Positions 1 to 64,000 of a stretch of DNA of 64,000 bases are shown one piece after another (position 1 is the stretch's first letter; the number at the start of each line of letters is the position of its first letter). This DNA is from Prolixibacteraceae bacterium (lineage in GTDB: Bacteria > Bacteroidota > Bacteroidia > Bacteroidales > Prolixibacteraceae): NCBI GenBank assembly GCA_030602265.1, contig JAUWAB010000007.1:44795-108794 (forward strand), given 5' to 3'. Position numbers and translations under genes: made by a program. Under the pieces are notes generated by a model, which was not told where the DNA came from, searched no databases, and worked only from the letters and a program-made list of their open reading frames with translations.

Positions 1-786
1 AGGCCTTGAAGACTGAATTACCTCAGCCGATTTACCCATAGAAAATCCCTGCGACAACACCAGGCCCTGTCCCGTCCGGACAGAATAATCGCCGGCTATT
101 ATCCCCGGAACACGATCATTGATCCTGAAAGCCAGATGGAAGGAATAGAAATCAAACCCATAGGGATTGGTTCCCCTGAAAAAAGGCTCACCCGGATCAT
201 TTTCGCCGGTAATGCCAGCCTGAAGACTCTTACCCTTCTGAAAAAGATATCTGGCGTAAAGTTTTTGTGGACCACCCTGAAAAGCAGGAGGTTTATCACC
301 CTTCGGATAATAGCCTGCAGGTTTCGGAAAAGACTGCCAGCCTTTCAGCAGCACCTGCTGACGTGCATAATCCCGTCCGCCGGTTTTTAAATAATCCCGA
401 TTCCCGGGGAAAGCAATAATGGTAAACGCAGAAATTTTCCCGGCCAGTTCCCTGCCGATTCCTTTGACCGAGGTAAGCTCTGACATAGTCTGAAACAATC
501 CCGCCTTCTGCCGGTATTCCACAATATTTCCGGCAGTAACCTCATCCAGAAAAGGAATCCGGAGAAGTTCTTCTACAGATGCCGAATTGATATCCAGCGG
601 ATTCTCCGATAAAAGAACCAGTTCTTCGAGCCAATGACTAATATCAGACTCTTCCTCCATCTCCTCGGATAACCATTCGATAAACCGTTCTGCATTAAAG
701 GTGCTGTTTTCCTGACCACCCGTCTCAGCCCTGCAGAAGAGAACGAGCCAGCCGATGAGTGCAAATGGTAACAGAGGACTTTTCAT
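1..786 (-). CDS. helix-hairpin-helix (ComEA-like) domain protein, truncated at left edge of window
   Basis: Open reading frame translated by hand on the minus strand from ATG 784-786 to the window edge (MKSPLLPFALIGWLVLF...NPLDINSASVEELLRIPFLDEVTAGNIVEYRQKAG...SVKGIGRELAGKISAF). It has a signal-peptide-like N-terminus and HhH motifs. Its ATG overlaps the TGA of the upstream gene. It is absent from the ORF track because it runs off the window. Confidence 0.85.
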   Translation of the reverse strand, partial: MKSPLLPFALIGWLVLFCRAETGGQENSTFNAERFIEWLSEEMEEESDISHWLEELVLLSENPLDINSASVEELLRIPFLDEVTAGNIVEYRQKAGLFQTMSELTSVKGIGRELAGKISAFTIIAFPGNRDYLKTGGRDYARQQVLLKGWQSFPKPAGYYPKGDKPPAFQGGPQKLYARYLFQKGKSLQAGITGENDPGEPFFRGTNPYGFDFYSFHLAFRINDRVPGIIAGDYSVRTGQGLVLSQGFSMGKSAEVIQSSRP

Positions 787-1619
787 AGGGTAAATTTTAT
801 ACCTGCTGCAGGTGTAAAACCGAGAACATGCTGATAGGAGTAGGCAATATCGAAGACATATTTTCCTATTTGGAAACCGGCGCCCCCCGATGGGCTGAAT
901 GGCCATCCCGACGCACCTGCCCTGATAAAGACCCCGTTGGCAGGCATCCATTCCATTGCCGTGCGGAACAGCCAGGGCCTGTGACGGTTTTTTTCAAGCT
1001 CCGACATCCACTGCAGGCCGTCACTGATATGCCAGACCTCCCCGATGCTGAACATGCGTCGGGGATGAAATGCCAGGCCAGCTCCTTCAATCCTTCCCCA
1101 ATATGGCTCAACATAACGTATCCCTATTGTAAGCGCAGCAGAGATTGCATAAAGTACCCCGGTCTCAGCCATAAATCCGGTGCGTGACCGGATTCTCTCC
1201 GGAAAGGTCACTGAAATGGCTTCGAACTTCAATCCGGCCATAAAGTTCGGTCCGAATGGACGTGCAAAGGAGAGTCCTGTGCAGCGTTCCCGGTAAATTC
1301 CGGAACCAAACTGTCTGTATACACCGCCCCAGACTCCCTTACCACCGGGGATCGCGACGCCTGCCATTAATGTTGAGTACTCTCTGATCAGAAATCTCGA
1401 TTCATGGCCTGCGTAGAGGGAGACCTTCCTGTCGGCAGCCAATCCGGCCGGATTTCCGAAAAGTGCCTCCGGACCAGACAACGCAGAAGAAAATCCGGCC
1501 AATGAAATTGATCTTGCACCTGAGGCTGGGCCATAACCTGCCGTCAGACAATCTGTAACAACCAAAATAAATAGTAATGCAAACAGCCACTTGCTGTACT
1601 GAGGGTAAAAAGATTCCAT
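783..1619 (-). CDS. secreted/outer-membrane beta-barrel-like protein, conserved hypothetical
   Basis: 278 aa ORF with signal peptide and repeated amphipathic aromatic strands; ATGA overlap with the downstream HhH gene. Confidence 0.7.
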   Translation of the reverse strand: MESFYPQYSKWLFALLFILVVTDCLTAGYGPASGARSISLAGFSSALSGPEALFGNPAGLAADRKVSLYAGHESRFLIREYSTLMAGVAIPGGKGVWGGVYRQFGSGIYRERCTGLSFARPFGPNFMAGLKFEAISVTFPERIRSRTGFMAETGVLYAISAALTIGIRYVEPYWGRIEGAGLAFHPRRMFSIGEVWHISDGLQWMSELEKNRHRPWLFRTAMEWMPANGVFIRAGASGWPFSPSGGAGFQIGKYVFDIAYSYQHVLGFTPAAGIKFTL

Positions 1620-1683
1620 GTTCAGGGTATTAACTAATAATTGGTGCAGGGAGCTGGCTAAGAATTACAATAAAAACAAAAAA

Positions 1684-1719
1684 AATCAGACTGTCCCGGA
1701 TAATTGAGTCAGCCTGATT
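1684..1719 (-). terminator. Rho-independent terminator downstream of purE
   Basis: Minus strand AATCAGGCTG / CAGTCTGATT 10-bp stem (one G-U) followed by TTTTTTTGTTTTT. Confidence 0.7.
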
Positions 1720-1808
1720 ATTCATATGCCTCTATCAGAGACTGTTTGCAAATATTACATACCCAGGGCGATTAACTCCCCTGTGAGACAACCTCGCATT
1801 CGCTCCAC

Positions 1809-2315
1809 CTAATTGGTTTTAAACTTGAATTTCACTTCGGAAAGATCCTGGTTGGCCTTGATAATCTTTCCCTTAAGGTTCTCCTTGTACGAAACAAATT
1901 TTTCCATCAGTTCCTCGTCACCGGAAGCCATAATTTGAACGGCCAGCAGTGCGGCGTTCATGGCACCGTTCACTGCCACGGTAGCCACAGGGATTCCGGG
2001 AGGCATCTGCACAATGGACAACAAAGCATCCAGTCCGTCGAAACTGGATTTAACAGGCACCCCGATAACCGGCAGCGGAGTCATTGCCGCTACTACTCCC
2101 GGCAAATGGGCAGCCATACCGGCAGCAGCAATGATTACTTTGATTCCGCGTTCACGTGCTGACCGTGCAAACTTCTCCACCACATCAGGCGTTCTGTGGG
2201 CAGACAAAGCATTGATCTCAAACGGGATCCCGAACTCATCCAGAATCCTTGCAGCCGCTTCCATTACTCCCATATCCGAAGTGCTGCCCATAATGATACT
2301 AACTTTTGGTGTCAT
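1809..2315 (-). CDS. purE: 5-(carboxyamino)imidazole ribonucleotide mutase
   Basis: 168 aa; PurE signatures MGSTSDMGVMEAAARILDEFGIPFE, SAHRTPD, AAGMAAHLPGVVA. Confidence 0.95.
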   Translation of the reverse strand: MTPKVSIIMGSTSDMGVMEAAARILDEFGIPFEINALSAHRTPDVVEKFARSARERGIKVIIAAAGMAAHLPGVVAAMTPLPVIGVPVKSSFDGLDALLSIVQMPPGIPVATVAVNGAMNAALLAVQIMASGDEELMEKFVSYKENLKGKIIKANQDLSEVKFKFKTN

Positions 2316-2430
2316 GTTACGAATTTATTTTTAAGTATTTAAATAGTTTTGTTTCTTTGTGATTCCTTTGGCGAAAATAAGGTAAATTCATTTATCCCAA
2401 AGAATCTGATCAGGTTGTAATACGTTTATC

Positions 2431-2970
2431 ATGAAAAAAATAAAGTTACTCGACAAAGAGTTCCAACTCTACATTCCTTATGAGAAAATCAGGTCAGTGA
2501 TCGAAAAGATCGCTCAAGATATGAACCGTGACCTGGAAGGTGCCTCTCCGCTGTTTGTGTGTGTCCTGAACGGAGCCTTCATGTTCGCGGCAGATTTATT
2601 TAAACGGATTGAAATCCCGGGTGCTGAAATTACCTTTGTTAAAATGGCATCCTATCATGGAATCCACTCGTCAGGGACCATCAGGCAGCTCATCGGGCTC
2701 AACGAGGCGATCGAGGGAAGAACGGTTGTGGTCATAGAGGATATAGTTGACTCCGGCTCAACGGTCGAGGAAATCCTTGCACAGTTAGCTATTCTGAAAC
2801 CTCAGGAAGTTAAAATTGCCACGCTGTTATCAAAACCGGATGCCATGATCAAGAAAGTTAACCTCGACTATGTAGGCCTGGAAATCCCGAACGACTTTAT
2901 CGTTGGCTACGGGCTTGATTACGACGGACAGGGCAGAAACCTGATCGACATATACTCAATTGTACAATAA
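2431..2970 (+). CDS. hpt: hypoxanthine phosphoribosyltransferase
   Basis: PRPP motif VVVIEDIVDSGSTVEE; adjacent to adk. Confidence 0.93.
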   Translation: MKKIKLLDKEFQLYIPYEKIRSVIEKIAQDMNRDLEGASPLFVCVLNGAFMFAADLFKRIEIPGAEITFVKMASYHGIHSSGTIRQLIGLNEAIEGRTVVVIEDIVDSGSTVEEILAQLAILKPQEVKIATLLSKPDAMIKKVNLDYVGLEIPNDFIVGYGLDYDGQGRNLIDIYSIVQ

Positions 2971-2984
2971 TACAACCGAAACGC

Positions 2985-3560
2985 ATGCTAAATCTGGTAC
3001 TATTCGGCCCTCCCGGCGCGGGTAAGGGTACTCAGGCGGAATACCTGATAAAAAACTACAACCTGATCCATTTATCCACCGGGGATCTTTTGAGGAGTGA
3101 AATTGCTTTACAGTCCGTTTTGGGACTTGAGGCCAAAATGTTCATGGACCGGGGAGAGCTGGTCCCCGACAAAACCGTAATCGGGATGATCAGGAACAAA
3201 ATCAGTACAAACAGTACGGCGAATGGCTTTATTTTCGATGGATTTCCAAGAACCGTCGAACAGGCTGTCGCCCTCGATGAGTTGCTGAATGATCTTGGGA
3301 AACCCATTTCCGGGATGTTGTCGCTGGAGGTTGATCAACAAGAGTTGATTGACCGGTTGATGAAAAGAGGACAGATTTCCGGGCGTTCTGACGACCAGGA
3401 CCTTAGCGTTATCAAAAACCGGATAGATGTATACTGGAACAAGACTGCCCCGCTGGTTGATTATTACAACAAGCAGAACAAACATCACAGGATAGATGGT
3501 ATGGGCAGTATCGAAGAGATTGCCGTCCGGTTGAACGATACCATCCGGAAGCTTCAATAA
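2985..3560 (+). CDS. adk: adenylate kinase
   Basis: [15 protein letters not shown]-loop, [11 protein letters not shown], RxDD motif. Confidence 0.97.
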
Positions 3561-3573
3561 TCTAAAATATAAA

Positions 3574-4566
3574 ATGTCGGAAAACAACTTTGTTGATTAC
3601 GTAAAAATCTTTTGCCAGTCGGGTAACGGAGGTGCCGGATCGGCTCACCTCCGGAGAGAAAAATTTGTCCCCAAAGGGGGCCCAGACGGAGGAGACGGAG
3701 GCAGAGGCGGTCATATTATCCTGAAGGGGAATTCACACATGTGGACCCTTCTGCACCTGAAGTACAAACGCCATATCAAAGCGGGCCATGGCGAATCAGG
3801 AGGTAAACAATGCAGCTTCGGTGCCAGCGGGGAGGATAAAATCATAGAAGTGCCCCTGGGAACAGTAGTCAGGGATTCAGAAACCGGAGAATTCATAACG
3901 GAAATCACGCACGATGGCGAAACGAGGGTACTGTTTCAGGGAGGGCGTGGCGGACTTGGAAATACACATTTCAAATCTGCAACGAACCAGACTCCTCGTT
4001 ATGCACAACCCGGTGAACCGGGCATAGAAGGCTGGGTGATTATGGAACTGAAGGTACTTGCCGATGTTGGTCTGGTCGGATTTCCAAACGCCGGAAAATC
4101 GACCCTCCTTGCTGCCGTTTCGGCTGCAAAACCTAAAATTGCCGACTACGCCTTCACTACCCTCACACCCAACCTTGGAATAGTAAGCTACAGGGACCGG
4201 CAATCGTTCGTGATGGCCGATATCCCGGGAATCATTGAAGGCGCACACCAGGGGAAAGGATTGGGACTCAGATTCCTCAGACATATTGAAAGAAATTCCA
4301 TGTTATTGTTTCTCGTGCCCGCTGATGCAAAAGACTACCGCGCAGAATATAACATCCTGCTTAACGAGCTTGAGAAATTCAATCCCGAACTGTTAGACAA
4401 GGAACGATTCCTCGCCATCAGCAAGGCCGATATGTTAGACGAAGAGCTTATGAAGGAAATCAGCTCCATGTTAAAGGATATACCGCACCTGTTCTTTTCT
4501 TCAGTTACGGGCCTTAATATCATCCAGCTGAAAGACCGGATCTGGTCTGTTCTGAACAAAGTTTAA
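3574..4566 (+). CDS. obgE: Obg family GTPase
   Basis: Glycine-rich Obg domain ([29 protein letters not shown]) and [12 protein letters not shown]-domain. Confidence 0.97.
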
Positions 4567-4575
4567 TCAATTGGA

Positions 4576-5259
4576 ATGGATTCCATCCTGCAATTCGACC
4601 GTGACCTTTTCCTCCTGCTCAATGGCATGCATACGCCATGGTGGGATACGGTAATGCTTTTTATTACCCGGAAGGAGACCTGGCTGTTCCTTTACCTGAT
4701 GCTGATATATGTAATTGCCAGGAATTATGAGAAAAAATCCTGGATAATCCTGCTCGTCCTGTTAGCCGGATTTGCCGTCAGCGACCAGTTTTCGACCCTG
4801 ATCAAGGAATTAACGCAGCGTTACCGTCCAGGCCATGAACCCGCCCTGGAAGGACTGGTCCACATTGTGCTGAGGAAAGGCAGTACCTATGGATTTGTCT
4901 CCTCTCACGCGTCCAATACATTTTTTGTACTGGCTTTTACCGCTCCGCTTTTTCGCAACCGGATAAGTTTTTTATCTCTGCTCACCTGGGCAATGCTCGT
5001 TTCTTACAGCAGAATATACAATGGCAACCACTATCCGTTGGATGTGATTTCCGGCGGTATATTGGGAATCGCATTAGGTATTCTGTTTTATAAAATACTG
5101 ATCTTTATCGAAACCCGGTTTTTTATTACAAAAACGCCGAGATTCGAAAAAACAGGACTAAGGGAAAGCAATGCAGGATTGATCCTGCTGACCGTATCCA
5201 CGATCCTGGGGACCATGCTGATGGCGGTTTATATCCTTCACAAATACAACTACCTCTGA
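4576..5259 (+). CDS. PAP2 superfamily membrane phosphatase
   Basis: TM segments with PAP2 motifs KELTQRYRPG, SSHASNTF, SRIYNGNHYPLDVISG. Confidence 0.88.
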   Translation: MDSILQFDRDLFLLLNGMHTPWWDTVMLFITRKETWLFLYLMLIYVIARNYEKKSWIILLVLLAGFAVSDQFSTLIKELTQRYRPGHEPALEGLVHIVLRKGSTYGFVSSHASNTFFVLAFTAPLFRNRISFLSLLTWAMLVSYSRIYNGNHYPLDVISGGILGIALGILFYKILIFIETRFFITKTPRFEKTGLRESNAGLILLTVSTILGTMLMAVYILHKYNYL

Positions 5260-5369
5260 AGAAATTTTACATTTTTAAAGCTTCTAACTCATTATTTATC
5301 ATGCACTTTTCAACCGGAGCCTGTTAGTTAATGGGTAAGGGGCCACAATCAAAACCTCCATGTTTTCCT

Positions 5370-5377
5370 TATATTTG
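5370..5377 (+). promoter_or_regulatory. Bacteroidota -7 box (TATATTTG) upstream of topoisomerase IV subunit B
   Basis: Matches TAnnTTTG, 19 nt before ATG 5397; no good -33 seen. Confidence 0.5.
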
Positions 5378-5396
5378 CATCAAATTTATCAGCAAT

Positions 5397-7232
5397 ATGA
5401 CAGCTCAGTACGACGAAGGTACGATTAAGACACTTGAGTGGCAGGAACATATCCGTAAAAGACCGGGGATGTATATAGGCAAGCTAGGCGACGGCTCTGC
5501 GGCTGACGATGGCATATATGTGCTGCTCAAGGAAGTGTTGGACAATTCCATTGACGAATTCATGATGGGTTTTGGCAAGAAAATCGAAATCAAAATCGAC
5601 CAGGAGCGGGTTTTTGTCAGGGATTACGGAAGAGGGATACCATTAGGCAAGCTGAACGACGTTGTCAGTAAAATGAACACAGGCGCCAAGTACGACTCCA
5701 AGGTGTTTAAAAAATCCGTAGGCCTCAACGGTGTGGGCATCAAGGCGGTAAACGCCTTGTCGGCAGATTTCAGCATACGTGCCGTCAGAGAAGGCCAGGT
5801 AAAGGAGATCCGGTTCAGTCAGGGTGTACAGACCGAGGAACGCCCGCTGGAACCTACCGACGAGCCAAACGGCACCAGCGTTGAATTCAAACCTGATGAA
5901 TCCATTTTCAGGAATTACCGGTTTATCAGTGACTATGTGGTCAATATGATCAAGAATTACACGTTCCTGAATGCCGGACTGATCATTGAATACAATGGCC
6001 ATAAGTATTTCTCCAGAAACGGATTGAGGGACCTTTTGGAAGAGAATCTCGAAGGCGATCCGCTCTATCCGATAATCCATCTACGGGGTGAAGATATTGA
6101 AATTGCCCTGACCCACGGAAACCAATACGGCGAAGATTACTATTCGTTCGTCAACGGGCAGCATACATCCATGGGGGGTACACACCTTCAGGCTTACCGT
6201 GAGGTCCTGGTTAAAACCATCAGGGATTTTTACAAGAAGGATTTCGAACCAAGCGACATCCGTGCATCCATAGTTGCTGCAATCAGCATAAAGGTAGAGG
6301 AGCCGGTATTTGAGTCACAGACCAAAACCAAACTGGGCTCGCGTGATATGGGTCCCGACGGACCTACCGTAAGGACCCATGTGACCAATTTTGTCCAGAA
6401 AGAACTGGACAACTACCTGCACAAAAACCAGGAAACGGCAGAAGTCCTGCTGAGAAGGATCCAGGAATCGGAACGAGAGCGAAAAGCGATTTCCGGCATA
6501 AAAAAACTGGCCAAGGCCCGGGCGAAAAAAGTCAGCCTGCACAACCGTAAACTCAGGGATTGCAGGATCCATTTCAACGACAACGACGAAAAAAAGGAAG
6601 ACACCTGCATTTTCATCACCGAAGGGGATTCGGCCAGCGGATCCATCACCAAATCCAGGGATGTGGACACCCAGGCGGTTTTCAGCCTGAAAGGCAAGCC
6701 GCTCAACACATTCGGGCTAACCAAGAAGGTAGTTTATGAGAATGAGGAATTTAACCTGCTGCAGGCGGCCCTGAATATCGAAGACAGCATCGAAGACCTC
6801 AGGTACAACAAGGTAATTATTGCCACAGATGCCGACGTCGACGGAATGCACATCCGGCTGCTGCTTATCACTTTCTTCCTGCAGTTTTTCCCTGAACTGA
6901 TCCGTAAGGGCCATGTATTCATATTACAGACACCCCTTTTCAGGGTCAGGAACAAAAAACAAACTTACTACTGCTATTCCGAAGAAGAAAAAATGGCCGC
7001 AGTAAACCTGCTTAAAGGAAATCCGGAAATTACACGTTTTAAAGGACTTGGGGAGATATCCCCTGATGAATTCAAAAATTTTATCGGCGATAACATCAGG
7101 CTGGATCCGGTTCAGATGAAAAAACATGAATCGATGACCCAGATGCTGGAATTTTATATGGGCAAGAATACACCCGAACGTCAGGATTTCATCATCGACA
7201 ACCTTTATGTTGAAAAGGATGAAGTAGCCTGA
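5397..7232 (+). CDS. parE: DNA topoisomerase IV subunit B (type IIA, GyrB/ParE family)
   Basis: GHKL ATPase ([29 protein letters not shown]-like) and Toprim ([22 protein letters not shown]). Start set at 5397 rather than 5331 because a promoter-like -7 box lies inside the longer ORF. Confidence 0.9.
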
Positions 7233-7254
7233 ACCATCAAACATTGTTAGCATT

Positions 7255-9882
7255 ATGTCGGAAGAAAAAATACAGCCACAGGATATTAAACCGGATGGCG
7301 GCAAGGAAGAGGTTACTTACCTGTCGGGGATGTACCGGGAGTGGTTTCTGGATTACGCATCCTATGTAATCCTTGAGCGTGCGGTGCCCTATGTGATTGA
7401 CGGCCTAAAGCCTGTTCAGCGGAGGATTCTTCATGCCATGCGGGAGATGGATGACGGAAGGTACAATAAGGTGGCCAATATCATCGGCCAGACCATGCAA
7501 TACCATCCCCACGGGGATGCCTCCATCGGCGATGCGCTAGTTCAGTTAGGACAGAAGGATCTGCTGGTCGACACCCAGGGAAACTGGGGCAACGTGCTTA
7601 CCGGCGACGGAGCCGCTGCTCCGCGTTATATTGAAGCACGGCTTTCCAAATTAGCCCACGAGGTCTTGTTTAATCCTAAAACCACCGTGTGGAAACTTTC
7701 CTACGACGGAAGGAAGAAAGAACCAGTGACCCTGCCGGCCAAATTCCCGCTCCTGCTGGCACAAGGCGTCGATGGGATCGCAGTGGGATTAGCCTCGAAA
7801 ATTTTTCCGCACAATTTTAACGAACTGCTTGACGCAGCCGTCGCTTACCTGAAAAATGAAGATTTTATCCTCTACCCCGATTTCCCGACCGGAGGATCGG
7901 TAGACGTAGCCAAATACAATGACGGCCTGCGGGGCGGGGTGATTAAGGTAAGGGCTAAAATCGAGAAACGCGACAGCAAAACCCTGGTCATCACCGAAAC
8001 TCCTTTCGGAAAAACGACTTCGTCATTAATTGAATCCATCATTAAGGCAAACGAAAAAGGCAAGATTAAGATCAGGAAAATCGACGACAACACGGCAGCC
8101 AATGTGGAAATCCTGGTCCACCTGGCTCAAGGGGTTTCGTCAGATAAAACCATCGACGCCCTGTATGCCTTCACCGACTGTGAAATCTCCCTCAGTCCGA
8201 ATGCCTGTATCATTGAAAATGACAAACCGGCCTTCATAGGCGTTTCCGAGATCCTCAGAAAGTCGGTCGACTCTACCCTGCAGTTGCTGAAACTGGAGCT
8301 GGAGATCAGGAAAAATGAGCTGGAGGAAGCCTGGCACAATGCCTCCCTGGAAAAAATTTTCATCGAAGAGAGAATCTATAAGGATAAGGGTTTTGAGGAG
8401 GCCGAGAACATGGATGCCGCCATTTCGCATATCGACAAACGGCTTGAACCCTGGAAACCCCGGCTCAGAAGAGAGGTTACCCGTGACGATATCCTCAGGC
8501 TTATGGAGATCAAAATGGCCCGAATCCTGAAATTCAACGCCTTCAAGGCAACCGACTATCTTCTGGGTATTGAGGAAGAAATTGCACAGGTGTTGGAGAA
8601 CATCAAAAATATTGTTCCTTATACCATTGACTGGTTTGTAAGGCTGAAATCCAAATACGGCAAGGGCAAGGAACGTAAGACTGAAATCAGGAATTTTGAA
8701 AACATCGTTGCCGCCAAGGTAGTGGTCGCCAATGAGAAACTGTATATCGACCGGGCAGAAGGCTTCATGGGTACCGGACTGAAAAAGGCGGAATATGTAT
8801 GCGACTGTTCAGATATCGACGACGTTATCGTATTCAGGCGGGACGGTACCTATTTTGTGACTAGGGTGAGCGAAAAGGCATTTGTCGGCAAGAATGTCAT
8901 CCATGCCGATGTTTTCAGAAAAGATGACGACCGTACCATATACAACGTGGTCTACCGTGACGGGAAAACCGGATTCTCCTATATGAAAAGGTTTGCCGTT
9001 ACAGGGGTAACCCGCGACAAAGAGTATGACGTCACCATGGGCACAAAAGGTTCCAAAATAGTATATTTCTCCAATAATCCCAACGGTGAGGCAGAAGTGC
9101 TGCGGGTAATCCTCAAACCTAAGCCCAGGATTAAAAAACTGGTGTTCGAGGTGGATATGGGTGAACTGGCGATCAAAGGACGTCAATCGATGGGCAATAT
9201 ACTTACTAAATATGAAGTCCACAAAATAACCCTCCATGAACGCGGGATATCCACCTTAGGCGGGTTAAAAATATGGTTCGACCCCGACGTACAGAGACTG
9301 AATGCAGATAAACGGGGCAAGTACCTGGGTGAATTTATGGGCGAGGATAAGATCCTGGTAATATACAAGAGCGGAGAATACCAGCTATATAACTATGACC
9401 TGGGGACACACTTCGGGAACAATATATTAGCCATCGAAAAGTTTGATCCGGGGAAAATACTGTCTGTTGTCTATTACGATGGAGAACAGGAATTTTATTA
9501 TGTCAAGCGTTTCGAAATAGAAGAGACACTCAACAAGCTGATTTGCTTTATAGGTGAACCGGACAAGAACAAACTGGTGAGTGTAACCTGGGTACGGTAT
9601 CCGCGTTTTGAACTGGAATTCGGCGGAAAAAACAGTGACCGGGAGAATGAAATCATAGAAGTTGCGGAATTTATAGGCATTAAAAGCTGGAAGGCTAAGG
9701 GGAAACGACTCACCAACTACTATGTCGAGAATATTAAAGAACTGGAGCCGGTCATCAGGGATGAGCATGAGACCGGCACAGAAGAAGCTGAACAGGATAA
9801 GGGGACTATCGGAACAGACGACATTCCTTTTGAAGTTCAGCGGCCTGGTGACGAAGATGCCAATCAAATGACTCTCTTCTGA
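7255..9882 (+). CDS. parC: DNA topoisomerase IV subunit A (GyrA/ParC family)
   Basis: 875 aa; DGLKPVQRRILHAM, YHPHGDASIGDALVQLGQ, catalytic Tyr context APRYIEARLSKLA. Confidence 0.92.
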   Translation: MSEEKIQPQDIKPDGGKEEVTYLSGMYREWFLDYASYVILERAVPYVIDGLKPVQRRILHAMREMDDGRYNKVANIIGQTMQYHPHGDASIGDALVQLGQKDLLVDTQGNWGNVLTGDGAAAPRYIEARLSKLAHEVLFNPKTTVWKLSYDGRKKEPVTLPAKFPLLLAQGVDGIAVGLASKIFPHNFNELLDAAVAYLKNEDFILYPDFPTGGSVDVAKYNDGLRGGVIKVRAKIEKRDSKTLVITETPFGKTTSSLIESIIKANEKGKIKIRKIDDNTAANVEILVHLAQGVSSDKTIDALYAFTDCEISLSPNACIIENDKPAFIGVSEILRKSVDSTLQLLKLELEIRKNELEEAWHNASLEKIFIEERIYKDKGFEEAENMDAAISHIDKRLEPWKPRLRREVTRDDILRLMEIKMARILKFNAFKATDYLLGIEEEIAQVLENIKNIVPYTIDWFVRLKSKYGKGKERKTEIRNFENIVAAKVVVANEKLYIDRAEGFMGTGLKKAEYVCDCSDIDDVIVFRRDGTYFVTRVSEKAFVGKNVIHADVFRKDDDRTIYNVVYRDGKTGFSYMKRFAVTGVTRDKEYDVTMGTKGSKIVYFSNNPNGEAEVLRVILKPKPRIKKLVFEVDMGELAIKGRQSMGNILTKYEVHKITLHERGISTLGGLKIWFDPDVQRLNADKRGKYLGEFMGEDKILVIYKSGEYQLYNYDLGTHFGNNILAIEKFDPGKILSVVYYDGEQEFYYVKRFEIEETLNKLICFIGEPDKNKLVSVTWVRYPRFELEFGGKNSDRENEIIEVAEFIGIKSWKAKGKRLTNYYVENIKELEPVIRDEHETGTEEAEQDKGTIGTDDIPFEVQRPGDEDANQMTLF

Positions 9883-9884
9883 CC

Positions 9885-10391
9885 ATGCGTATATACCTGA
9901 TCGGATATATGGGATGCGGTAAATCGACTTTGGGTTTGAAACTTGCCGGAGAACTGGATCTGACCTTTATCGATCTGGATAAATTCCTTGAAGAGAGGAA
10001 TTACAAAACCGTGCCCCAGATATTCAGTGAATTCGGAGAAGAAGGATTCAGGCTCAGGGAGAGGCGGGCTTTAGAGGAAGTTTCTGAATTTACGGATGTC
10101 GTTGTAGCCACCGGAGGTGGTGCGCCATGCTTTTACGACAATATGGAATTGATGAACCGGACAGGAATTACCGTTTTTTTAGATATCGAAACCTCAATTA
10201 TTGCAGAAAGACTGATAAAATCAAAGACTGAGCGTCCGCTCATTGCAGGAAAGTCAAAAGCAGAACTGGTCCGTTTTATTCAGGAATCACTGAAAAAGCG
10301 AAAACCATTCTATGAACAGGCACAATTAAGAATCAGTAAACCAGATGGTGCATTAAACGAAATAATTGCAGAAATCCGCCAAAAAAAGTAA
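9885..10391 (+). CDS. aroK: shikimate kinase
   Basis: GYMGCGKSTLG P-loop, DLDKFLEER, ATGGGAPCF. Confidence 0.93.
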   Translation: MRIYLIGYMGCGKSTLGLKLAGELDLTFIDLDKFLEERNYKTVPQIFSEFGEEGFRLRERRALEEVSEFTDVVVATGGGAPCFYDNMELMNRTGITVFLDIETSIIAERLIKSKTERPLIAGKSKAELVRFIQESLKKRKPFYEQAQLRISKPDGALNEIIAEIRQKK

Positions 10392-10409
10392 AAAAAAACT
10401 TACTATTTA

Positions 10410-10440
10410 TTTGCAGAATAAAAAATCAGCATTACCTTTG
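10410..10440 (+). promoter_or_regulatory. Bacteroidota primary-sigma promoter TTTG-N19-TACCTTTG
   Basis: -33 TTTG 10410-10413, 19-nt spacer, -7 TACCTTTG 10433-10440; full consensus match. Confidence 0.7.
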
Positions 10441-10445
10441 TTGTA

Positions 10446-10525
10446 CTTCACGTCAGATATAGATCTGACATTGTGTGTTTGGGGGTTAACATTTGAAAAG
10501 GGGAGCTATAGAGCTCCCTTTTTTT
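10446..10525 (+). ncRNA. candidate ~80-nt intergenic small RNA (hairpin, linker, terminator)
   Basis: Promoter immediately upstream; hairpin GTCAGAT-ATAG-ATCTGAC (10452-10469); terminator GGGAGCT-ATAG-AGCTCCC-TTTTTTT (10501-10525). No credible CDS. Confidence 0.55.
10501..10525 (+). terminator. Rho-independent terminator
   Basis: GGGAGCT ATAG AGCTCCC TTTTTTT. Confidence 0.85.
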
Positions 10526-10660
10526 ATTATAATCTGCTCCGGACTTTATAAAAAAAATGAAATATTCTTCAACCCCGTTAATCCTTTTAGCAAATCGAAA
10601 GTCATATTACTCACAAAGAGATGTTGATCTCTTCATAAGTTTGTTTAGTTTGGTTAGTAA

Positions 10661-10692
10661 AAATGCCATCTTTTCTGATGGCATTTTTTTTT
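10661..10692. terminator. bidirectional Rho-independent terminator
   Basis: AAATGCCATC TTTTCT GATGGCATTT TTTTTT; also abuts the stop codon of the minus-strand dehydrogenase. Confidence 0.85.
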
Positions 10693-11968
10693 ATTCTATT
10701 CCGGGAGCATGCTCAAGCAGAAACTCCTCTGCCTCAACAGACCACAATCCCCTGGTCTTATCAGTTATTCGCGCCAGTTCGGCGTAAAAGGGATCACTTG
10801 CACCCAATTGTGCAAAATCGCTGATCGCAGTTAGGGGAAGGTCTTTGTGCGTATAAATCAATTTTTTACCTCCCTGAATTTCCGGCAGCTTCAGTGTGGT
10901 TTCGATAACGGCATTCAAACCTCCGATATGGGTTATCAGTCCGGCCGGATCCAAACCCTTTGACATACAGTCCAGTGCTTCCACCAAATCGTCGTTATTG
11001 CCGCCTGAAGTTCCCACGATATGGGTAGAGGCATAGTGTACGTTATAGAAATTCATTTTAGCCGAGAATTTTGGATCTGACGGGCCGGCAAAGAAGTTGA
11101 GACATCCGTCGGGGGCTAATATGGCATCCCCCTGTTCGATTACCGAAGGTACCGGGGCAAAAACAAATACATCATGGTACCCTTCGCCTCCTGATATACT
11201 CTTCAGTAGACCGACCGGATCTGAAACATTTCCGGTATTCATATAGACCAGTTCAATTCCGTTTTCTTTGGCCCAACCGACCGGGAAGATGGTTGCTGCC
11301 CTGTCGAGTCGGCTTTGGTCAATATCCGTAATCACCAAAAGAGAAGGTTTGCGGTCGCGGCGGTTAATCACATAATTAATGGCAGCCAGACCCATCGGCC
11401 CCACTCCGGCAAGTATAGCCATCTTTCCGCCCTGTACGATTTCCATTTCGTGAACATATGAACCCGGCCGGGTATGATAGTTGGCATGCATCGCGCCGAT
11501 GACACAGGAGAGCGGTTCAGCCAGCGATGCCGGATAATACCCTTGTCCGTCGTATGGCAGCAGACAATCCTGAACCAGCACATCCTTCGGGATAATTACA
11601 TAGGTGGCATTACCGCCAATATAGGGGTAGCTGTATCCGGGAGCACTCAATATCCCTACAGGTCCTTCAGGATAATAGATCGCAGGCTGAATGGAATACT
11701 TCTGTCCCGGATGGAACTTATGCTTCCAGTTTGCGCCGACTTCAATAATCTCACCGCTGAACTCATGGCCGATAATCACCGGATTATTATGCACATCGTC
11801 AGGAATTCTTTTATGGTCCGGCCCCTGATGCGCGGCTTTGTATGAAGACATACAAATACTGTCTGAGACCACCTTCGCCAGGATCTCGTCATCTGTGATC
11901 GCCGGAAGCTCAAAGGATTCGAGTCGCAGGTCATTCCTGCCATATAATCTGATTGCTGTTGTTCTCAT
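10691..11968 (-). CDS. zinc-dependent alcohol dehydrogenase family protein, SorE (L-sorbose-1-phosphate reductase)-like
   Basis: 425 aa MDR/Zn-ADH: VIIGHEFSGEIIEVG, GVGPMGLAAINYV Rossmann motif; overall resemblance to SorE. Confidence 0.8.
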   Translation of the reverse strand: MRTTAIRLYGRNDLRLESFELPAITDDEILAKVVSDSICMSSYKAAHQGPDHKRIPDDVHNNPVIIGHEFSGEIIEVGANWKHKFHPGQKYSIQPAIYYPEGPVGILSAPGYSYPYIGGNATYVIIPKDVLVQDCLLPYDGQGYYPASLAEPLSCVIGAMHANYHTRPGSYVHEMEIVQGGKMAILAGVGPMGLAAINYVINRRDRKPSLLVITDIDQSRLDRAATIFPVGWAKENGIELVYMNTGNVSDPVGLLKSISGGEGYHDVFVFAPVPSVIEQGDAILAPDGCLNFFAGPSDPKFSAKMNFYNVHYASTHIVGTSGGNNDDLVEALDCMSKGLDPAGLITHIGGLNAVIETTLKLPEIQGGKKLIYTHKDLPLTAISDFAQLGASDPFYAELARITDKTRGLWSVEAEEFLLEHAPGIE

Positions 11969-12035
11969 GTTATTAAAGATTTAAATTCTGATCAACCGGT
12001 TATTGCCGGCATAAAACTGCCTTGGTTATATGATG

Positions 12036-14009
12036 CTAACTCAGCATTTCCTGTCCCCCGGTCACAGGAACTGCCTGTCCGGTCTCATACTCCTGCTCCG
12101 TCACATAAAGGATAGCCTTCACCACATCGGCCGGTGTGCAACCTCTTCCTGCCGGAACCTGCATTTCATAATGCCGTTTTACGTCTTCAACGGTCCTGGC
12201 TCCTGGTATCTTTCCAGCCTTCAGGTATTGAATAAACAAACCGTTTTCAGGATCTGACCATAATGGTCCGTCGAAATAATTTCCGGGGCATATGGAATTT
12301 ACCTTGATCCTGTAAGGCATCAGTTCAAGTGCAAAGGATTGTGTGAGCCCGATTCCCCCGAACTTGCCACCAGCATAGGCAAAGTTTTTATTGCTCCCCT
12401 TAAGTCCCGATTTGGAATTGATCTGGATGATATCCATAAAATGGTCCGGATGGAATCTGTTCTGAATTTTCATCACTGCGGAAGCATATTTGGCACAGTG
12501 AAAATATCCGGTATAATTCACCCGGGTCATCAACCCGAAGGTCTCCGGGGTCATCTCATCCAGTCCGCCAGCCTTCAGTATCCCTGCATTGGAGATCATC
12601 ACATCCAGCCCGCCGAAAAAGAGAACGCTGTCCCTGACCATAAGGTTCACAGAACCGGCATCGGCAACATTGACAGGGACAAAGAGCGCCTTGTTCATTT
12701 TCCCCAATCCATTGAGCCGACCGGCAAAAGCCCTGCCCTTCTCCTCGTTCAGGTCGGCAATGACAATCGAGGCCCCCTCTCCATAAAGCATTTCAGCGAT
12801 ACCGGCCCCAAAACCCTGGGCAGCTCCTGTAATAACCACCACCTTGTTGTCTAACCGGCCGTACCGGACTGAACCGCGGGCAATATTCTTTCGGTAATTT
12901 TCCACTTCCCAGTTTTCGATAAAACGGATCTGGTCGGTGGTCATGGGGTGCGAACCGCCAAAATTCCTGGAAAGCACTGAGATCTGGCAGAAATCAAGGA
13001 CCAGGTCGTGCAGATAATCCAGAGCACCGGCAGAATCGTCTGCTACGATAACCCCCAGGTTCCTGATGAAGATAACCTTAGGCATTACCCCGTTACGTTC
13101 CAGGTATTCCGTTGCTTTTTGCCTGATCTCCCGGGTAATGGCATCAGTACTTCCGGTTTGTCCGACATACAGATATTCGGAAAGGCAATACACCACCTGA
13201 TCGGGAGTAAATGGCACTGAAACGGAGGCGAAGGATCCCGGATCTGCAGTTATCGACCTGATCATCGGGTTGCTGAAAAACCTTGCCAATTTAAGCCTGT
13301 CATCTGAGAGTATCATCCTGACAGCCGGGAGAATTTCGGTCATCATTTCGGGTGCCTCATCAGGAGAGAGGTCAGGCAGCTCTGCAAAGCAGGACTTAAT
13401 TCCTGAAATTATCCCGGCATAGATACCCCGGATCTCATCCACAGAATCGGCGGCAACAAATATGCCGTGGTTCTGAATAAATACCACCTGTGGATCAAGG
13501 CCTTTGCTGGCCCTGTAAGCGGCAATCTTTTCCCTGACAAAAGAAAAAAGAATAAAGCCGGGGTCGGTATAAGGAATGAAAAGGGCTTTATCGCCGAAAA
13601 GCCTGACCGTTACCTGCTCTGCTTCCCTGCTGCACATCAGGGCGTTTACCACGGTGGGATGGGTATGAACCACAAAACGGTAGCCGAACAGATTGTGCAG
13701 AGAGGTTTCTACGGAAGGACGCAGCCCCGACTCCGGATTAATCCTGCAATTCAGCAGGGCATTCTTGACCTCCTCCTCCCTTAAAACGGGGTCTTCAGAA
13801 AAATGCATTCCTGAAATGGCTTCCAGCCGACTGCGATCCATCACGCAAAAGCCGGATTCCGTTATATCTGAAAGTGCCACCCCGCTGGCTTTAATATATA
13901 ACTGACTGTCGCTTTTCCACGAGGTATTGCCTCCTCCGGCAATTACAAACTCTTTCTTTTTTCCATAAAACTGAGATATTTCAACCAGTTCGTCAATAGG
14001 CGTATGCAT
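12036..14009 (-). CDS. bifunctional class II aldolase / short-chain dehydrogenase (RhaD/YuxG-like)
   Basis: N-terminal class II aldolase (HTHPTVVNAL, QNHGIFVAADS) fused to an SDR (VVITGAAQGFGAGIAEML, YAGGKFGGIGLTQSFALEL). Confidence 0.88.
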   Translation of the reverse strand: MHTPIDELVEISQFYGKKKEFVIAGGGNTSWKSDSQLYIKASGVALSDITESGFCVMDRSRLEAISGMHFSEDPVLREEEVKNALLNCRINPESGLRPSVETSLHNLFGYRFVVHTHPTVVNALMCSREAEQVTVRLFGDKALFIPYTDPGFILFSFVREKIAAYRASKGLDPQVVFIQNHGIFVAADSVDEIRGIYAGIISGIKSCFAELPDLSPDEAPEMMTEILPAVRMILSDDRLKLARFFSNPMIRSITADPGSFASVSVPFTPDQVVYCLSEYLYVGQTGSTDAITREIRQKATEYLERNGVMPKVIFIRNLGVIVADDSAGALDYLHDLVLDFCQISVLSRNFGGSHPMTTDQIRFIENWEVENYRKNIARGSVRYGRLDNKVVVITGAAQGFGAGIAEMLYGEGASIVIADLNEEKGRAFAGRLNGLGKMNKALFVPVNVADAGSVNLMVRDSVLFFGGLDVMISNAGILKAGGLDEMTPETFGLMTRVNYTGYFHCAKYASAVMKIQNRFHPDHFMDIIQINSKSGLKGSNKNFAYAGGKFGGIGLTQSFALELMPYRIKVNSICPGNYFDGPLWSDPENGLFIQYLKAGKIPGARTVEDVKRHYEMQVPAGRGCTPADVVKAILYVTEQEYETGQAVPVTGGQEMLS

Positions 14010-14011
14010 AA

Positions 14012-15241
14012 TTATTCACGGATAAAATTTAAAACAATCTCTTTGCCCCATCCGGCCAGATCCTCCAGAATCGCTGAAGAGGGGAACTGATCTGTCGGGA
14101 ACCCGGAAAGTCCGCGGGCTGTCAGATACTGATGGGCAGCGATGATCGCCGCTCCGCGGAAGTTGATCCGCTCAAGCTCTTCTCCCATTTCTGTATTTCC
14201 ACGACAGGTTAAGGTCAGCGGATCAAGCTGAGGCGTATTGTGCTCAGAGCCAAAGGTAACGACAAAGCCTTGCTGGTCAAAGAACCTTACAAAATCCAGC
14301 AAAACGGACCGCTCATTCCGGCCAGGTATCAGCTCGATCATATAAATACCCTTACTTTTCAGGGTATCAGCCATTGACTGGTAGTCAGCCTCGAACTCAG
14401 TGAATCTTCCCTGCGGGTCATCCAGAAGAACCGGATAACATGGAATGCCACCCGCGTCGACAATCAACGAAACCACCTCGTCGAGTGAGAGAAAAGCCTT
14501 ATCATCCTCAGGCACGAATGCAGGACCACCAGATTTCAACAGGTTATTACGGATCTCATTCTCAAGCGCGGCGAAATTTGTCAGGTCAGATTTAGGCGCC
14601 TTCCCTGAAAAGATTTCAGTAAGGGCAGCAATCCGCATTTCATCTGCAGAAAACTTTTCGAAAACGGCTATTCTTACCGCGGCAGCGATATGTCTTTCCC
14701 TGAAAAGGTTTCGTGCCAGTCGTCGCTGAAGTTCAGCCGCATCGAAACGGATTCCGGTGGAGGTTTTTTCCAGAAACCGATTGAGCAGCCCGACCATGGT
14801 ATAAGTCTGCCGGTTACTTTCTGCCTGCAATGTCCGGATGCTCTCCAGACTTGATGTACTCATGGATACGGGGTAGCGCAACCCCTTGCCGCTGAGATAT
14901 ACTCTTCCAGGATTCTGAGGATCGTTGATCCTGACGCCTGAATTCTGGGCATCTTTCTGCAGAGACATAAATTCTATATTGAAGAGCGGAAATACCTTGC
15001 TGGCTTTGGCTAACGACGCGAATTCCGCATATCCGTCGGTGGTGTAAAAATCATTGATACCCAGAATGGAGAGCCCCTCTTCCCGCGCCATCTTAAAAGG
15101 CTGCTCCATGTCCTCAAATGCGCTGAATGAATAGGGAGTATGTATGTGCCCGTTAACCTTTGGCAAAAATTCTCTATCGCCTGTATTTATTAAGGATCCT
15201 TGTGATTCAGGCTTAACTGTTTCCGGATAATAATCAGTCAT
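14012..15241 (-). CDS. PHP-domain protein (putative metal-dependent phosphoesterase)
   Basis: NGHIHTPYSFSAFEDMEQPFKMAREEGLSILGINDFYTTDGY and FGSEHNTP match PHP-type metal-binding motifs. Confidence 0.75.
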   Translation of the reverse strand: MTDYYPETVKPESQGSLINTGDREFLPKVNGHIHTPYSFSAFEDMEQPFKMAREEGLSILGINDFYTTDGYAEFASLAKASKVFPLFNIEFMSLQKDAQNSGVRINDPQNPGRVYLSGKGLRYPVSMSTSSLESIRTLQAESNRQTYTMVGLLNRFLEKTSTGIRFDAAELQRRLARNLFRERHIAAAVRIAVFEKFSADEMRIAALTEIFSGKAPKSDLTNFAALENEIRNNLLKSGGPAFVPEDDKAFLSLDEVVSLIVDAGGIPCYPVLLDDPQGRFTEFEADYQSMADTLKSKGIYMIELIPGRNERSVLLDFVRFFDQQGFVVTFGSEHNTPQLDPLTLTCRGNTEMGEELERINFRGAAIIAAHQYLTARGLSGFPTDQFPSSAILEDLAGWGKEIVLNFIRE

Positions 15242-15250
15242 ATTTCTTTA

Positions 15251-15278
15251 TTTCTTAATTATGCTCCAAATTAAGAAA
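15251..15278. promoter_or_regulatory. 28-bp inverted repeat TTTCTTAATT-N8-AATTAAGAAA, candidate operator
   Basis: Perfect 10-bp arms, 8-bp spacer, starting 10 bp upstream of the PHP/aldolase/SorE-like operon start. Confidence 0.45.
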
Positions 15279-15330
15279 ATAAAAGCAATATGCCCATCCT
15301 TTGGTATCCTGAATGGAAGCCGTATTTTTT

Positions 15331-15363
15331 TTTGGAAAAAATATTTTTTATTATATATTTTTG
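15331..15363 (+). promoter_or_regulatory. Bacteroidota promoter TTTG-N21-TATTTTTG upstream of M23 peptidase
   Basis: -33 TTTG 15331-15334 and -7 TATTTTTG 15356-15363 with 21-nt spacing. Confidence 0.6.
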
Positions 15364-15428
15364 CAGTCTGAGGATTAAGGCTGAAAATCAAAATTAAATC
15401 AGCGAATTATTAACCAGATTTCAGGATA

Positions 15429-16271
15429 GTGAATTTTATTGATCTGAGGAAAACAGCATTATTTTTAACAGGCTTGTTGTTGATAGCCAGGACATTAACG
15501 GCAGCGGCATCAGTCCGGGTGGATTCGTTACACATTTATGTACTCGACGCTGAACTTTATACAGACACACTGGATATTGGCCCGGAGTTCGATGTACCCG
15601 ACGACGCTTTGTTATTCGATGAGGAGGCATTGCCATCCTTTGCCGACATGCTGGACCAGTTTGTTGTCCCCTTTAACGGTAAGGTAATCAGTAAATATGG
15701 AATGCGGCGAGGTCGGATGCATACGGGTACCGACATCAAGCTTTTATTAGGGGATACAGTGGTGGCGGCCTACCAGGGCGTTGTCACAAGGGCCCAAACC
15801 TACTACGGATATGGCAAACTTGTTGTAATCAACCACAACCATGGCATTGAGACTTATTATGCCCATCTTTCCAACATACTGGTAAGAACCGGTGATACGG
15901 TCAGTACGGGACAGATAATCGGGCTTGGGGGCAGGACCGGAAGAGCAACCGGTACGCACCTTCATTTTGAAATCCGCGAGAATGGGAAAGCCTATAACCC
16001 GGAGCTGGTTTTTGATTTTGAAAACCAATCCATCAAACAGGAGATTCAGGGGAAGGAGATGCTGGCTGAACTGGTAAAAAAACCAAGGGTAACTGAAAAA
16101 CAACATGTTATTGAAATGGGTGACACACCCTCAGAATATATAGTAAGGTCCGGAGATTCCTTATGGCTTATTGCCCGCAGGTTCCAGGTAACCGTAAATG
16201 AACTTTGCAGGCTCAACAACCTCACCACACAATCGGTATTAAGAATCGGTTCAGTTTTACGTATATACTGA
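15429..16271 (+). CDS. M23 family metallopeptidase with C-terminal LysM domain
   Basis: GRMHTGTDIKL, HNHGIETYYAHL, GTHLHFEI (M23/LytM); YIVRSGDSLWLIARRFQVTVNELCRLNNL (LysM). Confidence 0.93.
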   Translation: MNFIDLRKTALFLTGLLLIARTLTAAASVRVDSLHIYVLDAELYTDTLDIGPEFDVPDDALLFDEEALPSFADMLDQFVVPFNGKVISKYGMRRGRMHTGTDIKLLLGDTVVAAYQGVVTRAQTYYGYGKLVVINHNHGIETYYAHLSNILVRTGDTVSTGQIIGLGGRTGRATGTHLHFEIRENGKAYNPELVFDFENQSIKQEIQGKEMLAELVKKPRVTEKQHVIEMGDTPSEYIVRSGDSLWLIARRFQVTVNELCRLNNLTTQSVLRIGSVLRIY

Positions 16272-16460
16272 TCCAGGTGAATTCCTGAAGAATATTTTGT
16301 TGCCCCGGATAAACGGCATATAACCCACTGTTTTTCTCCATAAAATGAATGAGATCAGGTATCTTGAATGCCATATGAACTTTTTTACAGGAAGCACATC
16401 GCAGAAAAGCAGGATTTTATATTTTTAGGGCATTAAACCACTACCAAAAAATTGCCTGTA

Positions 16461-18281
16461 ATGAAAAAAATCAGCACATTCCTGCTTCTATTCCTTTTCA
16501 GCCTAGTTTTAATTGCACAACCTTCTGGTGGTCCCTACGGACCGACACAAAGGTACTACGAGCTGCCCATTGTTCCGGGGACCATATATTACGTTTCCCC
16601 CGGAGGAAAACCCGAATCAAAGGGATTAAGCCCTGACCAGCCCACTGTGATTGAGGCAGCGGTCGAAAAAGCCGTATCGGGCGATGCGATTGTCATGAGG
16701 GGAGGGATCTATCGGACAGGAAACCTTACCTTCAACCAGCAAATTGTCATTCAACCATACCGGGATGAGCTCCCTGTTCTGAAAGGGACCAGGATTGCAG
16801 AAATCTGGAAGAAAGCTGGCGAAAACCTTTGGGTAACCAGCTGGTCTGCCCTATTCCCCGGAAAACCGGAGAGTTGGTGGAGGCAGGGCCGAGAAGAGCG
16901 TTTCACCCCCCTGCACCGGTTTAACAACGACGCGGTATTCATAAACGGACAATACCTGCAGTCGGCCGGAAATACAGGAGAAGTTAATGAAGGCACCTTC
17001 TTTGTGGATTATGAAGCCGGAAATATATACATCGGTTCAGATCCGGATGGCAAGCTGGTGGAAATTACGGCTTTCAGGAAAGCACTTGTCAGACCGGATG
17101 CTGATGTCCGGGGTATGAAACCTTCAAAAAGGGGTCCAATAATCCGCGGACTGGAATTTACCCAGTATCCCGATACCATGGTTCACATTGGAGGAGACGT
17201 ACTGGCGATTGACCAGCACGGAAAGGATATTGTGGGAACTCGCTTCGAGGACTGTACCTTCTCCAATTGTTTCAGGATAGGCGTATTTGTGATCAGCGAC
17301 AGCCTGGTTGTCCGAAACTGTACTTTCACCCATACCAATACCGAAGGGCTTTATGTGGTGGCTTCTTCGGATATCCTGTTAGAGAAGAATATTTTCGGCA
17401 GGAACAATATTGAACGCTGGACAGGCTTTTACCCGGCAGCCGTAAAAATCTTCAATCAGTGCAAACGGGCGGAGGTCCGGGATAATCTGGTTACCGACAA
17501 TCCGGATTCACACGGAGTCTGGTACGACGTGGGCAATACCGACGGCATTTTCGTGAATAATTGGGTTAGGAATATCGGCACTCGCACCACTCCTTTCCGT
17601 CCGAATACCATCTGGCACGGCCAGAGTGGCTTCTTCTTCGAGATCTCCAAGGGAGTGGTCTGTGCAGGAAATGTTTTTGAGGAATGCGACAATGGGATCC
17701 TGATTCTGAACAGCTCCAACGCAAAAGTATACCAGAATACCTTTATCAACAGCCAGGCAGTTTTTGGACGTGATGAGCGAAGTGCCCAGGGTGACCATTT
17801 CGGGTGGCATCCAAGAACCGGTCCCGATGTTGACGAGCGTGTAGGGCATGAATTTGTGAATAACCTTTGTTACGGGAATGGGTCTTTTCAGCGTCCGTTA
17901 CTGCACATCTGGCAACCCAATTCGCTCTGCCAGAAACTTACTGAGCCTGCATTAAAGAAATTGGACAACAACGCCTTTGTCAACACATCAGATCCGGGAC
18001 CTGTCATTATGTACAGTCAGGAATTGAACGGAAACTGCCAGTTACCTTTCCATACACCTGAAGAGATGAATAAGGCTACCGGCATCTATTGTCTGAAAAG
18101 CATCAGCCTTAAAAACTACCGTGGCCCGCTTTTCAAGGGGCTGCACCTGGGTAATTATGTCCCGCTGTATGAATTTCCGGGAAACGGAACAGCAACTTCA
18201 TTACCGGATTATATTAGCCGTCATAAAGTATCCACCGGACTTACAACCTATGTCGGGGCTTATGCTCCCTTATCGGAATAA
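16461..18281 (+). CDS. secreted right-handed parallel beta-helix repeat protein
   Basis: Signal peptide MKKISTFLLLFLFSLVLIAQ; repeated short beta-coil pattern (GLEFTQ..., FEDCTFSNC, VRNCTFTHT, LEKNIFGRN, AGNVFEEC). Start shifted to ATG 16461 (M4 of the track ORF). Confidence 0.82.
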   Translation: MKKISTFLLLFLFSLVLIAQPSGGPYGPTQRYYELPIVPGTIYYVSPGGKPESKGLSPDQPTVIEAAVEKAVSGDAIVMRGGIYRTGNLTFNQQIVIQPYRDELPVLKGTRIAEIWKKAGENLWVTSWSALFPGKPESWWRQGREERFTPLHRFNNDAVFINGQYLQSAGNTGEVNEGTFFVDYEAGNIYIGSDPDGKLVEITAFRKALVRPDADVRGMKPSKRGPIIRGLEFTQYPDTMVHIGGDVLAIDQHGKDIVGTRFEDCTFSNCFRIGVFVISDSLVVRNCTFTHTNTEGLYVVASSDILLEKNIFGRNNIERWTGFYPAAVKIFNQCKRAEVRDNLVTDNPDSHGVWYDVGNTDGIFVNNWVRNIGTRTTPFRPNTIWHGQSGFFFEISKGVVCAGNVFEECDNGILILNSSNAKVYQNTFINSQAVFGRDERSAQGDHFGWHPRTGPDVDERVGHEFVNNLCYGNGSFQRPLLHIWQPNSLCQKLTEPALKKLDNNAFVNTSDPGPVIMYSQELNGNCQLPFHTPEEMNKATGIYCLKSISLKNYRGPLFKGLHLGNYVPLYEFPGNGTATSLPDYISRHKVSTGLTTYVGAYAPLSE

Positions 18282-18499
18282 GTCGTTGTATTCGGCAATC
18301 GTGAAAGGGCAACGCCTTCAGGTGAAATTTCCATGATTGCAGAAATACAGACCGTTATGAAAGCACCATGATTAGCCAATCACCAGGTGGCAGGCCCGCC
18401 TGGACATAATGGCTGGATCGGATGAGCATTCAGCCAGGCCCGCATGAACTTTCGGGCAGGCTGGCCTTATTTTCAGGGCTATCCGGTTCAACCTTGTAG

Positions 18500-18615
18500 A
18501 AGGAACTCATTACTGATCAGGCAGCATTTCGACACTTCCTTAAACAAGGAACTCGTTCCTGCGCAGGAAGTTAGCCCGGCGGCACCTGGCCAAAGACACT
18601 CATTCCCGTGCAGGA
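18500..18615. repeat. degenerate tandem repeat, at least 3 copies, 46-47 bp period
   Basis: ACTCATTACTGATCAGG (18505), ACTCGTTCCTGCGCAGG (18551), ACTCATTCCCGTGCAGG (18598); spacing 46 and 47 bp. Confidence 0.45.
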
Positions 18616-18656
18616 TTGAATCCGGTAATGCGTAAGTTCCTGATCACGAAAGCGTC

Positions 18657-21125
18657 TCAGACTCCCCTTGCATTCCTGTCAAGTTGTCCGGCCTCCGAAA
18701 AATCATTCGTTACCGTATGTCCGTCGAGCGGAAGGATTCTCTGGTGGATCGCATCAATAATCCAGGAGGCCTGAGGGAAGAAATACTCTTCGAGTTCATA
18801 GGCAGGCGTTATCCAGTTGCGGGAACCGACCACAACCGGCGGAGCATCGAGATAGTCGAATGCCAGTTCGGTGATGTTGGATGCCAGATCCCGGAGAAAA
18901 GAACCCCGTGCGGAAGCATCTCCGGAGATGACTATTTTCCCGGTCTTCTTCAGTGACCCGATGACCGGCTGATAGTTAAACGGAACAAGAGAGCGCGCAT
19001 CAATCACTTCGGCCGATAATCCATATTTGTCTGCCAGGATATCCGCCGCCTCCAGTGCCCGGTAAAGGGTAGCTCCAATGGTCAGTATGGTGATATCCGA
19101 TCCTTCCCGTTTAACATCAGGCTCTCCGATAGGGATTTCATAATAACCTTCCGGTACGCCATCCTTATGAAACATCTCACCAATATCGTACACCCGCTGG
19201 CTCTCGAAGAAGATGACCGGATCGGTCCCTTGCAGGGCACTGTTCATAAGGCCTTTTGCGTCATAAGGGGTGACAGGGAAAACTACCTTAAGTCCGGGGA
19301 TATGGGCCGCCAGGGCTGTCCAGTCCTGTGAATGCTGAGCGCCATATTTGGAACCCACTGAGACACGCAGGACTACGGGCATAGTCAACACATTTCCACT
19401 CATGGCCTGCCATTTGGGCAATTGGTTGAATACTTCGTCTCCGGCCCGTCCCAGGAAATCACAATACATGATCTCCGGAATCACACGGCCCCCGCACATG
19501 GCATACCCGATGGCTGTTCCCACAATCGCCGCCTCCGAAATGGGAGAATTGAACAGCCTGTGGTATGGCAACGCTTCAGTAAGTCCGCGGTAAACGGCAA
19601 ATGCCCCGCCCCAGTCACGGTTCTCCTCTCCGTAGGCAATAAGCGTGGGATCTTTATAAAAGCGGTCAATAATTGCCTCGAAAAGGCCATCACGCAATAC
19701 ATAATTCCTGATTTTGGAGTGAGGCTTTCCGTTCTCATCATACGCATACCGCTCTTTGGTTTTCAATTGTTTCACCCGTGGATTCTCCTCCAGAGGCATG
19801 CTTACTTCAGGTTGACGGTCTTCCATACGGTCTTTCGACTGGCCCGAGAACATCATTGATCCGATAAGGTCCGGATTTTCTGTGAGGTTCATATGAGGGG
19901 AAACCTTCGGATCGATAGCCAGTTTCAACGTTTGGGTTACCAGATCAGTAATTTCATTTCTGACCTGCTCCAGTTGGCTTTCATCGGCAATACCTTCCTT
20001 TACCAGTTCCTTGCCGAACCATAAAATGGAATCGGCATTTTCCCATGCCTCCACTTCCTCTTTGGAACGGTACGACGATGCATCCGAGGGTGAATGGCCG
20101 CTGTAACGGTATGTTAGGACATCCAGCAGGACGGGGCCCCGTTTCTCTTCAATGATCTTTCTCTTGCGCCGGTAAGCATCTATAACCGCCAAAGGATTAT
20201 AACCATCAACACGCTCGGCATGCATCTGGTCTTCGTTCACTCCAGCCCCGATACGGGCAGCAATCCCGTAACCCATGGTCTCTCCGCAGGTTTGGCCTCC
20301 CATGCCGTACTGGTTATTCATGATATTGATGATCAGGGGCAGACCGCCTTTCATATCATCATCCCACAGCTCGGTAAACTGGTCCATGGTAGCGAAGGAT
20401 ATGCCTTCCCACACAGGACCGCAAGCCATTGAAGCATCCCCGATATTGGCTACCACGATGCCCTTTTTGCGGTTTACCTTTTTGAAAAGAGCGGCACCAA
20501 CGGCAATATCCCCCGATCCGCCCACAATGGCATTATTGGGGTATACGCCGAAAGGTGTGAAAAAGGCGTGCATGGAGCCGCCAAGGCCTTTGTTAAAACC
20601 GGTTTCCCTGGCAAAAATCTCAGCGAGTGTCCCATAAAGCAGGAACTTAACCGCCAGGTCCTTTAGCGTGCCAGTATGACCGGCTTTAACCGGACTGAGA
20701 GTGGCCCCGCCAAAATGGGTGTCCATAATTTTCTCCAGGGTAGTATCATCCAACTGGTGTATGGCCGACAAGCCTTTGGCAAGAATCTCACCATGGCTAC
20801 GGTGTGAGCCAAAAATAAAATCATCAACTGAAAGGGTATAGGCCATTCCGACAGCCGCAGCCTCCTGCCCGATAGACAGGTGGGCGGGCCCGGGGTGGTT
20901 ATAGGGTATGCCCTGATATTCGCCTCTGATCTTAATCAGGTTGAGCATTGTCTCAAACTCCCTGATTACCACCATATCGCGATATATTCTCAACAGATCC
21001 TGGTTGCTGAAGTTTGCCCGTTCATCGGCAATACTTCTTGCATACTGGTTAACTGGAACAGGCTTAAACTCAATGAAACCGGCCTTTCTAACCTCTTCCG
21101 GATTTATAAACTGACTCTTAGGCAT
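18657..21125 (-). CDS. 2-oxoacid dehydrogenase E1, fused alpha-beta subunits (thiamine diphosphate-dependent)
   Basis: 822 aa; alpha part ([26 protein letters not shown]...[10 protein letters not shown]), beta part ([49 protein letters not shown]). Confidence 0.9.
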
Positions 21126-21183
21126 ATATTTCTTTTTTTCTGATTACGCTTAATACAACTATGAAACATTCCTGCTGCATCAT

Positions 21184-22464
21184 TCAAAACGGAATATTCT
21201 CGATTTCCCTGGCTATTTCCGCAAGGAAACGGGTAGCCTCGCCCCCGTCTAATGCCCTGTGGTCGTAAGTCAGCGAAAGACCAATCACCGGAACAAACGC
21301 ATAGACTCCGTCACCAAGATCCTTAGGCCTGGGCGTGATGGTACATACGCCCAGGATGGCAGTCTGGGGAAGATTGATCACCGGCGTGAACATCTCCACA
21401 CCGTAATTGCCAAGGTTCGAAACTGTGAAAGATGCAGCCTCCGGACTCAGCAAATCGGGATTTATATTACCCTTGCGGCAACCTTCGGCCAATGTGCGGA
21501 GCTGGCTGGACAGGCCGGTAACCGACAGGTCGTCGGCATTCCGGAGAGCAGGAACCATAAGGCCGCGATCGGTATCCACGGCCAAACCCAGGTTGACCTT
21601 TCTGAAAAACTTCAGCTGGTCACCCAACAGATGAGTATTTACCTGGGGAAATTTTTTCAACGCCCGGATGACGGCAAAACAAACCAGATCATTAACGGTC
21701 ACATTATCGGCAACTATGCCTGCCTCATACTCCTTTTTGAATTTTTTCCGTGCGGCCAGCAGTGCCCTGGCATCGGCACTCAGATGGTGAGTAAGCTGTG
21801 CCGAGTTCTGCAGCGATTGGTGCATAGCCCTGGCAATCAACTTTCGCATATTGGATAGTGGTTTTACCTGAAAATCCTCTCCGGAAGATAAAACCGGAGA
21901 CTCCTTTGGAGCAGGTGTTGCGGCAACTGGCACAGCTTCCGCGTGGGGAGATGCAGCGGAAGGTTTCGCAGTGCGTGAGGTAGCCATCCAGGCTTCTATG
22001 TCTCTGGAAATTATTCGTCCCATCGGACCTGTTCCCTGAATTTGGGCATAATCTACCCCCAAGCCTGAGGCCATCTTCCTGGCCAGCGGAGAAATGCGTA
22101 TCCGGCTGGCGACGCCCTCTTTGACAACGGTTTCCATGGACGTTATAACTGCCGGTTCAGCGCTGGAGTGAGAAACAGTCTCTCCGGCCGCTTCAATTGT
22201 TCCGGCAAACTCACTGATATCTTCGCCTGAAACTCCGATTACGGCAACATTAGCCAGGACCGGCACCTCATCACCCTCCTCAAAAAACCGCACCAGGAGA
22301 ATTCCGTCGGCCTTGGCTTCTTCATCAAAGGCCGCCTTGTCGGTTTCATAAGAAAAGAGAATGTCTCCCGTCTTAACCGGATCCCCGGTCGATTTGTACC
22401 ACTGCCCCAGGATACAGGTTTCAACGGACTGCCCCTGACGGGGCATAATCACTGCTACTGCCAT
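21184..22464 (-). CDS. dihydrolipoamide acyltransferase (E2) of a 2-oxoacid dehydrogenase complex
   Basis: Lipoyl domain (ETDKAAFDEEA), E3-binding motif (RISPLARKMASGLGVDYAQIQGTGPMGRIISRDIE), catalytic SLTYDHRALDGGEATRFL. Confidence 0.92.
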   Translation of the reverse strand: MAVAVIMPRQGQSVETCILGQWYKSTGDPVKTGDILFSYETDKAAFDEEAKADGILLVRFFEEGDEVPVLANVAVIGVSGEDISEFAGTIEAAGETVSHSSAEPAVITSMETVVKEGVASRIRISPLARKMASGLGVDYAQIQGTGPMGRIISRDIEAWMATSRTAKPSAASPHAEAVPVAATPAPKESPVLSSGEDFQVKPLSNMRKLIARAMHQSLQNSAQLTHHLSADARALLAARKKFKKEYEAGIVADNVTVNDLVCFAVIRALKKFPQVNTHLLGDQLKFFRKVNLGLAVDTDRGLMVPALRNADDLSVTGLSSQLRTLAEGCRKGNINPDLLSPEAASFTVSNLGNYGVEMFTPVINLPQTAILGVCTITPRPKDLGDGVYAFVPVIGLSLTYDHRALDGGEATRFLAEIAREIENIPF

Positions 22465-22565
22465 AATACGATTCCAATTAACTTATATTGACAATTCAAA
22501 AAACGCTTAACAAACACAATCATCTGAATTACAGCACATATAATTCAAGATGAATTATTTCGATG

Positions 22566-22597
22566 TAAAAGTAAATATTTTTACTTGTCTATACAAG
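22566..22597 (-). promoter_or_regulatory. predicted E2-E1 promoter CTTG-N20-TACTTTTA overlapped by a GntR-type operator
   Basis: -33 CTTG (22597-22594) lies inside the palindrome ACTTGTCTATACAAGT; -7 TACTTTTA (22573-22566), one mismatch to TAnnTTTG. Confidence 0.5.
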
Positions 22598-22598
22598 T
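22583..22598. promoter_or_regulatory. GntR-family operator candidate ACTTGTCTATACAAGT
   Basis: 6-bp palindromic arms; core GTCTATAC fits the GTnTAnAC core known for GntR/HutC regulators; lies between the divergent GntR gene and the E2-E1 operon. Confidence 0.65.
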
Positions 22599-22637
22599 TA
22601 TAACGCGGTTATTTAAAATATCATTAACTTTGGGATC

Positions 22638-23345
22638 ATGAATACGATGCCACAGTACCGGAAGCTCTATGAAATCTTAAGAAGGCATATCCTATCGGGA
22701 GTCTATGAAGAGGGCAGCCTGCTGCCTTCGGAAAATGAGTTGTGTGCCCTGCACGGCCTTACCCGCCCTACCGTGCGGCAGGCCTTGGAGTCACTGGTCA
22801 AAGATGGCCTGATTGCCAAACGGCAGGGCAAAGGAAGTATTGTCAGAAAACCTCCTCAGAGCATTGGCATATTATCCATAGAAGGTACGGCATCGGCAAT
22901 CGGGGATAAATACCTGAAGACTGTCATCCTGCAAAAACCCGTAATCCGGAAATGGGAAGAAAATTTTCCGTTTGAACTGAGTGAAATTGAACGGGAATCA
23001 GGTGCCATATACCTGGAGAGGTTAAGGTATGTTGATGGAAAACCGGTCTTTTATGACATCAACCATCTGCCCAATATCAATCTGCCCAGGTTTACCAGCC
23101 GGTCACTGGAAAACCGCTCCCTGTTCGAAACCCTCCGCAGCCATTACCAGATCAGGATAAACGGAGGGGAACAGCGGATCCAGGCCATCCGTTGTCCCGA
23201 GGATATTGCCGCACTGCTGAAAATAAAGAAGGGAGATCCAGTACTTTACCTGCAAAGAAAAATGGCAACCAACCGGGAAGGTTTCAACATTTACTCCGTC
23301 ATCTGGTTCAATTCAGCCAGCCACACCATTTTCGGAAGATTCTGA
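22638..23345 (+). CDS. GntR/HutC-type transcriptional regulator with UTRA domain
   Basis: wHTH YRKLYEILRRHILSGVYEEGSLLPSENELCALHGLTRPTVRQALESLVKDGLIAKRQGKGS; UTRA-like C-terminus. Alternative start at ATG 22647. Confidence 0.9.
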   Translation: MNTMPQYRKLYEILRRHILSGVYEEGSLLPSENELCALHGLTRPTVRQALESLVKDGLIAKRQGKGSIVRKPPQSIGILSIEGTASAIGDKYLKTVILQKPVIRKWEENFPFELSEIERESGAIYLERLRYVDGKPVFYDINHLPNINLPRFTSRSLENRSLFETLRSHYQIRINGGEQRIQAIRCPEDIAALLKIKKGDPVLYLQRKMATNREGFNIYSVIWFNSASHTIFGRF

Positions 23346-23487
23346 AAAAACAAGCACTAAAAACATCCAAAGTGTTATGAATTAGTTTAAAATTCAGGCA
23401 TTTTGAAGTTTTTTTATTCATTTTTTCTGATTTTTTACAGTTAAATAGTTTTTTTTCCATATTTGCGGCATCAATAAAATTACTATC

Positions 23488-24804
23488 ATGAAGGTTTTAA
23501 AATTTGGCGGAACATCTGTCGGATCCCCTGAGAATATGCGTATGGTGATGAAAATCATTACCGACGGAGAACAAAAACTGGTCGTTCTGTCTGCCATGTC
23601 GGGCACTACGAATAGCCTGGTCGAAATTTCGAAACATCTTTACAATAAGGATGCCCAGGCTGCCCGTTCGGTAATCAAAGCACTCAGGGACAAATACGAT
23701 AAGGTTGTGGATGAGTTATATTCTGCAGACCATTATAAACAGAAAGGAGCTGCCGTCATAGCTGAAGTATTCGGGCTTCTGGAAGGTCTGACCAGCAAGG
23801 AATTTAACGAGTGGGATGAAAAAGTGGCCCTTGCGCAGGGAGAATTGATTTCCACCCGGCTTTTTACCCTTTTAATGGAAGAAAACGGCCATCGTACAGA
23901 ACTTCTTCCGGCACTCGACTTTATGAGAGTTGATGAAGAACGCGCTGCCGACATGGAGGCAATCGAGACCCTTCTGTCAGAGATTATGGCCGGTACGCCC
24001 AAAGTCAAATATTATATAACCCAAGGCTTCATCTGCCGAGATGCTGAAGGCAGGATCGACAACCTGGAAAGGGGCGGAAGCGATTACACTGCCTCATTAG
24101 TGGGAGCTGCACTTGATGCTGATGAGATCCAGATCTGGACGGACATTGACGGATTTCACAATAACGACCCCCGTTTTGTAGCCAATACGAGAAAGATTGA
24201 CCAGCTTTCCTTTAATGAAGCAGCTGAGCTTGCTTACTTCGGTGCAAAAATCCTGCACCCTCAGACCATCTCTCCGGCCAGGGTGAAAAACATTCCGGTA
24301 AGACTGAAAAACACAATGAATCCAGGCGACGGCGGCACCCTGATTACCACGGTTTCTGACGGAACAGGTATAAAGGCAGTAGCTGCCAAAGATGGAATTA
24401 CGGCCATCAAAATACGGTCAGGACGAATGTTCATGGCGTATGGTTTCCTGAAAAGGGTATTTGAGGTTTTTGAAACGTTCAAAACCCCGATCGATATGAT
24501 TACCACCTCTGAGGTGGCCGTATCGCTCACCATTGACAATACAAAATACCTGAAAGAAATCGGCAGCCAGTTGCTGCAGTTCGGAGAGGTGGAGATCGAC
24601 CAGGATATGAGTATCATTTGTATCGTGGGCGACATCATCAGGGAAGAAACCGGATTTGCATCCAGGGTTTTTAATGCTTTAGATGGAATACCGATCCGGA
24701 TGATCTCATACGGAGGAAGCCGTTACAATATTTCCGTACTGGTTCCTACCAGCCATAAGCAGACAACGCTGCAAACACTGAGTGATAAGCTGCTCAACGA
24801 ATAA
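23488..24804 (+). CDS. aspartate kinase (monofunctional, ACT-domain)
   Basis: MKVLKFGGTSVGSPENMRMV; ERGGSDYTASLVGAAL; C-terminal ACT-like domains. Confidence 0.92.
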   Translation: MKVLKFGGTSVGSPENMRMVMKIITDGEQKLVVLSAMSGTTNSLVEISKHLYNKDAQAARSVIKALRDKYDKVVDELYSADHYKQKGAAVIAEVFGLLEGLTSKEFNEWDEKVALAQGELISTRLFTLLMEENGHRTELLPALDFMRVDEERAADMEAIETLLSEIMAGTPKVKYYITQGFICRDAEGRIDNLERGGSDYTASLVGAALDADEIQIWTDIDGFHNNDPRFVANTRKIDQLSFNEAAELAYFGAKILHPQTISPARVKNIPVRLKNTMNPGDGGTLITTVSDGTGIKAVAAKDGITAIKIRSGRMFMAYGFLKRVFEVFETFKTPIDMITTSEVAVSLTIDNTKYLKEIGSQLLQFGEVEIDQDMSIICIVGDIIREETGFASRVFNALDGIPIRMISYGGSRYNISVLVPTSHKQTTLQTLSDKLLNE

Positions 24805-24808
24805 ATAA

Positions 24809-24874
24809 AAAGCCCGCTGTAATCATCTCTGGTGCAAACCACCTGTTAAAGACTAAATTACAACGGGCTTTTTT
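24809..24874. terminator. bidirectional terminator between convergent genes
   Basis: AAAGCCCGCTGTAAT / ATTACAACGGGCTTT, 15-bp stem with one mismatch, flanked by A- and T-tracts. Confidence 0.75.
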
Positions 24875-24888
24875 CATGGTCCGACCGG

Positions 24889-26172
24889 TCACTTTTTCAC
24901 CGGAATCTGTCCCTTCAGTACAATATTCTGGATATTTGAATAATCATACAGATAGAAACCATCGCTCCCGATCATAAACAAAAGGCCATTCACCGGGATG
25001 ACATCGTAGGTTTTAATATTGGGGAAAGAGGCAATTTGGTTGTTACCTACCCTGGTTTTGTCGGATGCATTAAATACCTTTAATCCTGCATCACCGTCGC
25101 ACACAAACAGGATATCCCCGTCAATACCAAGACCATAGGGACTATTCATATTAAACGACCCCACCAACAGGTTGCTTTTATAACCTGCCCCAAGCTGAAT
25201 GACATCCAGCCGGTTGGTGGTACTCCTGCACACCTGTCCGCCCCTCAGGGTCACATAGGCATAGCCGTCGGAAACCACTACCGGGTCACAACTGGTCACA
25301 TGCCAGAAGTTGGAAACATATTTGGGTGCCAGAGGCACTTCCAGGCTGAGGATTATCATACCCGACATGGTGCCCAGAAACATATGGTTATCATAGATGA
25401 ACATGGTTTCCACGTCCCAGCCAACGTTTTGTTTGCCGGCGTTAACCGGAGAGGCAGGCAACCTGACATCAAACATATAGCAGTTGCTGTTGTCGACAGC
25501 ATAGAGGTAGTCACCATACAGTCCGAACCGGGCCATAGAACCACCTATACCGGAAGCAGATCCTGAAGATCCCCCTACCCCACCTGACGAATTGGAATAG
25601 GAAGCGTCCAGTTGCATTCTTCCTCCCCACATGGGATAGACCGGGTAATAACGGTATTCCATTTCCTGCCTGACCTTTTTGATTTCCCAGTCAATGACCA
25701 CTCCCTTATCCTTGTCCACTTCGGCCATCCGGAAGTTGTTATCAGCTGGAGGCACGAGGTAAGGAAGGACATCCTTCAGCCTGGCCACTTCACGGATATT
25801 GTTCAGATCAGAGACATCGATGGCCACCAGGTCAATATAGCTGTCGGCATACAAGGTACTTTGCCGGATGGCGATATCCACGCAACCGGGGACTTCGATG
25901 AACCCCCTTTTCTGCGGACTGGAGGGATTCTGCAGGTCGATGATATGGACACCTTTACGGTCTTCGACCACGAAAATATAGTTATCCTTAAAATAGATCT
26001 TTCCGGGCTTCTCCAGATCACGCGCAGCGGTGGACTTAACAGCCAGGCGGAGATCCTCATAACTCATGTAAACCGGGGAATTAGCCGTAAACACTTCGGT
26101 ATAGGTATCCATACAGGCTGAAAAGACCACTGTCAGTGCGATAAATGCAAACAAACGATATATGATTTTCAT
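24889..26172 (-). CDS. LVIVD-repeat lipoprotein
   Basis: Lipobox VVFSACMD; repeats of the type VHIIDLQNPSSPQKRGFIEVPG and LVAIDVSDLNNIREVARL. Confidence 0.8.
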   Translation of the reverse strand: MKIIYRLFAFIALTVVFSACMDTYTEVFTANSPVYMSYEDLRLAVKSTAARDLEKPGKIYFKDNYIFVVEDRKGVHIIDLQNPSSPQKRGFIEVPGCVDIAIRQSTLYADSYIDLVAIDVSDLNNIREVARLKDVLPYLVPPADNNFRMAEVDKDKGVVIDWEIKKVRQEMEYRYYPVYPMWGGRMQLDASYSNSSGGVGGSSGSASGIGGSMARFGLYGDYLYAVDNSNCYMFDVRLPASPVNAGKQNVGWDVETMFIYDNHMFLGTMSGMIILSLEVPLAPKYVSNFWHVTSCDPVVVSDGYAYVTLRGGQVCRSTTNRLDVIQLGAGYKSNLLVGSFNMNSPYGLGIDGDILFVCDGDAGLKVFNASDKTRVGNNQIASFPNIKTYDVIPVNGLLFMIGSDGFYLYDYSNIQNIVLKGQIPVKK

Positions 26173-26179
26173 AGCTTTC

Positions 26180-26989
26180 TTAATTTATGATAAGACCAAA
26201 CTTAACAGACAGGCGGTTGAAATCCACATCCAGGTTATACTCGTTATCTCCGCTGTAACGAAGCCTGTGAAAACGGTAACCGACCGCAAACGTGAAGCCG
26301 TAACCAGTCCGGGACTGACTGATAAATCCGACCGCCGGATTCAGTAAAAAACCGCCCTTAGCCTTTAACGCGCTCTGGTTTATGGGCATAGGCCCCGGCC
26401 AAATGACGCTTGAATAAACGCTCTCCGGCACGATATTGTAGTAAAGCGTTCTTGAGTTTTCGGCAGGTACCTGATAACCCGCCTGCAGAACAGCATATGG
26501 TGAAAACCGGGTATCGCGCAACCGGTACAACAGGTTTGCAGACAAAGGCAGATAGGTCTCTTTCAGGAATTCCACCCCAACACCGGCACCCGCCGAAAGG
26601 TTATTCCAGAAGGTGTAATTCAGGGATGTCCCTACGCTGAGCGGAGCCGACTGGCTGTTATCCGGATTCCCTGCAAGTACGCCGATCTCCGATAAACTGA
26701 ACCAGCGTGAAGGCTGGATAAAGCCTTCATTGAACTCAGGATCCGGGGCATACTGCCTTGCCGGTCGCTGGCTTGTAACCAGCTCAACTTCAGAGGTATT
26801 GAATATCCAGGTATTCCGGCCGGATACTACCCTAAGTTTTTCAAGGTCATTGGAATAGAGGTACCTTCCCTTGATAACCACGCCATCTTTGAGATGAATG
26901 TACCCCCTTTCATAAACGCCATAGGGTGCTTGCCCATGGCTTACCATTGCGAACAGTAACGCAAAAACAAAAGTCAGTAGTTTATACAT
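26180..26989 (-). CDS. outer-membrane beta-barrel protein, uncharacterised
   Basis: Signal peptide; alternating barrel strands in the C-terminal half; 7 bp from the downstream LVIVD lipoprotein. Confidence 0.65.
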   Translation of the reverse strand: MYKLLTFVFALLFAMVSHGQAPYGVYERGYIHLKDGVVIKGRYLYSNDLEKLRVVSGRNTWIFNTSEVELVTSQRPARQYAPDPEFNEGFIQPSRWFSLSEIGVLAGNPDNSQSAPLSVGTSLNYTFWNNLSAGAGVGVEFLKETYLPLSANLLYRLRDTRFSPYAVLQAGYQVPAENSRTLYYNIVPESVYSSVIWPGPMPINQSALKAKGGFLLNPAVGFISQSRTGYGFTFAVGYRFHRLRYSGDNEYNLDVDFNRLSVKFGLIIN

Positions 26990-27007
26990 GTCAGTTACGG
27001 TTTTTCT

Positions 27008-27036
27008 TTAGATGGGATAACTTTGCGGAAGGTTGC
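27008..27036 (-). promoter_or_regulatory. ECF-type promoter P3: GCAACCTT-N14-CATCTAA upstream of the 26180-26989 gene
   Basis: Minus strand -35 GCAACCTT (27036-27029), 14-nt spacer, -10 CATCTAA (27014-27008); same sequence and spacing as 29097-29125. Confidence 0.65.
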
Positions 27037-27050
27037 GTCCAGGATATTAA

Positions 27051-28445
27051 TCAGAATTCATAACTGATCCCTGTGAATACGCCAACCCTCCATGGTTTAA
27101 AATTCACATCCCCGCTGTGGTTGATCGAATTAAGATAGTAGCTCAGTCGAGGCTCTACAGACAGGGAGAGATTCCTGCCCATGGCGTATATCAGTCCGAC
27201 CCCTGCATTTCCGGAGAAATTTACGGTAGAAATATCCCTGGTGCTGCCAACCAGTTGCCTGTCACCGTTATTATCCATAAAAACATGGTTTCCGACGACG
27301 AAGCTGGTACTTAAACCCCCTACGAGTTCAACATCCAGCTTTGAATCGACCACCTGATACCGGGCAAACAAAGGGACTTCGACAAAATCAAAAACCTGGG
27401 AAAACTCGCCGGGTGTCAGCATTGCCGTGGACAATCCGAAGGAAGTCTCCGGCATGGAAACCAGTTCCACATTGGCAGGAGTATGGCTGAAGGCAATCAC
27501 CCCGGCGGTGCTGTTCATGGCCATCTGCCCGCGGTTCACTGATACACCGGTATTGAAGTACTTTTCTGCAGCTCCCGGTGCACTTACATAATCATATTGG
27601 GCACGGTTGCCTGAAAACATGGGGGAGTTTGAGGAGTTACCCCCGTTTCGGGAGTAGTACATCCCACTTTCAACCCTCCATCGCGAAGCTGTTTTGTATT
27701 GAAGAGAAAAACCACCGCCCATATTTGCCCGAGCATCGGCATCGGAGTAGGTCATATTTCTTGCGTATACCTGACTATGGCTTGCCGAATGGGAGGAGTA
27801 GCCCGGAGAAAGATGAACCCCGACTTTCCAGGCCGCATTAATGTCGGATTCACCAGATGCGGTTATCGCCATGTTGCCGGCAATAATCAGCTTATCGGCT
27901 TCACTTAGTTTATCCGCGGAAATGGTTTCAGATTTCACACCGGGCATTGATTCCTCCCTGAATGAATCATAGGCAATATAGGCTTTGATGGCTGACATTA
28001 GGGACATGCTCTCTTTTTCGGGCCGGGTAACATTGGGAAATCCTGCCGGCCGGGAGCCAGAAGCGTCGGGATATCCGGATGGGACCTCAGATGAAATCGA
28101 AGACCCCGGAAGCTTACCGGTAATTTCTGTGGCTGCAGGAGAGGCTTCAGTATCTGTAATGGAAGAAGTAGCGGAAGGCAATACAGAAGGCTCAGCCGGT
28201 TGTACCCTTTCAGCCAGTCCTCTATGACCGGGGCCCGACCAGTCAGGCACAAGCACGCCCGCCATAACGGCAAGCAGCAGGACTGCAGCCGCAGCCAGCC
28301 TGCGGAGGTATATAATCCTTTTATGCCCGCGTACGGCGTTCATCTCTGACCGGATGCCCTGCCAAATACGCTCAGGCGGTTCGGCAGAAAAATTCTCCAG
28401 CCTTCCGCGAAGCAATTCATCCCATCTCTCTTCTCCGTTTCTCAT
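27051..28445 (-). CDS. sigma-factor-linked membrane protein: cytoplasmic N-terminus, one TM, C-terminal outer-membrane beta-barrel-like region
   Basis: RWDELLRGRLENFSAEPPERIWQGIRSEM (anti-sigma-like N-terminus), LAAAAVLLLAVMAGVLV TM, C-terminal barrel-like strands ending ...GISYEF. ATG overlaps the sigma gene stop. Confidence 0.75.
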   Translation of the reverse strand: MRNGEERWDELLRGRLENFSAEPPERIWQGIRSEMNAVRGHKRIIYLRRLAAAAVLLLAVMAGVLVPDWSGPGHRGLAERVQPAEPSVLPSATSSITDTEASPAATEITGKLPGSSISSEVPSGYPDASGSRPAGFPNVTRPEKESMSLMSAIKAYIAYDSFREESMPGVKSETISADKLSEADKLIIAGNMAITASGESDINAAWKVGVHLSPGYSSHSASHSQVYARNMTYSDADARANMGGGFSLQYKTASRWRVESGMYYSRNGGNSSNSPMFSGNRAQYDYVSAPGAAEKYFNTGVSVNRGQMAMNSTAGVIAFSHTPANVELVSMPETSFGLSTAMLTPGEFSQVFDFVEVPLFARYQVVDSKLDVELVGGLSTSFVVGNHVFMDNNGDRQLVGSTRDISTVNFSGNAGVGLIYAMGRNLSLSVEPRLSYYLNSINHSGDVNFKPWRVGVFTGISYEF

Positions 28446-29002
28446 ATAGAGTACTTCCTGTTTTTTTTCATTTCACCATAATGGATTTCCACCTTATGCC
28501 TTAATAATTCTCTGGCCCGCGAAAGGTTAGACTTCGAGGTTCCTTCAGAGATTCCGAGTTCCTTACCGATCTCCTGATGACTGTATCCCTCCATGACGTA
28601 TAAGTTGAATACCAGGCGATACTGGGGAGGCAATTCCCGGATCAGGCCCACCAGGTCTTCAAGCGGGAGCCCGGCCATCGCTTCATCCGGATTTGTCGCC
28701 ATGTCATGCTTCCCGATTTCATCCACATACAACACTGGCTGGTTTTTCCGGTACCGGTCAAGGGCCGTATTGACCATGATCCGCCTTACCCATCCCTCAA
28801 AAGAACCCTCGTGCCTGAAATCCTTCAGCTTTGTAAAGACCGTGATGAAACCATCCTGCAGATTATCTTCAGCCTCAGCGGTATCTCTGGCGTACCGCAG
28901 ACAAACCCCAAACATTTTTGGCGCCAGCATGCGGTATAACTTTTCGTGGGCCCGGTGATCCCCCGAAACGCAGGCATCAATTATTTTCCTGATGTCTTCC
29001 AA
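28442..29002 (-). CDS. ECF-type RNA polymerase sigma-70 factor
   Basis: Sigma region 2 (YRMLAPKMFGVCLRYARDTAEAEDNLQDGFITVFTKLKDFRHEGSFEGWVRRIMVNTALDRYRK) and region 4 (PPQYRLVFNLYVMEGYSHQEIGKELGISEGTSKSNLSRARELLR). Confidence 0.95.
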   Translation of the reverse strand: MEDIRKIIDACVSGDHRAHEKLYRMLAPKMFGVCLRYARDTAEAEDNLQDGFITVFTKLKDFRHEGSFEGWVRRIMVNTALDRYRKNQPVLYVDEIGKHDMATNPDEAMAGLPLEDLVGLIRELPPQYRLVFNLYVMEGYSHQEIGKELGISEGTSKSNLSRARELLRHKVEIHYGEMKKNRKYSI

Positions 29003-29022
29003 GCTAAGTTTCCAATTTTTCT

Positions 29023-29030
29023 CAAAAATA
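29023..29030 (-). promoter_or_regulatory. Bacteroidota primary-sigma -7 box (TATTTTTG) upstream of the ECF sigma gene
   Basis: Minus strand TATTTTTG, about 20 nt before the ATG; an upstream GGATAAT-N8-ATTATCC inverted repeat (29032-29053) occupies the spacer. Confidence 0.5.
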
Positions 29031-29096
29031 CGGATAATTACCGGCTATTATCCACACAATATGCCGTTGCCGTCATTTCAATCGCACAGTTTACCC

Positions 29097-29125
29097 TTAG
29101 ATGAATTCCACCTGAAAAAGGTTGC
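29097..29125 (-). promoter_or_regulatory. ECF-type promoter P1: GCAACCTT-N14-CATCTAA driving the sigma operon
   Basis: -35 GCAACCTT (29125-29118), 14-nt spacer, -10 CATCTAA (29103-29097). Confidence 0.7.
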
Positions 29126-29151
29126 GTGACCAAAAAATATTCAGCACAGGC

Positions 29152-29179
29152 GCAACCTTACAGTTTCTGTTTACGTCAA
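29152..29179 (+). promoter_or_regulatory. ECF-type promoter P2: GCAACCTT-N14-CGTCAA driving the serpins
   Basis: -35 GCAACCTT (29152-29159), 14-nt spacer, -10 CGTCAA (29174-29179); diverges from P1. Confidence 0.65.
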
Positions 29180-29320
29180 TTCTAATATCCTGAACTTCTT
29201 TGTTTTGGACTGAAACCTTCCGGGAAGCCAAGGGAAGACGGGTCAAGTCACGGCAAACCGGTGACGGATGTGGGTTCCGCGGAAAACGGCCAGGAACGCA
29301 ATAACAAGGATGTTTACAAA

Positions 29321-30574
29321 ATGAAAAAGGTTATGAGAAAAAGCGCTAAATTCATTCTGATCTTAACGGCACTCCTGACAGTGACCATACCAGGCTGCAA
29401 CCTGAGCGACCCTGCTGATACACCCGATTTTGAAGTAAGTGAAAAATCTGCCCGCCTGATTGATGCCAATAACCAGTTTGGATTTGAACTTTTTCAGCAG
29501 GTATATGCCTGGGAAGAAGAAGCCGAAAACATTATGGTTTCTCCGTTAAGCCTGGCTTTGGCACTGGCCATGACTTACAACGGGGCTGAAGGGACAACGA
29601 AGGTTGCGATGGAAAAAACGCTGAGACTAAACGGGTTAAGCACATCCGAAATAAACGAATCATACCAGTCGCTGGTAAAAAACCTCCAATCGGTTGATCC
29701 CAAGGTACTTCTTGAAATCGCCAATGCCATATTCTACCGGAAAGACTTCGAGGTGGAAAACAATTTTGTACAGGTAAACCAGACTCATTACAACGCTGAA
29801 ATTTCCGCTCTGGATTTTGACAGCCCTCTGGCACTTCAGACCATTAACGGCTGGGTAAACGACAAAACCCGGGGCAAGATCCCGTTCATCCTGGACCAGA
29901 TCACCCCTTCGCATGTGATGTTCCTTCTCAACGCCATTTATTTCAAAGGCACCTGGACAAAAGAATTCAATCCTAAAAACACTGTTAAACAAGACTTTAC
30001 AACAGGACAGGGAACTTCTGCAGAAACAAACCTGATGCACCGTGTCGACACCCTGGATTACCTGCGGAATGACCTTTTCAGTGCCATACGTCTTTCCTAT
30101 GGAAAAGAAAATTACAACATGTACGTACTTCTTCCGGAACCCGACAAAAAAGTGGAGGATATCATTGCCAGGCTCAATAAGGAAAACTGGACAACCTGGA
30201 TGAAACAATTTAAAAAGACCAATACGGTCGACATCATGCTACCACGGTTTAAATTTCCTTATGAAATCAAACTGAATGATGTGCTTACCGACATGGGGAT
30301 GGGTATCGCCTTTGGCTCAGCCGCAGATTTCACGGGAATCAACCGGGGAGGCGAGCTCAATATTGATTACGTAAAACAGAAGACTTTTGTCGAGGTTAAT
30401 GAAGAGGGCACTGAAGCCGCTGCGGTGACAGTGGTTGCCATTGAGCGGACAAGCATTGGGCCTTCGAAGACCTATTTTCACGTAACCCGGCCCTTCCTGT
30501 TTGCCATTACCGAGAAAACTACCGGGGCCGTGATGTTTATCGGAACCGTAAAAAACCCGGCAGCTGGTTCCTGA
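29321..30574 (+). CDS. lipoprotein serpin 1 (serine/cysteine protease inhibitor family)
   Basis: Lipobox TIPGC; serpin motifs NAIYFKGTW, hinge EVNEEGTEAAAVT, VTRPFLFAITEKTTGAVMFIGTV. Start moved from GTG 29261 to ATG 29321. Confidence 0.93.
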   Translation: MKKVMRKSAKFILILTALLTVTIPGCNLSDPADTPDFEVSEKSARLIDANNQFGFELFQQVYAWEEEAENIMVSPLSLALALAMTYNGAEGTTKVAMEKTLRLNGLSTSEINESYQSLVKNLQSVDPKVLLEIANAIFYRKDFEVENNFVQVNQTHYNAEISALDFDSPLALQTINGWVNDKTRGKIPFILDQITPSHVMFLLNAIYFKGTWTKEFNPKNTVKQDFTTGQGTSAETNLMHRVDTLDYLRNDLFSAIRLSYGKENYNMYVLLPEPDKKVEDIIARLNKENWTTWMKQFKKTNTVDIMLPRFKFPYEIKLNDVLTDMGMGIAFGSAADFTGINRGGELNIDYVKQKTFVEVNEEGTEAAAVTVVAIERTSIGPSKTYFHVTRPFLFAITEKTTGAVMFIGTVKNPAAGS

Positions 30575-30660
30575 CCAGAAAGAAAGGAAATCTGCCGTTA
30601 ATCTTTCAGGAATGATTTTTGTATAATAACCTTCTGTATAACCATCAAAAAACTACAGCC

Positions 30661-31902
30661 ATGAAGACGATATTCACCCTGATAATCCTCCTTTCCTTTG
30701 GGATAACTTCGTGCAATAAGCAGGAAGCAAATCCTGAAGGCCTTTTTAACCTGCCCGAAAAGTCGGCCCAGCTGATCGAGGCCGACAACCAGTTTGGCCT
30801 GGAGCTTTTCCGGAAAGTAGCTGCAGAAGCCAATCCCAATGACAATACACTGATCTCGCCGCTAAGTGTTGCCCTGGCGCTGGGTATGACCTACAACGGG
30901 GCATCGGGCGATACCCGGACCGAAATGGAGAAGACGCTTAAGGTACACGGCCTTACCATGGAACAGATCAACCAGGCCCATAAGGCGTTGCTGGAAGCAT
31001 TGAAGGCAGCCGATCCAGACGTAATGCTGGAAATCGCCAATGCCATATATTACCGGCAAGGCGCAACTGTATTGGAAAGCTTTAAAAACCTGAACCGGGA
31101 GTATTATGATGCCGAAATCAATGCCCTTAGCTTCAACAACCCTGAAGAGGCGCTTCAAATCATTAACAGCTGGGTTTCAAACAAAACCAGGGAAAAAATA
31201 CCGACGATCCTGGATCAGATTGAACCAGACCTGATCATGGTCCTGCTCAATGCCATTTATTTCAACGGCATCTGGAAATATAAATTCGATGAGGATAAAA
31301 CCCACGAACTGCCCTTCCTCCAAGGCAACGGACAATGGAAGGACGTGGAAACCATGAACCAGGAAACATCGCTTGAATATACCAAAAACAACCTGTTCTC
31401 TGCGATCCATCTGCCATATGGCAAGGAACAGTTCAGAATGACGGTAATCCTGCCTGAATCCAATAAGTCAACAGGAGATGTAATGGCAGCCATGAATCTC
31501 GACAACTGGAAAAACTGGATGAAATCCTTCAAAAAAGAAGACAAGGTGGTGGTTACCATGCCGAGGTTCAAATTTTCCTGGCAGACAGAACTGAAGGACA
31601 TCCTCTCCGCCATGGGTATGACCAAGGCATTCACCCCTTATGTGGCCGATTTCTCAGGCATCAATGGAGCGAAAGACCTCTTTATTGGTTACGTAAAGCA
31701 TAAAACCTTTATTGACGTAAACGAAAACGGTACTGAAGCGGCAGCTGTGACTGCTGTCGGGATGTTCACCACCAGTATGCCGGTAGATCCGCCCAATAAG
31801 GTTTATTTTAAAGTGGACAGGCCATTTATATTTGCCATTACGGAAAAGTCGACCGGCGTAATCCTGTTTATCGGCGAAATACGGGCTCCGGAATACAACT
31901 AA
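30661..31902 (+). CDS. lipoprotein serpin 2 (tandem paralogue)
   Basis: Lipobox GITSC; NAIYFNGIW, DVNENGTEAAAVT hinge, VDRPFIFAITEKSTGVILFIGEI. Start moved to ATG 30661. Confidence 0.93.
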   Translation: MKTIFTLIILLSFGITSCNKQEANPEGLFNLPEKSAQLIEADNQFGLELFRKVAAEANPNDNTLISPLSVALALGMTYNGASGDTRTEMEKTLKVHGLTMEQINQAHKALLEALKAADPDVMLEIANAIYYRQGATVLESFKNLNREYYDAEINALSFNNPEEALQIINSWVSNKTREKIPTILDQIEPDLIMVLLNAIYFNGIWKYKFDEDKTHELPFLQGNGQWKDVETMNQETSLEYTKNNLFSAIHLPYGKEQFRMTVILPESNKSTGDVMAAMNLDNWKNWMKSFKKEDKVVVTMPRFKFSWQTELKDILSAMGMTKAFTPYVADFSGINGAKDLFIGYVKHKTFIDVNENGTEAAAVTAVGMFTTSMPVDPPNKVYFKVDRPFIFAITEKSTGVILFIGEIRAPEYN

Positions 31903-31915
31903 CGCAGGATAAGGC

Positions 31916-32542
31916 TTACCTTCCCATACTTCTTTCGAAATCCACCCGGTTGATTAACGATCTTCCCAGGGTTACCTCGTCGGTGTATTCCAGGTCATCG
32001 CCCACCGAGATTCCCCTGGCGAGGGTTGTAACGGTTATTTCAAATGGTTTCAGTTTCCTGTAGATATAGAAATTGGTAGTGTCGCCTTCCATAGTGGTAG
32101 GCAGGGCAAGAATAACCTCAGCGACTCCGCCTGCCTCCACGCGTTTCACCAGTGAGTCGATTTCCAGGCTGGATGGAGATATGCCGTCGACAGGCGATAT
32201 TATCCCCCCTAATACATGATATAATCCGTTGAATTGGTGCGTATTTTCAACCGACATAACGTCGCGGATATTTTCAACCACACAGATAACGGACTGGTTT
32301 CGTGAGGCATTTGAACAGATGGCACACACCTCCGTATCGGAGATATTATGGCAAATCCGGCAATTTACGATCTCATTGCGCAGTCTGACAATGGTTTCGC
32401 CGAACCGGCCTACCGCCTCCTTGTCCTGCCGCAGCAGGTGAAGCACAAGCCTCAGGGCCGTTTTACGTCCTATTCCGGGCAGTCGGGCAAATTCACTTAC
32501 TGCGCTCTCTAACAAACGGGATGAAAAATTTTCGGCAATCAT
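31916..32542 (-). CDS. recR: recombination protein RecR
   Basis: [21 protein letters not shown]4 zinc motif [16 protein letters not shown], Toprim [12 protein letters not shown]. Confidence 0.96.
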
Positions 32543-32550
32543 GATCTGAA

Positions 32551-33165
32551 CTAAAACAAACCGTGAATCTGTGCATCGATCTTGTTGATCACATTACTCA
32601 GATCCTCTTTACTGGTGGCAAAATTAAGTTCATCAACATTTACGATCAATAATTTACCAAGGCTATATTTTTTTATCCATGATTCGTAGCGGTCATTCAG
32701 CTGCCGAAGATAATCGAGCCGGATGGAGTTTTCATATTCCCGGCCTCTTTTTTCAATCTGGCTGACCAGGGTAGAAATTGACGCACGGAGGTAGATCAGC
32801 AGATCGGGTGGTTGCACCAGGCTGGTCATCAGGTCAAATAAAGTTTTGTAATTGTTGAAATCCCGGGTGCTCATTAATCCCATCGCATGAAGATTAGGGG
32901 CAAAAATCTCCGCATCCTCATAAATGGTACGGTCCTGGATGATGGTTTTCCCTGACTTCCTGATCTCAAGGATCTGGTTGAACCTGGAATTCAGGAAGTA
33001 TATCTGCAAGTTAAAAGACCATCTTTGCATATCATTGTAAAAATCGTTGAGGTACGGATTATCGTCCACATCCTCATAATTAGGCAACCACCCGTAATGT
33101 CTGGACAATAGTTCGGTGAGGGTGGTTTTTCCTGCACCGATGTTCCCGGCTACTGCAATATGCAT
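32551..33165 (-). CDS. deoxynucleoside kinase family protein
   Basis: [21 protein letters not shown]-loop; [38 protein letters not shown]. Confidence 0.92.
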
Positions 33166-33200
33166 ATATTAAGCTTTATATTTACCGACAAATGTAATCT

Positions 33201-34718
33201 CTATTTTTTATTCAGCAATTCCAGAAGCTGATCAAGGTACTGGCGATCGTTGGAAAGTCGTGGGATTTTGTTTTGTCCGCCGATTTTTCCCCGCTGTTTC
33301 ATCCAGTTATAAAAGGTACCCCTTGGAGCACTTACCAGATATGGCATTTCCAGGGTAAGGTTTTTATGTCGCTTGGCTTCATAATCCGAATTCAGCATTT
33401 TCAGGGCATTGTCGAGGCAGGAGACAAACTGCTCAGGGGAGGAAGGTTCCTTTTCAAATTCGATGATCCATTGATGGGCACCTTTATTTCCCAGTCCCAT
33501 AAATACCGGTCCGGCTGTATACTCGTGGACCACAGCCCCGGTCCGTTCACATGCGACTTTCAGGGCCTGATCGGCATTGTCTACAATCACCTCCTCTCCA
33601 AAGGCATTGATAAAATGCCGGGTACGGCCTGTAATCTTTATTTTGTATGGGTATTTAGATGTAAATTTTACGGTATCCCCGATAATATATCGCCAAAGGC
33701 CTCCATTGGTGCTGATAATCATGGCATAGTTCTCATCCACCTCTACATCGGCCAGGGTAAGTACTTTCGGATTGGCAGATCCCCATTCCGTCATCGGGAT
33801 AAACTCATAAAAAACGCCTATGTCCAGCATAAGGAGCATATCCTGGGTACTGGGATTGTCCTGGATGGCAAAAAAACCTTCAGAAGCGTTGTAAGTCTCC
33901 ATATAATGCATGGCTGGCGAAGGAATCAGCTTCCTGAATTGCTCCCGGTATGGATCAAAATTTACGCCTCCGTGAATAAACAGCTCCAGGTTAGGCCATA
34001 TCTCCAGGAGGTTTGATTTTCCGGTTTTCTCCAGCACCTTTTTAATCAGGACGAGATACCAGGAAGGCACTCCGGCCATACTGGTAACATTTTCATTTAC
34101 AGAAGCATCTATGATTTTTTCAATTTTCTCCTCAAACTCTTCTATCAAGGCAATATCTGAAGGGGGGATCCGGATGAACTCGGTCCAGAAAGGAATATTT
34201 TCGATTAATATGGCAGAAAGGTCACCGTAGTACGATTTATTGCTGAAATTGTTGATCCGGGTACTACCCCCTAAAGTAAGTGATTTTCCCCAGATGAAAT
34301 TTGTTTCGGGATGGTTTCTTACATACAGGGCAAGGACATCCTTCCCGCCCCTGAAGTGACATTCTTCCAGTGCTTCATTGGTGACAGGGATATACTTACT
34401 TTTATCACTGGTCGTTCCGGAGGATTTTGCAAACCATTTGACCTCTCCGGGCCAAAGCACATCTTTCTCCCCGTCGCGAAGCCTGTCGACCCAGGGCTTG
34501 ACCTCCTCATAGGATTGTAAAGGGACTGTATCCTGAAACTGCCGGATTGAACTCATCCCATCAAACTTAAATTTTCTGCCCCAGACCGTATCGGCGGCTC
34601 GCGATATCAGTCCAGAGAATACTTCCTGCTGAATTTCATGGGGATACTTCCCAAACAGGTCGATCTGGTAAATTCTTTTTATGTTGAGCAAGTTAATAAC
34701 TGAATTCAGTAATGGCAT
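33201..34718 (-). CDS. GH3 family (acyl-acid-amido synthetase-like) protein
   Basis: WFAKSSGTTSDKSKYIPVT, YNASEGFFAIQD, GLWRYIIGDTVKFTS, GRTRHFINAFGEEV. Confidence 0.9.
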   Translation of the reverse strand: MPLLNSVINLLNIKRIYQIDLFGKYPHEIQQEVFSGLISRAADTVWGRKFKFDGMSSIRQFQDTVPLQSYEEVKPWVDRLRDGEKDVLWPGEVKWFAKSSGTTSDKSKYIPVTNEALEECHFRGGKDVLALYVRNHPETNFIWGKSLTLGGSTRINNFSNKSYYGDLSAILIENIPFWTEFIRIPPSDIALIEEFEEKIEKIIDASVNENVTSMAGVPSWYLVLIKKVLEKTGKSNLLEIWPNLELFIHGGVNFDPYREQFRKLIPSPAMHYMETYNASEGFFAIQDNPSTQDMLLMLDIGVFYEFIPMTEWGSANPKVLTLADVEVDENYAMIISTNGGLWRYIIGDTVKFTSKYPYKIKITGRTRHFINAFGEEVIVDNADQALKVACERTGAVVHEYTAGPVFMGLGNKGAHQWIIEFEKEPSSPEQFVSCLDNALKMLNSDYEAKRHKNLTLEMPYLVSAPRGTFYNWMKQRGKIGGQNKIPRLSNDRQYLDQLLELLNKK

Positions 34719-34822
34719 GTTCCGATTTTTTGTTCAAATTTAGGAAAATATAATCTACCCGTGAGCTGGCAAAAAAAATTTGTACCTTTAGCCAACAAAT
34801 TAAGCATACTGATCCGGACAAA

Positions 34823-35344
34823 ATGAACTACATTGATATTATTCTGCTGGTCCTGCTGTTACTTTCAGCATTTAACGGCCTCCACAAAGGTTTTGTCGAA
34901 GAGCTTTCCGGGCTGGTGGCCCTAATTTTAGGCATCTGGGCAGCCCTGCATTTTTCGGGGATAGTAGCCAGGCTGCTTACAGAGAATTTTGATTTACAGG
35001 GGAAATATCTTTCCATAATTGCTTTTGCCAGCACTTTCATCCTGGTCATCATTCTGGTTAACCTTGTCGGGAGTGCGGTAAACAATCTGGTAAAGGCCGT
35101 TCACCTGGGGCTTCTGAACAGGCTTGCAGGCTTCGTTTTCGGAGTTATTAAAGGGGCATTGATTTTAAGTGTTTTTCTGGTAATTTTCAACAAGCTCGAC
35201 CAGGATGTACACCTCATCCCCAGGGAAGCCAAATCGGGATCGAGAATGTATGAACCTGTAAGAAACTTTGCACCATCAGTATTTCCGTTTCTCGATTTCT
35301 GGGGCGAGCATAAGGAAGAAAGAACCGGTGAACGACTTTTCTGA
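34823..35344 (+). CDS. CvpA family membrane protein
   Basis: MNYIDIILLVLLLLSAFNGLHKGFVEELSGL... four-TM CvpA pattern. Confidence 0.88.
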   Translation: MNYIDIILLVLLLLSAFNGLHKGFVEELSGLVALILGIWAALHFSGIVARLLTENFDLQGKYLSIIAFASTFILVIILVNLVGSAVNNLVKAVHLGLLNRLAGFVFGVIKGALILSVFLVIFNKLDQDVHLIPREAKSGSRMYEPVRNFAPSVFPFLDFWGEHKEERTGERLF

Positions 35345-35349
35345 CCTCC

Positions 35350-36588
35350 ATGTATCTCCCTGATTTATATTACCATAACCCCACCTGCGATTTTGCCATA
35401 GCCAATGGAACTGTATCCTGGCAACCCAACCGGTTGCTTCAGCTTATGGAAAGAGACACCGGCAACCTTCCCCAATACCTGTGCCATCCAAGGGATATTG
35501 TTCTGGTAAGACAGCTTCCGTCCGAAAGGCTTAGGCAAGTTATTTCGGACTCTGGGCTCAATCTTCCGGAATTCAGGTTAATACACGAGGCCGCTGAGGA
35601 TCCGGATTTTTTAAGTCAAGCCAGGGGCTCTATCCGCCCATGGGGATGGAGCCCTTCGGCCCATGCAGCATTAGAGCCATTTAAAATCTCCTGTTCTGCT
35701 GATTTCCTGAACTCGCCGGTGGCATACTGGCAACATGGTTTCCGGCCTCTTTACAGCAGGTTGACAGCCAGGGACATTCTTGTAAAAATCCTTCAGGAAG
35801 ATGAATTACCGGAACTTGCCGACCCAGGTACTATTCCTGAAATTTGCTGTACCCTCCGCGAAATAGAAATCCTGGTTGAGAATCGGGGACCGATGATGGT
35901 AAAAATGCCATGGAGCAGTTCCGGCAGAGGGTTGCAACCCATAACGACCTACCCCATAAGCAGATCTGTCAGTCAACGCCTTTCGGGAATGTTGCGTGAC
36001 CAGGGATTTGTTCTTGCCGAAAGGCTGCTGACGAAAATCTGCGACCTCGGATTTCTTTATGAGATAACATCCGGGGAAATCAGGTTCGTTGGGCATTCAA
36101 GGTTTTTTACCAATGAAAAGGGACAGTACCGGGGAAATTACCTGAACGGATACCCAAACGGGAAAAGTCGGGAGGAACAGGAATTTATAAGGCATGCCGG
36201 GAAGTCTCTGCCCCCGATACAGACAAGGGCACTGGAAAAATCTGGTATCACCAGTTTATACGAAGGCCCCTGCGGCATAGACACTCTTATATATCGTGAT
36301 TCTTCCGGAAAGCTAAGGATACAGCCCTGTCTTGAGATCAACCTGAGGTACACCATGGGACATGTGGCTGCAAGACTTGAAAAGCACCTGGCACCGGGAT
36401 CAAAAGGGATATTCAGCATGTATTACCAAAAGGAGAAAACTTTTGCTGATTATGTATCAACAAATTACCAGAAGAAACCGGATCTGGACTCCGGAGGCCG
36501 CATTGTATCGGGATTTCTGCCACTTACGGAGTTTGGACTGAACAACGTTTTCGGGGCATATCTGAGTATCGCCCAATCTGCAACCTGA
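35350..36588 (+). CDS. uncharacterised protein with ATP-grasp-like features
   Basis: VKMPWSSSGRGLQPI (glycine-loop lysine strand) and PCLEINLRYTMGHVA (E-x-N metal-site pattern). Confidence 0.6.
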   Translation: MYLPDLYYHNPTCDFAIANGTVSWQPNRLLQLMERDTGNLPQYLCHPRDIVLVRQLPSERLRQVISDSGLNLPEFRLIHEAAEDPDFLSQARGSIRPWGWSPSAHAALEPFKISCSADFLNSPVAYWQHGFRPLYSRLTARDILVKILQEDELPELADPGTIPEICCTLREIEILVENRGPMMVKMPWSSSGRGLQPITTYPISRSVSQRLSGMLRDQGFVLAERLLTKICDLGFLYEITSGEIRFVGHSRFFTNEKGQYRGNYLNGYPNGKSREEQEFIRHAGKSLPPIQTRALEKSGITSLYEGPCGIDTLIYRDSSGKLRIQPCLEINLRYTMGHVAARLEKHLAPGSKGIFSMYYQKEKTFADYVSTNYQKKPDLDSGGRIVSGFLPLTEFGLNNVFGAYLSIAQSAT

Positions 36589-36649
36589 TCCCGGCCATCA
36601 TTACCGGAGACCACCTTAAATTCTCACAGGAAAGAGTATTATCCCTTTT

Positions 36650-37576
36650 TCAGTTATCCCTGGTTTCGGTCATTTTGAACAGATGGGTAGCCTGATCCGA
36701 AAGAAAACCGGAGAAGATCTTTTCACCCTCATCCGATATAACAAATCCTCTTTCCGTAAATTCATAGTAGGCATATGTCCACTCCAGCTCCTCGATTTCA
36801 CCGGCTTCGTTCCTTAACCGGACCCTTTCCTTAACAGCCTGCGTGGCGGATTGCCTCAGGATACTGCCTTTGGCCCCCTCGATTTCAGGTTTCATGGGAA
36901 TTCCTGCCTGAGCCAGGGCGATGCAGGTAGATTCCAGATCCGGCCATTCAGGGACATGCTGAAGATTAATATTAGCAGCGAAATGGTTTACTGCGTTACC
37001 GTGAAGGAGAGTCCAGGCCGCATATTGAGATACATCGTTGATCTTGAGAAGGTCTTCTCTTACCGGCAACCGCCATGGCCTTCGAAAATAGCCTGTAAGT
37101 TCCTCTGTAAGGATCTCGGCCGCCTCAGTGGTTATTTCCCCCTGAGCACCAAGAATATTGGTCAGTTCTATGGCCTCATCAGAGAGGAGATAAGGTGTGT
37201 CTGCAACACATGAACGGATGATCTGCCTGGCCCATTCGGGCAATTCTTCCACTTCGAGCTGGCTTACAAAGATTTTGGGCAGAAGGGGGTCCGGATGTTC
37301 ATAATGTACTGCTGTAGCCATCATTTTCGGAAACTTGTACTTTCCGGCCTTCCGGTAATTGAGAATTTCAAGCAGATGGCCCATCGCCCTTATTCCTGAA
37401 GGCTGTTCCCCGGTATGGGTATTAAACGTCCTGAACGCGATATGGTCATGTACGGTTTTCCCTCCCTGATCAGTCACCATGGAATGATAGGTCCGGGCAT
37501 AGGGAACCCTGCGCAGATATTGTTGCCAGAGGTTCTCAACCAATCCTTTAATTAGTTTTACAGATGTAGTCTTCAT
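36650..37576 (-). CDS. DUF1338 family protein (2-oxoadipate dioxygenase/decarboxylase HglS-like, VOC fold)
   Basis: DHIAFRTFNTH N-terminal metal-site pattern; HGNAVNHFAANI; ESTCIALAQAGIPMKPEIEGAKGSILRQSATQA. Confidence 0.8.
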   Translation of the reverse strand: MKTTSVKLIKGLVENLWQQYLRRVPYARTYHSMVTDQGGKTVHDHIAFRTFNTHTGEQPSGIRAMGHLLEILNYRKAGKYKFPKMMATAVHYEHPDPLLPKIFVSQLEVEELPEWARQIIRSCVADTPYLLSDEAIELTNILGAQGEITTEAAEILTEELTGYFRRPWRLPVREDLLKINDVSQYAAWTLLHGNAVNHFAANINLQHVPEWPDLESTCIALAQAGIPMKPEIEGAKGSILRQSATQAVKERVRLRNEAGEIEELEWTYAYYEFTERGFVISDEGEKIFSGFLSDQATHLFKMTETRDN

Positions 37577-37674
37577 AAAAAACCGGTTTTCCTGATTTAA
37601 CTGAAAAACCCCTCTTCGGGTTACTAAAAAACCTATGTTTTATAATATATAACCCCGAAATCTTTGCAAAAGAC

Positions 37675-38532
37675 CTATACACGAATACGCTGAAGATATT
37701 GCGCACTTCCCCTGAGACAGTTTATTCCGTCTTTCTCATTATCGCGTTCTACGATAAAATGCCGGACGCCCTGGTTCATTGCCTCCTGAAATACAGGGGC
37801 AAAATCAATGATTCCAGCCCCGGGGCAGGCGAAGTCCTTTTCTGCTTCGTTATTCATATCCTTGACATGAAGAATCGTGTATCTGCCCGGATATTTCTTC
37901 AGAAGCTTCAAAGAATCGGAACCTCCCTTCTTTGCCCAGTATATATCCAGCTCGACAGAAACCAGCTCAGGATCGGTGTATTCCATAAGCAGGTCAAAGG
38001 GCAGTCCTTCGCCGGTATCCCTTAGGAATTCCTTATCGTGATTATGCCAGCAAAACCGTAGTCCGGCCTTTCGGCAGGTTTCACCTAAGCGGTTGAGGGT
38101 TTCGGCCGACTTTTTACACTGATCAGCAGTAATATGGTCGGCTCCGTCCAGCCAGGGCCAGTAACAAACCAGAAATTCATTTTCACATTTAAGGGCAGTT
38201 TCAATATGTTTTCCGGTGTCCTTCAACATATCAGACAAACCCATACCTCCGGCAAAAGGATTAATCCCCAATCCCTTACAAAAATCGACCATCTCTTTGG
38301 GTGACTGCCCGAGGTTCCAACCGCCTTCCATCTCTGCGTATCCCATTGCTGCCAGTGAGGTAAGTGTACCTTTCCAATCCTCTTTTAGGAAGTTGCTTAC
38401 AATGCCCGAAATAAATCCGATGGCGGGTAGTTTTCGTTGCTGAGCCTGGGTTAACAGGGGGAAAGCGGTTAACATCCCCGCGGAAGCCATGGCTGTCCGC
38501 AGGAAAAAATCACGTCGGTTCATAGGTTTCAT
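37675..38532 (-). CDS. sugar phosphate isomerase/epimerase (TIM barrel) with Tat-like signal
   Basis: MNRRDFFLRTAMASAG signal; FCWHNHDKEF, VSVELDIYWAKKGG, HVKDMN, FIVERD. Confidence 0.88.
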   Translation of the reverse strand: MKPMNRRDFFLRTAMASAGMLTAFPLLTQAQQRKLPAIGFISGIVSNFLKEDWKGTLTSLAAMGYAEMEGGWNLGQSPKEMVDFCKGLGINPFAGGMGLSDMLKDTGKHIETALKCENEFLVCYWPWLDGADHITADQCKKSAETLNRLGETCRKAGLRFCWHNHDKEFLRDTGEGLPFDLLMEYTDPELVSVELDIYWAKKGGSDSLKLLKKYPGRYTILHVKDMNNEAEKDFACPGAGIIDFAPVFQEAMNQGVRHFIVERDNEKDGINCLRGSAQYLQRIRV

Positions 38533-38578
38533 AAGGATATTTTTTTTCGATTAAGGTTTTCAGCTTATACCAGGCAGT

Positions 38579-39901
38579 TTATATGACCGGCAGGGTCCAG
38601 GGATTCCGGTAAACCGGTACCACCATTTGATTGGCTTTTTCTGAATTGGAGAACCGGCTTGACTTTTCATCCCAGATCAGTTTATTCTCGCCGGTCCTGA
38701 CCGCAATATTTGCGGCATGAGCAGCCACTGCCACTGCCCTGCCTTTCTCGGGCGTGCAAGCCGGAGTCTTTCTGCTTTTAACGCAGTCGATAAAATCAGC
38801 GACATGTTCCCCATGGTTTTCTCCGCGCATAGCCACTTCCAGAGGTTCGGCCTTATTCTCTTTCTTATTTCCGTCCCATTCAGGAATAACCTTATATCCT
38901 TCACGGTTTACCACCACCGTGGCAAGATCGCCGATGAAGGCCAGGCCGTAATTTTTATTCCAGGGTCCACTTTGTGTTCCGGCGGTATGCTCCCAGGTAA
39001 CCATAAAATCTTTATGTTGCCAGATGACCGACATGGTATCGAAGGTTTCGTGGTCATTATTTTCGAAAGAAAGGTTTCCTCCAGAGGCCATGGTTATCTC
39101 AGGAGGTACGACCAGGTCTTTTGCCCAGAAAGCCATATCGATAAGATGAACGCCCCAGTCGGTCACCAGACCACCTCCATGATCCCAGAACATCCTCCAG
39201 CTTCCGTGGAATCGAGCGGGATTAAACGGTCTTAATGGTGCCGGGCCCAGCCACATGTCGAAATCGACACCTTCTGGCACAGACTGGTCAGGTTGTTTCG
39301 GCTGTCCTACACCGTAGTTGAAATTACCCCAGATATTTACTTTCCGCAGTTTACCGATTTTCCCTTCCCTGATTATACGGTTTACCGCCTGCCAGCCAGC
39401 TCCGCTCCTTTGCTGCTGACCAACCTGAACGATCCGGTTGTATTTTTTTGCTGCCCTGACCATGATATCACACTCGGCAATCGAGTTGGCCATAGGTTTT
39501 TCGACATAAACATCCTTGCCTGCTTCACAGGCATAGACGGTCTGAAGACAGTGCCAGTGGTCGGGAGTACCGATAATTACAGCATCCAGGTCCCTGTTTT
39601 CGAGGAGATTACGGAAATCACCATAAAGTTTGGGCTTCTGACCTGTTGCTTTCATGACATCTTGCCCTCTTTTTTCGAGAAGGTTTTTATCCACATCACA
39701 CAGTCCGATGCAGTTAACCTTACCGGTTTCCAGATGTCTTTCCAGTATGCCGAAGCCCATATTACGGACTCCGATCAGCGCCACATTCAGTTTGTCGGAT
39801 GGAGCTCCCATGAACGAGGAAGCTTTTAGCGGACCACTAATACCCATGGCGGTGGCGGCCAGCGAGGTGGTCCGGAGAAAATCCCTGCGGTTTGTTTTCA
39901 T
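38579..39901 (-). CDS. Gfo/Idh/MocA family oxidoreductase with Tat-like signal
   Basis: NRRDFLRTTSLAATAMG; Rossmann NVALIGVRNMGFGIL; YVEKPMANSIAECD. Confidence 0.93.
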   Translation of the reverse strand: MKTNRRDFLRTTSLAATAMGISGPLKASSFMGAPSDKLNVALIGVRNMGFGILERHLETGKVNCIGLCDVDKNLLEKRGQDVMKATGQKPKLYGDFRNLLENRDLDAVIIGTPDHWHCLQTVYACEAGKDVYVEKPMANSIAECDIMVRAAKKYNRIVQVGQQQRSGAGWQAVNRIIREGKIGKLRKVNIWGNFNYGVGQPKQPDQSVPEGVDFDMWLGPAPLRPFNPARFHGSWRMFWDHGGGLVTDWGVHLIDMAFWAKDLVVPPEITMASGGNLSFENNDHETFDTMSVIWQHKDFMVTWEHTAGTQSGPWNKNYGLAFIGDLATVVVNREGYKVIPEWDGNKKENKAEPLEVAMRGENHGEHVADFIDCVKSRKTPACTPEKGRAVAVAAHAANIAVRTGENKLIWDEKSSRFSNSEKANQMVVPVYRNPWTLPVI

Positions 39902-39940
39902 AATGTATACGTTGAACAGATAAGTCCTTAAAGATAGGAA

Positions 39941-40846
39941 TTATCGCCGTTCACCCGTTCGCATCAGCTCAGTAATTCTCTTTTTTGTTACCCATGAAGT
40001 AGCTCCATGTGTGGTTGCGGTTACTGCACCGGCAGCATTACCAAACCTTAAAGCCTCCTCAACATTTTTATTCTCCAGGAAAACATGCAGGAATCCTGCT
40101 GAAAAGGCTGAACCGGAACCGACTGTATCGACCATTTCGATCCGGTAGCCCGGATCTTCAAAATAATCTCCGCTCCTGGTGATCGCGCAGGCGCCCGATT
40201 TGCTTTTTGTCACCAGCACTATGCCGATATCGTATTCATTGATTACCTCCTGTGCCAGTGCTTTGGTTTCAAATTCAAACAATCCCAGATCACTTTTCAG
40301 CGTATAAAGTTCATTTTCCTTAACCCGGAGGATATCAGCTCCCCGGAGGCTGCTCTCCAGAATCTCACGGTTATAGCAATTTTTACGCAGCTTCAGGTCG
40401 AGATATTTAATCGGCTGAGGAGCCTCATTCAGTAATTCCCTCAAAGTGTTTTTGGAAATTCCGTAGCGTTGTACAAGGGTTCCATAAACGAGACAATCAG
40501 CATCCCTGACGATTTTAAGGGCTTCGGCGGTAAATTCGATATGGTCGAATGCCATATCCGGATCAATCACGTAATCGGCACGCCCTTCACTGCCTACTCT
40601 GACATGAGCGGTTCCTGTCGGGAAAACCGGATCGGTCTGGACATTCTCATCGGAAATTTCCAATTTCCTGAGCTGTGCAACCGCTTCGGCACCCAATTCA
40701 TCATTTCCTATCCGGGAAAGCAGAACCCCCTGGTCCCCGAACGAATTTACCCGGTAAACCAGATTTACTGGTGCACCGCCAAGCTGTTTGCCTTCCTGAA
40801 ACACATCCCAGACCAGTTCACCAAATGCAACTATTTTTTTGTTCAT
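39941..40846 (-). CDS. PfkB family carbohydrate kinase (fructokinase-like)
   Basis: MNKKIVAFGELVWDVF; C-terminal MVDTVGSGSAFSAGFL. Start 40846 chosen because a -7 box TATTTTTG (40876-40869) abuts the longer start at 40867. Confidence 0.9.
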   Translation of the reverse strand: MNKKIVAFGELVWDVFQEGKQLGGAPVNLVYRVNSFGDQGVLLSRIGNDELGAEAVAQLRKLEISDENVQTDPVFPTGTAHVRVGSEGRADYVIDPDMAFDHIEFTAEALKIVRDADCLVYGTLVQRYGISKNTLRELLNEAPQPIKYLDLKLRKNCYNREILESSLRGADILRVKENELYTLKSDLGLFEFETKALAQEVINEYDIGIVLVTKSKSGACAITRSGDYFEDPGYRIEMVDTVGSGSAFSAGFLHVFLENKNVEEALRFGNAAGAVTATTHGATSWVTKKRITELMRTGERR

Positions 40847-40868
40847 CTCTTTTCTGCTTATGCACATG

Positions 40869-40876
40869 CAAAAATA
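40869..40876 (-). promoter_or_regulatory. Bacteroidota -7 box TATTTTTG upstream of the PfkB kinase
   Basis: Exact TAnnTTTG match; about 22 nt upstream of the chosen ATG (40846). Confidence 0.5.
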
Positions 40877-40959
40877 GCAAAATAGCTCTTAGGCAGCTGT
40901 TTTTTCCTCAGGGAAAAAAAGTGCCCGGCGAAGTGGCGGGGATTTAAGGTTTTAAAAAA

Positions 40960-42306
40960 CTACATCATCTTCAGGCCAAACTTCCCGACAAAGTCACCCA
41001 GGACATCATCGAGCCGTGGATAGCCGATCTCTTCCAGATCATAATACACCCTGGTTACCGGCTTGTTTATGCTGATCAGCCTTTGCAAATCGATTGGAGT
41101 GCCTATAATCACGGCATCACATTCCGTCCTGTTGATGGTGGTTTCGAGGTCTCTGACCTGCTCCTGGCTGTACCCCATAGCCGGCAGCAGGGTTCCGATA
41201 CCCGGATAGGTCCGGAAAGTGTCTTTCAGTTTACCGGAGAGGTAAGGCCTGGGATCGACCAGCAGGGAAGCGCCATACTTTTGTGCGGCCACCACTGCTG
41301 CACCGATTTTCATTTCGCCGTGGGTGAGTGTCGGGCCGTCTTCGACTGCCAACACACGCCGGCCGCGGATAAGGGAAACATCATCCACATGGATCGGACT
41401 GGCTGCATCAATTACCACGGCATCCGGGTTGATCATTCCGATGTTTTTTCTAACCGTGTCAATATTTTCAGGAGAAGCCGTATCAATTTTGTTAATGATC
41501 ACCACATCGGCAGTCCGTATATTCAGTTCGCTGGGGTAATAGAGAAGCTCAGCGCCGGCACGGTGCGGATCGGCCACCACGATGGAAAGGTCGGGTTTAT
41601 AGAACGGAAAATCATTGTTCCCGCCATCCCAAAGAATTACATCACAGCCACCGGGATCATTTTCGGCTGCCCTAAGAATGGCTTCGTAATCGACACCCGC
41701 ATAAATTACATTTCCCCTGACCACATGCGGTTCATATTCCTCAATCTCTTCGATGGTACATTTGTGTTTTGCCAGGTCTTCGATGGTCGCAAACCGCTGA
41801 ACTTTCTGTTCCGCAAGATTGCCGTAAGGCATGGGATGCCTTACCGCGACCACCCGGAGGCCCATTTTCATCAGCATCTGAACGATCTTCCGGCTGGTCT
41901 GGCTTTTGCCGGCACCCGTCCGGGTCGCGCATACCGAAATAACAGGTTTGGTACTTTTAAGTGCTGTCTGTCCGGGGCCAAGCAACATAAATATCGCCCC
42001 GCAGGCATTTACCTGTGCCGCAATCCGCATGACAAACTGATTGGTAACGTCGCTATAGGAAAAAACACAGATTTCAGCAAGATGTTCGCGGATCAACAAT
42101 GGCAGTTCATCCTGATGGTATATGGGTATACCAGACGGATAGAATTCGCCGGCCAACTCTGCAGGATAACGCCGGCCATGTATATCGGGAATCTGGGCCG
42201 CAGTAAAGGCAACCACCCGGTAATTGTCATTATTCCTGAAAAATGTGTTGAAATTATGAAAGTCGCGACCTGCAGCTCCGATGATTATAACTTTCTGTGG
42301 TTTCAT
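40960..42306 (-). CDS. predicted GTPase / cyclic 2,3-diphosphoglycerate synthetase-like protein
   Basis: MKPQKVIIIGAAGRDFHNFN; VCATRTGAGKSQTSRKIVQML P-loop; DVILWDGGNNDFPFYKPDLSIVVADPHRAG. Confidence 0.8.
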   Translation of the reverse strand: MKPQKVIIIGAAGRDFHNFNTFFRNNDNYRVVAFTAAQIPDIHGRRYPAELAGEFYPSGIPIYHQDELPLLIREHLAEICVFSYSDVTNQFVMRIAAQVNACGAIFMLLGPGQTALKSTKPVISVCATRTGAGKSQTSRKIVQMLMKMGLRVVAVRHPMPYGNLAEQKVQRFATIEDLAKHKCTIEEIEEYEPHVVRGNVIYAGVDYEAILRAAENDPGGCDVILWDGGNNDFPFYKPDLSIVVADPHRAGAELLYYPSELNIRTADVVIINKIDTASPENIDTVRKNIGMINPDAVVIDAASPIHVDDVSLIRGRRVLAVEDGPTLTHGEMKIGAAVVAAQKYGASLLVDPRPYLSGKLKDTFRTYPGIGTLLPAMGYSQEQVRDLETTINRTECDAVIIGTPIDLQRLISINKPVTRVYYDLEEIGYPRLDDVLGDFVGKFGLKMM

Positions 42307-42476
42307 AATGTCCGATTTGTATTTTTTACCAAATGATGACCGCAAAATATTGCAGATGAAGTTACACTCTTTCAGAAGCTGAAACCAAGACAAAACTCAT
42401 CCGGAAAAAACCGGAATTGTGTTAAAGAACATTTTTTAACCGGGGAATGTTTTAGGATCAGTAATTTCGCGTTACC

Positions 42477-43094
42477 ATGAATTTTCTTGCACATCTATAC
42501 CTTTCCGGAGATTCGGAAGACATTATGACCGGCAATTTTATCGGGGATTACGTCAAAGGTACAAAATTCGACCAGTACCAGGGCGACATCCGGAGAGGCA
42601 TACTTCTTCACCGGGCGATCGACGATTTCACCGACAGAAATATATATTTCCGTGAAGCCAGGAAACTTTTCGGTGATTATTACGGAAGGTATTCCGGAAT
42701 AGTTACGGATGTGGTTTTTGATCATTTCCTGGCAAACCAATGGCCTGTTTATTCGAAGGTACGGCTCCGGGATTTCACAAGGCTTGCCCATGCCGTTTTG
42801 CTTTCCAGATTCCTGAAACTGCCTTTCAGGGTTCAGCAGTTCCTGCCATTTATGATTCAGCACCGGAGACTTGAATCCTATGCAACACTTCAAGGAATGG
42901 AAAAGGCCCTCAGGATTATGTCGGATTACACTTCGCTCCCGCCCCGGAGCCATCAGGCATCAGAAGTAGTCAACATTCACCATGATATGCTACAGGAACT
43001 TTTTGGAAGGTTTATGGTTGAAATCACAGACTTTGTTGAACAAAACCATCAGATTTCCCTTGACCGGCCCGGCAACCAGGTTACCCGCAGCTGA
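42477..43094 (+). CDS. acyl carrier protein phosphodiesterase (AcpH/DUF479-like)
   Basis: MNFLAHLYLSGDSEDIMTGNFIGDYVKG...RGILLHRAIDDFTD; VFDHFLANQW. Confidence 0.88.
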   Translation: MNFLAHLYLSGDSEDIMTGNFIGDYVKGTKFDQYQGDIRRGILLHRAIDDFTDRNIYFREARKLFGDYYGRYSGIVTDVVFDHFLANQWPVYSKVRLRDFTRLAHAVLLSRFLKLPFRVQQFLPFMIQHRRLESYATLQGMEKALRIMSDYTSLPPRSHQASEVVNIHHDMLQELFGRFMVEITDFVEQNHQISLDRPGNQVTRS

Positions 43095-43111
43095 AAGGCC
43101 GGCAGCCAGGC

Positions 43112-44005
43112 CTAAACCCACTCTTCCGACAAAACTTCTCCACGAATACTGATGGTGATTGCTTTGACCGGCACTTTGCGGTTTGCATTTTGGGCAGCGT
43201 ACCGAACCATCTGAATCAATCCTCCGCAACAGGGCACTTCCATGATTGCCACGGAAATGGTGTTCACCCTGGCATCATCGATCAGCCTTATAAACTTCTG
43301 AATATAAGTTTCTTTGCTCTGATCGAGTTTAGGACAGGCAATAACCAGTTTTCTCCCTCGGATGAAAGTCCTGTGGAAGTCACCGTGTGCAAATGCAGCA
43401 CAGTCGGCCGCAACCAGCAGGTCGGCATTATAAAAATAGGATGCGGCGGGATTGATAAGGTGCAGCTGGACGGGCCATTGCGCCAGTTCAGAAGAGGCCG
43501 TTTCCCGTTCAGGGGCAGGAGCGGCCATCCGGAATCCGGCCGCAGCGGAAAAAGCCTGAGGGGCAGAACCGGGACATCCGCCACCGGCAGCATGTCCACG
43601 GCTACCTGCATGATCATTATTGCCATGAAGCAGCTCGTGTACTTCGGATATGGAAAAAGGCAACGACTCACGGTTAGCCCTCAGCCAGGTGGTGGCTTCC
43701 CTCAGATATCCCGTCTCCCCATGTTCCTGAAGGTGTTTCAGATGAGCGAATACAGTGTTCTTTCCCTTCTTAACCATCTGCTCAATCACTACAGTCTCAT
43801 CATAGGCATCAGCCTCCCTCTCCTCGATGGTAATGGCACCCTCGGGGCAATGCCCGATGCAGGCGCCCAGTCCATCGCACATCAACTCGCTGATTAACCG
43901 TGCCTTTCCATCAATTATCTGCAGGGCACCTTCATGACAGTTGGGCACACACAAACCGCAGCCGTTGCATAAATCTTCGTCAATTTTTACTATTTCCCTG
44001 ATCAT
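43112..44005 (-). CDS. 4Fe-4S dicluster ferredoxin-domain protein
   Basis: Two clusters CNGCGLCVPNCHEG and CDGLGACIGHCPEGAI; further C-terminal cysteines (ACPKLD, VPCCGGL). Confidence 0.88.
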   Translation of the reverse strand: MIREIVKIDEDLCNGCGLCVPNCHEGALQIIDGKARLISELMCDGLGACIGHCPEGAITIEEREADAYDETVVIEQMVKKGKNTVFAHLKHLQEHGETGYLREATTWLRANRESLPFSISEVHELLHGNNDHAGSRGHAAGGGCPGSAPQAFSAAAGFRMAAPAPERETASSELAQWPVQLHLINPAASYFYNADLLVAADCAAFAHGDFHRTFIRGRKLVIACPKLDQSKETYIQKFIRLIDDARVNTISVAIMEVPCCGGLIQMVRYAAQNANRKVPVKAITISIRGEVLSEEWV

Positions 44006-44024
44006 TTTTCATTGTTTTGCACAA

Positions 44025-44032
44025 CAAAATTA
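44025..44032 (-). promoter_or_regulatory. -7 box TAATTTTG upstream of the ferredoxin-domain gene
   Basis: Minus strand exact TAnnTTTG, about 20 nt before ATG 44005. Confidence 0.45.
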
Positions 44033-44083
44033 ACGGTAACCGGTTTCTTGAGTTGTACCATTTGTTACACTTTTCAGAAAACC

Positions 44084-44761
44084 ATGGTGAATTATCCGCT
44101 ACTGTCCCAGTCCCCGGTCTTTAAAGGCTTGTCGCCCGATAGGATTGAACAGCTTTTGAAATCTATCCGGTTTCAGATAAAAAAATATCCGAAAGACTAC
44201 CTGGTGGCCTCCATGGGCGATCCGGTCAGCCAACTTTACATCATCCAGAAAGGTTCTGTAAAAGGAGAAATGCTGGACTATTCGGGCAAAACCCTCAAAA
44301 TTGAGGACATCAATGCCCCCAGACCACTGGCCACAGCTTTCCTGTTTGGCAATAACACCACCTTCCCTGTTACGGTAACAACAACGGCCGATACGGAGAT
44401 CATGTTTATACCGGTCTCCGATTTTCTTTCTCTTATGCAACAGGAGAGGCAGGTTCTGGTGAATTTTCTTAACACCATTTCCTCCCGGACCCAATTCCTG
44501 TCGCATAAGCTACACTTTTTGAGTTTCCGGAGCATTAAAAGCAAGTTAGCCCACTTTCTGCTGCAGGAGGCAGGATCATGGCGCGATGCAGTGGAACTCA
44601 GGGAAACCCAGCAGCAGTTAGCTGATCTCTTTGGCGTTACGAGACCATCCCTGGCCAGGGTGATAGGAGAGATGCAGCGCGACGGGATAATCAGGGCAGA
44701 CCGACGGATTATCCACCTGGTCGACAGGGACAAACTCAACCACCTTCTGCACAATGAATAA
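44084..44761 (+). CDS. Crp/Fnr family transcriptional regulator
   Basis: cNMP-binding-like domain plus HTH ETQQQLADLFGVTRPSLARVIGEMQRDGIIRAD; divergent from the ferredoxin gene. Confidence 0.9.
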   Translation: MVNYPLLSQSPVFKGLSPDRIEQLLKSIRFQIKKYPKDYLVASMGDPVSQLYIIQKGSVKGEMLDYSGKTLKIEDINAPRPLATAFLFGNNTTFPVTVTTTADTEIMFIPVSDFLSLMQQERQVLVNFLNTISSRTQFLSHKLHFLSFRSIKSKLAHFLLQEAGSWRDAVELRETQQQLADLFGVTRPSLARVIGEMQRDGIIRADRRIIHLVDRDKLNHLLHNE

Positions 44762-44897
44762 CAGGAGTTCAATGTTATCCTTTCTAAAACTGAAATTGTG
44801 TTAACAGGCTGTGAGATTATCCCAAAACCGCTATCTTCGCAACAAATTTTATCAAAAGCCTGATTTATCGGGATTTTGTTTGGAAACTATTAGTCAT

Positions 44898-47800
44898 ATG
44901 AAGCGATACAATCTGTATAATTTAGTGGTTGGCTGGACGACATTCCTGGTTTCAGCCGTTGTTTACCTGCTGACAATTGAGCCTACAACCAGTTTCTGGG
45001 ATTGCGGTGAATTTATCACCACTGCAGCCACCCTTCAGGTCGGACATCCTCCGGGCGCACCGGTGTTCATGGTAGTAGGAAGGCTTTTCACGCTGCTTGG
45101 GGGATCACCATCCAATGCGGCCGTTATGATCAACATTATGTCGGCTCTGGCCAGTGCATTCACCATACTCTTCCTTTTCTGGTCCATTACACACCTGGCC
45201 AAAAAATTGGTTGCCACCGACGATGAAATATCCACCGGGAGCCTGATTACCATTTTGGGTGCCGGACTCGTTGGGGCCCTGGGTTATGCTTTTACGGATA
45301 CCTTCTGGTTTTCGGCGGTTGAAGGGGAAGTATACGCCATGTCATCGTTTCTAACCGCTTTGGTTTTCTGGGCTATCCTGAAATGGGAAAACATAGCCGA
45401 TGAACCGCATGCCAACCGCTGGCTTATATTGATTGCCTACCTGATCGGACTCTCCATCGGGGTACATCTTCTTAACCTGCTTGCTATTCCGGCCATAGTA
45501 TTTGTCTATTATTTCAGGAAATATGAAGTGACCACCAAAGGAATTATCTATGCACTCCTTATATCAGTAGCCATACTTGGCGGGCTCATGTACGGGGTCA
45601 TTCCGGGTTTCGTTAAAATCGCCTCCTGGTTTGAACTTTTGTTTGTCAATACTTTCGGACTTCCGTTCCACTCAGGAGCTCTCTTTTATGTCATTGCGCT
45701 TACAGCACTCATGATATGGGCCATCAGATATACCGTCATCAGGAATCTCATTGTCTGGAATACCGTGGCAGTTGCCCTGACCGTAATCTTCATTGGTTAC
45801 TCCTCCTTTGCCCTGATCATTATCCGCTCAGCAGCAGGTCCTCCAATGGACCAGAACAGTCCAAACGACACCTTTTCACTGCTATCATACCTTAACCGCG
45901 AGCAGTATGGATCCCGCCCACTGGTATACGGGCAGTATTATAACTCGCCGCTCGACCCCCAGAACCGCTATACGCAGGGTTCACCCTATTATACCCAGCG
46001 CGACGGGAAGTATGTAATAACCGAATACCGGATAACACCGAATTATGACGATAAATTCAAAACTCTTTTCCCGCGCATGTGGAGTTCAATGGATCCGCAG
46101 CATGCTGCCGAATACGAGCAGTGGGCCCAGATCAAGGGAAGGCGGATCAGGCACCAGAATGAACGGGGAGAAACCGAGACCATCGTTAAGCCCACTATGG
46201 GTGAGAACCTGAAATTCTTCTTCAGGTACCAGGTAGGCCATATGTATATGCGATATTTTATGTGGAACTTTGCAGGTAGGCAGAATGACATACAGAGTCA
46301 CGGAGGCGTGCTGAACGGAAACTGGATCAGCGGCATAAATGTCGTAGACAATTTCAGGCTGGGCGACCAGAAAAACCTGCCGGAATCCCTGTCAGGCAAC
46401 AAAGCACGCAACAAATATTATTTCCTCCCCCTGATTTTCGGATTACTGGGCATTTTCTACCAGTTCAACAAGGGAAGGGAAGGCAGGCAGGGTTTATGGA
46501 TAGTTACCCTGCTGTTTATAATGACCGGACTGGCTATTGTGGTCTACCTTAACCAATATCCCCTTCAGCCCAGGGAACGGGACTATGCCTATGCCGGATC
46601 CTTTTATGCTTTTGCCATCTGGATAGGGCTGGGAATACCTGCACTTTATGAAGCATTCAGGAAAATGATTCCTGATAGCGTGAATGCTTCCCTGGTTACA
46701 TTTGTCGGATTGTTAGCAGTACCGGTTCTTTTATTGGCCGAAAACTACGACGATCATGACCGGTCGAACCGTTACACGGCACGCGACCTGGGGGCCAATT
46801 ACCTGAAAACCGTTGCAAATCAGGGAATTGTTTTTACCAATGGCGACAATGACACTTTCCCGCTCTGGTACAACCAGGATGTTGAGGGCGTACGCCGGGA
46901 TGTCAGGGTTTGCAACCTCAGTTATTTGCAGACAGACTGGTACATATCCCAGATGAAAAGAAAGATGTGGGATTCGGAACCGTTACCATTTTCACTGCGT
47001 GAGGAACAATATACCCAGGGAACCCGCGACCTGGTTTACCTTCTTGATGATCCCCGGATCAAAAGGGAGACGGTCGACCTCCGGGAAGCTGTATCCTTTG
47101 TGGGCAGCGAAGATCCGGCAACGAAACTCAGACAGGCCGGAAACGCTTCCTATATTCCCAAAAAGGTCATTTCATACCCAATCGACAAGGAGGCGGTTAT
47201 CCGCAATAATGTGGTCAGGCCCGAAGATTACGACAAAATTGTCGATACCATGTATATCGACCTGCGGCACAAGGACTATCTTCCCAAGGATGAATTCATG
47301 ATCCTTGACCTGATCGCCAACAATAACTGGGAAAGGCCGATATATTTTGCGATCACCATTGGCAGCAACAAGTTTATGAACCTTCAGGATTATTTCCAGT
47401 TAGAGGGTTTTGCCTACAGACTGGTCCCGATCAGAAAAGAGACCCCTTCGAATGAACGCATCAATTTTGGAAGCGTGGCATCTGACATCATGTACAACAA
47501 CCTGATGGAAGAGTTCAAATGGGGTAATATGAATAATCCGGACGTATACATTGATGAGAACAATGCCAGAATGATGACCAATATCCGTAATAATTTCAAC
47601 CGGCTGGCGCAGCAGCTGGTAAGCGAGGCATTTGAAACGGTCTCTACCGGCGAAACCCAGGTGGATATGCCATCCCCTGAAGAAAGGATCGTAAATGAAG
47701 ACAAGATCGAAAAAGCCATCCGGGTCGTTGAGCGGGGATTTGACCTGGTACCCACAAGGGTTGTTCCCCACGAATTCTTCTCACTCGATATGATCAATAC

Positions 47801-48062
47801 GTTGTACGAAGCCGGAGCCATTGAAAAGGCCAGGGAAAAAGCCATGGATGCCCACCATGCCTTTACCGATATGCTGGGCTATCTTTTCTCAATGAATCCC
47901 CGTTTCAGGAACTCAGGCGATGTAAACGACGAAATACAGAAAAACCTGTTCTACCTGCAGAAACTTGAGCGGATTGCGAGGGCAGCAGGCGACGAGGACA
48001 CAGCCGACAAGGCCGGAGGAAGTCTTGAGGAGTTTTATAACCGCTTCCTGGGCTCCATTTAA
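44898..48062 (+). CDS. DUF2723 family multi-pass membrane protein (protein O-mannosyltransferase-like)
   Basis: TIEPTTSFWDCGEFITTAATLQVGHPPGAPVFMVVGR is typical of DUF2723; many TMs. Confidence 0.92.
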   Translation: MKRYNLYNLVVGWTTFLVSAVVYLLTIEPTTSFWDCGEFITTAATLQVGHPPGAPVFMVVGRLFTLLGGSPSNAAVMINIMSALASAFTILFLFWSITHLAKKLVATDDEISTGSLITILGAGLVGALGYAFTDTFWFSAVEGEVYAMSSFLTALVFWAILKWENIADEPHANRWLILIAYLIGLSIGVHLLNLLAIPAIVFVYYFRKYEVTTKGIIYALLISVAILGGLMYGVIPGFVKIASWFELLFVNTFGLPFHSGALFYVIALTALMIWAIRYTVIRNLIVWNTVAVALTVIFIGYSSFALIIIRSAAGPPMDQNSPNDTFSLLSYLNREQYGSRPLVYGQYYNSPLDPQNRYTQGSPYYTQRDGKYVITEYRITPNYDDKFKTLFPRMWSSMDPQHAAEYEQWAQIKGRRIRHQNERGETETIVKPTMGENLKFFFRYQVGHMYMRYFMWNFAGRQNDIQSHGGVLNGNWISGINVVDNFRLGDQKNLPESLSGNKARNKYYFLPLIFGLLGIFYQFNKGREGRQGLWIVTLLFIMTGLAIVVYLNQYPLQPRERDYAYAGSFYAFAIWIGLGIPALYEAFRKMIPDSVNASLVTFVGLLAVPVLLLAENYDDHDRSNRYTARDLGANYLKTVANQGIVFTNGDNDTFPLWYNQDVEGVRRDVRVCNLSYLQTDWYISQMKRKMWDSEPLPFSLREEQYTQGTRDLVYLLDDPRIKRETVDLREAVSFVGSEDPATKLRQAGNASYIPKKVISYPIDKEAVIRNNVVRPEDYDKIVDTMYIDLRHKDYLPKDEFMILDLIANNNWERPIYFAITIGSNKFMNLQDYFQLEGFAYRLVPIRKETPSNERINFGSVASDIMYNNLMEEFKWGNMNNPDVYIDENNARMMTNIRNNFNRLAQQLVSEAFETVSTGETQVDMPSPEERIVNEDKIEKAIRVVERGFDLVPTRVVPHEFFSLDMINTLYEAGAIEKAREKAMDAHHAFTDMLGYLFSMNPRFRNSGDVNDEIQKNLFYLQKLERIARAAGDEDTADKAGGSLEEFYNRFLGSI

Positions 48063-48748
48063 TGAGAATTCCAGATCCCCGGGTTCAGCCACCCGGGTTT
48101 ATCCGGGGCTTGTTCCCCGGCGCAACCTGGAGGTACTCCCCTGAAAATCCGGAGGTATATCTTACATTTGATGACGGACCGGTACCAGAAGCAACTCCAT
48201 GGGTATTAGAGATATTGGAAAAGGAGGATTGTAAGGCCACATTCTTCTGTGTCGGAGAAAACGTTGTCAGGCATAATACTATTTACCGCAGGATTATTGA
48301 AGAAGGTCACACGACCGGAAACCATACTTATAACCACCTTCAGGGTCTTAAAACTACCGAAAGGGAATATACCGCCAATGTTGAAAAGGCTTCAGAAGTC
48401 ATTGATTCAAGGCTATTCAGACCACCACACGGCTTAATGACCCTATCGCAGTACCGGCAACTGGAAACCAGATACAACATGGTATTATGGGATATCGTAT
48501 CAAGAGATTACCACCCGGAGGTTTCACCGGATAAAATCTGCCGGAATGTTATAGATTATATCAGGAATGGTTCAGTTATAACTTTTCATGATTCGGTTAA
48601 AACCATCCAAAAATTAAAAATTGCACTGCCCCTAATCATTAAAATGTTAAAAGATAGTGGTTATCTCCCGGTGGCTATTCCGGATATAAGGACCTCCTGC
48701 ATACCTTTGCATGCGGACAGACCGGTAAATTTGTCAGGAAAGGCCTGA
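48062..48748 (+). CDS. polysaccharide deacetylase family protein
   Basis: VYLTFDDGPVPEATPWVLEIL, HTTGNHTYNH, RPPHG; TAATG overlap with the DUF2723 gene. Confidence 0.93.
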   Translation: MRIPDPRVQPPGFIRGLFPGATWRYSPENPEVYLTFDDGPVPEATPWVLEILEKEDCKATFFCVGENVVRHNTIYRRIIEEGHTTGNHTYNHLQGLKTTEREYTANVEKASEVIDSRLFRPPHGLMTLSQYRQLETRYNMVLWDIVSRDYHPEVSPDKICRNVIDYIRNGSVITFHDSVKTIQKLKIALPLIIKMLKDSGYLPVAIPDIRTSCIPLHADRPVNLSGKA

Positions 48749-48828
48749 TTTGCTGTTATCTATCCAATGATTATTTTATAAATTTGAAATGTCTTCCGGG
48801 CATTTGGAAGAAAGAAATATAGAACATT

Positions 48829-50100
48829 ATGAATGTATTGATAGTTGGATCGGGAGGAAGGGAGCATGCATTAGGCTGGAAAATCAGACAAAGCCCGTTG
48901 CTTACCCATCTTTTCTTTGCCCCGGGAAATCCGGGAACGTCGGAACTCGGAATCAACCTGGCGGTTGATCCGGAAAACTTCAGTGACATTAAACGGGAGA
49001 TACTGGAAAACGAAATCGATATGATGATCATCGGCCCGGAGGCACCTCTGGTAGCCGGAATCCGGGATTTCTGCGAAAAAGACCCCGATCTCCAATACGT
49101 TAAAATCATTGGCCCGGGAAAAGCAGGAGCAAAGCTTGAGGGGAGCAAGGATTTTTCCAAACAGTTTATGGGACGGTACGGAATTCCTACGGCAGGTTAT
49201 GCCTCATTCAGGAAAGAGACAGCTGAGGAAGGCTTCCGGTACCTGAAAAGCATCAGGCCGCCTTTTGTACTTAAGGCCGACGGACTGGCTGCAGGAAAAG
49301 GTGTTCTGATCATCGACCAGCTTGAATATGCACAGGATGCCTTATGGGAAATGCTGGTCGGTAAATTCGGGGAAGCCAGCAAGACTGTTGTCATTGAGGA
49401 GTTCCTTAAAGGAACCGAACTTTCTGTATTTATCCTGACCGACGGAAGCAGTTACATACTCTTCCCCGAAGCCAAAGACTACAAGAGGATCGGTATTGGC
49501 GACACCGGGCTGAACACCGGAGGCATGGGGGCGGTCTCGCCGGTTCCTTTTGCGGATGCGGCATTTATGGAGAAGGTAAAGACCCGGATCATTGAACCCA
49601 CCCTGGAAGGTTTACGGACAGAGAAGATCGAATATACCGGTTTTATCTTTTTCGGGTTGATCAACTGTGACGGAGACCCCTTTGTAATTGAATACAATGC
49701 CCGTCTTGGTGATCCTGAGACCGAGGCTATCATGCTCCGTACCGAAGGTGATCTGCTTGAACTTCTGAATGCCGCGGCTGAAGGCCGTTTATCTGAAAAA
49801 CAAATGGGAATAAGTGATCATGCAGCTGCGACCATCATGCTGGTTTCGGGGGGATATCCCGGAGATTACGAAAAAGGGAAAATCATTTCCGGGTACGACC
49901 AGGCAGAAGACTGCACCCTGTTCCATTCAGGTACCAGGCTTGAATTCGGAAAACTAAAGACCAACGGAGGCAGGGTACTTGCAGTAAGTGCAACCGGAAA
50001 AGATATTCATGAAGCCCTTGAAAAGGCACGCAGTAATGCCATGAAGATCAGTTATGAAGGCAAATATTTCCGCGATGACATAGGATTTGACCTTTCCTGA
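48829..50100 (+). CDS. purD: phosphoribosylamine-glycine ligase
   Basis: MNVLIVGSGGREHALGWK; LKADGLAAGKGVLI; EYNARLGDPETEAIM. Confidence 0.97.
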   Translation: MNVLIVGSGGREHALGWKIRQSPLLTHLFFAPGNPGTSELGINLAVDPENFSDIKREILENEIDMMIIGPEAPLVAGIRDFCEKDPDLQYVKIIGPGKAGAKLEGSKDFSKQFMGRYGIPTAGYASFRKETAEEGFRYLKSIRPPFVLKADGLAAGKGVLIIDQLEYAQDALWEMLVGKFGEASKTVVIEEFLKGTELSVFILTDGSSYILFPEAKDYKRIGIGDTGLNTGGMGAVSPVPFADAAFMEKVKTRIIEPTLEGLRTEKIEYTGFIFFGLINCDGDPFVIEYNARLGDPETEAIMLRTEGDLLELLNAAAEGRLSEKQMGISDHAAATIMLVSGGYPGDYEKGKIISGYDQAEDCTLFHSGTRLEFGKLKTNGGRVLAVSATGKDIHEALEKARSNAMKISYEGKYFRDDIGFDLS

Positions 50101-51083
50101 TGATTTTCAGACTGATAAAACACAACTGGCTGGCAAGTTTTGTGCTGATGCCCCTGTTAGGGATAGCCGTCTGGAGTACCAGCCTGCTTTTCCCTCCTTC
50201 ATTTGATTTTTATCAAGGGGAAGACCGCATGTTGTTGTTTAGTCCGGTTGCCGGGCTTTTATCAGGAAAACCACATCTGACCGGAATTACAGCCTTCCTG
50301 CTCTACATGCTGGCGGCGGTTATCATCCAAAGAATCAGCGGGGAGTATGGGTTTATAAAAACCAGGACACTTCTTCCCGGAGCCATGTTCCTGCTGATCG
50401 CTGGCGGAATCAGGGAATACCAGACATTTCACCCGGTCTACCCTGCGGTTATCATGCTGCTGTTAGGGTTATTCAGGCTGTTTGGTGCCTTCGACAAGAG
50501 AAAACCCTACAGTCAGATTTTCGACGCTAACCTGATCCTAGGAATCGGGTCTTTGTTTTATCTTAACCTGGCTGTTTTGCTGCCTGCCTTTATTGCCGGA
50601 GGAAAAATTTTAGGCAGGGAAACCCGCTGGCGTGAAATAGTTGTTGCCTTAAGCGGATTTCTGACTCCCTGGATCTTTGCCTTTTCCTGGTTTTACCTTT
50701 CAGGAAGGACCGCAGAACTGCTTCAGGTACTGCATGATAATTTTCTGACCGAAAATGACCGGCTGACCGGCAACCTTCCGTTGCAGATATTTCTGGGATT
50801 AGCGGGTATCCTCACCCTGGCAGGCAGTTACCTGATCATCGCGCAGTACGACGAGAAAAAAGTCAGTATACGGCAGTATTACCTGGTATTTTTTCTGGTG
50901 TTTGTGTCGGCAGTTTCAGCATTTTTCCTGGTTCCATCGGCCTCTGCAGAGATCCTTCTGGTGGCTGGGGTCCCGGTAACCTTCCTGCTGACTAACCTGA
51001 TGCTGACATTCAGGCGTGTTATCTGGGGGGAAGTAGTCATTTACCTGTTAGCCGGCTATGCAGCAGGTATTCAATTCTTGTAA
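50100..51083 (+). CDS. multi-pass membrane protein, conserved hypothetical (DUF6427-like)
   Basis: 327 aa with repeated TM helices; one-base overlap with purD. Confidence 0.6.
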   Translation: MIFRLIKHNWLASFVLMPLLGIAVWSTSLLFPPSFDFYQGEDRMLLFSPVAGLLSGKPHLTGITAFLLYMLAAVIIQRISGEYGFIKTRTLLPGAMFLLIAGGIREYQTFHPVYPAVIMLLLGLFRLFGAFDKRKPYSQIFDANLILGIGSLFYLNLAVLLPAFIAGGKILGRETRWREIVVALSGFLTPWIFAFSWFYLSGRTAELLQVLHDNFLTENDRLTGNLPLQIFLGLAGILTLAGSYLIIAQYDEKKVSIRQYYLVFFLVFVSAVSAFFLVPSASAEILLVAGVPVTFLLTNLMLTFRRVIWGEVVIYLLAGYAAGIQFL

Positions 51084-51086
51084 CCG

Positions 51087-51392
51087 TCAGTCCTCGACAA
51101 TAATAAAAACATCTTCTCCGGGTTTTGACATATAAAACTGCTCTCTGGCATATTTTTCCAGATTTTCCTGACCCGAACGCAATTCCTCAATCTTCCGGTT
51201 ATCGGATTCAATCTTTTCACGGTAATATTCACTCTGAGCCTTAAGGGCGGCAAGGCGTTTTTTGTTTCTCCGGTGTGCCAGAAGATTGTTTTCGTCAAAG
51301 AACATGATCCATAACAGGAAAATCATCCCTGCAATGAAATACTTGTTTTTCAACAAATTAACACTATTTCTTCCGGATTCCTTACTTTCCAT
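51087..51392 (-). CDS. septum formation initiator family protein (FtsB/DivIC-like)
   Basis: Short N-terminal TM, coiled coil RRNKKRLAALKAQSEYYREKIESDNRKIEELRS, then LEKYAREQFYMSKPGEDVFIIVED. Confidence 0.85.
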   Translation of the reverse strand: MESKESGRNSVNLLKNKYFIAGMIFLLWIMFFDENNLLAHRRNKKRLAALKAQSEYYREKIESDNRKIEELRSGQENLEKYAREQFYMSKPGEDVFIIVED

Positions 51393-51430
51393 GGATAACT
51401 GGTTCTTACTCCGCTAAAATACAAAAAAAT

Positions 51431-51459
51431 ACGGGAGGTTTCCATCTGATACCTCCCGC
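51431..51459 (-). terminator. Rho-independent terminator downstream of pruA
   Basis: Minus strand GCGGGAGGT...ACCTCCCGT hairpin followed by ATTTTTTTG. Confidence 0.75.
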
Positions 51460-51478
51460 ATTATCAACAATCTTCAGT

Positions 51479-53116
51479 TCATTCCTTATCCGGGGCAAAG
51501 TTAGGATAGGTATACCGGTGCGGAGGGTTGAAATTTTCCTTGATGGTGCGGATATTGACCCAGCGCAACAGGTTAAAGACAGAACCCGCCTTGTCGTTGG
51601 TCCCTGAACCACGGGCACCCCCAAATGGTTGCTGACCAACAACTGCTCCGGTGGGTTTGTCATTGATATAGAAGTTTCCGGCAGCGTTTTCAAGTTTACG
51701 GGTAAACTTCTCAATATTATAGCGGTCCTGGGAGAAAATGGCTCCGGTCAGGGCATACATTGAAGTCTGGTCCAGAATGTCAAGGGTAGCATCCATTTCT
51801 TCATCATTATACACATAGACAGTCAGTACCGGTCCAAAAAGCTCTTCTTCCATGGTAATGTATTTGGGATCATACGCCTGTATCACGGTAGGTTCAATAA
51901 AGTAACCGACCGACTTGTCGCAATGGCCTCCAAAAATCACGTCCGCGTCTTTGTCCGTCCTCGCACGGTCAATAAAACCAGCCAGTTTGTCAAATGAGCT
52001 TTCGTCGATTACTGCATTGAAAAAGTTGGTAAAGTCTTCTGGCGGTCCCATTTTTACGGTGGCGAGTTCACGTCCCAGAATTTCCCTGATTTCGGGCCAG
52101 ATGGAAGCAGGAACATAGGCACGGGAAGCTGCAGAGCATTTCTGGCCCTGGTATTCGAATGCACCACGCACCATGGCGATTGCCAGGGCTTGCTTGTCAG
52201 CGGTGGCATCGGCGAAAATAAAGTCCTTGCCACCGGTTTCACCCACGATTCTCGGATAAGATTTATACTTATAAATGTTCTCCCCGATTTTCTTCCAAAC
52301 GGACTGGAAGACACCGGTTGAACCCGTAAAATGGATTCCGGCAAATTCGGGATGGTCCATAACAGTCTGGGCACCTACAGGCCCTGAAACAAATACCAGG
52401 TTGATGACCCCGTCGGGAACACCAGCCTCACGGAAGATCTCCATGATAACCCCTGCTGAATATACGGCAGTTTTAGAAGGTTTCCAGACCACTACGTTAC
52501 CCATCAGGGCAGGAGCAGCCGGAAGATTGCCGGCAATGGAAGTAAAATTGAAAGGAGTCAGGGCATATATGAATCCTTCGAGCGGTCTGAACTCATTGTA
52601 ATTCCAGATACCACGGGCCGATTCAGGCTGCATGGCATAAATCCGGGTCATCTCACGTACTCCGAACCTGAAAAAATCTGCGAGTTCGCATGCCGCATCG
52701 ATCTCAGCCTGGTATGCATTTTTAGACTGGCCCAGCATAGTGGCGGCATTGAGTTTTGCCCTGTAAGGTCCCGCCAGCAGATCGGCAGCCTTCAGAAAAA
52801 CAGATGCCCTGTGCTCCCATGAGAGCGAAGCCCATTTACTCCGGGCGGCAAGTGCGGCATCGATCGCCATTCGAACATGGCTTGCATCGCCCTGATGATA
52901 ATAACCCAGCGTATGTTTTATGTCATGAGGCGGGTGCATTCGCTCAAGTTTTCCCGACCTGACCTCCTTACCTCCGATGATCATCGGCAATTCCACTTCC
53001 CTGCTCCGCATTTCACGGAGGGTCTCCCGGAGTTCGGCTCTTTCAGCCGACCCCGGAGCATAACTCAAAACCGGTTCATTAACGGCAACCGGTACATTGA
53101 AGAATCCTTTAATCAT
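51479..53116 (-). CDS. pruA: L-glutamate gamma-semialdehyde dehydrogenase
   Basis: ALDH motifs FTGSTGVFQSVWK, GGKDFIFADATAD, FEYQGQKCSAASRAYVP. ATG start at 53116 (M4 of the track ORF). Confidence 0.94.
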   Translation of the reverse strand: MIKGFFNVPVAVNEPVLSYAPGSAERAELRETLREMRSREVELPMIIGGKEVRSGKLERMHPPHDIKHTLGYYHQGDASHVRMAIDAALAARSKWASLSWEHRASVFLKAADLLAGPYRAKLNAATMLGQSKNAYQAEIDAACELADFFRFGVREMTRIYAMQPESARGIWNYNEFRPLEGFIYALTPFNFTSIAGNLPAAPALMGNVVVWKPSKTAVYSAGVIMEIFREAGVPDGVINLVFVSGPVGAQTVMDHPEFAGIHFTGSTGVFQSVWKKIGENIYKYKSYPRIVGETGGKDFIFADATADKQALAIAMVRGAFEYQGQKCSAASRAYVPASIWPEIREILGRELATVKMGPPEDFTNFFNAVIDESSFDKLAGFIDRARTDKDADVIFGGHCDKSVGYFIEPTVIQAYDPKYITMEEELFGPVLTVYVYNDEEMDATLDILDQTSMYALTGAIFSQDRYNIEKFTRKLENAAGNFYINDKPTGAVVGQQPFGGARGSGTNDKAGSVFNLLRWVNIRTIKENFNPPHRYTYPNFAPDKE

Positions 53117-53155
53117 TATGTGCAATATTTTATTTTATGAATATTTACCAGCATA

Positions 53156-53163
53156 CAAAGTTA
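53156..53163 (-). promoter_or_regulatory. -7 box TAACTTTG upstream of pruA
   Basis: Minus strand exact TAnnTTTG, about 40 nt upstream of ATG 53116. Confidence 0.5.
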
Positions 53164-53449
53164 GGACATGCCAGAATAGCAAAGAATAACAAAAATCAGG
53201 ATTAAGAGAATTCCACGCACAGTGCATCTTCCTGTCTTTCTGCACCATAGGCCACAAGGTGACATTTATCAGTAATTTTTATCACCACGGCCAGAAAACG
53301 CCGGACATGGATAAGACACACAATTACCGGTTTTTTTCTTCAATAGCGTGCAACATCAATGAAATCCCTTATTTTTACAAAATGATATCCTGCGGGACCA
53401 TACCTGGAACAGACTTTTCTTTGATTAAATGAAGCAGAATTAATTTGGT

Positions 53450-55504
53450 TTGAAATCAATAATTCAGGATACAAAATCTGAGGGAGATAATGTCATTCAT
53501 TTTCTGAAAACTACAGCCATTGCCGGATTGTTTTTTTCGGTATTGATGCTGCTATATGGACAAATCTTCAACTCCGGCACAGCCAGCCTGATTGCCGACG
53601 GGATAACCGTTATTCTATTTGGAGGTATGCTTACCGCAACCATATTCAGAAGGCCCCGTCTGGCCATTAGTATGGTTTTTTTAATCCCATTCCTGATTTA
53701 CCTCTATTACCTGTCGGAACTGAGCAATGCCCCGCCTCCGGCCGAAACCATTTCCAGCACGCTATGGTGGCTGATTTCAGGTACCTTGTTCCTGGTAATC
53801 TTTGCCGGCCTTGATTTCAGGTTTCTACTTTTCGTCATAAGCAGTTTTGCGACCTTGTTATTTCACCTCTCGGAAACAGACAGATTCAGCTCCTATTTTT
53901 CGGGGAATCAGGTCTGGACAGCCAACCCCCTTCTGATTTACCTGTTTACCCTTGGTCTGTCGGTTGCCCTCCGGTACATACTGGATTACCAGAATGCTTT
54001 GTATAACAGGAATAAAACGAGTTATGAAAGACGGCTGAACGAAACCTTTCAGTCGGTGAAACAACCAGCTGCCATAATAGAAGCCGTTCGCGATGCTAAC
54101 GGGGATATCATCCGTCTAATAGTCGGCAAGGTTAACCATGCATTTGAATCTCAGTTCCGGATGTCGATGCATGAAATCAACCAGCAGGAACTGAATTACA
54201 TTTTCAGGTATATTTTTAGGAATGAAACCAACTGGAACGACCTGCTGATCATAAATCCCAGGCAGCAGACCGAAATTTATTCTGCTCACATGGACCGCTG
54301 GTTCACGGTAAGTTTTTACTGGCTGGGCAGGGAAACCTGCATGGTTCTGTTCAGCGACATCAGCAGGGACAAGTCAGAGATCAGGTTATTGCAGGAAACC
54401 AAACGCCGGCATCTTGCCCTTCTGGAAGCCATACCCGATATTTTCTTTGTGATCGACCGGGATGGAACATACCAGGATATTGTATTCAAGGGAGATGCCT
54501 CATTGCATATGGAGGCCGGGGAAGTCATCGGCAGCACCATTTTTGATGTCGGATTTACAGAAAACATGGCCCGGAAGATTTATGAATGCATACAGCGTGC
54601 GATTATCAACGACACCATTGAAACGATAGAATACACCCTCCAGATGCAGGAAAAGAGCCTTTTATTTGAAATGAGGCTGGTCAGGCTGAATGAAAATTCA
54701 GTGGTTTCAATTGCCAGAGATATTACCCGGCGCAAGAAGGCCGAATTTGAACTGGAGAGGGCCAGGATAAGGGCCGAGGAAGCGGTTGCCCTCAAGTCAC
54801 GGTTCCTGGCTAACCTGTCGCATGATATAAGAACCCCGATGAGCATTATCATCAGCCTGACCAGAATGCTTGGGGAACCCGGTTTGACCGATTACGAGCG
54901 GGAAGAGTTTATCCAGGACATCAGCCAGCAGGGGAACCAGTTACTTAAAATGATCGACAACACCATCCAACTGTCGAAAATCGAAACCAACGCCATTGAG
55001 CTGAATTTCAGGTTTTGTCCTGTTAACCGTTTACTGAAGGAGCTGTACAACCAGTTTTACCCTATGCTTCCCGACAACCGCGACATCAGGTTGAAAACGG
55101 TAACAGATATCCGGCACGAGGAGGCAGGTTTTGAAACAGATCCTGAAATCCTGAAAGAAATATTAGAAGAGCTGACCGACAATGCCATAAGGTTTACGGA
55201 AGAAGGCCTGGTGCAGGTTGGCTACCGCTTTAAAAATCCGTCTTCGATTGAGTTTTTTGTTGAGGATACCGGCCCTGGTATCCCTGAGGAAGAGAGGGAA
55301 AATATTTTCCTGCGTTTTTACGTGATTGAAAAGGACCGAAGGGACCACAAGAGTGGGTCAGGCACGGGATTATCCATCGCACAGCATTTTGTGGCGCTTC
55401 TTGGCGGCGAGCTGCGGCTGGACACCAAGCCCGGAAAAGGATCCCGCTTCTGGTTTGAGTTGCCGTTGTTGAATCCAAGGGGTTTTATGCGAATCATCCA
55501 ATAA
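53450..55504 (+). CDS. membrane PAS-domain sensor histidine kinase (orphan)
   Basis: N-terminal TMs; PAS; HisKA KSRFLANLSHDIRTPMSIIISLTR; HATPase N, G1 VEDTGPGIPEEERENIFLRFY, G2 SGTGLSIAQHFV. Confidence 0.92.
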   Translation: MKSIIQDTKSEGDNVIHFLKTTAIAGLFFSVLMLLYGQIFNSGTASLIADGITVILFGGMLTATIFRRPRLAISMVFLIPFLIYLYYLSELSNAPPPAETISSTLWWLISGTLFLVIFAGLDFRFLLFVISSFATLLFHLSETDRFSSYFSGNQVWTANPLLIYLFTLGLSVALRYILDYQNALYNRNKTSYERRLNETFQSVKQPAAIIEAVRDANGDIIRLIVGKVNHAFESQFRMSMHEINQQELNYIFRYIFRNETNWNDLLIINPRQQTEIYSAHMDRWFTVSFYWLGRETCMVLFSDISRDKSEIRLLQETKRRHLALLEAIPDIFFVIDRDGTYQDIVFKGDASLHMEAGEVIGSTIFDVGFTENMARKIYECIQRAIINDTIETIEYTLQMQEKSLLFEMRLVRLNENSVVSIARDITRRKKAEFELERARIRAEEAVALKSRFLANLSHDIRTPMSIIISLTRMLGEPGLTDYEREEFIQDISQQGNQLLKMIDNTIQLSKIETNAIELNFRFCPVNRLLKELYNQFYPMLPDNRDIRLKTVTDIRHEEAGFETDPEILKEILEELTDNAIRFTEEGLVQVGYRFKNPSSIEFFVEDTGPGIPEEERENIFLRFYVIEKDRRDHKSGSGTGLSIAQHFVALLGGELRLDTKPGKGSRFWFELPLLNPRGFMRIIQ

Positions 55505-55530
55505 CAGCCACTTCCTTGGAAAAGGCGATA

Positions 55531-55565
55531 AAAAATCCCGGACCGTATAACCAGTCCGGGATTTT
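55531..55565. terminator. bidirectional terminator between histidine kinase and valS
   Basis: AAATCCCGGAC CGTATAACCA GTCCGGGATTTT. Confidence 0.85.
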
Positions 55566-55583
55566 CAGAAGGGACACCTGTGA

Positions 55584-58220
55584 CTATTGTGACTTCAGGA
55601 CTGCGATCCGTCCCTCTAATGTTTTAATTTTTGCCTCGGCATCGGCCTGTTTGATCCGTTCCTTTTCCACCACTGCCTCAGGGGCACTGCTGACAAACTT
55701 CTCGTTTCCGAGTTTCTTCATCACCGAATTCAGGAATCCCCTGGTATAGTCAAGTTCCTGTTCCAGTTTCCGGAGTTCTTCTTCCGCATCAATATGTTCA
55801 CCCAAAAGGATATAGTAGTTGGTGGATTTCACCCGGAAGGAAGCAGCGCCTTTCACCTCACTGTTAACCACTTCCAGCTGACCGATATTTCCAAGCCTCA
55901 TAACTACCACATTTAGGGCTTCCTCATATCCTTTATCTCCGGGTTGGATAAACAGGTCGAGGCTTTCCTTATTGGGAACCGAATTTTCCAGCCTGATCTT
56001 ACGGATCCCGGATACGGCCTCCTTCACATTCTCAAATGCATCGATCAGAGCCTTGTCGAATGGCATGATCTCAGGCATCGGGGAAACCATGATACTTTCC
56101 CCCTCCTTACGATCGGTTAACATCTGCCAGATCTCCTCGGTAATAAACGGCATAAACGGGTGCATCAGCCTGAGCAGGCGGTCGAACAGGTCTGTCACGT
56201 CGGCATAGGTTTTTGCATCAATGGGTTGCTGATAGGCAGGCTTAACCGCCTCTAACAGCCAACCGGAGAATTCATCCCTTACCGTGGTATAGATCACCAT
56301 CAGGGCATCCGAGATCCTGAATTTCTCAAAGTGGTCGTTCAGGGTAGCGTTCACCTCGCTGAGTTTATGGTGAAACCAATCGAGGGCGAGGCGTGAGTGT
56401 TCCGGTTGCGGTATGTCCTCAGCCACTTCCCAGTTTTTCACCAATCTGAAGGCGTTCCATATTTTGGTGGCAAAACCGGCACCCTGCTGCGGCAGGCTTT
56501 CATCAAACAGCAGGTCGCCACCCGCCGGGGAGCAAAGCAGCATACCCACCCTAACGCCATCGGCGCCGTATTTTTCGATCAGCTCGAGCGGCTCAGGCGA
56601 GTTTCCCAATGACTTGGACATCTTCCGGCCCATTTTATCGCGCACCATTCCGGTGTAATACACATTTTTGAATGGGAAATCGTTCCGGTATTCATAGCCG
56701 GCGATAATCATACGGGCGACCCAGAAAAAGATAATGTCCGGAGCGGTAACCAGGTCGCTGGTAGGGTAATAATAATTAATTTCCTGATTATCGGGATGGT
56801 TTATGCCATCGAATACCGATATTGGCCAGAGCCAGGAGCTGAACCAGGTATCGAGAACATCCTCATCCTGCCGCAGGTCTTTGATCTCCAGCTGTGGATT
56901 TCCTGTTTTCTGACGGGCAAGTTCAAGAGCTTCCTCTGCGGTAGCTGCAACCACGAACTGGCCATCATGCATATAATAAACCGGAATGCGGTGGCCCCAC
57001 CAGAGCTGCCGGCTGATACACCAGTCCTTGATATTGCCCATCCAGTGCCGGTAGATGTTTTTAAACTTTGGCGGATAAAACCGGATATTGTCGTTCATCA
57101 CATTATCCAGGGCCGGGGTTACCAGATCCTCCATTTTCAGAAACCACTGGGCAGACAGCTTAGGCTCAATAACCACATCGGTACGTTCCGAATAACCGAC
57201 TTTATTGGTATAATCCTCGATCAGGGCAACATTTCCGGCCTTTTCGAGCTCGGGGATGATTTTATCCCTGACTGCAAAGCGGTCTTCGCCGACAAACAGG
57301 ATAGCCTGTTCGCTCAGGGTTCCGTCGTCGTTGAATATATCTACGGTATCCAGATTATGTTTCAGGCCGATCATGTAGTCATTGACATCATGGGCAGGGG
57401 TAATTTTCAGGCAGCCGGTACCAAATTCCATGTCCACGTATTCGTCCTGGATTACGGGGACCGGACGGTTAATGAGCGGAACCAGCACTTTTTTGCCCAC
57501 GAGGTGCCTGAAACGGTCATCTTCGGGGTGCACACAAACAGCGGTATCTCCCAATATGGTCTCCGGACGGGTGGTTGCTATGGTAACAAACTGATCTTCT
57601 GACCCTTCGACACGATATTTCAGGTAATACAATTTTGACTGTACCTCCTTGTAAATAACCTCTTCGTCGGAAAGAGCCGTTTTGGCCTGAGGGTCCCAGT
57701 TTACCATTCTGACCCCGCGGTATATATGTCCTTTATTGTACAGGTCAACAAACACCCTGATTACCGAATCGCTGCGCTGCTGGTCCATGGTAAAGCTTGT
57801 CCGGTCCCAGTCGCAGGAAGCCCCCAGTTTTTTGAGTTGCTCCAGGATAATTCCGCCGTGCTTGTGGGTCCACTCCCACGCATGTTCCAGAAACTCCTCC
57901 CTGGAAAGAGAATGCTTGTCGATTCCGGCATCACGCAGTTTGTTCACCACTTTGGCTTCAGTGGCGATGGAAGCGTGGTCGGTCCCCGGCACCCAGCAGG
58001 CATTTTTGCCGGTCATACGGGCCCTGCGCACCAGAATATCCTGGATGGTATTGTTGAGCATGTGTCCCATGTGCAACACTCCGGTTACGTTGGGTGGCGG
58101 GATTACGATGGTATAGGGTTCGCGCCCGTCAGGTTCCGAATGAAAAAGTTTGTTTTCCATCCAGAAGCTGTACCACTTCTTTTCCACAACAGCCGGATCA
58201 TATTTACTGGCAATTTCCAT
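55584..58220 (-). CDS. valS: valine-tRNA ligase
   Basis: [16 protein letters not shown] (HIGH), [14 protein letters not shown] (KMSKS), C-terminal coiled coil. ATG at 58220. Confidence 0.97.
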
Positions 58221-58529
58221 GATATTCAATCTTTAACGGTTTTCAGAAAATTCAGGCACAAAAATAACGGTTTCAAAATGATTTAGCCTGTTGAATGGGT
58301 TAGTAGAATGATTTATAGTAGTTTTTTAATTTTCATTTGGCTGCGTTTTCCCCGGGCCCATCCCGGCAACGAAGACTGCAGGCAAATACCGGCTCCGGCC
58401 TTTACCGTTCCCATACGGGGAGCAGGCACGGTCAGGTTCCTGGCACAGGTATGGAATCCGGTGCCTGTACAGTTTCTTGACAGGGAGCAGGCAGGTGAAA
58501 CAGGTCTGCAGGATGCCGAACCTCCGGGG

Positions 58530-59987
58530 TTAGCCGGTAATCTGAGCCGGGAGGCCTTTGACCAGGACCGGCTTATCCTTATGTGGTTTCGGCATGAAAA
58601 TATCGTTGGCCGTCAGGCCACACTCTTCGATCATTTGGAAGCAATATTCCAGACGGCCCAGATCGCGGCCGGTATTGTTGGTCCCAAAGGTGAACTTAAC
58701 ACCGGCAGCCTTGGCCATTCTGATCATTTCCGCGGAAGGCGTTTTATACCTTGCATTAATTTCCAGGGCAATGCCATTATCCGCCAGCACCCGGATCACC
58801 CTTGCCATCCTCTCCGGAGTCCATAATTGGGCATGTTCGGGCATCAGCTCATCGGGAAGTACCGTTGGGTTCACATAAATGTCGACTGGCTCCTGTGCCA
58901 TGATGGCTTCAATCTTTCCGACCATCTGGTCCATGAACTGCTGTTTATCATCCACCCAAACCTCCTCCTTAATCCAGATCCGGTTTCTGCGGCCCTTGTA
59001 ATCGGTGAAAGTCATGGCATCGGTAAACACATAATCAAATTTTGCCACTGCTTCGGGTGAGAAGAGGGTGATCCACTCCCTGCCTTCGGCCTGCATCCCC
59101 CTGAAGATAGGTTGCCCGCGGACCGTATCCATATAGGCAGCCAGGGAAACATCGTCGGTGACCGGGAAATGGAGACCACAATTCGGAGCCAGTCCGTAGT
59201 TGATTCCCAGGGTCAGCGAATTTTCCAGCACCTCCTCAAGGGTGAGCCCACCCTTCAGGTGGACATGATAATCCACGAGCGGCAATCCCTGTTCCATAAG
59301 CCGGGTAACCCGGGTATCCCATTCCAGATCCTCCTTAAGGGGTGTTTTCTCCCCTTCGGGCAGGCGCTTAACCTTAATTGACCGGAAGTATACCGTACTG
59401 TTGGGATCGTGGGCCTGAAGTGCGAAGGTCCCTTCTCCAAGGAGGCGGCCTTTAAAACCATCTCCTCTCGAAGGTTGGTCAGGCTGGAGATAATCGACTA
59501 CCGGCAATCCGTTCACAAAAACCTGAACACGGTTTTCCACAACAGTGGCGCGGATGGTGAACCATTCCCCATCGCCGGCCATATTGTAATATACATTTCT
59601 CACCGCATAAAGGCTTCCGGTCTTCCTTGTTTCACGATAGTTTCCCTCACCGGTGTGGGTATTGTTGACCTGGATTTCATAGCCTTTTGAAGGCCAGCCT
59701 TCATCCTGGAATTCGGTGTGGAAATAAATACCGGAATTCGCACCCGGCAGGGTTTTTACTTCCGCTTCCAGTTCAAAATTCTTAAATGGCCGGTCGGTTT
59801 CAAGGAACAGGTGCCCCCGTTCGCCCGAACATACCAGCAATCCGTCTTCCACTTTGAAGCTTTGAGGATTTTCACCGGCTTTCCAGCCAGTAAGATCTTT
59901 GCCATTGAACATCTCGACCCATTCTCCGGAATCACGGGAACAGGAAACTGCCAGCATAACAGCCAGTACTAATAGGATATTTCTCAT
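58530..59987 (-). CDS. lipoprotein fusion: DUF1080 (3-keto-disaccharide hydrolase-like) plus PHP-like metal-dependent hydrolase
   Basis: Lipobox AVSCSRD; DUF1080 FNGKDLTGWKAGENPQSFKVEDGLLVCSG; C-terminal LVDYHVHLKGGLTLEE and LEINARYKTPS. Confidence 0.82.
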   Translation of the reverse strand: MRNILLVLAVMLAVSCSRDSGEWVEMFNGKDLTGWKAGENPQSFKVEDGLLVCSGERGHLFLETDRPFKNFELEAEVKTLPGANSGIYFHTEFQDEGWPSKGYEIQVNNTHTGEGNYRETRKTGSLYAVRNVYYNMAGDGEWFTIRATVVENRVQVFVNGLPVVDYLQPDQPSRGDGFKGRLLGEGTFALQAHDPNSTVYFRSIKVKRLPEGEKTPLKEDLEWDTRVTRLMEQGLPLVDYHVHLKGGLTLEEVLENSLTLGINYGLAPNCGLHFPVTDDVSLAAYMDTVRGQPIFRGMQAEGREWITLFSPEAVAKFDYVFTDAMTFTDYKGRRNRIWIKEEVWVDDKQQFMDQMVGKIEAIMAQEPVDIYVNPTVLPDELMPEHAQLWTPERMARVIRVLADNGIALEINARYKTPSAEMIRMAKAAGVKFTFGTNNTGRDLGRLEYCFQMIEECGLTANDIFMPKPHKDKPVLVKGLPAQITG

Positions 59988-60063
59988 AATGAAGTGGTTT
60001 AATCTTTAAAACTTCAGCAAAGCTAACAATTTGTGGCCTTATTATCCTTACATCGAAGATATT

Positions 60064-61188
60064 TCAGGAAAGGTGATATCCCTGGCTGTTCATTTCCGAC
60101 GTTCTGAACCAGTTGTACTGATCATCCATAAACGGATAGTCCCAGCATCCCAGGCTGTGGAAGATATTTCCGCCGAAACCGGTCTTGAAGCGGTAAAGTC
60201 CGTACATGGGGTGCATCGGATCGGGATTGGGCGAGACTCCGAACATATCGTACTCGGTGCATCCCATCTGTTTGGATATCCGGATAGCTTCCCACTGAAG
60301 GGCATAAGGGGCCATAAGCTGACGGTGTGCAGAGGATGAAGCGCCGTACAGATAGGAGCCCCGGTTCCCGGTAACAATAAGGAACATGGCCGCCAGCGGG
60401 ATATTTTCGCATTCGGCAACCAAAAGGAACACACCGGCAGGATCTTCGGCGTCCAATTCACGGGCAGCCAGCACGGCCTCAAAGTATTTGAGGTCATGTA
60501 CATAAAGCCGGTTGCGGGCGGCAGTTTCCAGATAAAGTTCATACCAGACATGAATCTGGTCGATACCCAGGGTTTTTACATGAATGCCTTTTCTCACGGC
60601 CAGATGGATATTGTACCGGGTTTTGGGTTTCATGCTTAAAAGGATTTCCGGAAGGTCCCTCCGGAGGTCCACAAAAACCGTATTGGATGGCAGGATATTA
60701 TGATATGACTTGTGAAAATTCCAGTTGACGGTATTGAAGTTAAAGCGCATCTCACGGGCATACAGGTCAGGCTCACCCAGCCAGTTCCCGTCCACATCGA
60801 AGTCAGATTCCGACTTGGCCCAGTAAGACTCCCAGCACAAGTCATATCGGATCATTATGCAATCACTGGGAAGAAAAGACCTGATCGATTCAGAAAGTTC
60901 TTCCAGAAACCTACCCTGTTCTTCCTCTGCCGGTTCAAATTCGGGCCCATAAGGCACATAGGCAACCGAATGATACCGGTCGGGTTTACGCAAAGTAATC
61001 AACAGGTCCGATTCCACCCATCCCGATTGGGCTGAAGGCCCTGTAATAGCAGGATAGTCGGTTTTATAATTCAGGGCAAGCGTGGTATTGCCCAGGTTTT
61101 CCTTCACCTGCGACCAGAACGCCGTCTGCTGGACAATCGGTGTCCGGAAAAGCTGACCGGTGGGTTTGGGATGTACATCTGTTATCAT
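60064..61188 (-). CDS. FemAB/FemX family peptidyltransferase-like protein (GNAT-like fold)
   Basis: QQTAFWSQVKENLG; KTRYNIHLAVRKGIHVKTLG; ASSSAHRQLMAPYALQWEAIRISKQMGCTEYDMFGV. Confidence 0.85.
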   Translation of the reverse strand: MITDVHPKPTGQLFRTPIVQQTAFWSQVKENLGNTTLALNYKTDYPAITGPSAQSGWVESDLLITLRKPDRYHSVAYVPYGPEFEPAEEEQGRFLEELSESIRSFLPSDCIMIRYDLCWESYWAKSESDFDVDGNWLGEPDLYAREMRFNFNTVNWNFHKSYHNILPSNTVFVDLRRDLPEILLSMKPKTRYNIHLAVRKGIHVKTLGIDQIHVWYELYLETAARNRLYVHDLKYFEAVLAARELDAEDPAGVFLLVAECENIPLAAMFLIVTGNRGSYLYGASSSAHRQLMAPYALQWEAIRISKQMGCTEYDMFGVSPNPDPMHPMYGLYRFKTGFGGNIFHSLGCWDYPFMDDQYNWFRTSEMNSQGYHLS

Positions 61189-61227
61189 CTCATTAAACCA
61201 ATTAAATTCAAATTAATCAAAAACTGT

Positions 61228-61264
61228 AAAAAAACAACAACCACCTCCGGGAGACCGGAAGTGG
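61228..61264 (-). terminator. terminator-like hairpin with no upstream minus-strand CDS
   Basis: Minus strand CCACTTCCGG TCTC CCGGAGGTGG followed by TTGTTGTTTTTTT. Confidence 0.65.
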
Positions 61265-61313
61265 CAGTTTATATCTTAAAGCTCAAGGCTAAATAGCTGA
61301 ATTTCATTCAGGC
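61228..61313 (-). ncRNA. candidate ~85-nt small RNA or attenuated leader of the FemAB-like gene
   Basis: -7 box TACTTTTG (61324-61317), hairpin CTGAAT-GAA-ATTCAG (61311-61297), terminator hairpin 61264-61241 plus U-rich tract. Confidence 0.45.
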
Positions 61314-61358
61314 CGGCAAAAGTATCCAATTTATATCAATAAAGGAAATATAATTCCA

Positions 61359-61366
61359 TAGATTTG
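61359..61366 (+). promoter_or_regulatory. -7 box TAGATTTG upstream of the exported methyltransferase-like gene
   Basis: Exact TAnnTTTG, 35 nt before ATG 61402. Confidence 0.45.
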
Positions 61367-61401
61367 CAGGTAATTAGAGTAAACGGATAAAAACAGAGAT
61401 T

Positions 61402-62256
61402 ATGAGTATTAAAAATTACTTCCTGGGAGTATTGTTCCTGGCGTTTCTGCCCTTTTTTGCGTTTTCGCAGAATGAAACCGACAAGCCGGTTTTTGTACCT
61501 GAAGAGGGCATCGACGGGAAGGATGTAATCTGGTGGCCAACTCCTCCAACGCTAATCAAGTCAATGTTAGACATTGCAGGAGTGGGACCCGGCGATTTCG
61601 TGGTTGATCTCGGTTCGGGTGACGGGCGTATCGTCATAGAAGCGGCCAAACGGGGGGCCACGGCAGTGGGCATTGAATACAATCCCGACCTGGTAAAACT
61701 TTCGGAATACCGGGCAAAGCAGGAAGGCGTATCCGGCAAGGCTACCTTTTTGAATATGGACCTCTTTGAGTACGATTTATCGGGGGCTACCGTGATAACC
61801 ATGTATCTGCTGTCGGACCTCAATCTAAGACTGCGGCCTTCACTGCTGAAACTGAAACCGGGAACCCGGATCGTATCCAATACATTCGATCTTGGCGACT
61901 GGCAGGCAGATGAAAACATCACTGTAACGACTCCTTATCATTACCCCGACGGCTCATTCAGGCACAACGTAACCAACCGGGGCTATTACTGGATCGTACC
62001 TGCAGATGTGGCGGGTAGCTGGAGCCTCCTTGGCGGCCAGCTCAAACTTGAGCAGCATTACCAGAAGATTGAAGGCAGCTGGCAGAATGCCGGGAAATCT
62101 GTTCCGGTAACTTATGGCCGGATGACAGGAAACAGGATATCATTTACCATAGGCGACAGCGAGTATACAGGCACTTTAGAGAATGGCCGTATGCAAGGGA
62201 CCTTGAAGGTCTCCGGGGAAACCAGGAACTGGGAGGCTGACAGAATTGAAAACTAA
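61402..62256 (+). CDS. class I SAM-dependent methyltransferase-fold protein with N-terminal signal peptide
   Basis: Signal peptide [26 protein letters not shown]-binding motif [29 protein letters not shown]. Confidence 0.85.
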
Positions 62257-62273
62257 ATCATGAATGCACCAGA

Positions 62274-64000
62274 TTACTCTTCAAGCAGGTATCTGAGCTG
62301 GTCAAGCATGATGGGCACATCATCGGTATCGATACCTTGCCCAAGCAGGTAAGGCAGGTCTTCACCAAATACTTCCATGAACTTTCCGAGGGTAAATCCC
62401 TCTGACGACACAGATAGCCGGTATTGGTCGAGCGCCGCCTGCCGGTTTCCCAGGCTCCATTGTACATGACCCATGTTCATTTGGTCATGGTGGGTAGGCC
62501 CCGCATCCAGCAATTTTTGGTAATAGCTACCTGCCTGTTCCGTCCGGCCGGTTAAAAATGAACACCAGGCTATTGGGCGCCAGACTTTAGGATTTCCGGG
62601 AGCAAGGTATTCCACCCGGAAATAGCTTTTCAGAGCTTCTTCAAATTCATTCAGCTCGAGCAGGCAGTGTCCGATGTTCAGGTGAGTATTCAGGTCTTCG
62701 GGATCAAGGTTCTCTGCCGCGCGGTAATACTCCAGTGCTTTGGCGGGCTGTTTAAGGTTCCGGTAGCAGAGGGCTATCTTTTTAAGGTTCCACACGTGGT
62801 TGATTTCGTAAAGCTCCGCTTTCAGGTAACCTTCGAGGGCTTCTTCAAAATCTCCGGTCTTTTGGTGGCAATAGGCAATTTTCTGGTAGAGCTCACCACT
62901 GTTTTCAGGGGTCAGGAGCCTGCTGAAGATTCCGGTGGCCTCAGTGTACTGGTTTTTCAGGAAGTAAAACTCGCCGATATTGCGCAGCACCCCGGGATCT
63001 TCGCCAAGCAGCTCGCCAAGTACCCCAAGGTTATGAAAATCGAAGCGCCAGCTGAAGATGTCTTCCAGCCCGTTTTTCCGGGGATACAATTTATAGAACC
63101 GGTACAGGTCCTGGATATACTGGTTGGAGATAAACCCAGCCCTCCGCCCGGGGTCGGTGATGCCTTCATCCTTTTCCAGCTCTTTCCACTGTTCCTCTTC
63201 GGCATCTAAGGCACGGGCCATGAACTCCCGGTTATCCTGCGGCAACATCCGGAGGCTGAAACAGAAGGAATACTTGTCGGAGTTGCACAGCACGGGCGTG
63301 TGGCTCAGTGCTTCGAGAAGGCGTACTTCGAGGTCATCACGCCCGCGGTCGATTTCGGGATTCCATGGGAAAAACGGGAGGAACCAGTTGCTGACCTCCT
63401 GGAAAAAAGGGAACGACTTGAGCATGGCAAAGGAGCCCATAAATACATCGGCGCCCTCCATCTGCAACTCGGAGAATTCCTCCATCTTACTGAGCAGTCC
63501 GGGCGAATCACTGAACAGCTCTTCCCAGTCGGGGTTTTTATCCTCCGGAAGTCCTTCTTCCATGAGGCTGTCGAGGTTGATTTTGTTGCGCAGGTTGGGA
63601 CTTATTCGGATCATTTCCGGGAGGATCTCATCGCGGATCCGCTGGATAAGCTTTTCAGTTTCTTTACTTCTGAGCAGCTGAATGATGATACGTTCCAGGT
63701 TCTGAAGGAACCCGTGTTCTTCGGCAAGCAGTTTCAGCCGGCCGGTGATTTCAGGATAGAATGGCAGGCGACTGTCGTACCGGTAGAGGCTGATGAGCAA
63801 TCCGACCAGCGCCCGTTGCCTGATTTCCTCCTCGTCCACGTTGCAGGCGTCGAACAGCAGGCTGAACTTGGCCTGGTCGAAGCAGCGCAACAGGCTGAGG
63901 GTGACGGCAGTGACCATGAAAGAACGGTAATGTACAGGCACCGGGTTATTCTGAAAAAAAATACGCATTGCCTCACTTTCGGAAGATGACAATTTGTCAC
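62274..64000 (-). CDS. tetratricopeptide repeat protein, truncated at right edge of window
   Basis: TPR units (AKALEYYRAAENLDPEDLNTHLNIGHCLLELNEFEEALKSYFRVEYLAPGNPKVW). The frame stays open to position 64000 beyond the TTG given in the ORF track. Confidence 0.85.
   Translation of the reverse strand, partial: DKLSSSESEAMRIFFQNNPVPVHYRSFMVTAVTLSLLRCFDQAKFSLLFDACNVDEEEIRQRALVGLLISLYRYDSRLPFYPEITGRLKLLAEEHGFLQNLERIIIQLLRSKETEKLIQRIRDEILPEMIRISPNLRNKINLDSLMEEGLPEDKNPDWEELFSDSPGLLSKMEEFSELQMEGADVFMGSFAMLKSFPFFQEVSNWFLPFFPWNPEIDRGRDDLEVRLLEALSHTPVLCNSDKYSFCFSLRMLPQDNREFMARALDAEEEQWKELEKDEGITDPGRRAGFISNQYIQDLYRFYKLYPRKNGLEDIFSWRFDFHNLGVLGELLGEDPGVLRNIGEFYFLKNQYTEATGIFSRLLTPENSGELYQKIAYCHQKTGDFEEALEGYLKAELYEINHVWNLKKIALCYRNLKQPAKALEYYRAAENLDPEDLNTHLNIGHCLLELNEFEEALKSYFRVEYLAPGNPKVWRPIAWCSFLTGRTEQAGSYYQKLLDAGPTHHDQMNMGHVQWSLGNRQAALDQYRLSVSSEGFTLGKFMEVFGEDLPYLLGQGIDTDDVPIMLDQLRYLLEE

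Follow-up and report, generated by a model that had tools for sequence, protein, structure and literature searches.

A candidate ECF sigma regulon connecting a probable barrel-type anti-sigma factor with divergent serpins and an outer-membrane/LVIVD operon in Prolixibacteraceae

Results

Genes and promoter-like sites at the locus

The window analysed here is a stretch of 64,000 nucleotides from a genome of the Prolixibacteraceae, anaerobic members of the Bacteroidota. The features of interest lie between positions 24889 and 31902 and are as follows.

24889..26172, minus strand: LVIVD-repeat beta-propeller lipoprotein, downstream gene of the putative P3 operon (Pfam LVIVD)
26180..26989, minus strand: outer-membrane protein (OMP), 269 aa, predicted OmpW-like fold (structure model, fold search)
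27008..27038, minus strand: P3, predicted promoter of the OMP/LVIVD operon, ACGCAACC-N16-CATCT (sequence, conservation at linked and unlinked genes)
27051..28445, minus strand: probable Dma/Reo-type anti-sigma factor, 464 aa (Pfam OMP_b-brl_2, structure model, fold matches, adjacency to the sigma gene)
28442..29002, minus strand: ECF sigma factor, 186 aa, TTG start (Pfam Sigma70_r2 and r4_2, NCBIfam sigma70-ECF)
29097..29127, minus strand: P1, predicted promoter of the sigma/anti-sigma operon, ACGCAACC-N16-CATCT (sequence, conservation)
29118..29159, no strand: inverted repeat with 9-bp arms, made up of the P1 and P2 -35 elements (sequence)
29150..29179, plus strand: P2, predicted serpin promoter, GCGCAACC-N16-CGTCA (sequence, conservation)
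29321..30574, plus strand: serpin 1, predicted lipoprotein, reactive loop EEGTEAAAVTVVAIERTSIGP (Pfam Serpin, 2e-112)
30661..31902, plus strand: serpin 2, predicted lipoprotein, reactive loop ENGTEAAAVTAVGMFTTSMP (Pfam Serpin, 1.2e-113)

The gene at 28442..29002 was originally called an ECF sigma factor, and this assignment holds at the level of the ECF superfamily, the only NCBIfam class that scored above its cut-off. The assigned start fits less well, being TTG at 29002 versus ATG in the orthologues (12 aligned). The adjoining gene had been described as a sigma-linked membrane protein. It does encode a membrane protein beside the sigma gene; what escaped the original prediction is that this protein is best read as an anti-sigma factor, because its architecture matches that of Dma2 and of the EcfO partner Reo. 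Dma2 has an N-terminal domain, a transmembrane helix, a disordered tether and a C-terminal beta-barrel (PMC13088901), and the same compartment-spanning architecture is found in the anti-sigma partner of EcfO in P. vulgatus (PMC9308784), named Reo in PMC13114119. The structure model of the present protein (overall pLDDT 65, with high values confined to the barrel) has helices at residues 5-16 and 25-65, one transmembrane helix, a tether of about 110 disordered residues (66-174, pLDDT below 50) and a barrel (205-463), and this C-terminal barrel matched outer-membrane barrels of the PDB in a fold search. The OMP at 26180..26989 had no Pfam match; its model shows an 8-stranded barrel preceded at the N terminus by a small beta domain. 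The LVIVD gene is co-conserved with the OMP gene.

The two serpins, the only ones found in this genome, are both full-length, with the Pfam Serpin domain over their whole length and a conserved hinge (EEGTEAAA and ENGTEAAA). The start of the first had to be moved, most plausibly to the ATG at 29321, from which a lipoprotein signal is read, rather than the upstream GTG at 29261. The reactive loops keep the inhibitory hinge, and the bait region differs between tandem copies and between lineages. Such varied bait regions fit the inhibition of several proteases.

Three copies of one promoter-like motif had been noted at 29125-29097 (minus strand, P1, GCAACCTT-N14-CATCTAA), 29152-29179 (plus strand, P2, GCAACCTT-N14-CGTCAA) and 27036-27008 (minus strand, P3, GCAACCTT-N14-CATCTAA). 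A direct check of the sequence verified their coordinates, strands and 14-nt spacing. Alignment of the sites from orthologous loci showed that the motif as first given was too short, since the conserved -35 element is ACGCAACC and the consensus is ACGCAACC-N16-C[AG]TCT. The -10 element lies 16 +/- 1 nt after GCAACC, the spacer starts T-rich, and the other flanking positions carry about zero information. P2 of the window is the weakest match of the three and deviates from the consensus at two positions; P3 sits 47 bp ahead of the OMP start. The sites have the features of ECF-type promoters, namely an AAC-containing -35, a CGTC/TCT-like -10, a fixed spacing and presence at the sigma factor's own gene. 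The window contains four matches to GCAACCTT-N13..16-CRTC, as compared to 0.06 expected from shuffles; the fourth is intragenic. We found no promoter for serpin 2 alone.

Conservation at orthologous loci

A homologue of the anti-sigma factor is encoded in 45 of 61 genomes (the window's own and 60 relatives), and 36 orthologous loci from Prolixibacteraceae and relatives (35 fetched plus the window) were compared. Among named genome records, the family occurs in Prolixibacteraceae (Mariniphaga, Draconibacterium, Maribellus, Sunxiuqinia, Mangrovibacterium) and in other Bacteroidales. The sigma gene adjoins the anti-sigma gene in all 35 fetched loci and in the window, and a serpin gene is divergent from the sigma gene in the window and in 26 of the fetched loci. 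The cultured species Mariniphaga anaerophila and Sunxiuqinia elliptica have both the pair and the divergent serpin. In the more distant Flavobacteriaceae, the sigma pair is present and the serpin is absent.

The motif was kept at the orthologous positions. The sigma-ward site (P1) was found in 35 of 36 loci, versus a mean of 0.1 and a maximum of 2 when the same intergenic regions were dinucleotide-shuffled 200 times. The serpin-ward site (P2) was present in 26 of the 27 loci with a divergent serpin, a count that is 20 if the region is cut at the extrapolated serpin starts and reaches 26 after a 60-bp extension, and the single exception carries a variant -10. None of the nine loci lacking a divergent serpin has this site (p = 1e-7, with the reservation that the loci are kin by descent, so that p-values overstate their independence). 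The site ahead of the 269-aa OMP gene (P3) occurs in 10 of the 11 loci where that gene is linked; in three of them, 1.3 to 3.1 kb separate the OMP gene from the anti-sigma gene. Among the genes of these loci that have an intergenic gap, the motif stands upstream of 64 of 79 regulon genes vs. 7 of 224 others. Regulon genes without it are mostly second tandem serpins, as expected within an operon, or sigma genes preceded by an inserted lipoprotein gene; such inserted lipoprotein genes make up three of the seven motif-bearing others. Common ancestry alone is not sufficient to account for the conservation of the sites because the bases flanking them are almost without information.

Sites at unlinked genes and across genomes

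The motif stays close upstream of the OMP gene where the OMP and LVIVD genes lie on another contig or, in two single-contig genomes, 129 and 237 kb away. Divergent OMP and LVIVD genes usually have one copy each. Five unlinked serpins carry the motif, all in genomes with an anti-sigma homologue (a weak match only in G038). Four genomes in which no anti-sigma factor was detected have seven serpins, none with the motif. It is also absent at several other unlinked serpins in genomes that have the sigma/anti-sigma pair; thus, not every serpin is a target.

The window's own genome gave a modest excess, with 11 matches to GCAACCTT-N13..16-CRTC versus 3 in the reversed control, and most matches beyond those at the locus are intragenic. 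For GCAACCN15-17CRTCT, the numbers were 9 and 8, and bare motif counts overall were 1.1-4 times those of the reversed control. Because the enrichment is modest and many matches are intragenic, this genome by itself proves no regulon, and a short-motif count of this kind is too weak alone, for which reason the comparative tests were used. Further promoter-placed sites in this genome lie upstream of lipoprotein genes, coding for a propeller lipoprotein (C9:1921; two of three orthologues have the motif too), a small one (C9:38634), an FKBP-type one (C125:61529) and one other (C83:91546), and upstream of a gene for a secreted protein (C114:5). A further candidate ahead of a small lipoprotein (C110:19136) is doubtful as a target, having no conserved ACG before CAAC and no Pfam match. 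Weak homologues of this small lipoprotein adjoin serpins in relatives.

In 12 relatives, GCAACC-N15..16-CRTCT gave 142 matches vs. 52 in the reversed control. Lipoprotein-signal genes, called by a strict rule, follow 20 of 33 promoter-placed matches, as compared to 47 of 296 neighbouring genes (p = 8e-8). The targets in relatives include NigD-like lipoproteins (L302, L338 and L170; Pfam NigD_N and NigD_C) and, in one relative, a trypsin-like lipoprotein (L293); the window's own genome has no clear NigD-like target. The regulon, originally taken to consist of the sigma operon, the serpins and the OMP/LVIVD genes, keeps these members and appears to extend to other surface lipoproteins.

The gene behind the serpin-ward promoter is not always a serpin. 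It is a NigD-like lipoprotein in Draconibacterium mangrovi and can be a single-helix protein of about 50 aa in other Bacteroidales. In Flavobacteriaceae, a small lipoprotein gene is first in the sigma operon, under the same promoter type. Because promoters in this position can drive other exported or membrane proteins where the serpin is missing, the surface-stress system seems to be older, with the serpins as a client specific to this lineage.

Discussion

The proposal that a single promoter type places the sigma operon, the serpins and the OMP/LVIVD genes under one ECF sigma factor is supported by these comparisons: the motif is conserved, tracks the serpin, moves with the OMP/LVIVD genes and is rare elsewhere. 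We regard the promoter regulon as well supported by comparative sequence analysis. From the linkage, we infer that the sigma factor reads sites of the P1-P3 type and binds the neighbouring anti-sigma factor. The locus is probably, in our judgement with good confidence, an outer-membrane stress response of the Das/Dma (EcfO/Reo) type with serpins as effectors, the sigma factor being assigned at the ECF superfamily level. This reading is favoured because the anti-sigma architecture matches and because the predicted regulon is rich in lipoproteins, including NigD-like ones. In such a system, the anti-sigma factor would bridge cytoplasm and outer membrane. Its N-terminal helices would hold the sigma factor, and its long tether and barrel would sense an external agent or the condition of the envelope. 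On envelope stress, the sigma factor would be released and read ACGCAACC-N16-C[AG]TCT promoters. Expression of the sigma operon, of the serpin lipoproteins encoded divergently from it, of the OMP/LVIVD operon and of surface lipoproteins encoded at scattered sites would follow, and the serpins, presumably exposed at the surface, would then trap proteases at or near the cell surface.

The two arms of the inverted repeat, AAGGTTGCG at 29118-29126 and CGCAACCTT at 29151-29159, are indeed perfect in the window, as had been reported, and could suggest an operator at which a dimeric regulator controls both divergent genes. The spacing between the arms is, however, not fixed in orthologous intergenic regions. 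In 26 loci, it runs from 10 to 51 nt and beyond, up to 403 nt, while each arm keeps its own -10 at 16 +/- 1 nt. Loci without a serpin retain a single arm, and P3 and the unlinked sites are single as well. Because the arm spacing varies, the repeat is explained as two -35 elements of two promoters; a palindromic operator is rejected on this ground, and we consider joint control by a dimeric regulator very improbable. Chance matching could draw on the own-genome counts, only 1.1-4 times the reversed control, but shuffled intergenic regions yield P1 in 0.1 loci against 35 and all of the comparative evidence is contrary, which leaves this explanation with a negligible probability. It might also be that the sites are ECF promoters read mainly by one or more other ECF sigma factors of overlapping specificity, with the neighbouring sigma gene just another target. 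About 30 other ECF-type sigma genes are present in the genome, and one of them (L095) is preceded by a similar site. It is at most this one, the site being missing ahead of nearly all the others, and the present sigma gene has the site in 35 of 36 loci. In genomes where no anti-sigma factor was detected, the serpins are without it, and ECF sigma factors with a dedicated anti-sigma factor usually autoregulate. We therefore think it unlikely that another sigma factor is the main reader.

What the serpins would act on is a separate matter. Defence against external proteases is a plausible proposal, but the regulon may be real and the serpins may instead control the cell's own secreted or periplasmic proteases under envelope stress, or protect lipoproteins or vesicles. 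To this alternative we give somewhat less than an even chance. Das/Dma and EcfO/Reo respond to envelope stress and influence vesicles (PMC13088901, PMC13114119), which favours it, as do the co-regulated envelope proteins and FKBP-type lipoprotein and the promoter at the trypsin-like L293. The variation of the reactive loops among tandem copies and lineages would fit varied external targets, and the characterised bacterial serpins target host proteases (PMC8233489); neither point is decisive. An outer-membrane stress response with serpin effectors could also form a closed loop, in which the anti-sigma factor is cleaved or disturbed in its surface barrel or tether by external proteases (from a host, a competitor or a predator), the sigma factor is freed, and the induced surface serpins trap these same proteases. 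We offer this loop tentatively and think it rather improbable as it stands; if true, bacterial serpins would here be induced by the very proteases that they inhibit.

These results give bacterial serpins a conserved candidate regulator and a testable regulatory context, and they provide a Dma/Reo-like system with a readable promoter consensus from which regulons can be predicted. They suggest that blocking proteases is among the outputs of outer-membrane stress signalling in Bacteroidota. The cultured relatives with both the pair and the divergent serpin make the idea testable.

Comparison with known systems

Our literature search found no paper connecting bacterial serpins with sigma factors. 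The closest solved relative of serpin 1 is miropin of Tannerella forsythia (PDB 5ncs, 5e-83), whose inhibitory hinge is likewise intact and for which no ECF sigma control is described in the literature searched. The closed loop considered above would parallel the response of SigV-RsiV to lysozyme in Bacillus subtilis and relatives (PMC5014341), although the architecture of that anti-sigma factor is unrelated and a protease signal at the present locus is conjectural. EcfO/Reo of Bacteroides fragilis and Phocaeicola vulgatus (PMC9308784, PMC13114119) shares with the present locus an anti-sigma factor that traverses all compartments and, as predicted here, an autoregulated sigma gene. It has a small regulon with NigD surface lipoproteins and a proposed outer-membrane stress signal, and it guards against antibacterial toxins; it belongs to other species, and these papers mention no serpin. 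Das1, like EcfO, induces NigD-like proteins in gut Bacteroidales (PMC13088901, PMC13114119). The Das/Dma systems of Bacteroides thetaiotaomicron (ECF21; Dma1 and Dma2; PMC13088901) have an ECF sigma gene beside that of a barrel anti-sigma factor, as here, and both have extra operon genes and NigD-like targets (of Dma1 there, and in relatives here). A vesicle phenotype is described for Das/Dma, with no counterpart known at the present locus. No serpins have been reported for Das/Dma, and the divergent serpin-ward promoter and the OMP/LVIVD operon are features of the present lineage.

The ECF sigma gene of the window starts with TTG (position 29002), and its orthologues start with ATG.

In Flavobacteriaceae and others, the first gene of the sigma operon encodes a small lipoprotein whose signal ends in SCSxDDD or a similar sequence (loci L202, L223, L225, L227, L228, L229, L232, L233, L235 and L237 of relatives' genomes). 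The promoter ahead of this gene reads GCAACC-N14..16-C[AG]TC, and the site lies about 490 bp upstream of the sigma gene. In some genomes, the sigma operon is headed by a member of a family of small lipoproteins rich in cysteine (FNCC ... CxCxCPYD), which was found between the sigma-ward promoter P1 and the sigma gene at L058, L066 and L069. A member of this family is also present in another genome, where it is unlinked and carries the same promoter (L313).

Four-serpin clusters adjoin the sigma and anti-sigma factor pair in one genus (L063 and L069), and the reactive loops differ among the serpins of these clusters. At L200, L201, L208, L215, L221, L226 and L236, the place of the serpin, divergent from the sigma gene, is occupied by a single-helix membrane protein of ~50 residues (for example, MKHFRMIKVNPNFILLLLVIAFFVLLLAAENVVKLTLIP), and its promoter is of the same divergent type as the serpin-ward promoter. 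The same motif precedes a lipoprotein gene at L293 (G034:C1:825888) with a weak match to a trypsin-like domain. This lipoprotein may be a protease within the serpin regulon.

At L326 and L271, a relative of the LVIVD-repeat lipoprotein is split into two separate polypeptides, both of them exported and both bearing a signal peptide of their own, and this promoter motif lies upstream of them. Comparable splits were seen in several genomes.

The window's own genome contains another ECF sigma gene, L095 (G000:C152:27269), and a short distance ahead of it lies GCAACATT-N14-CGTC, which resembles the promoter motif. Cross-talk is possible.
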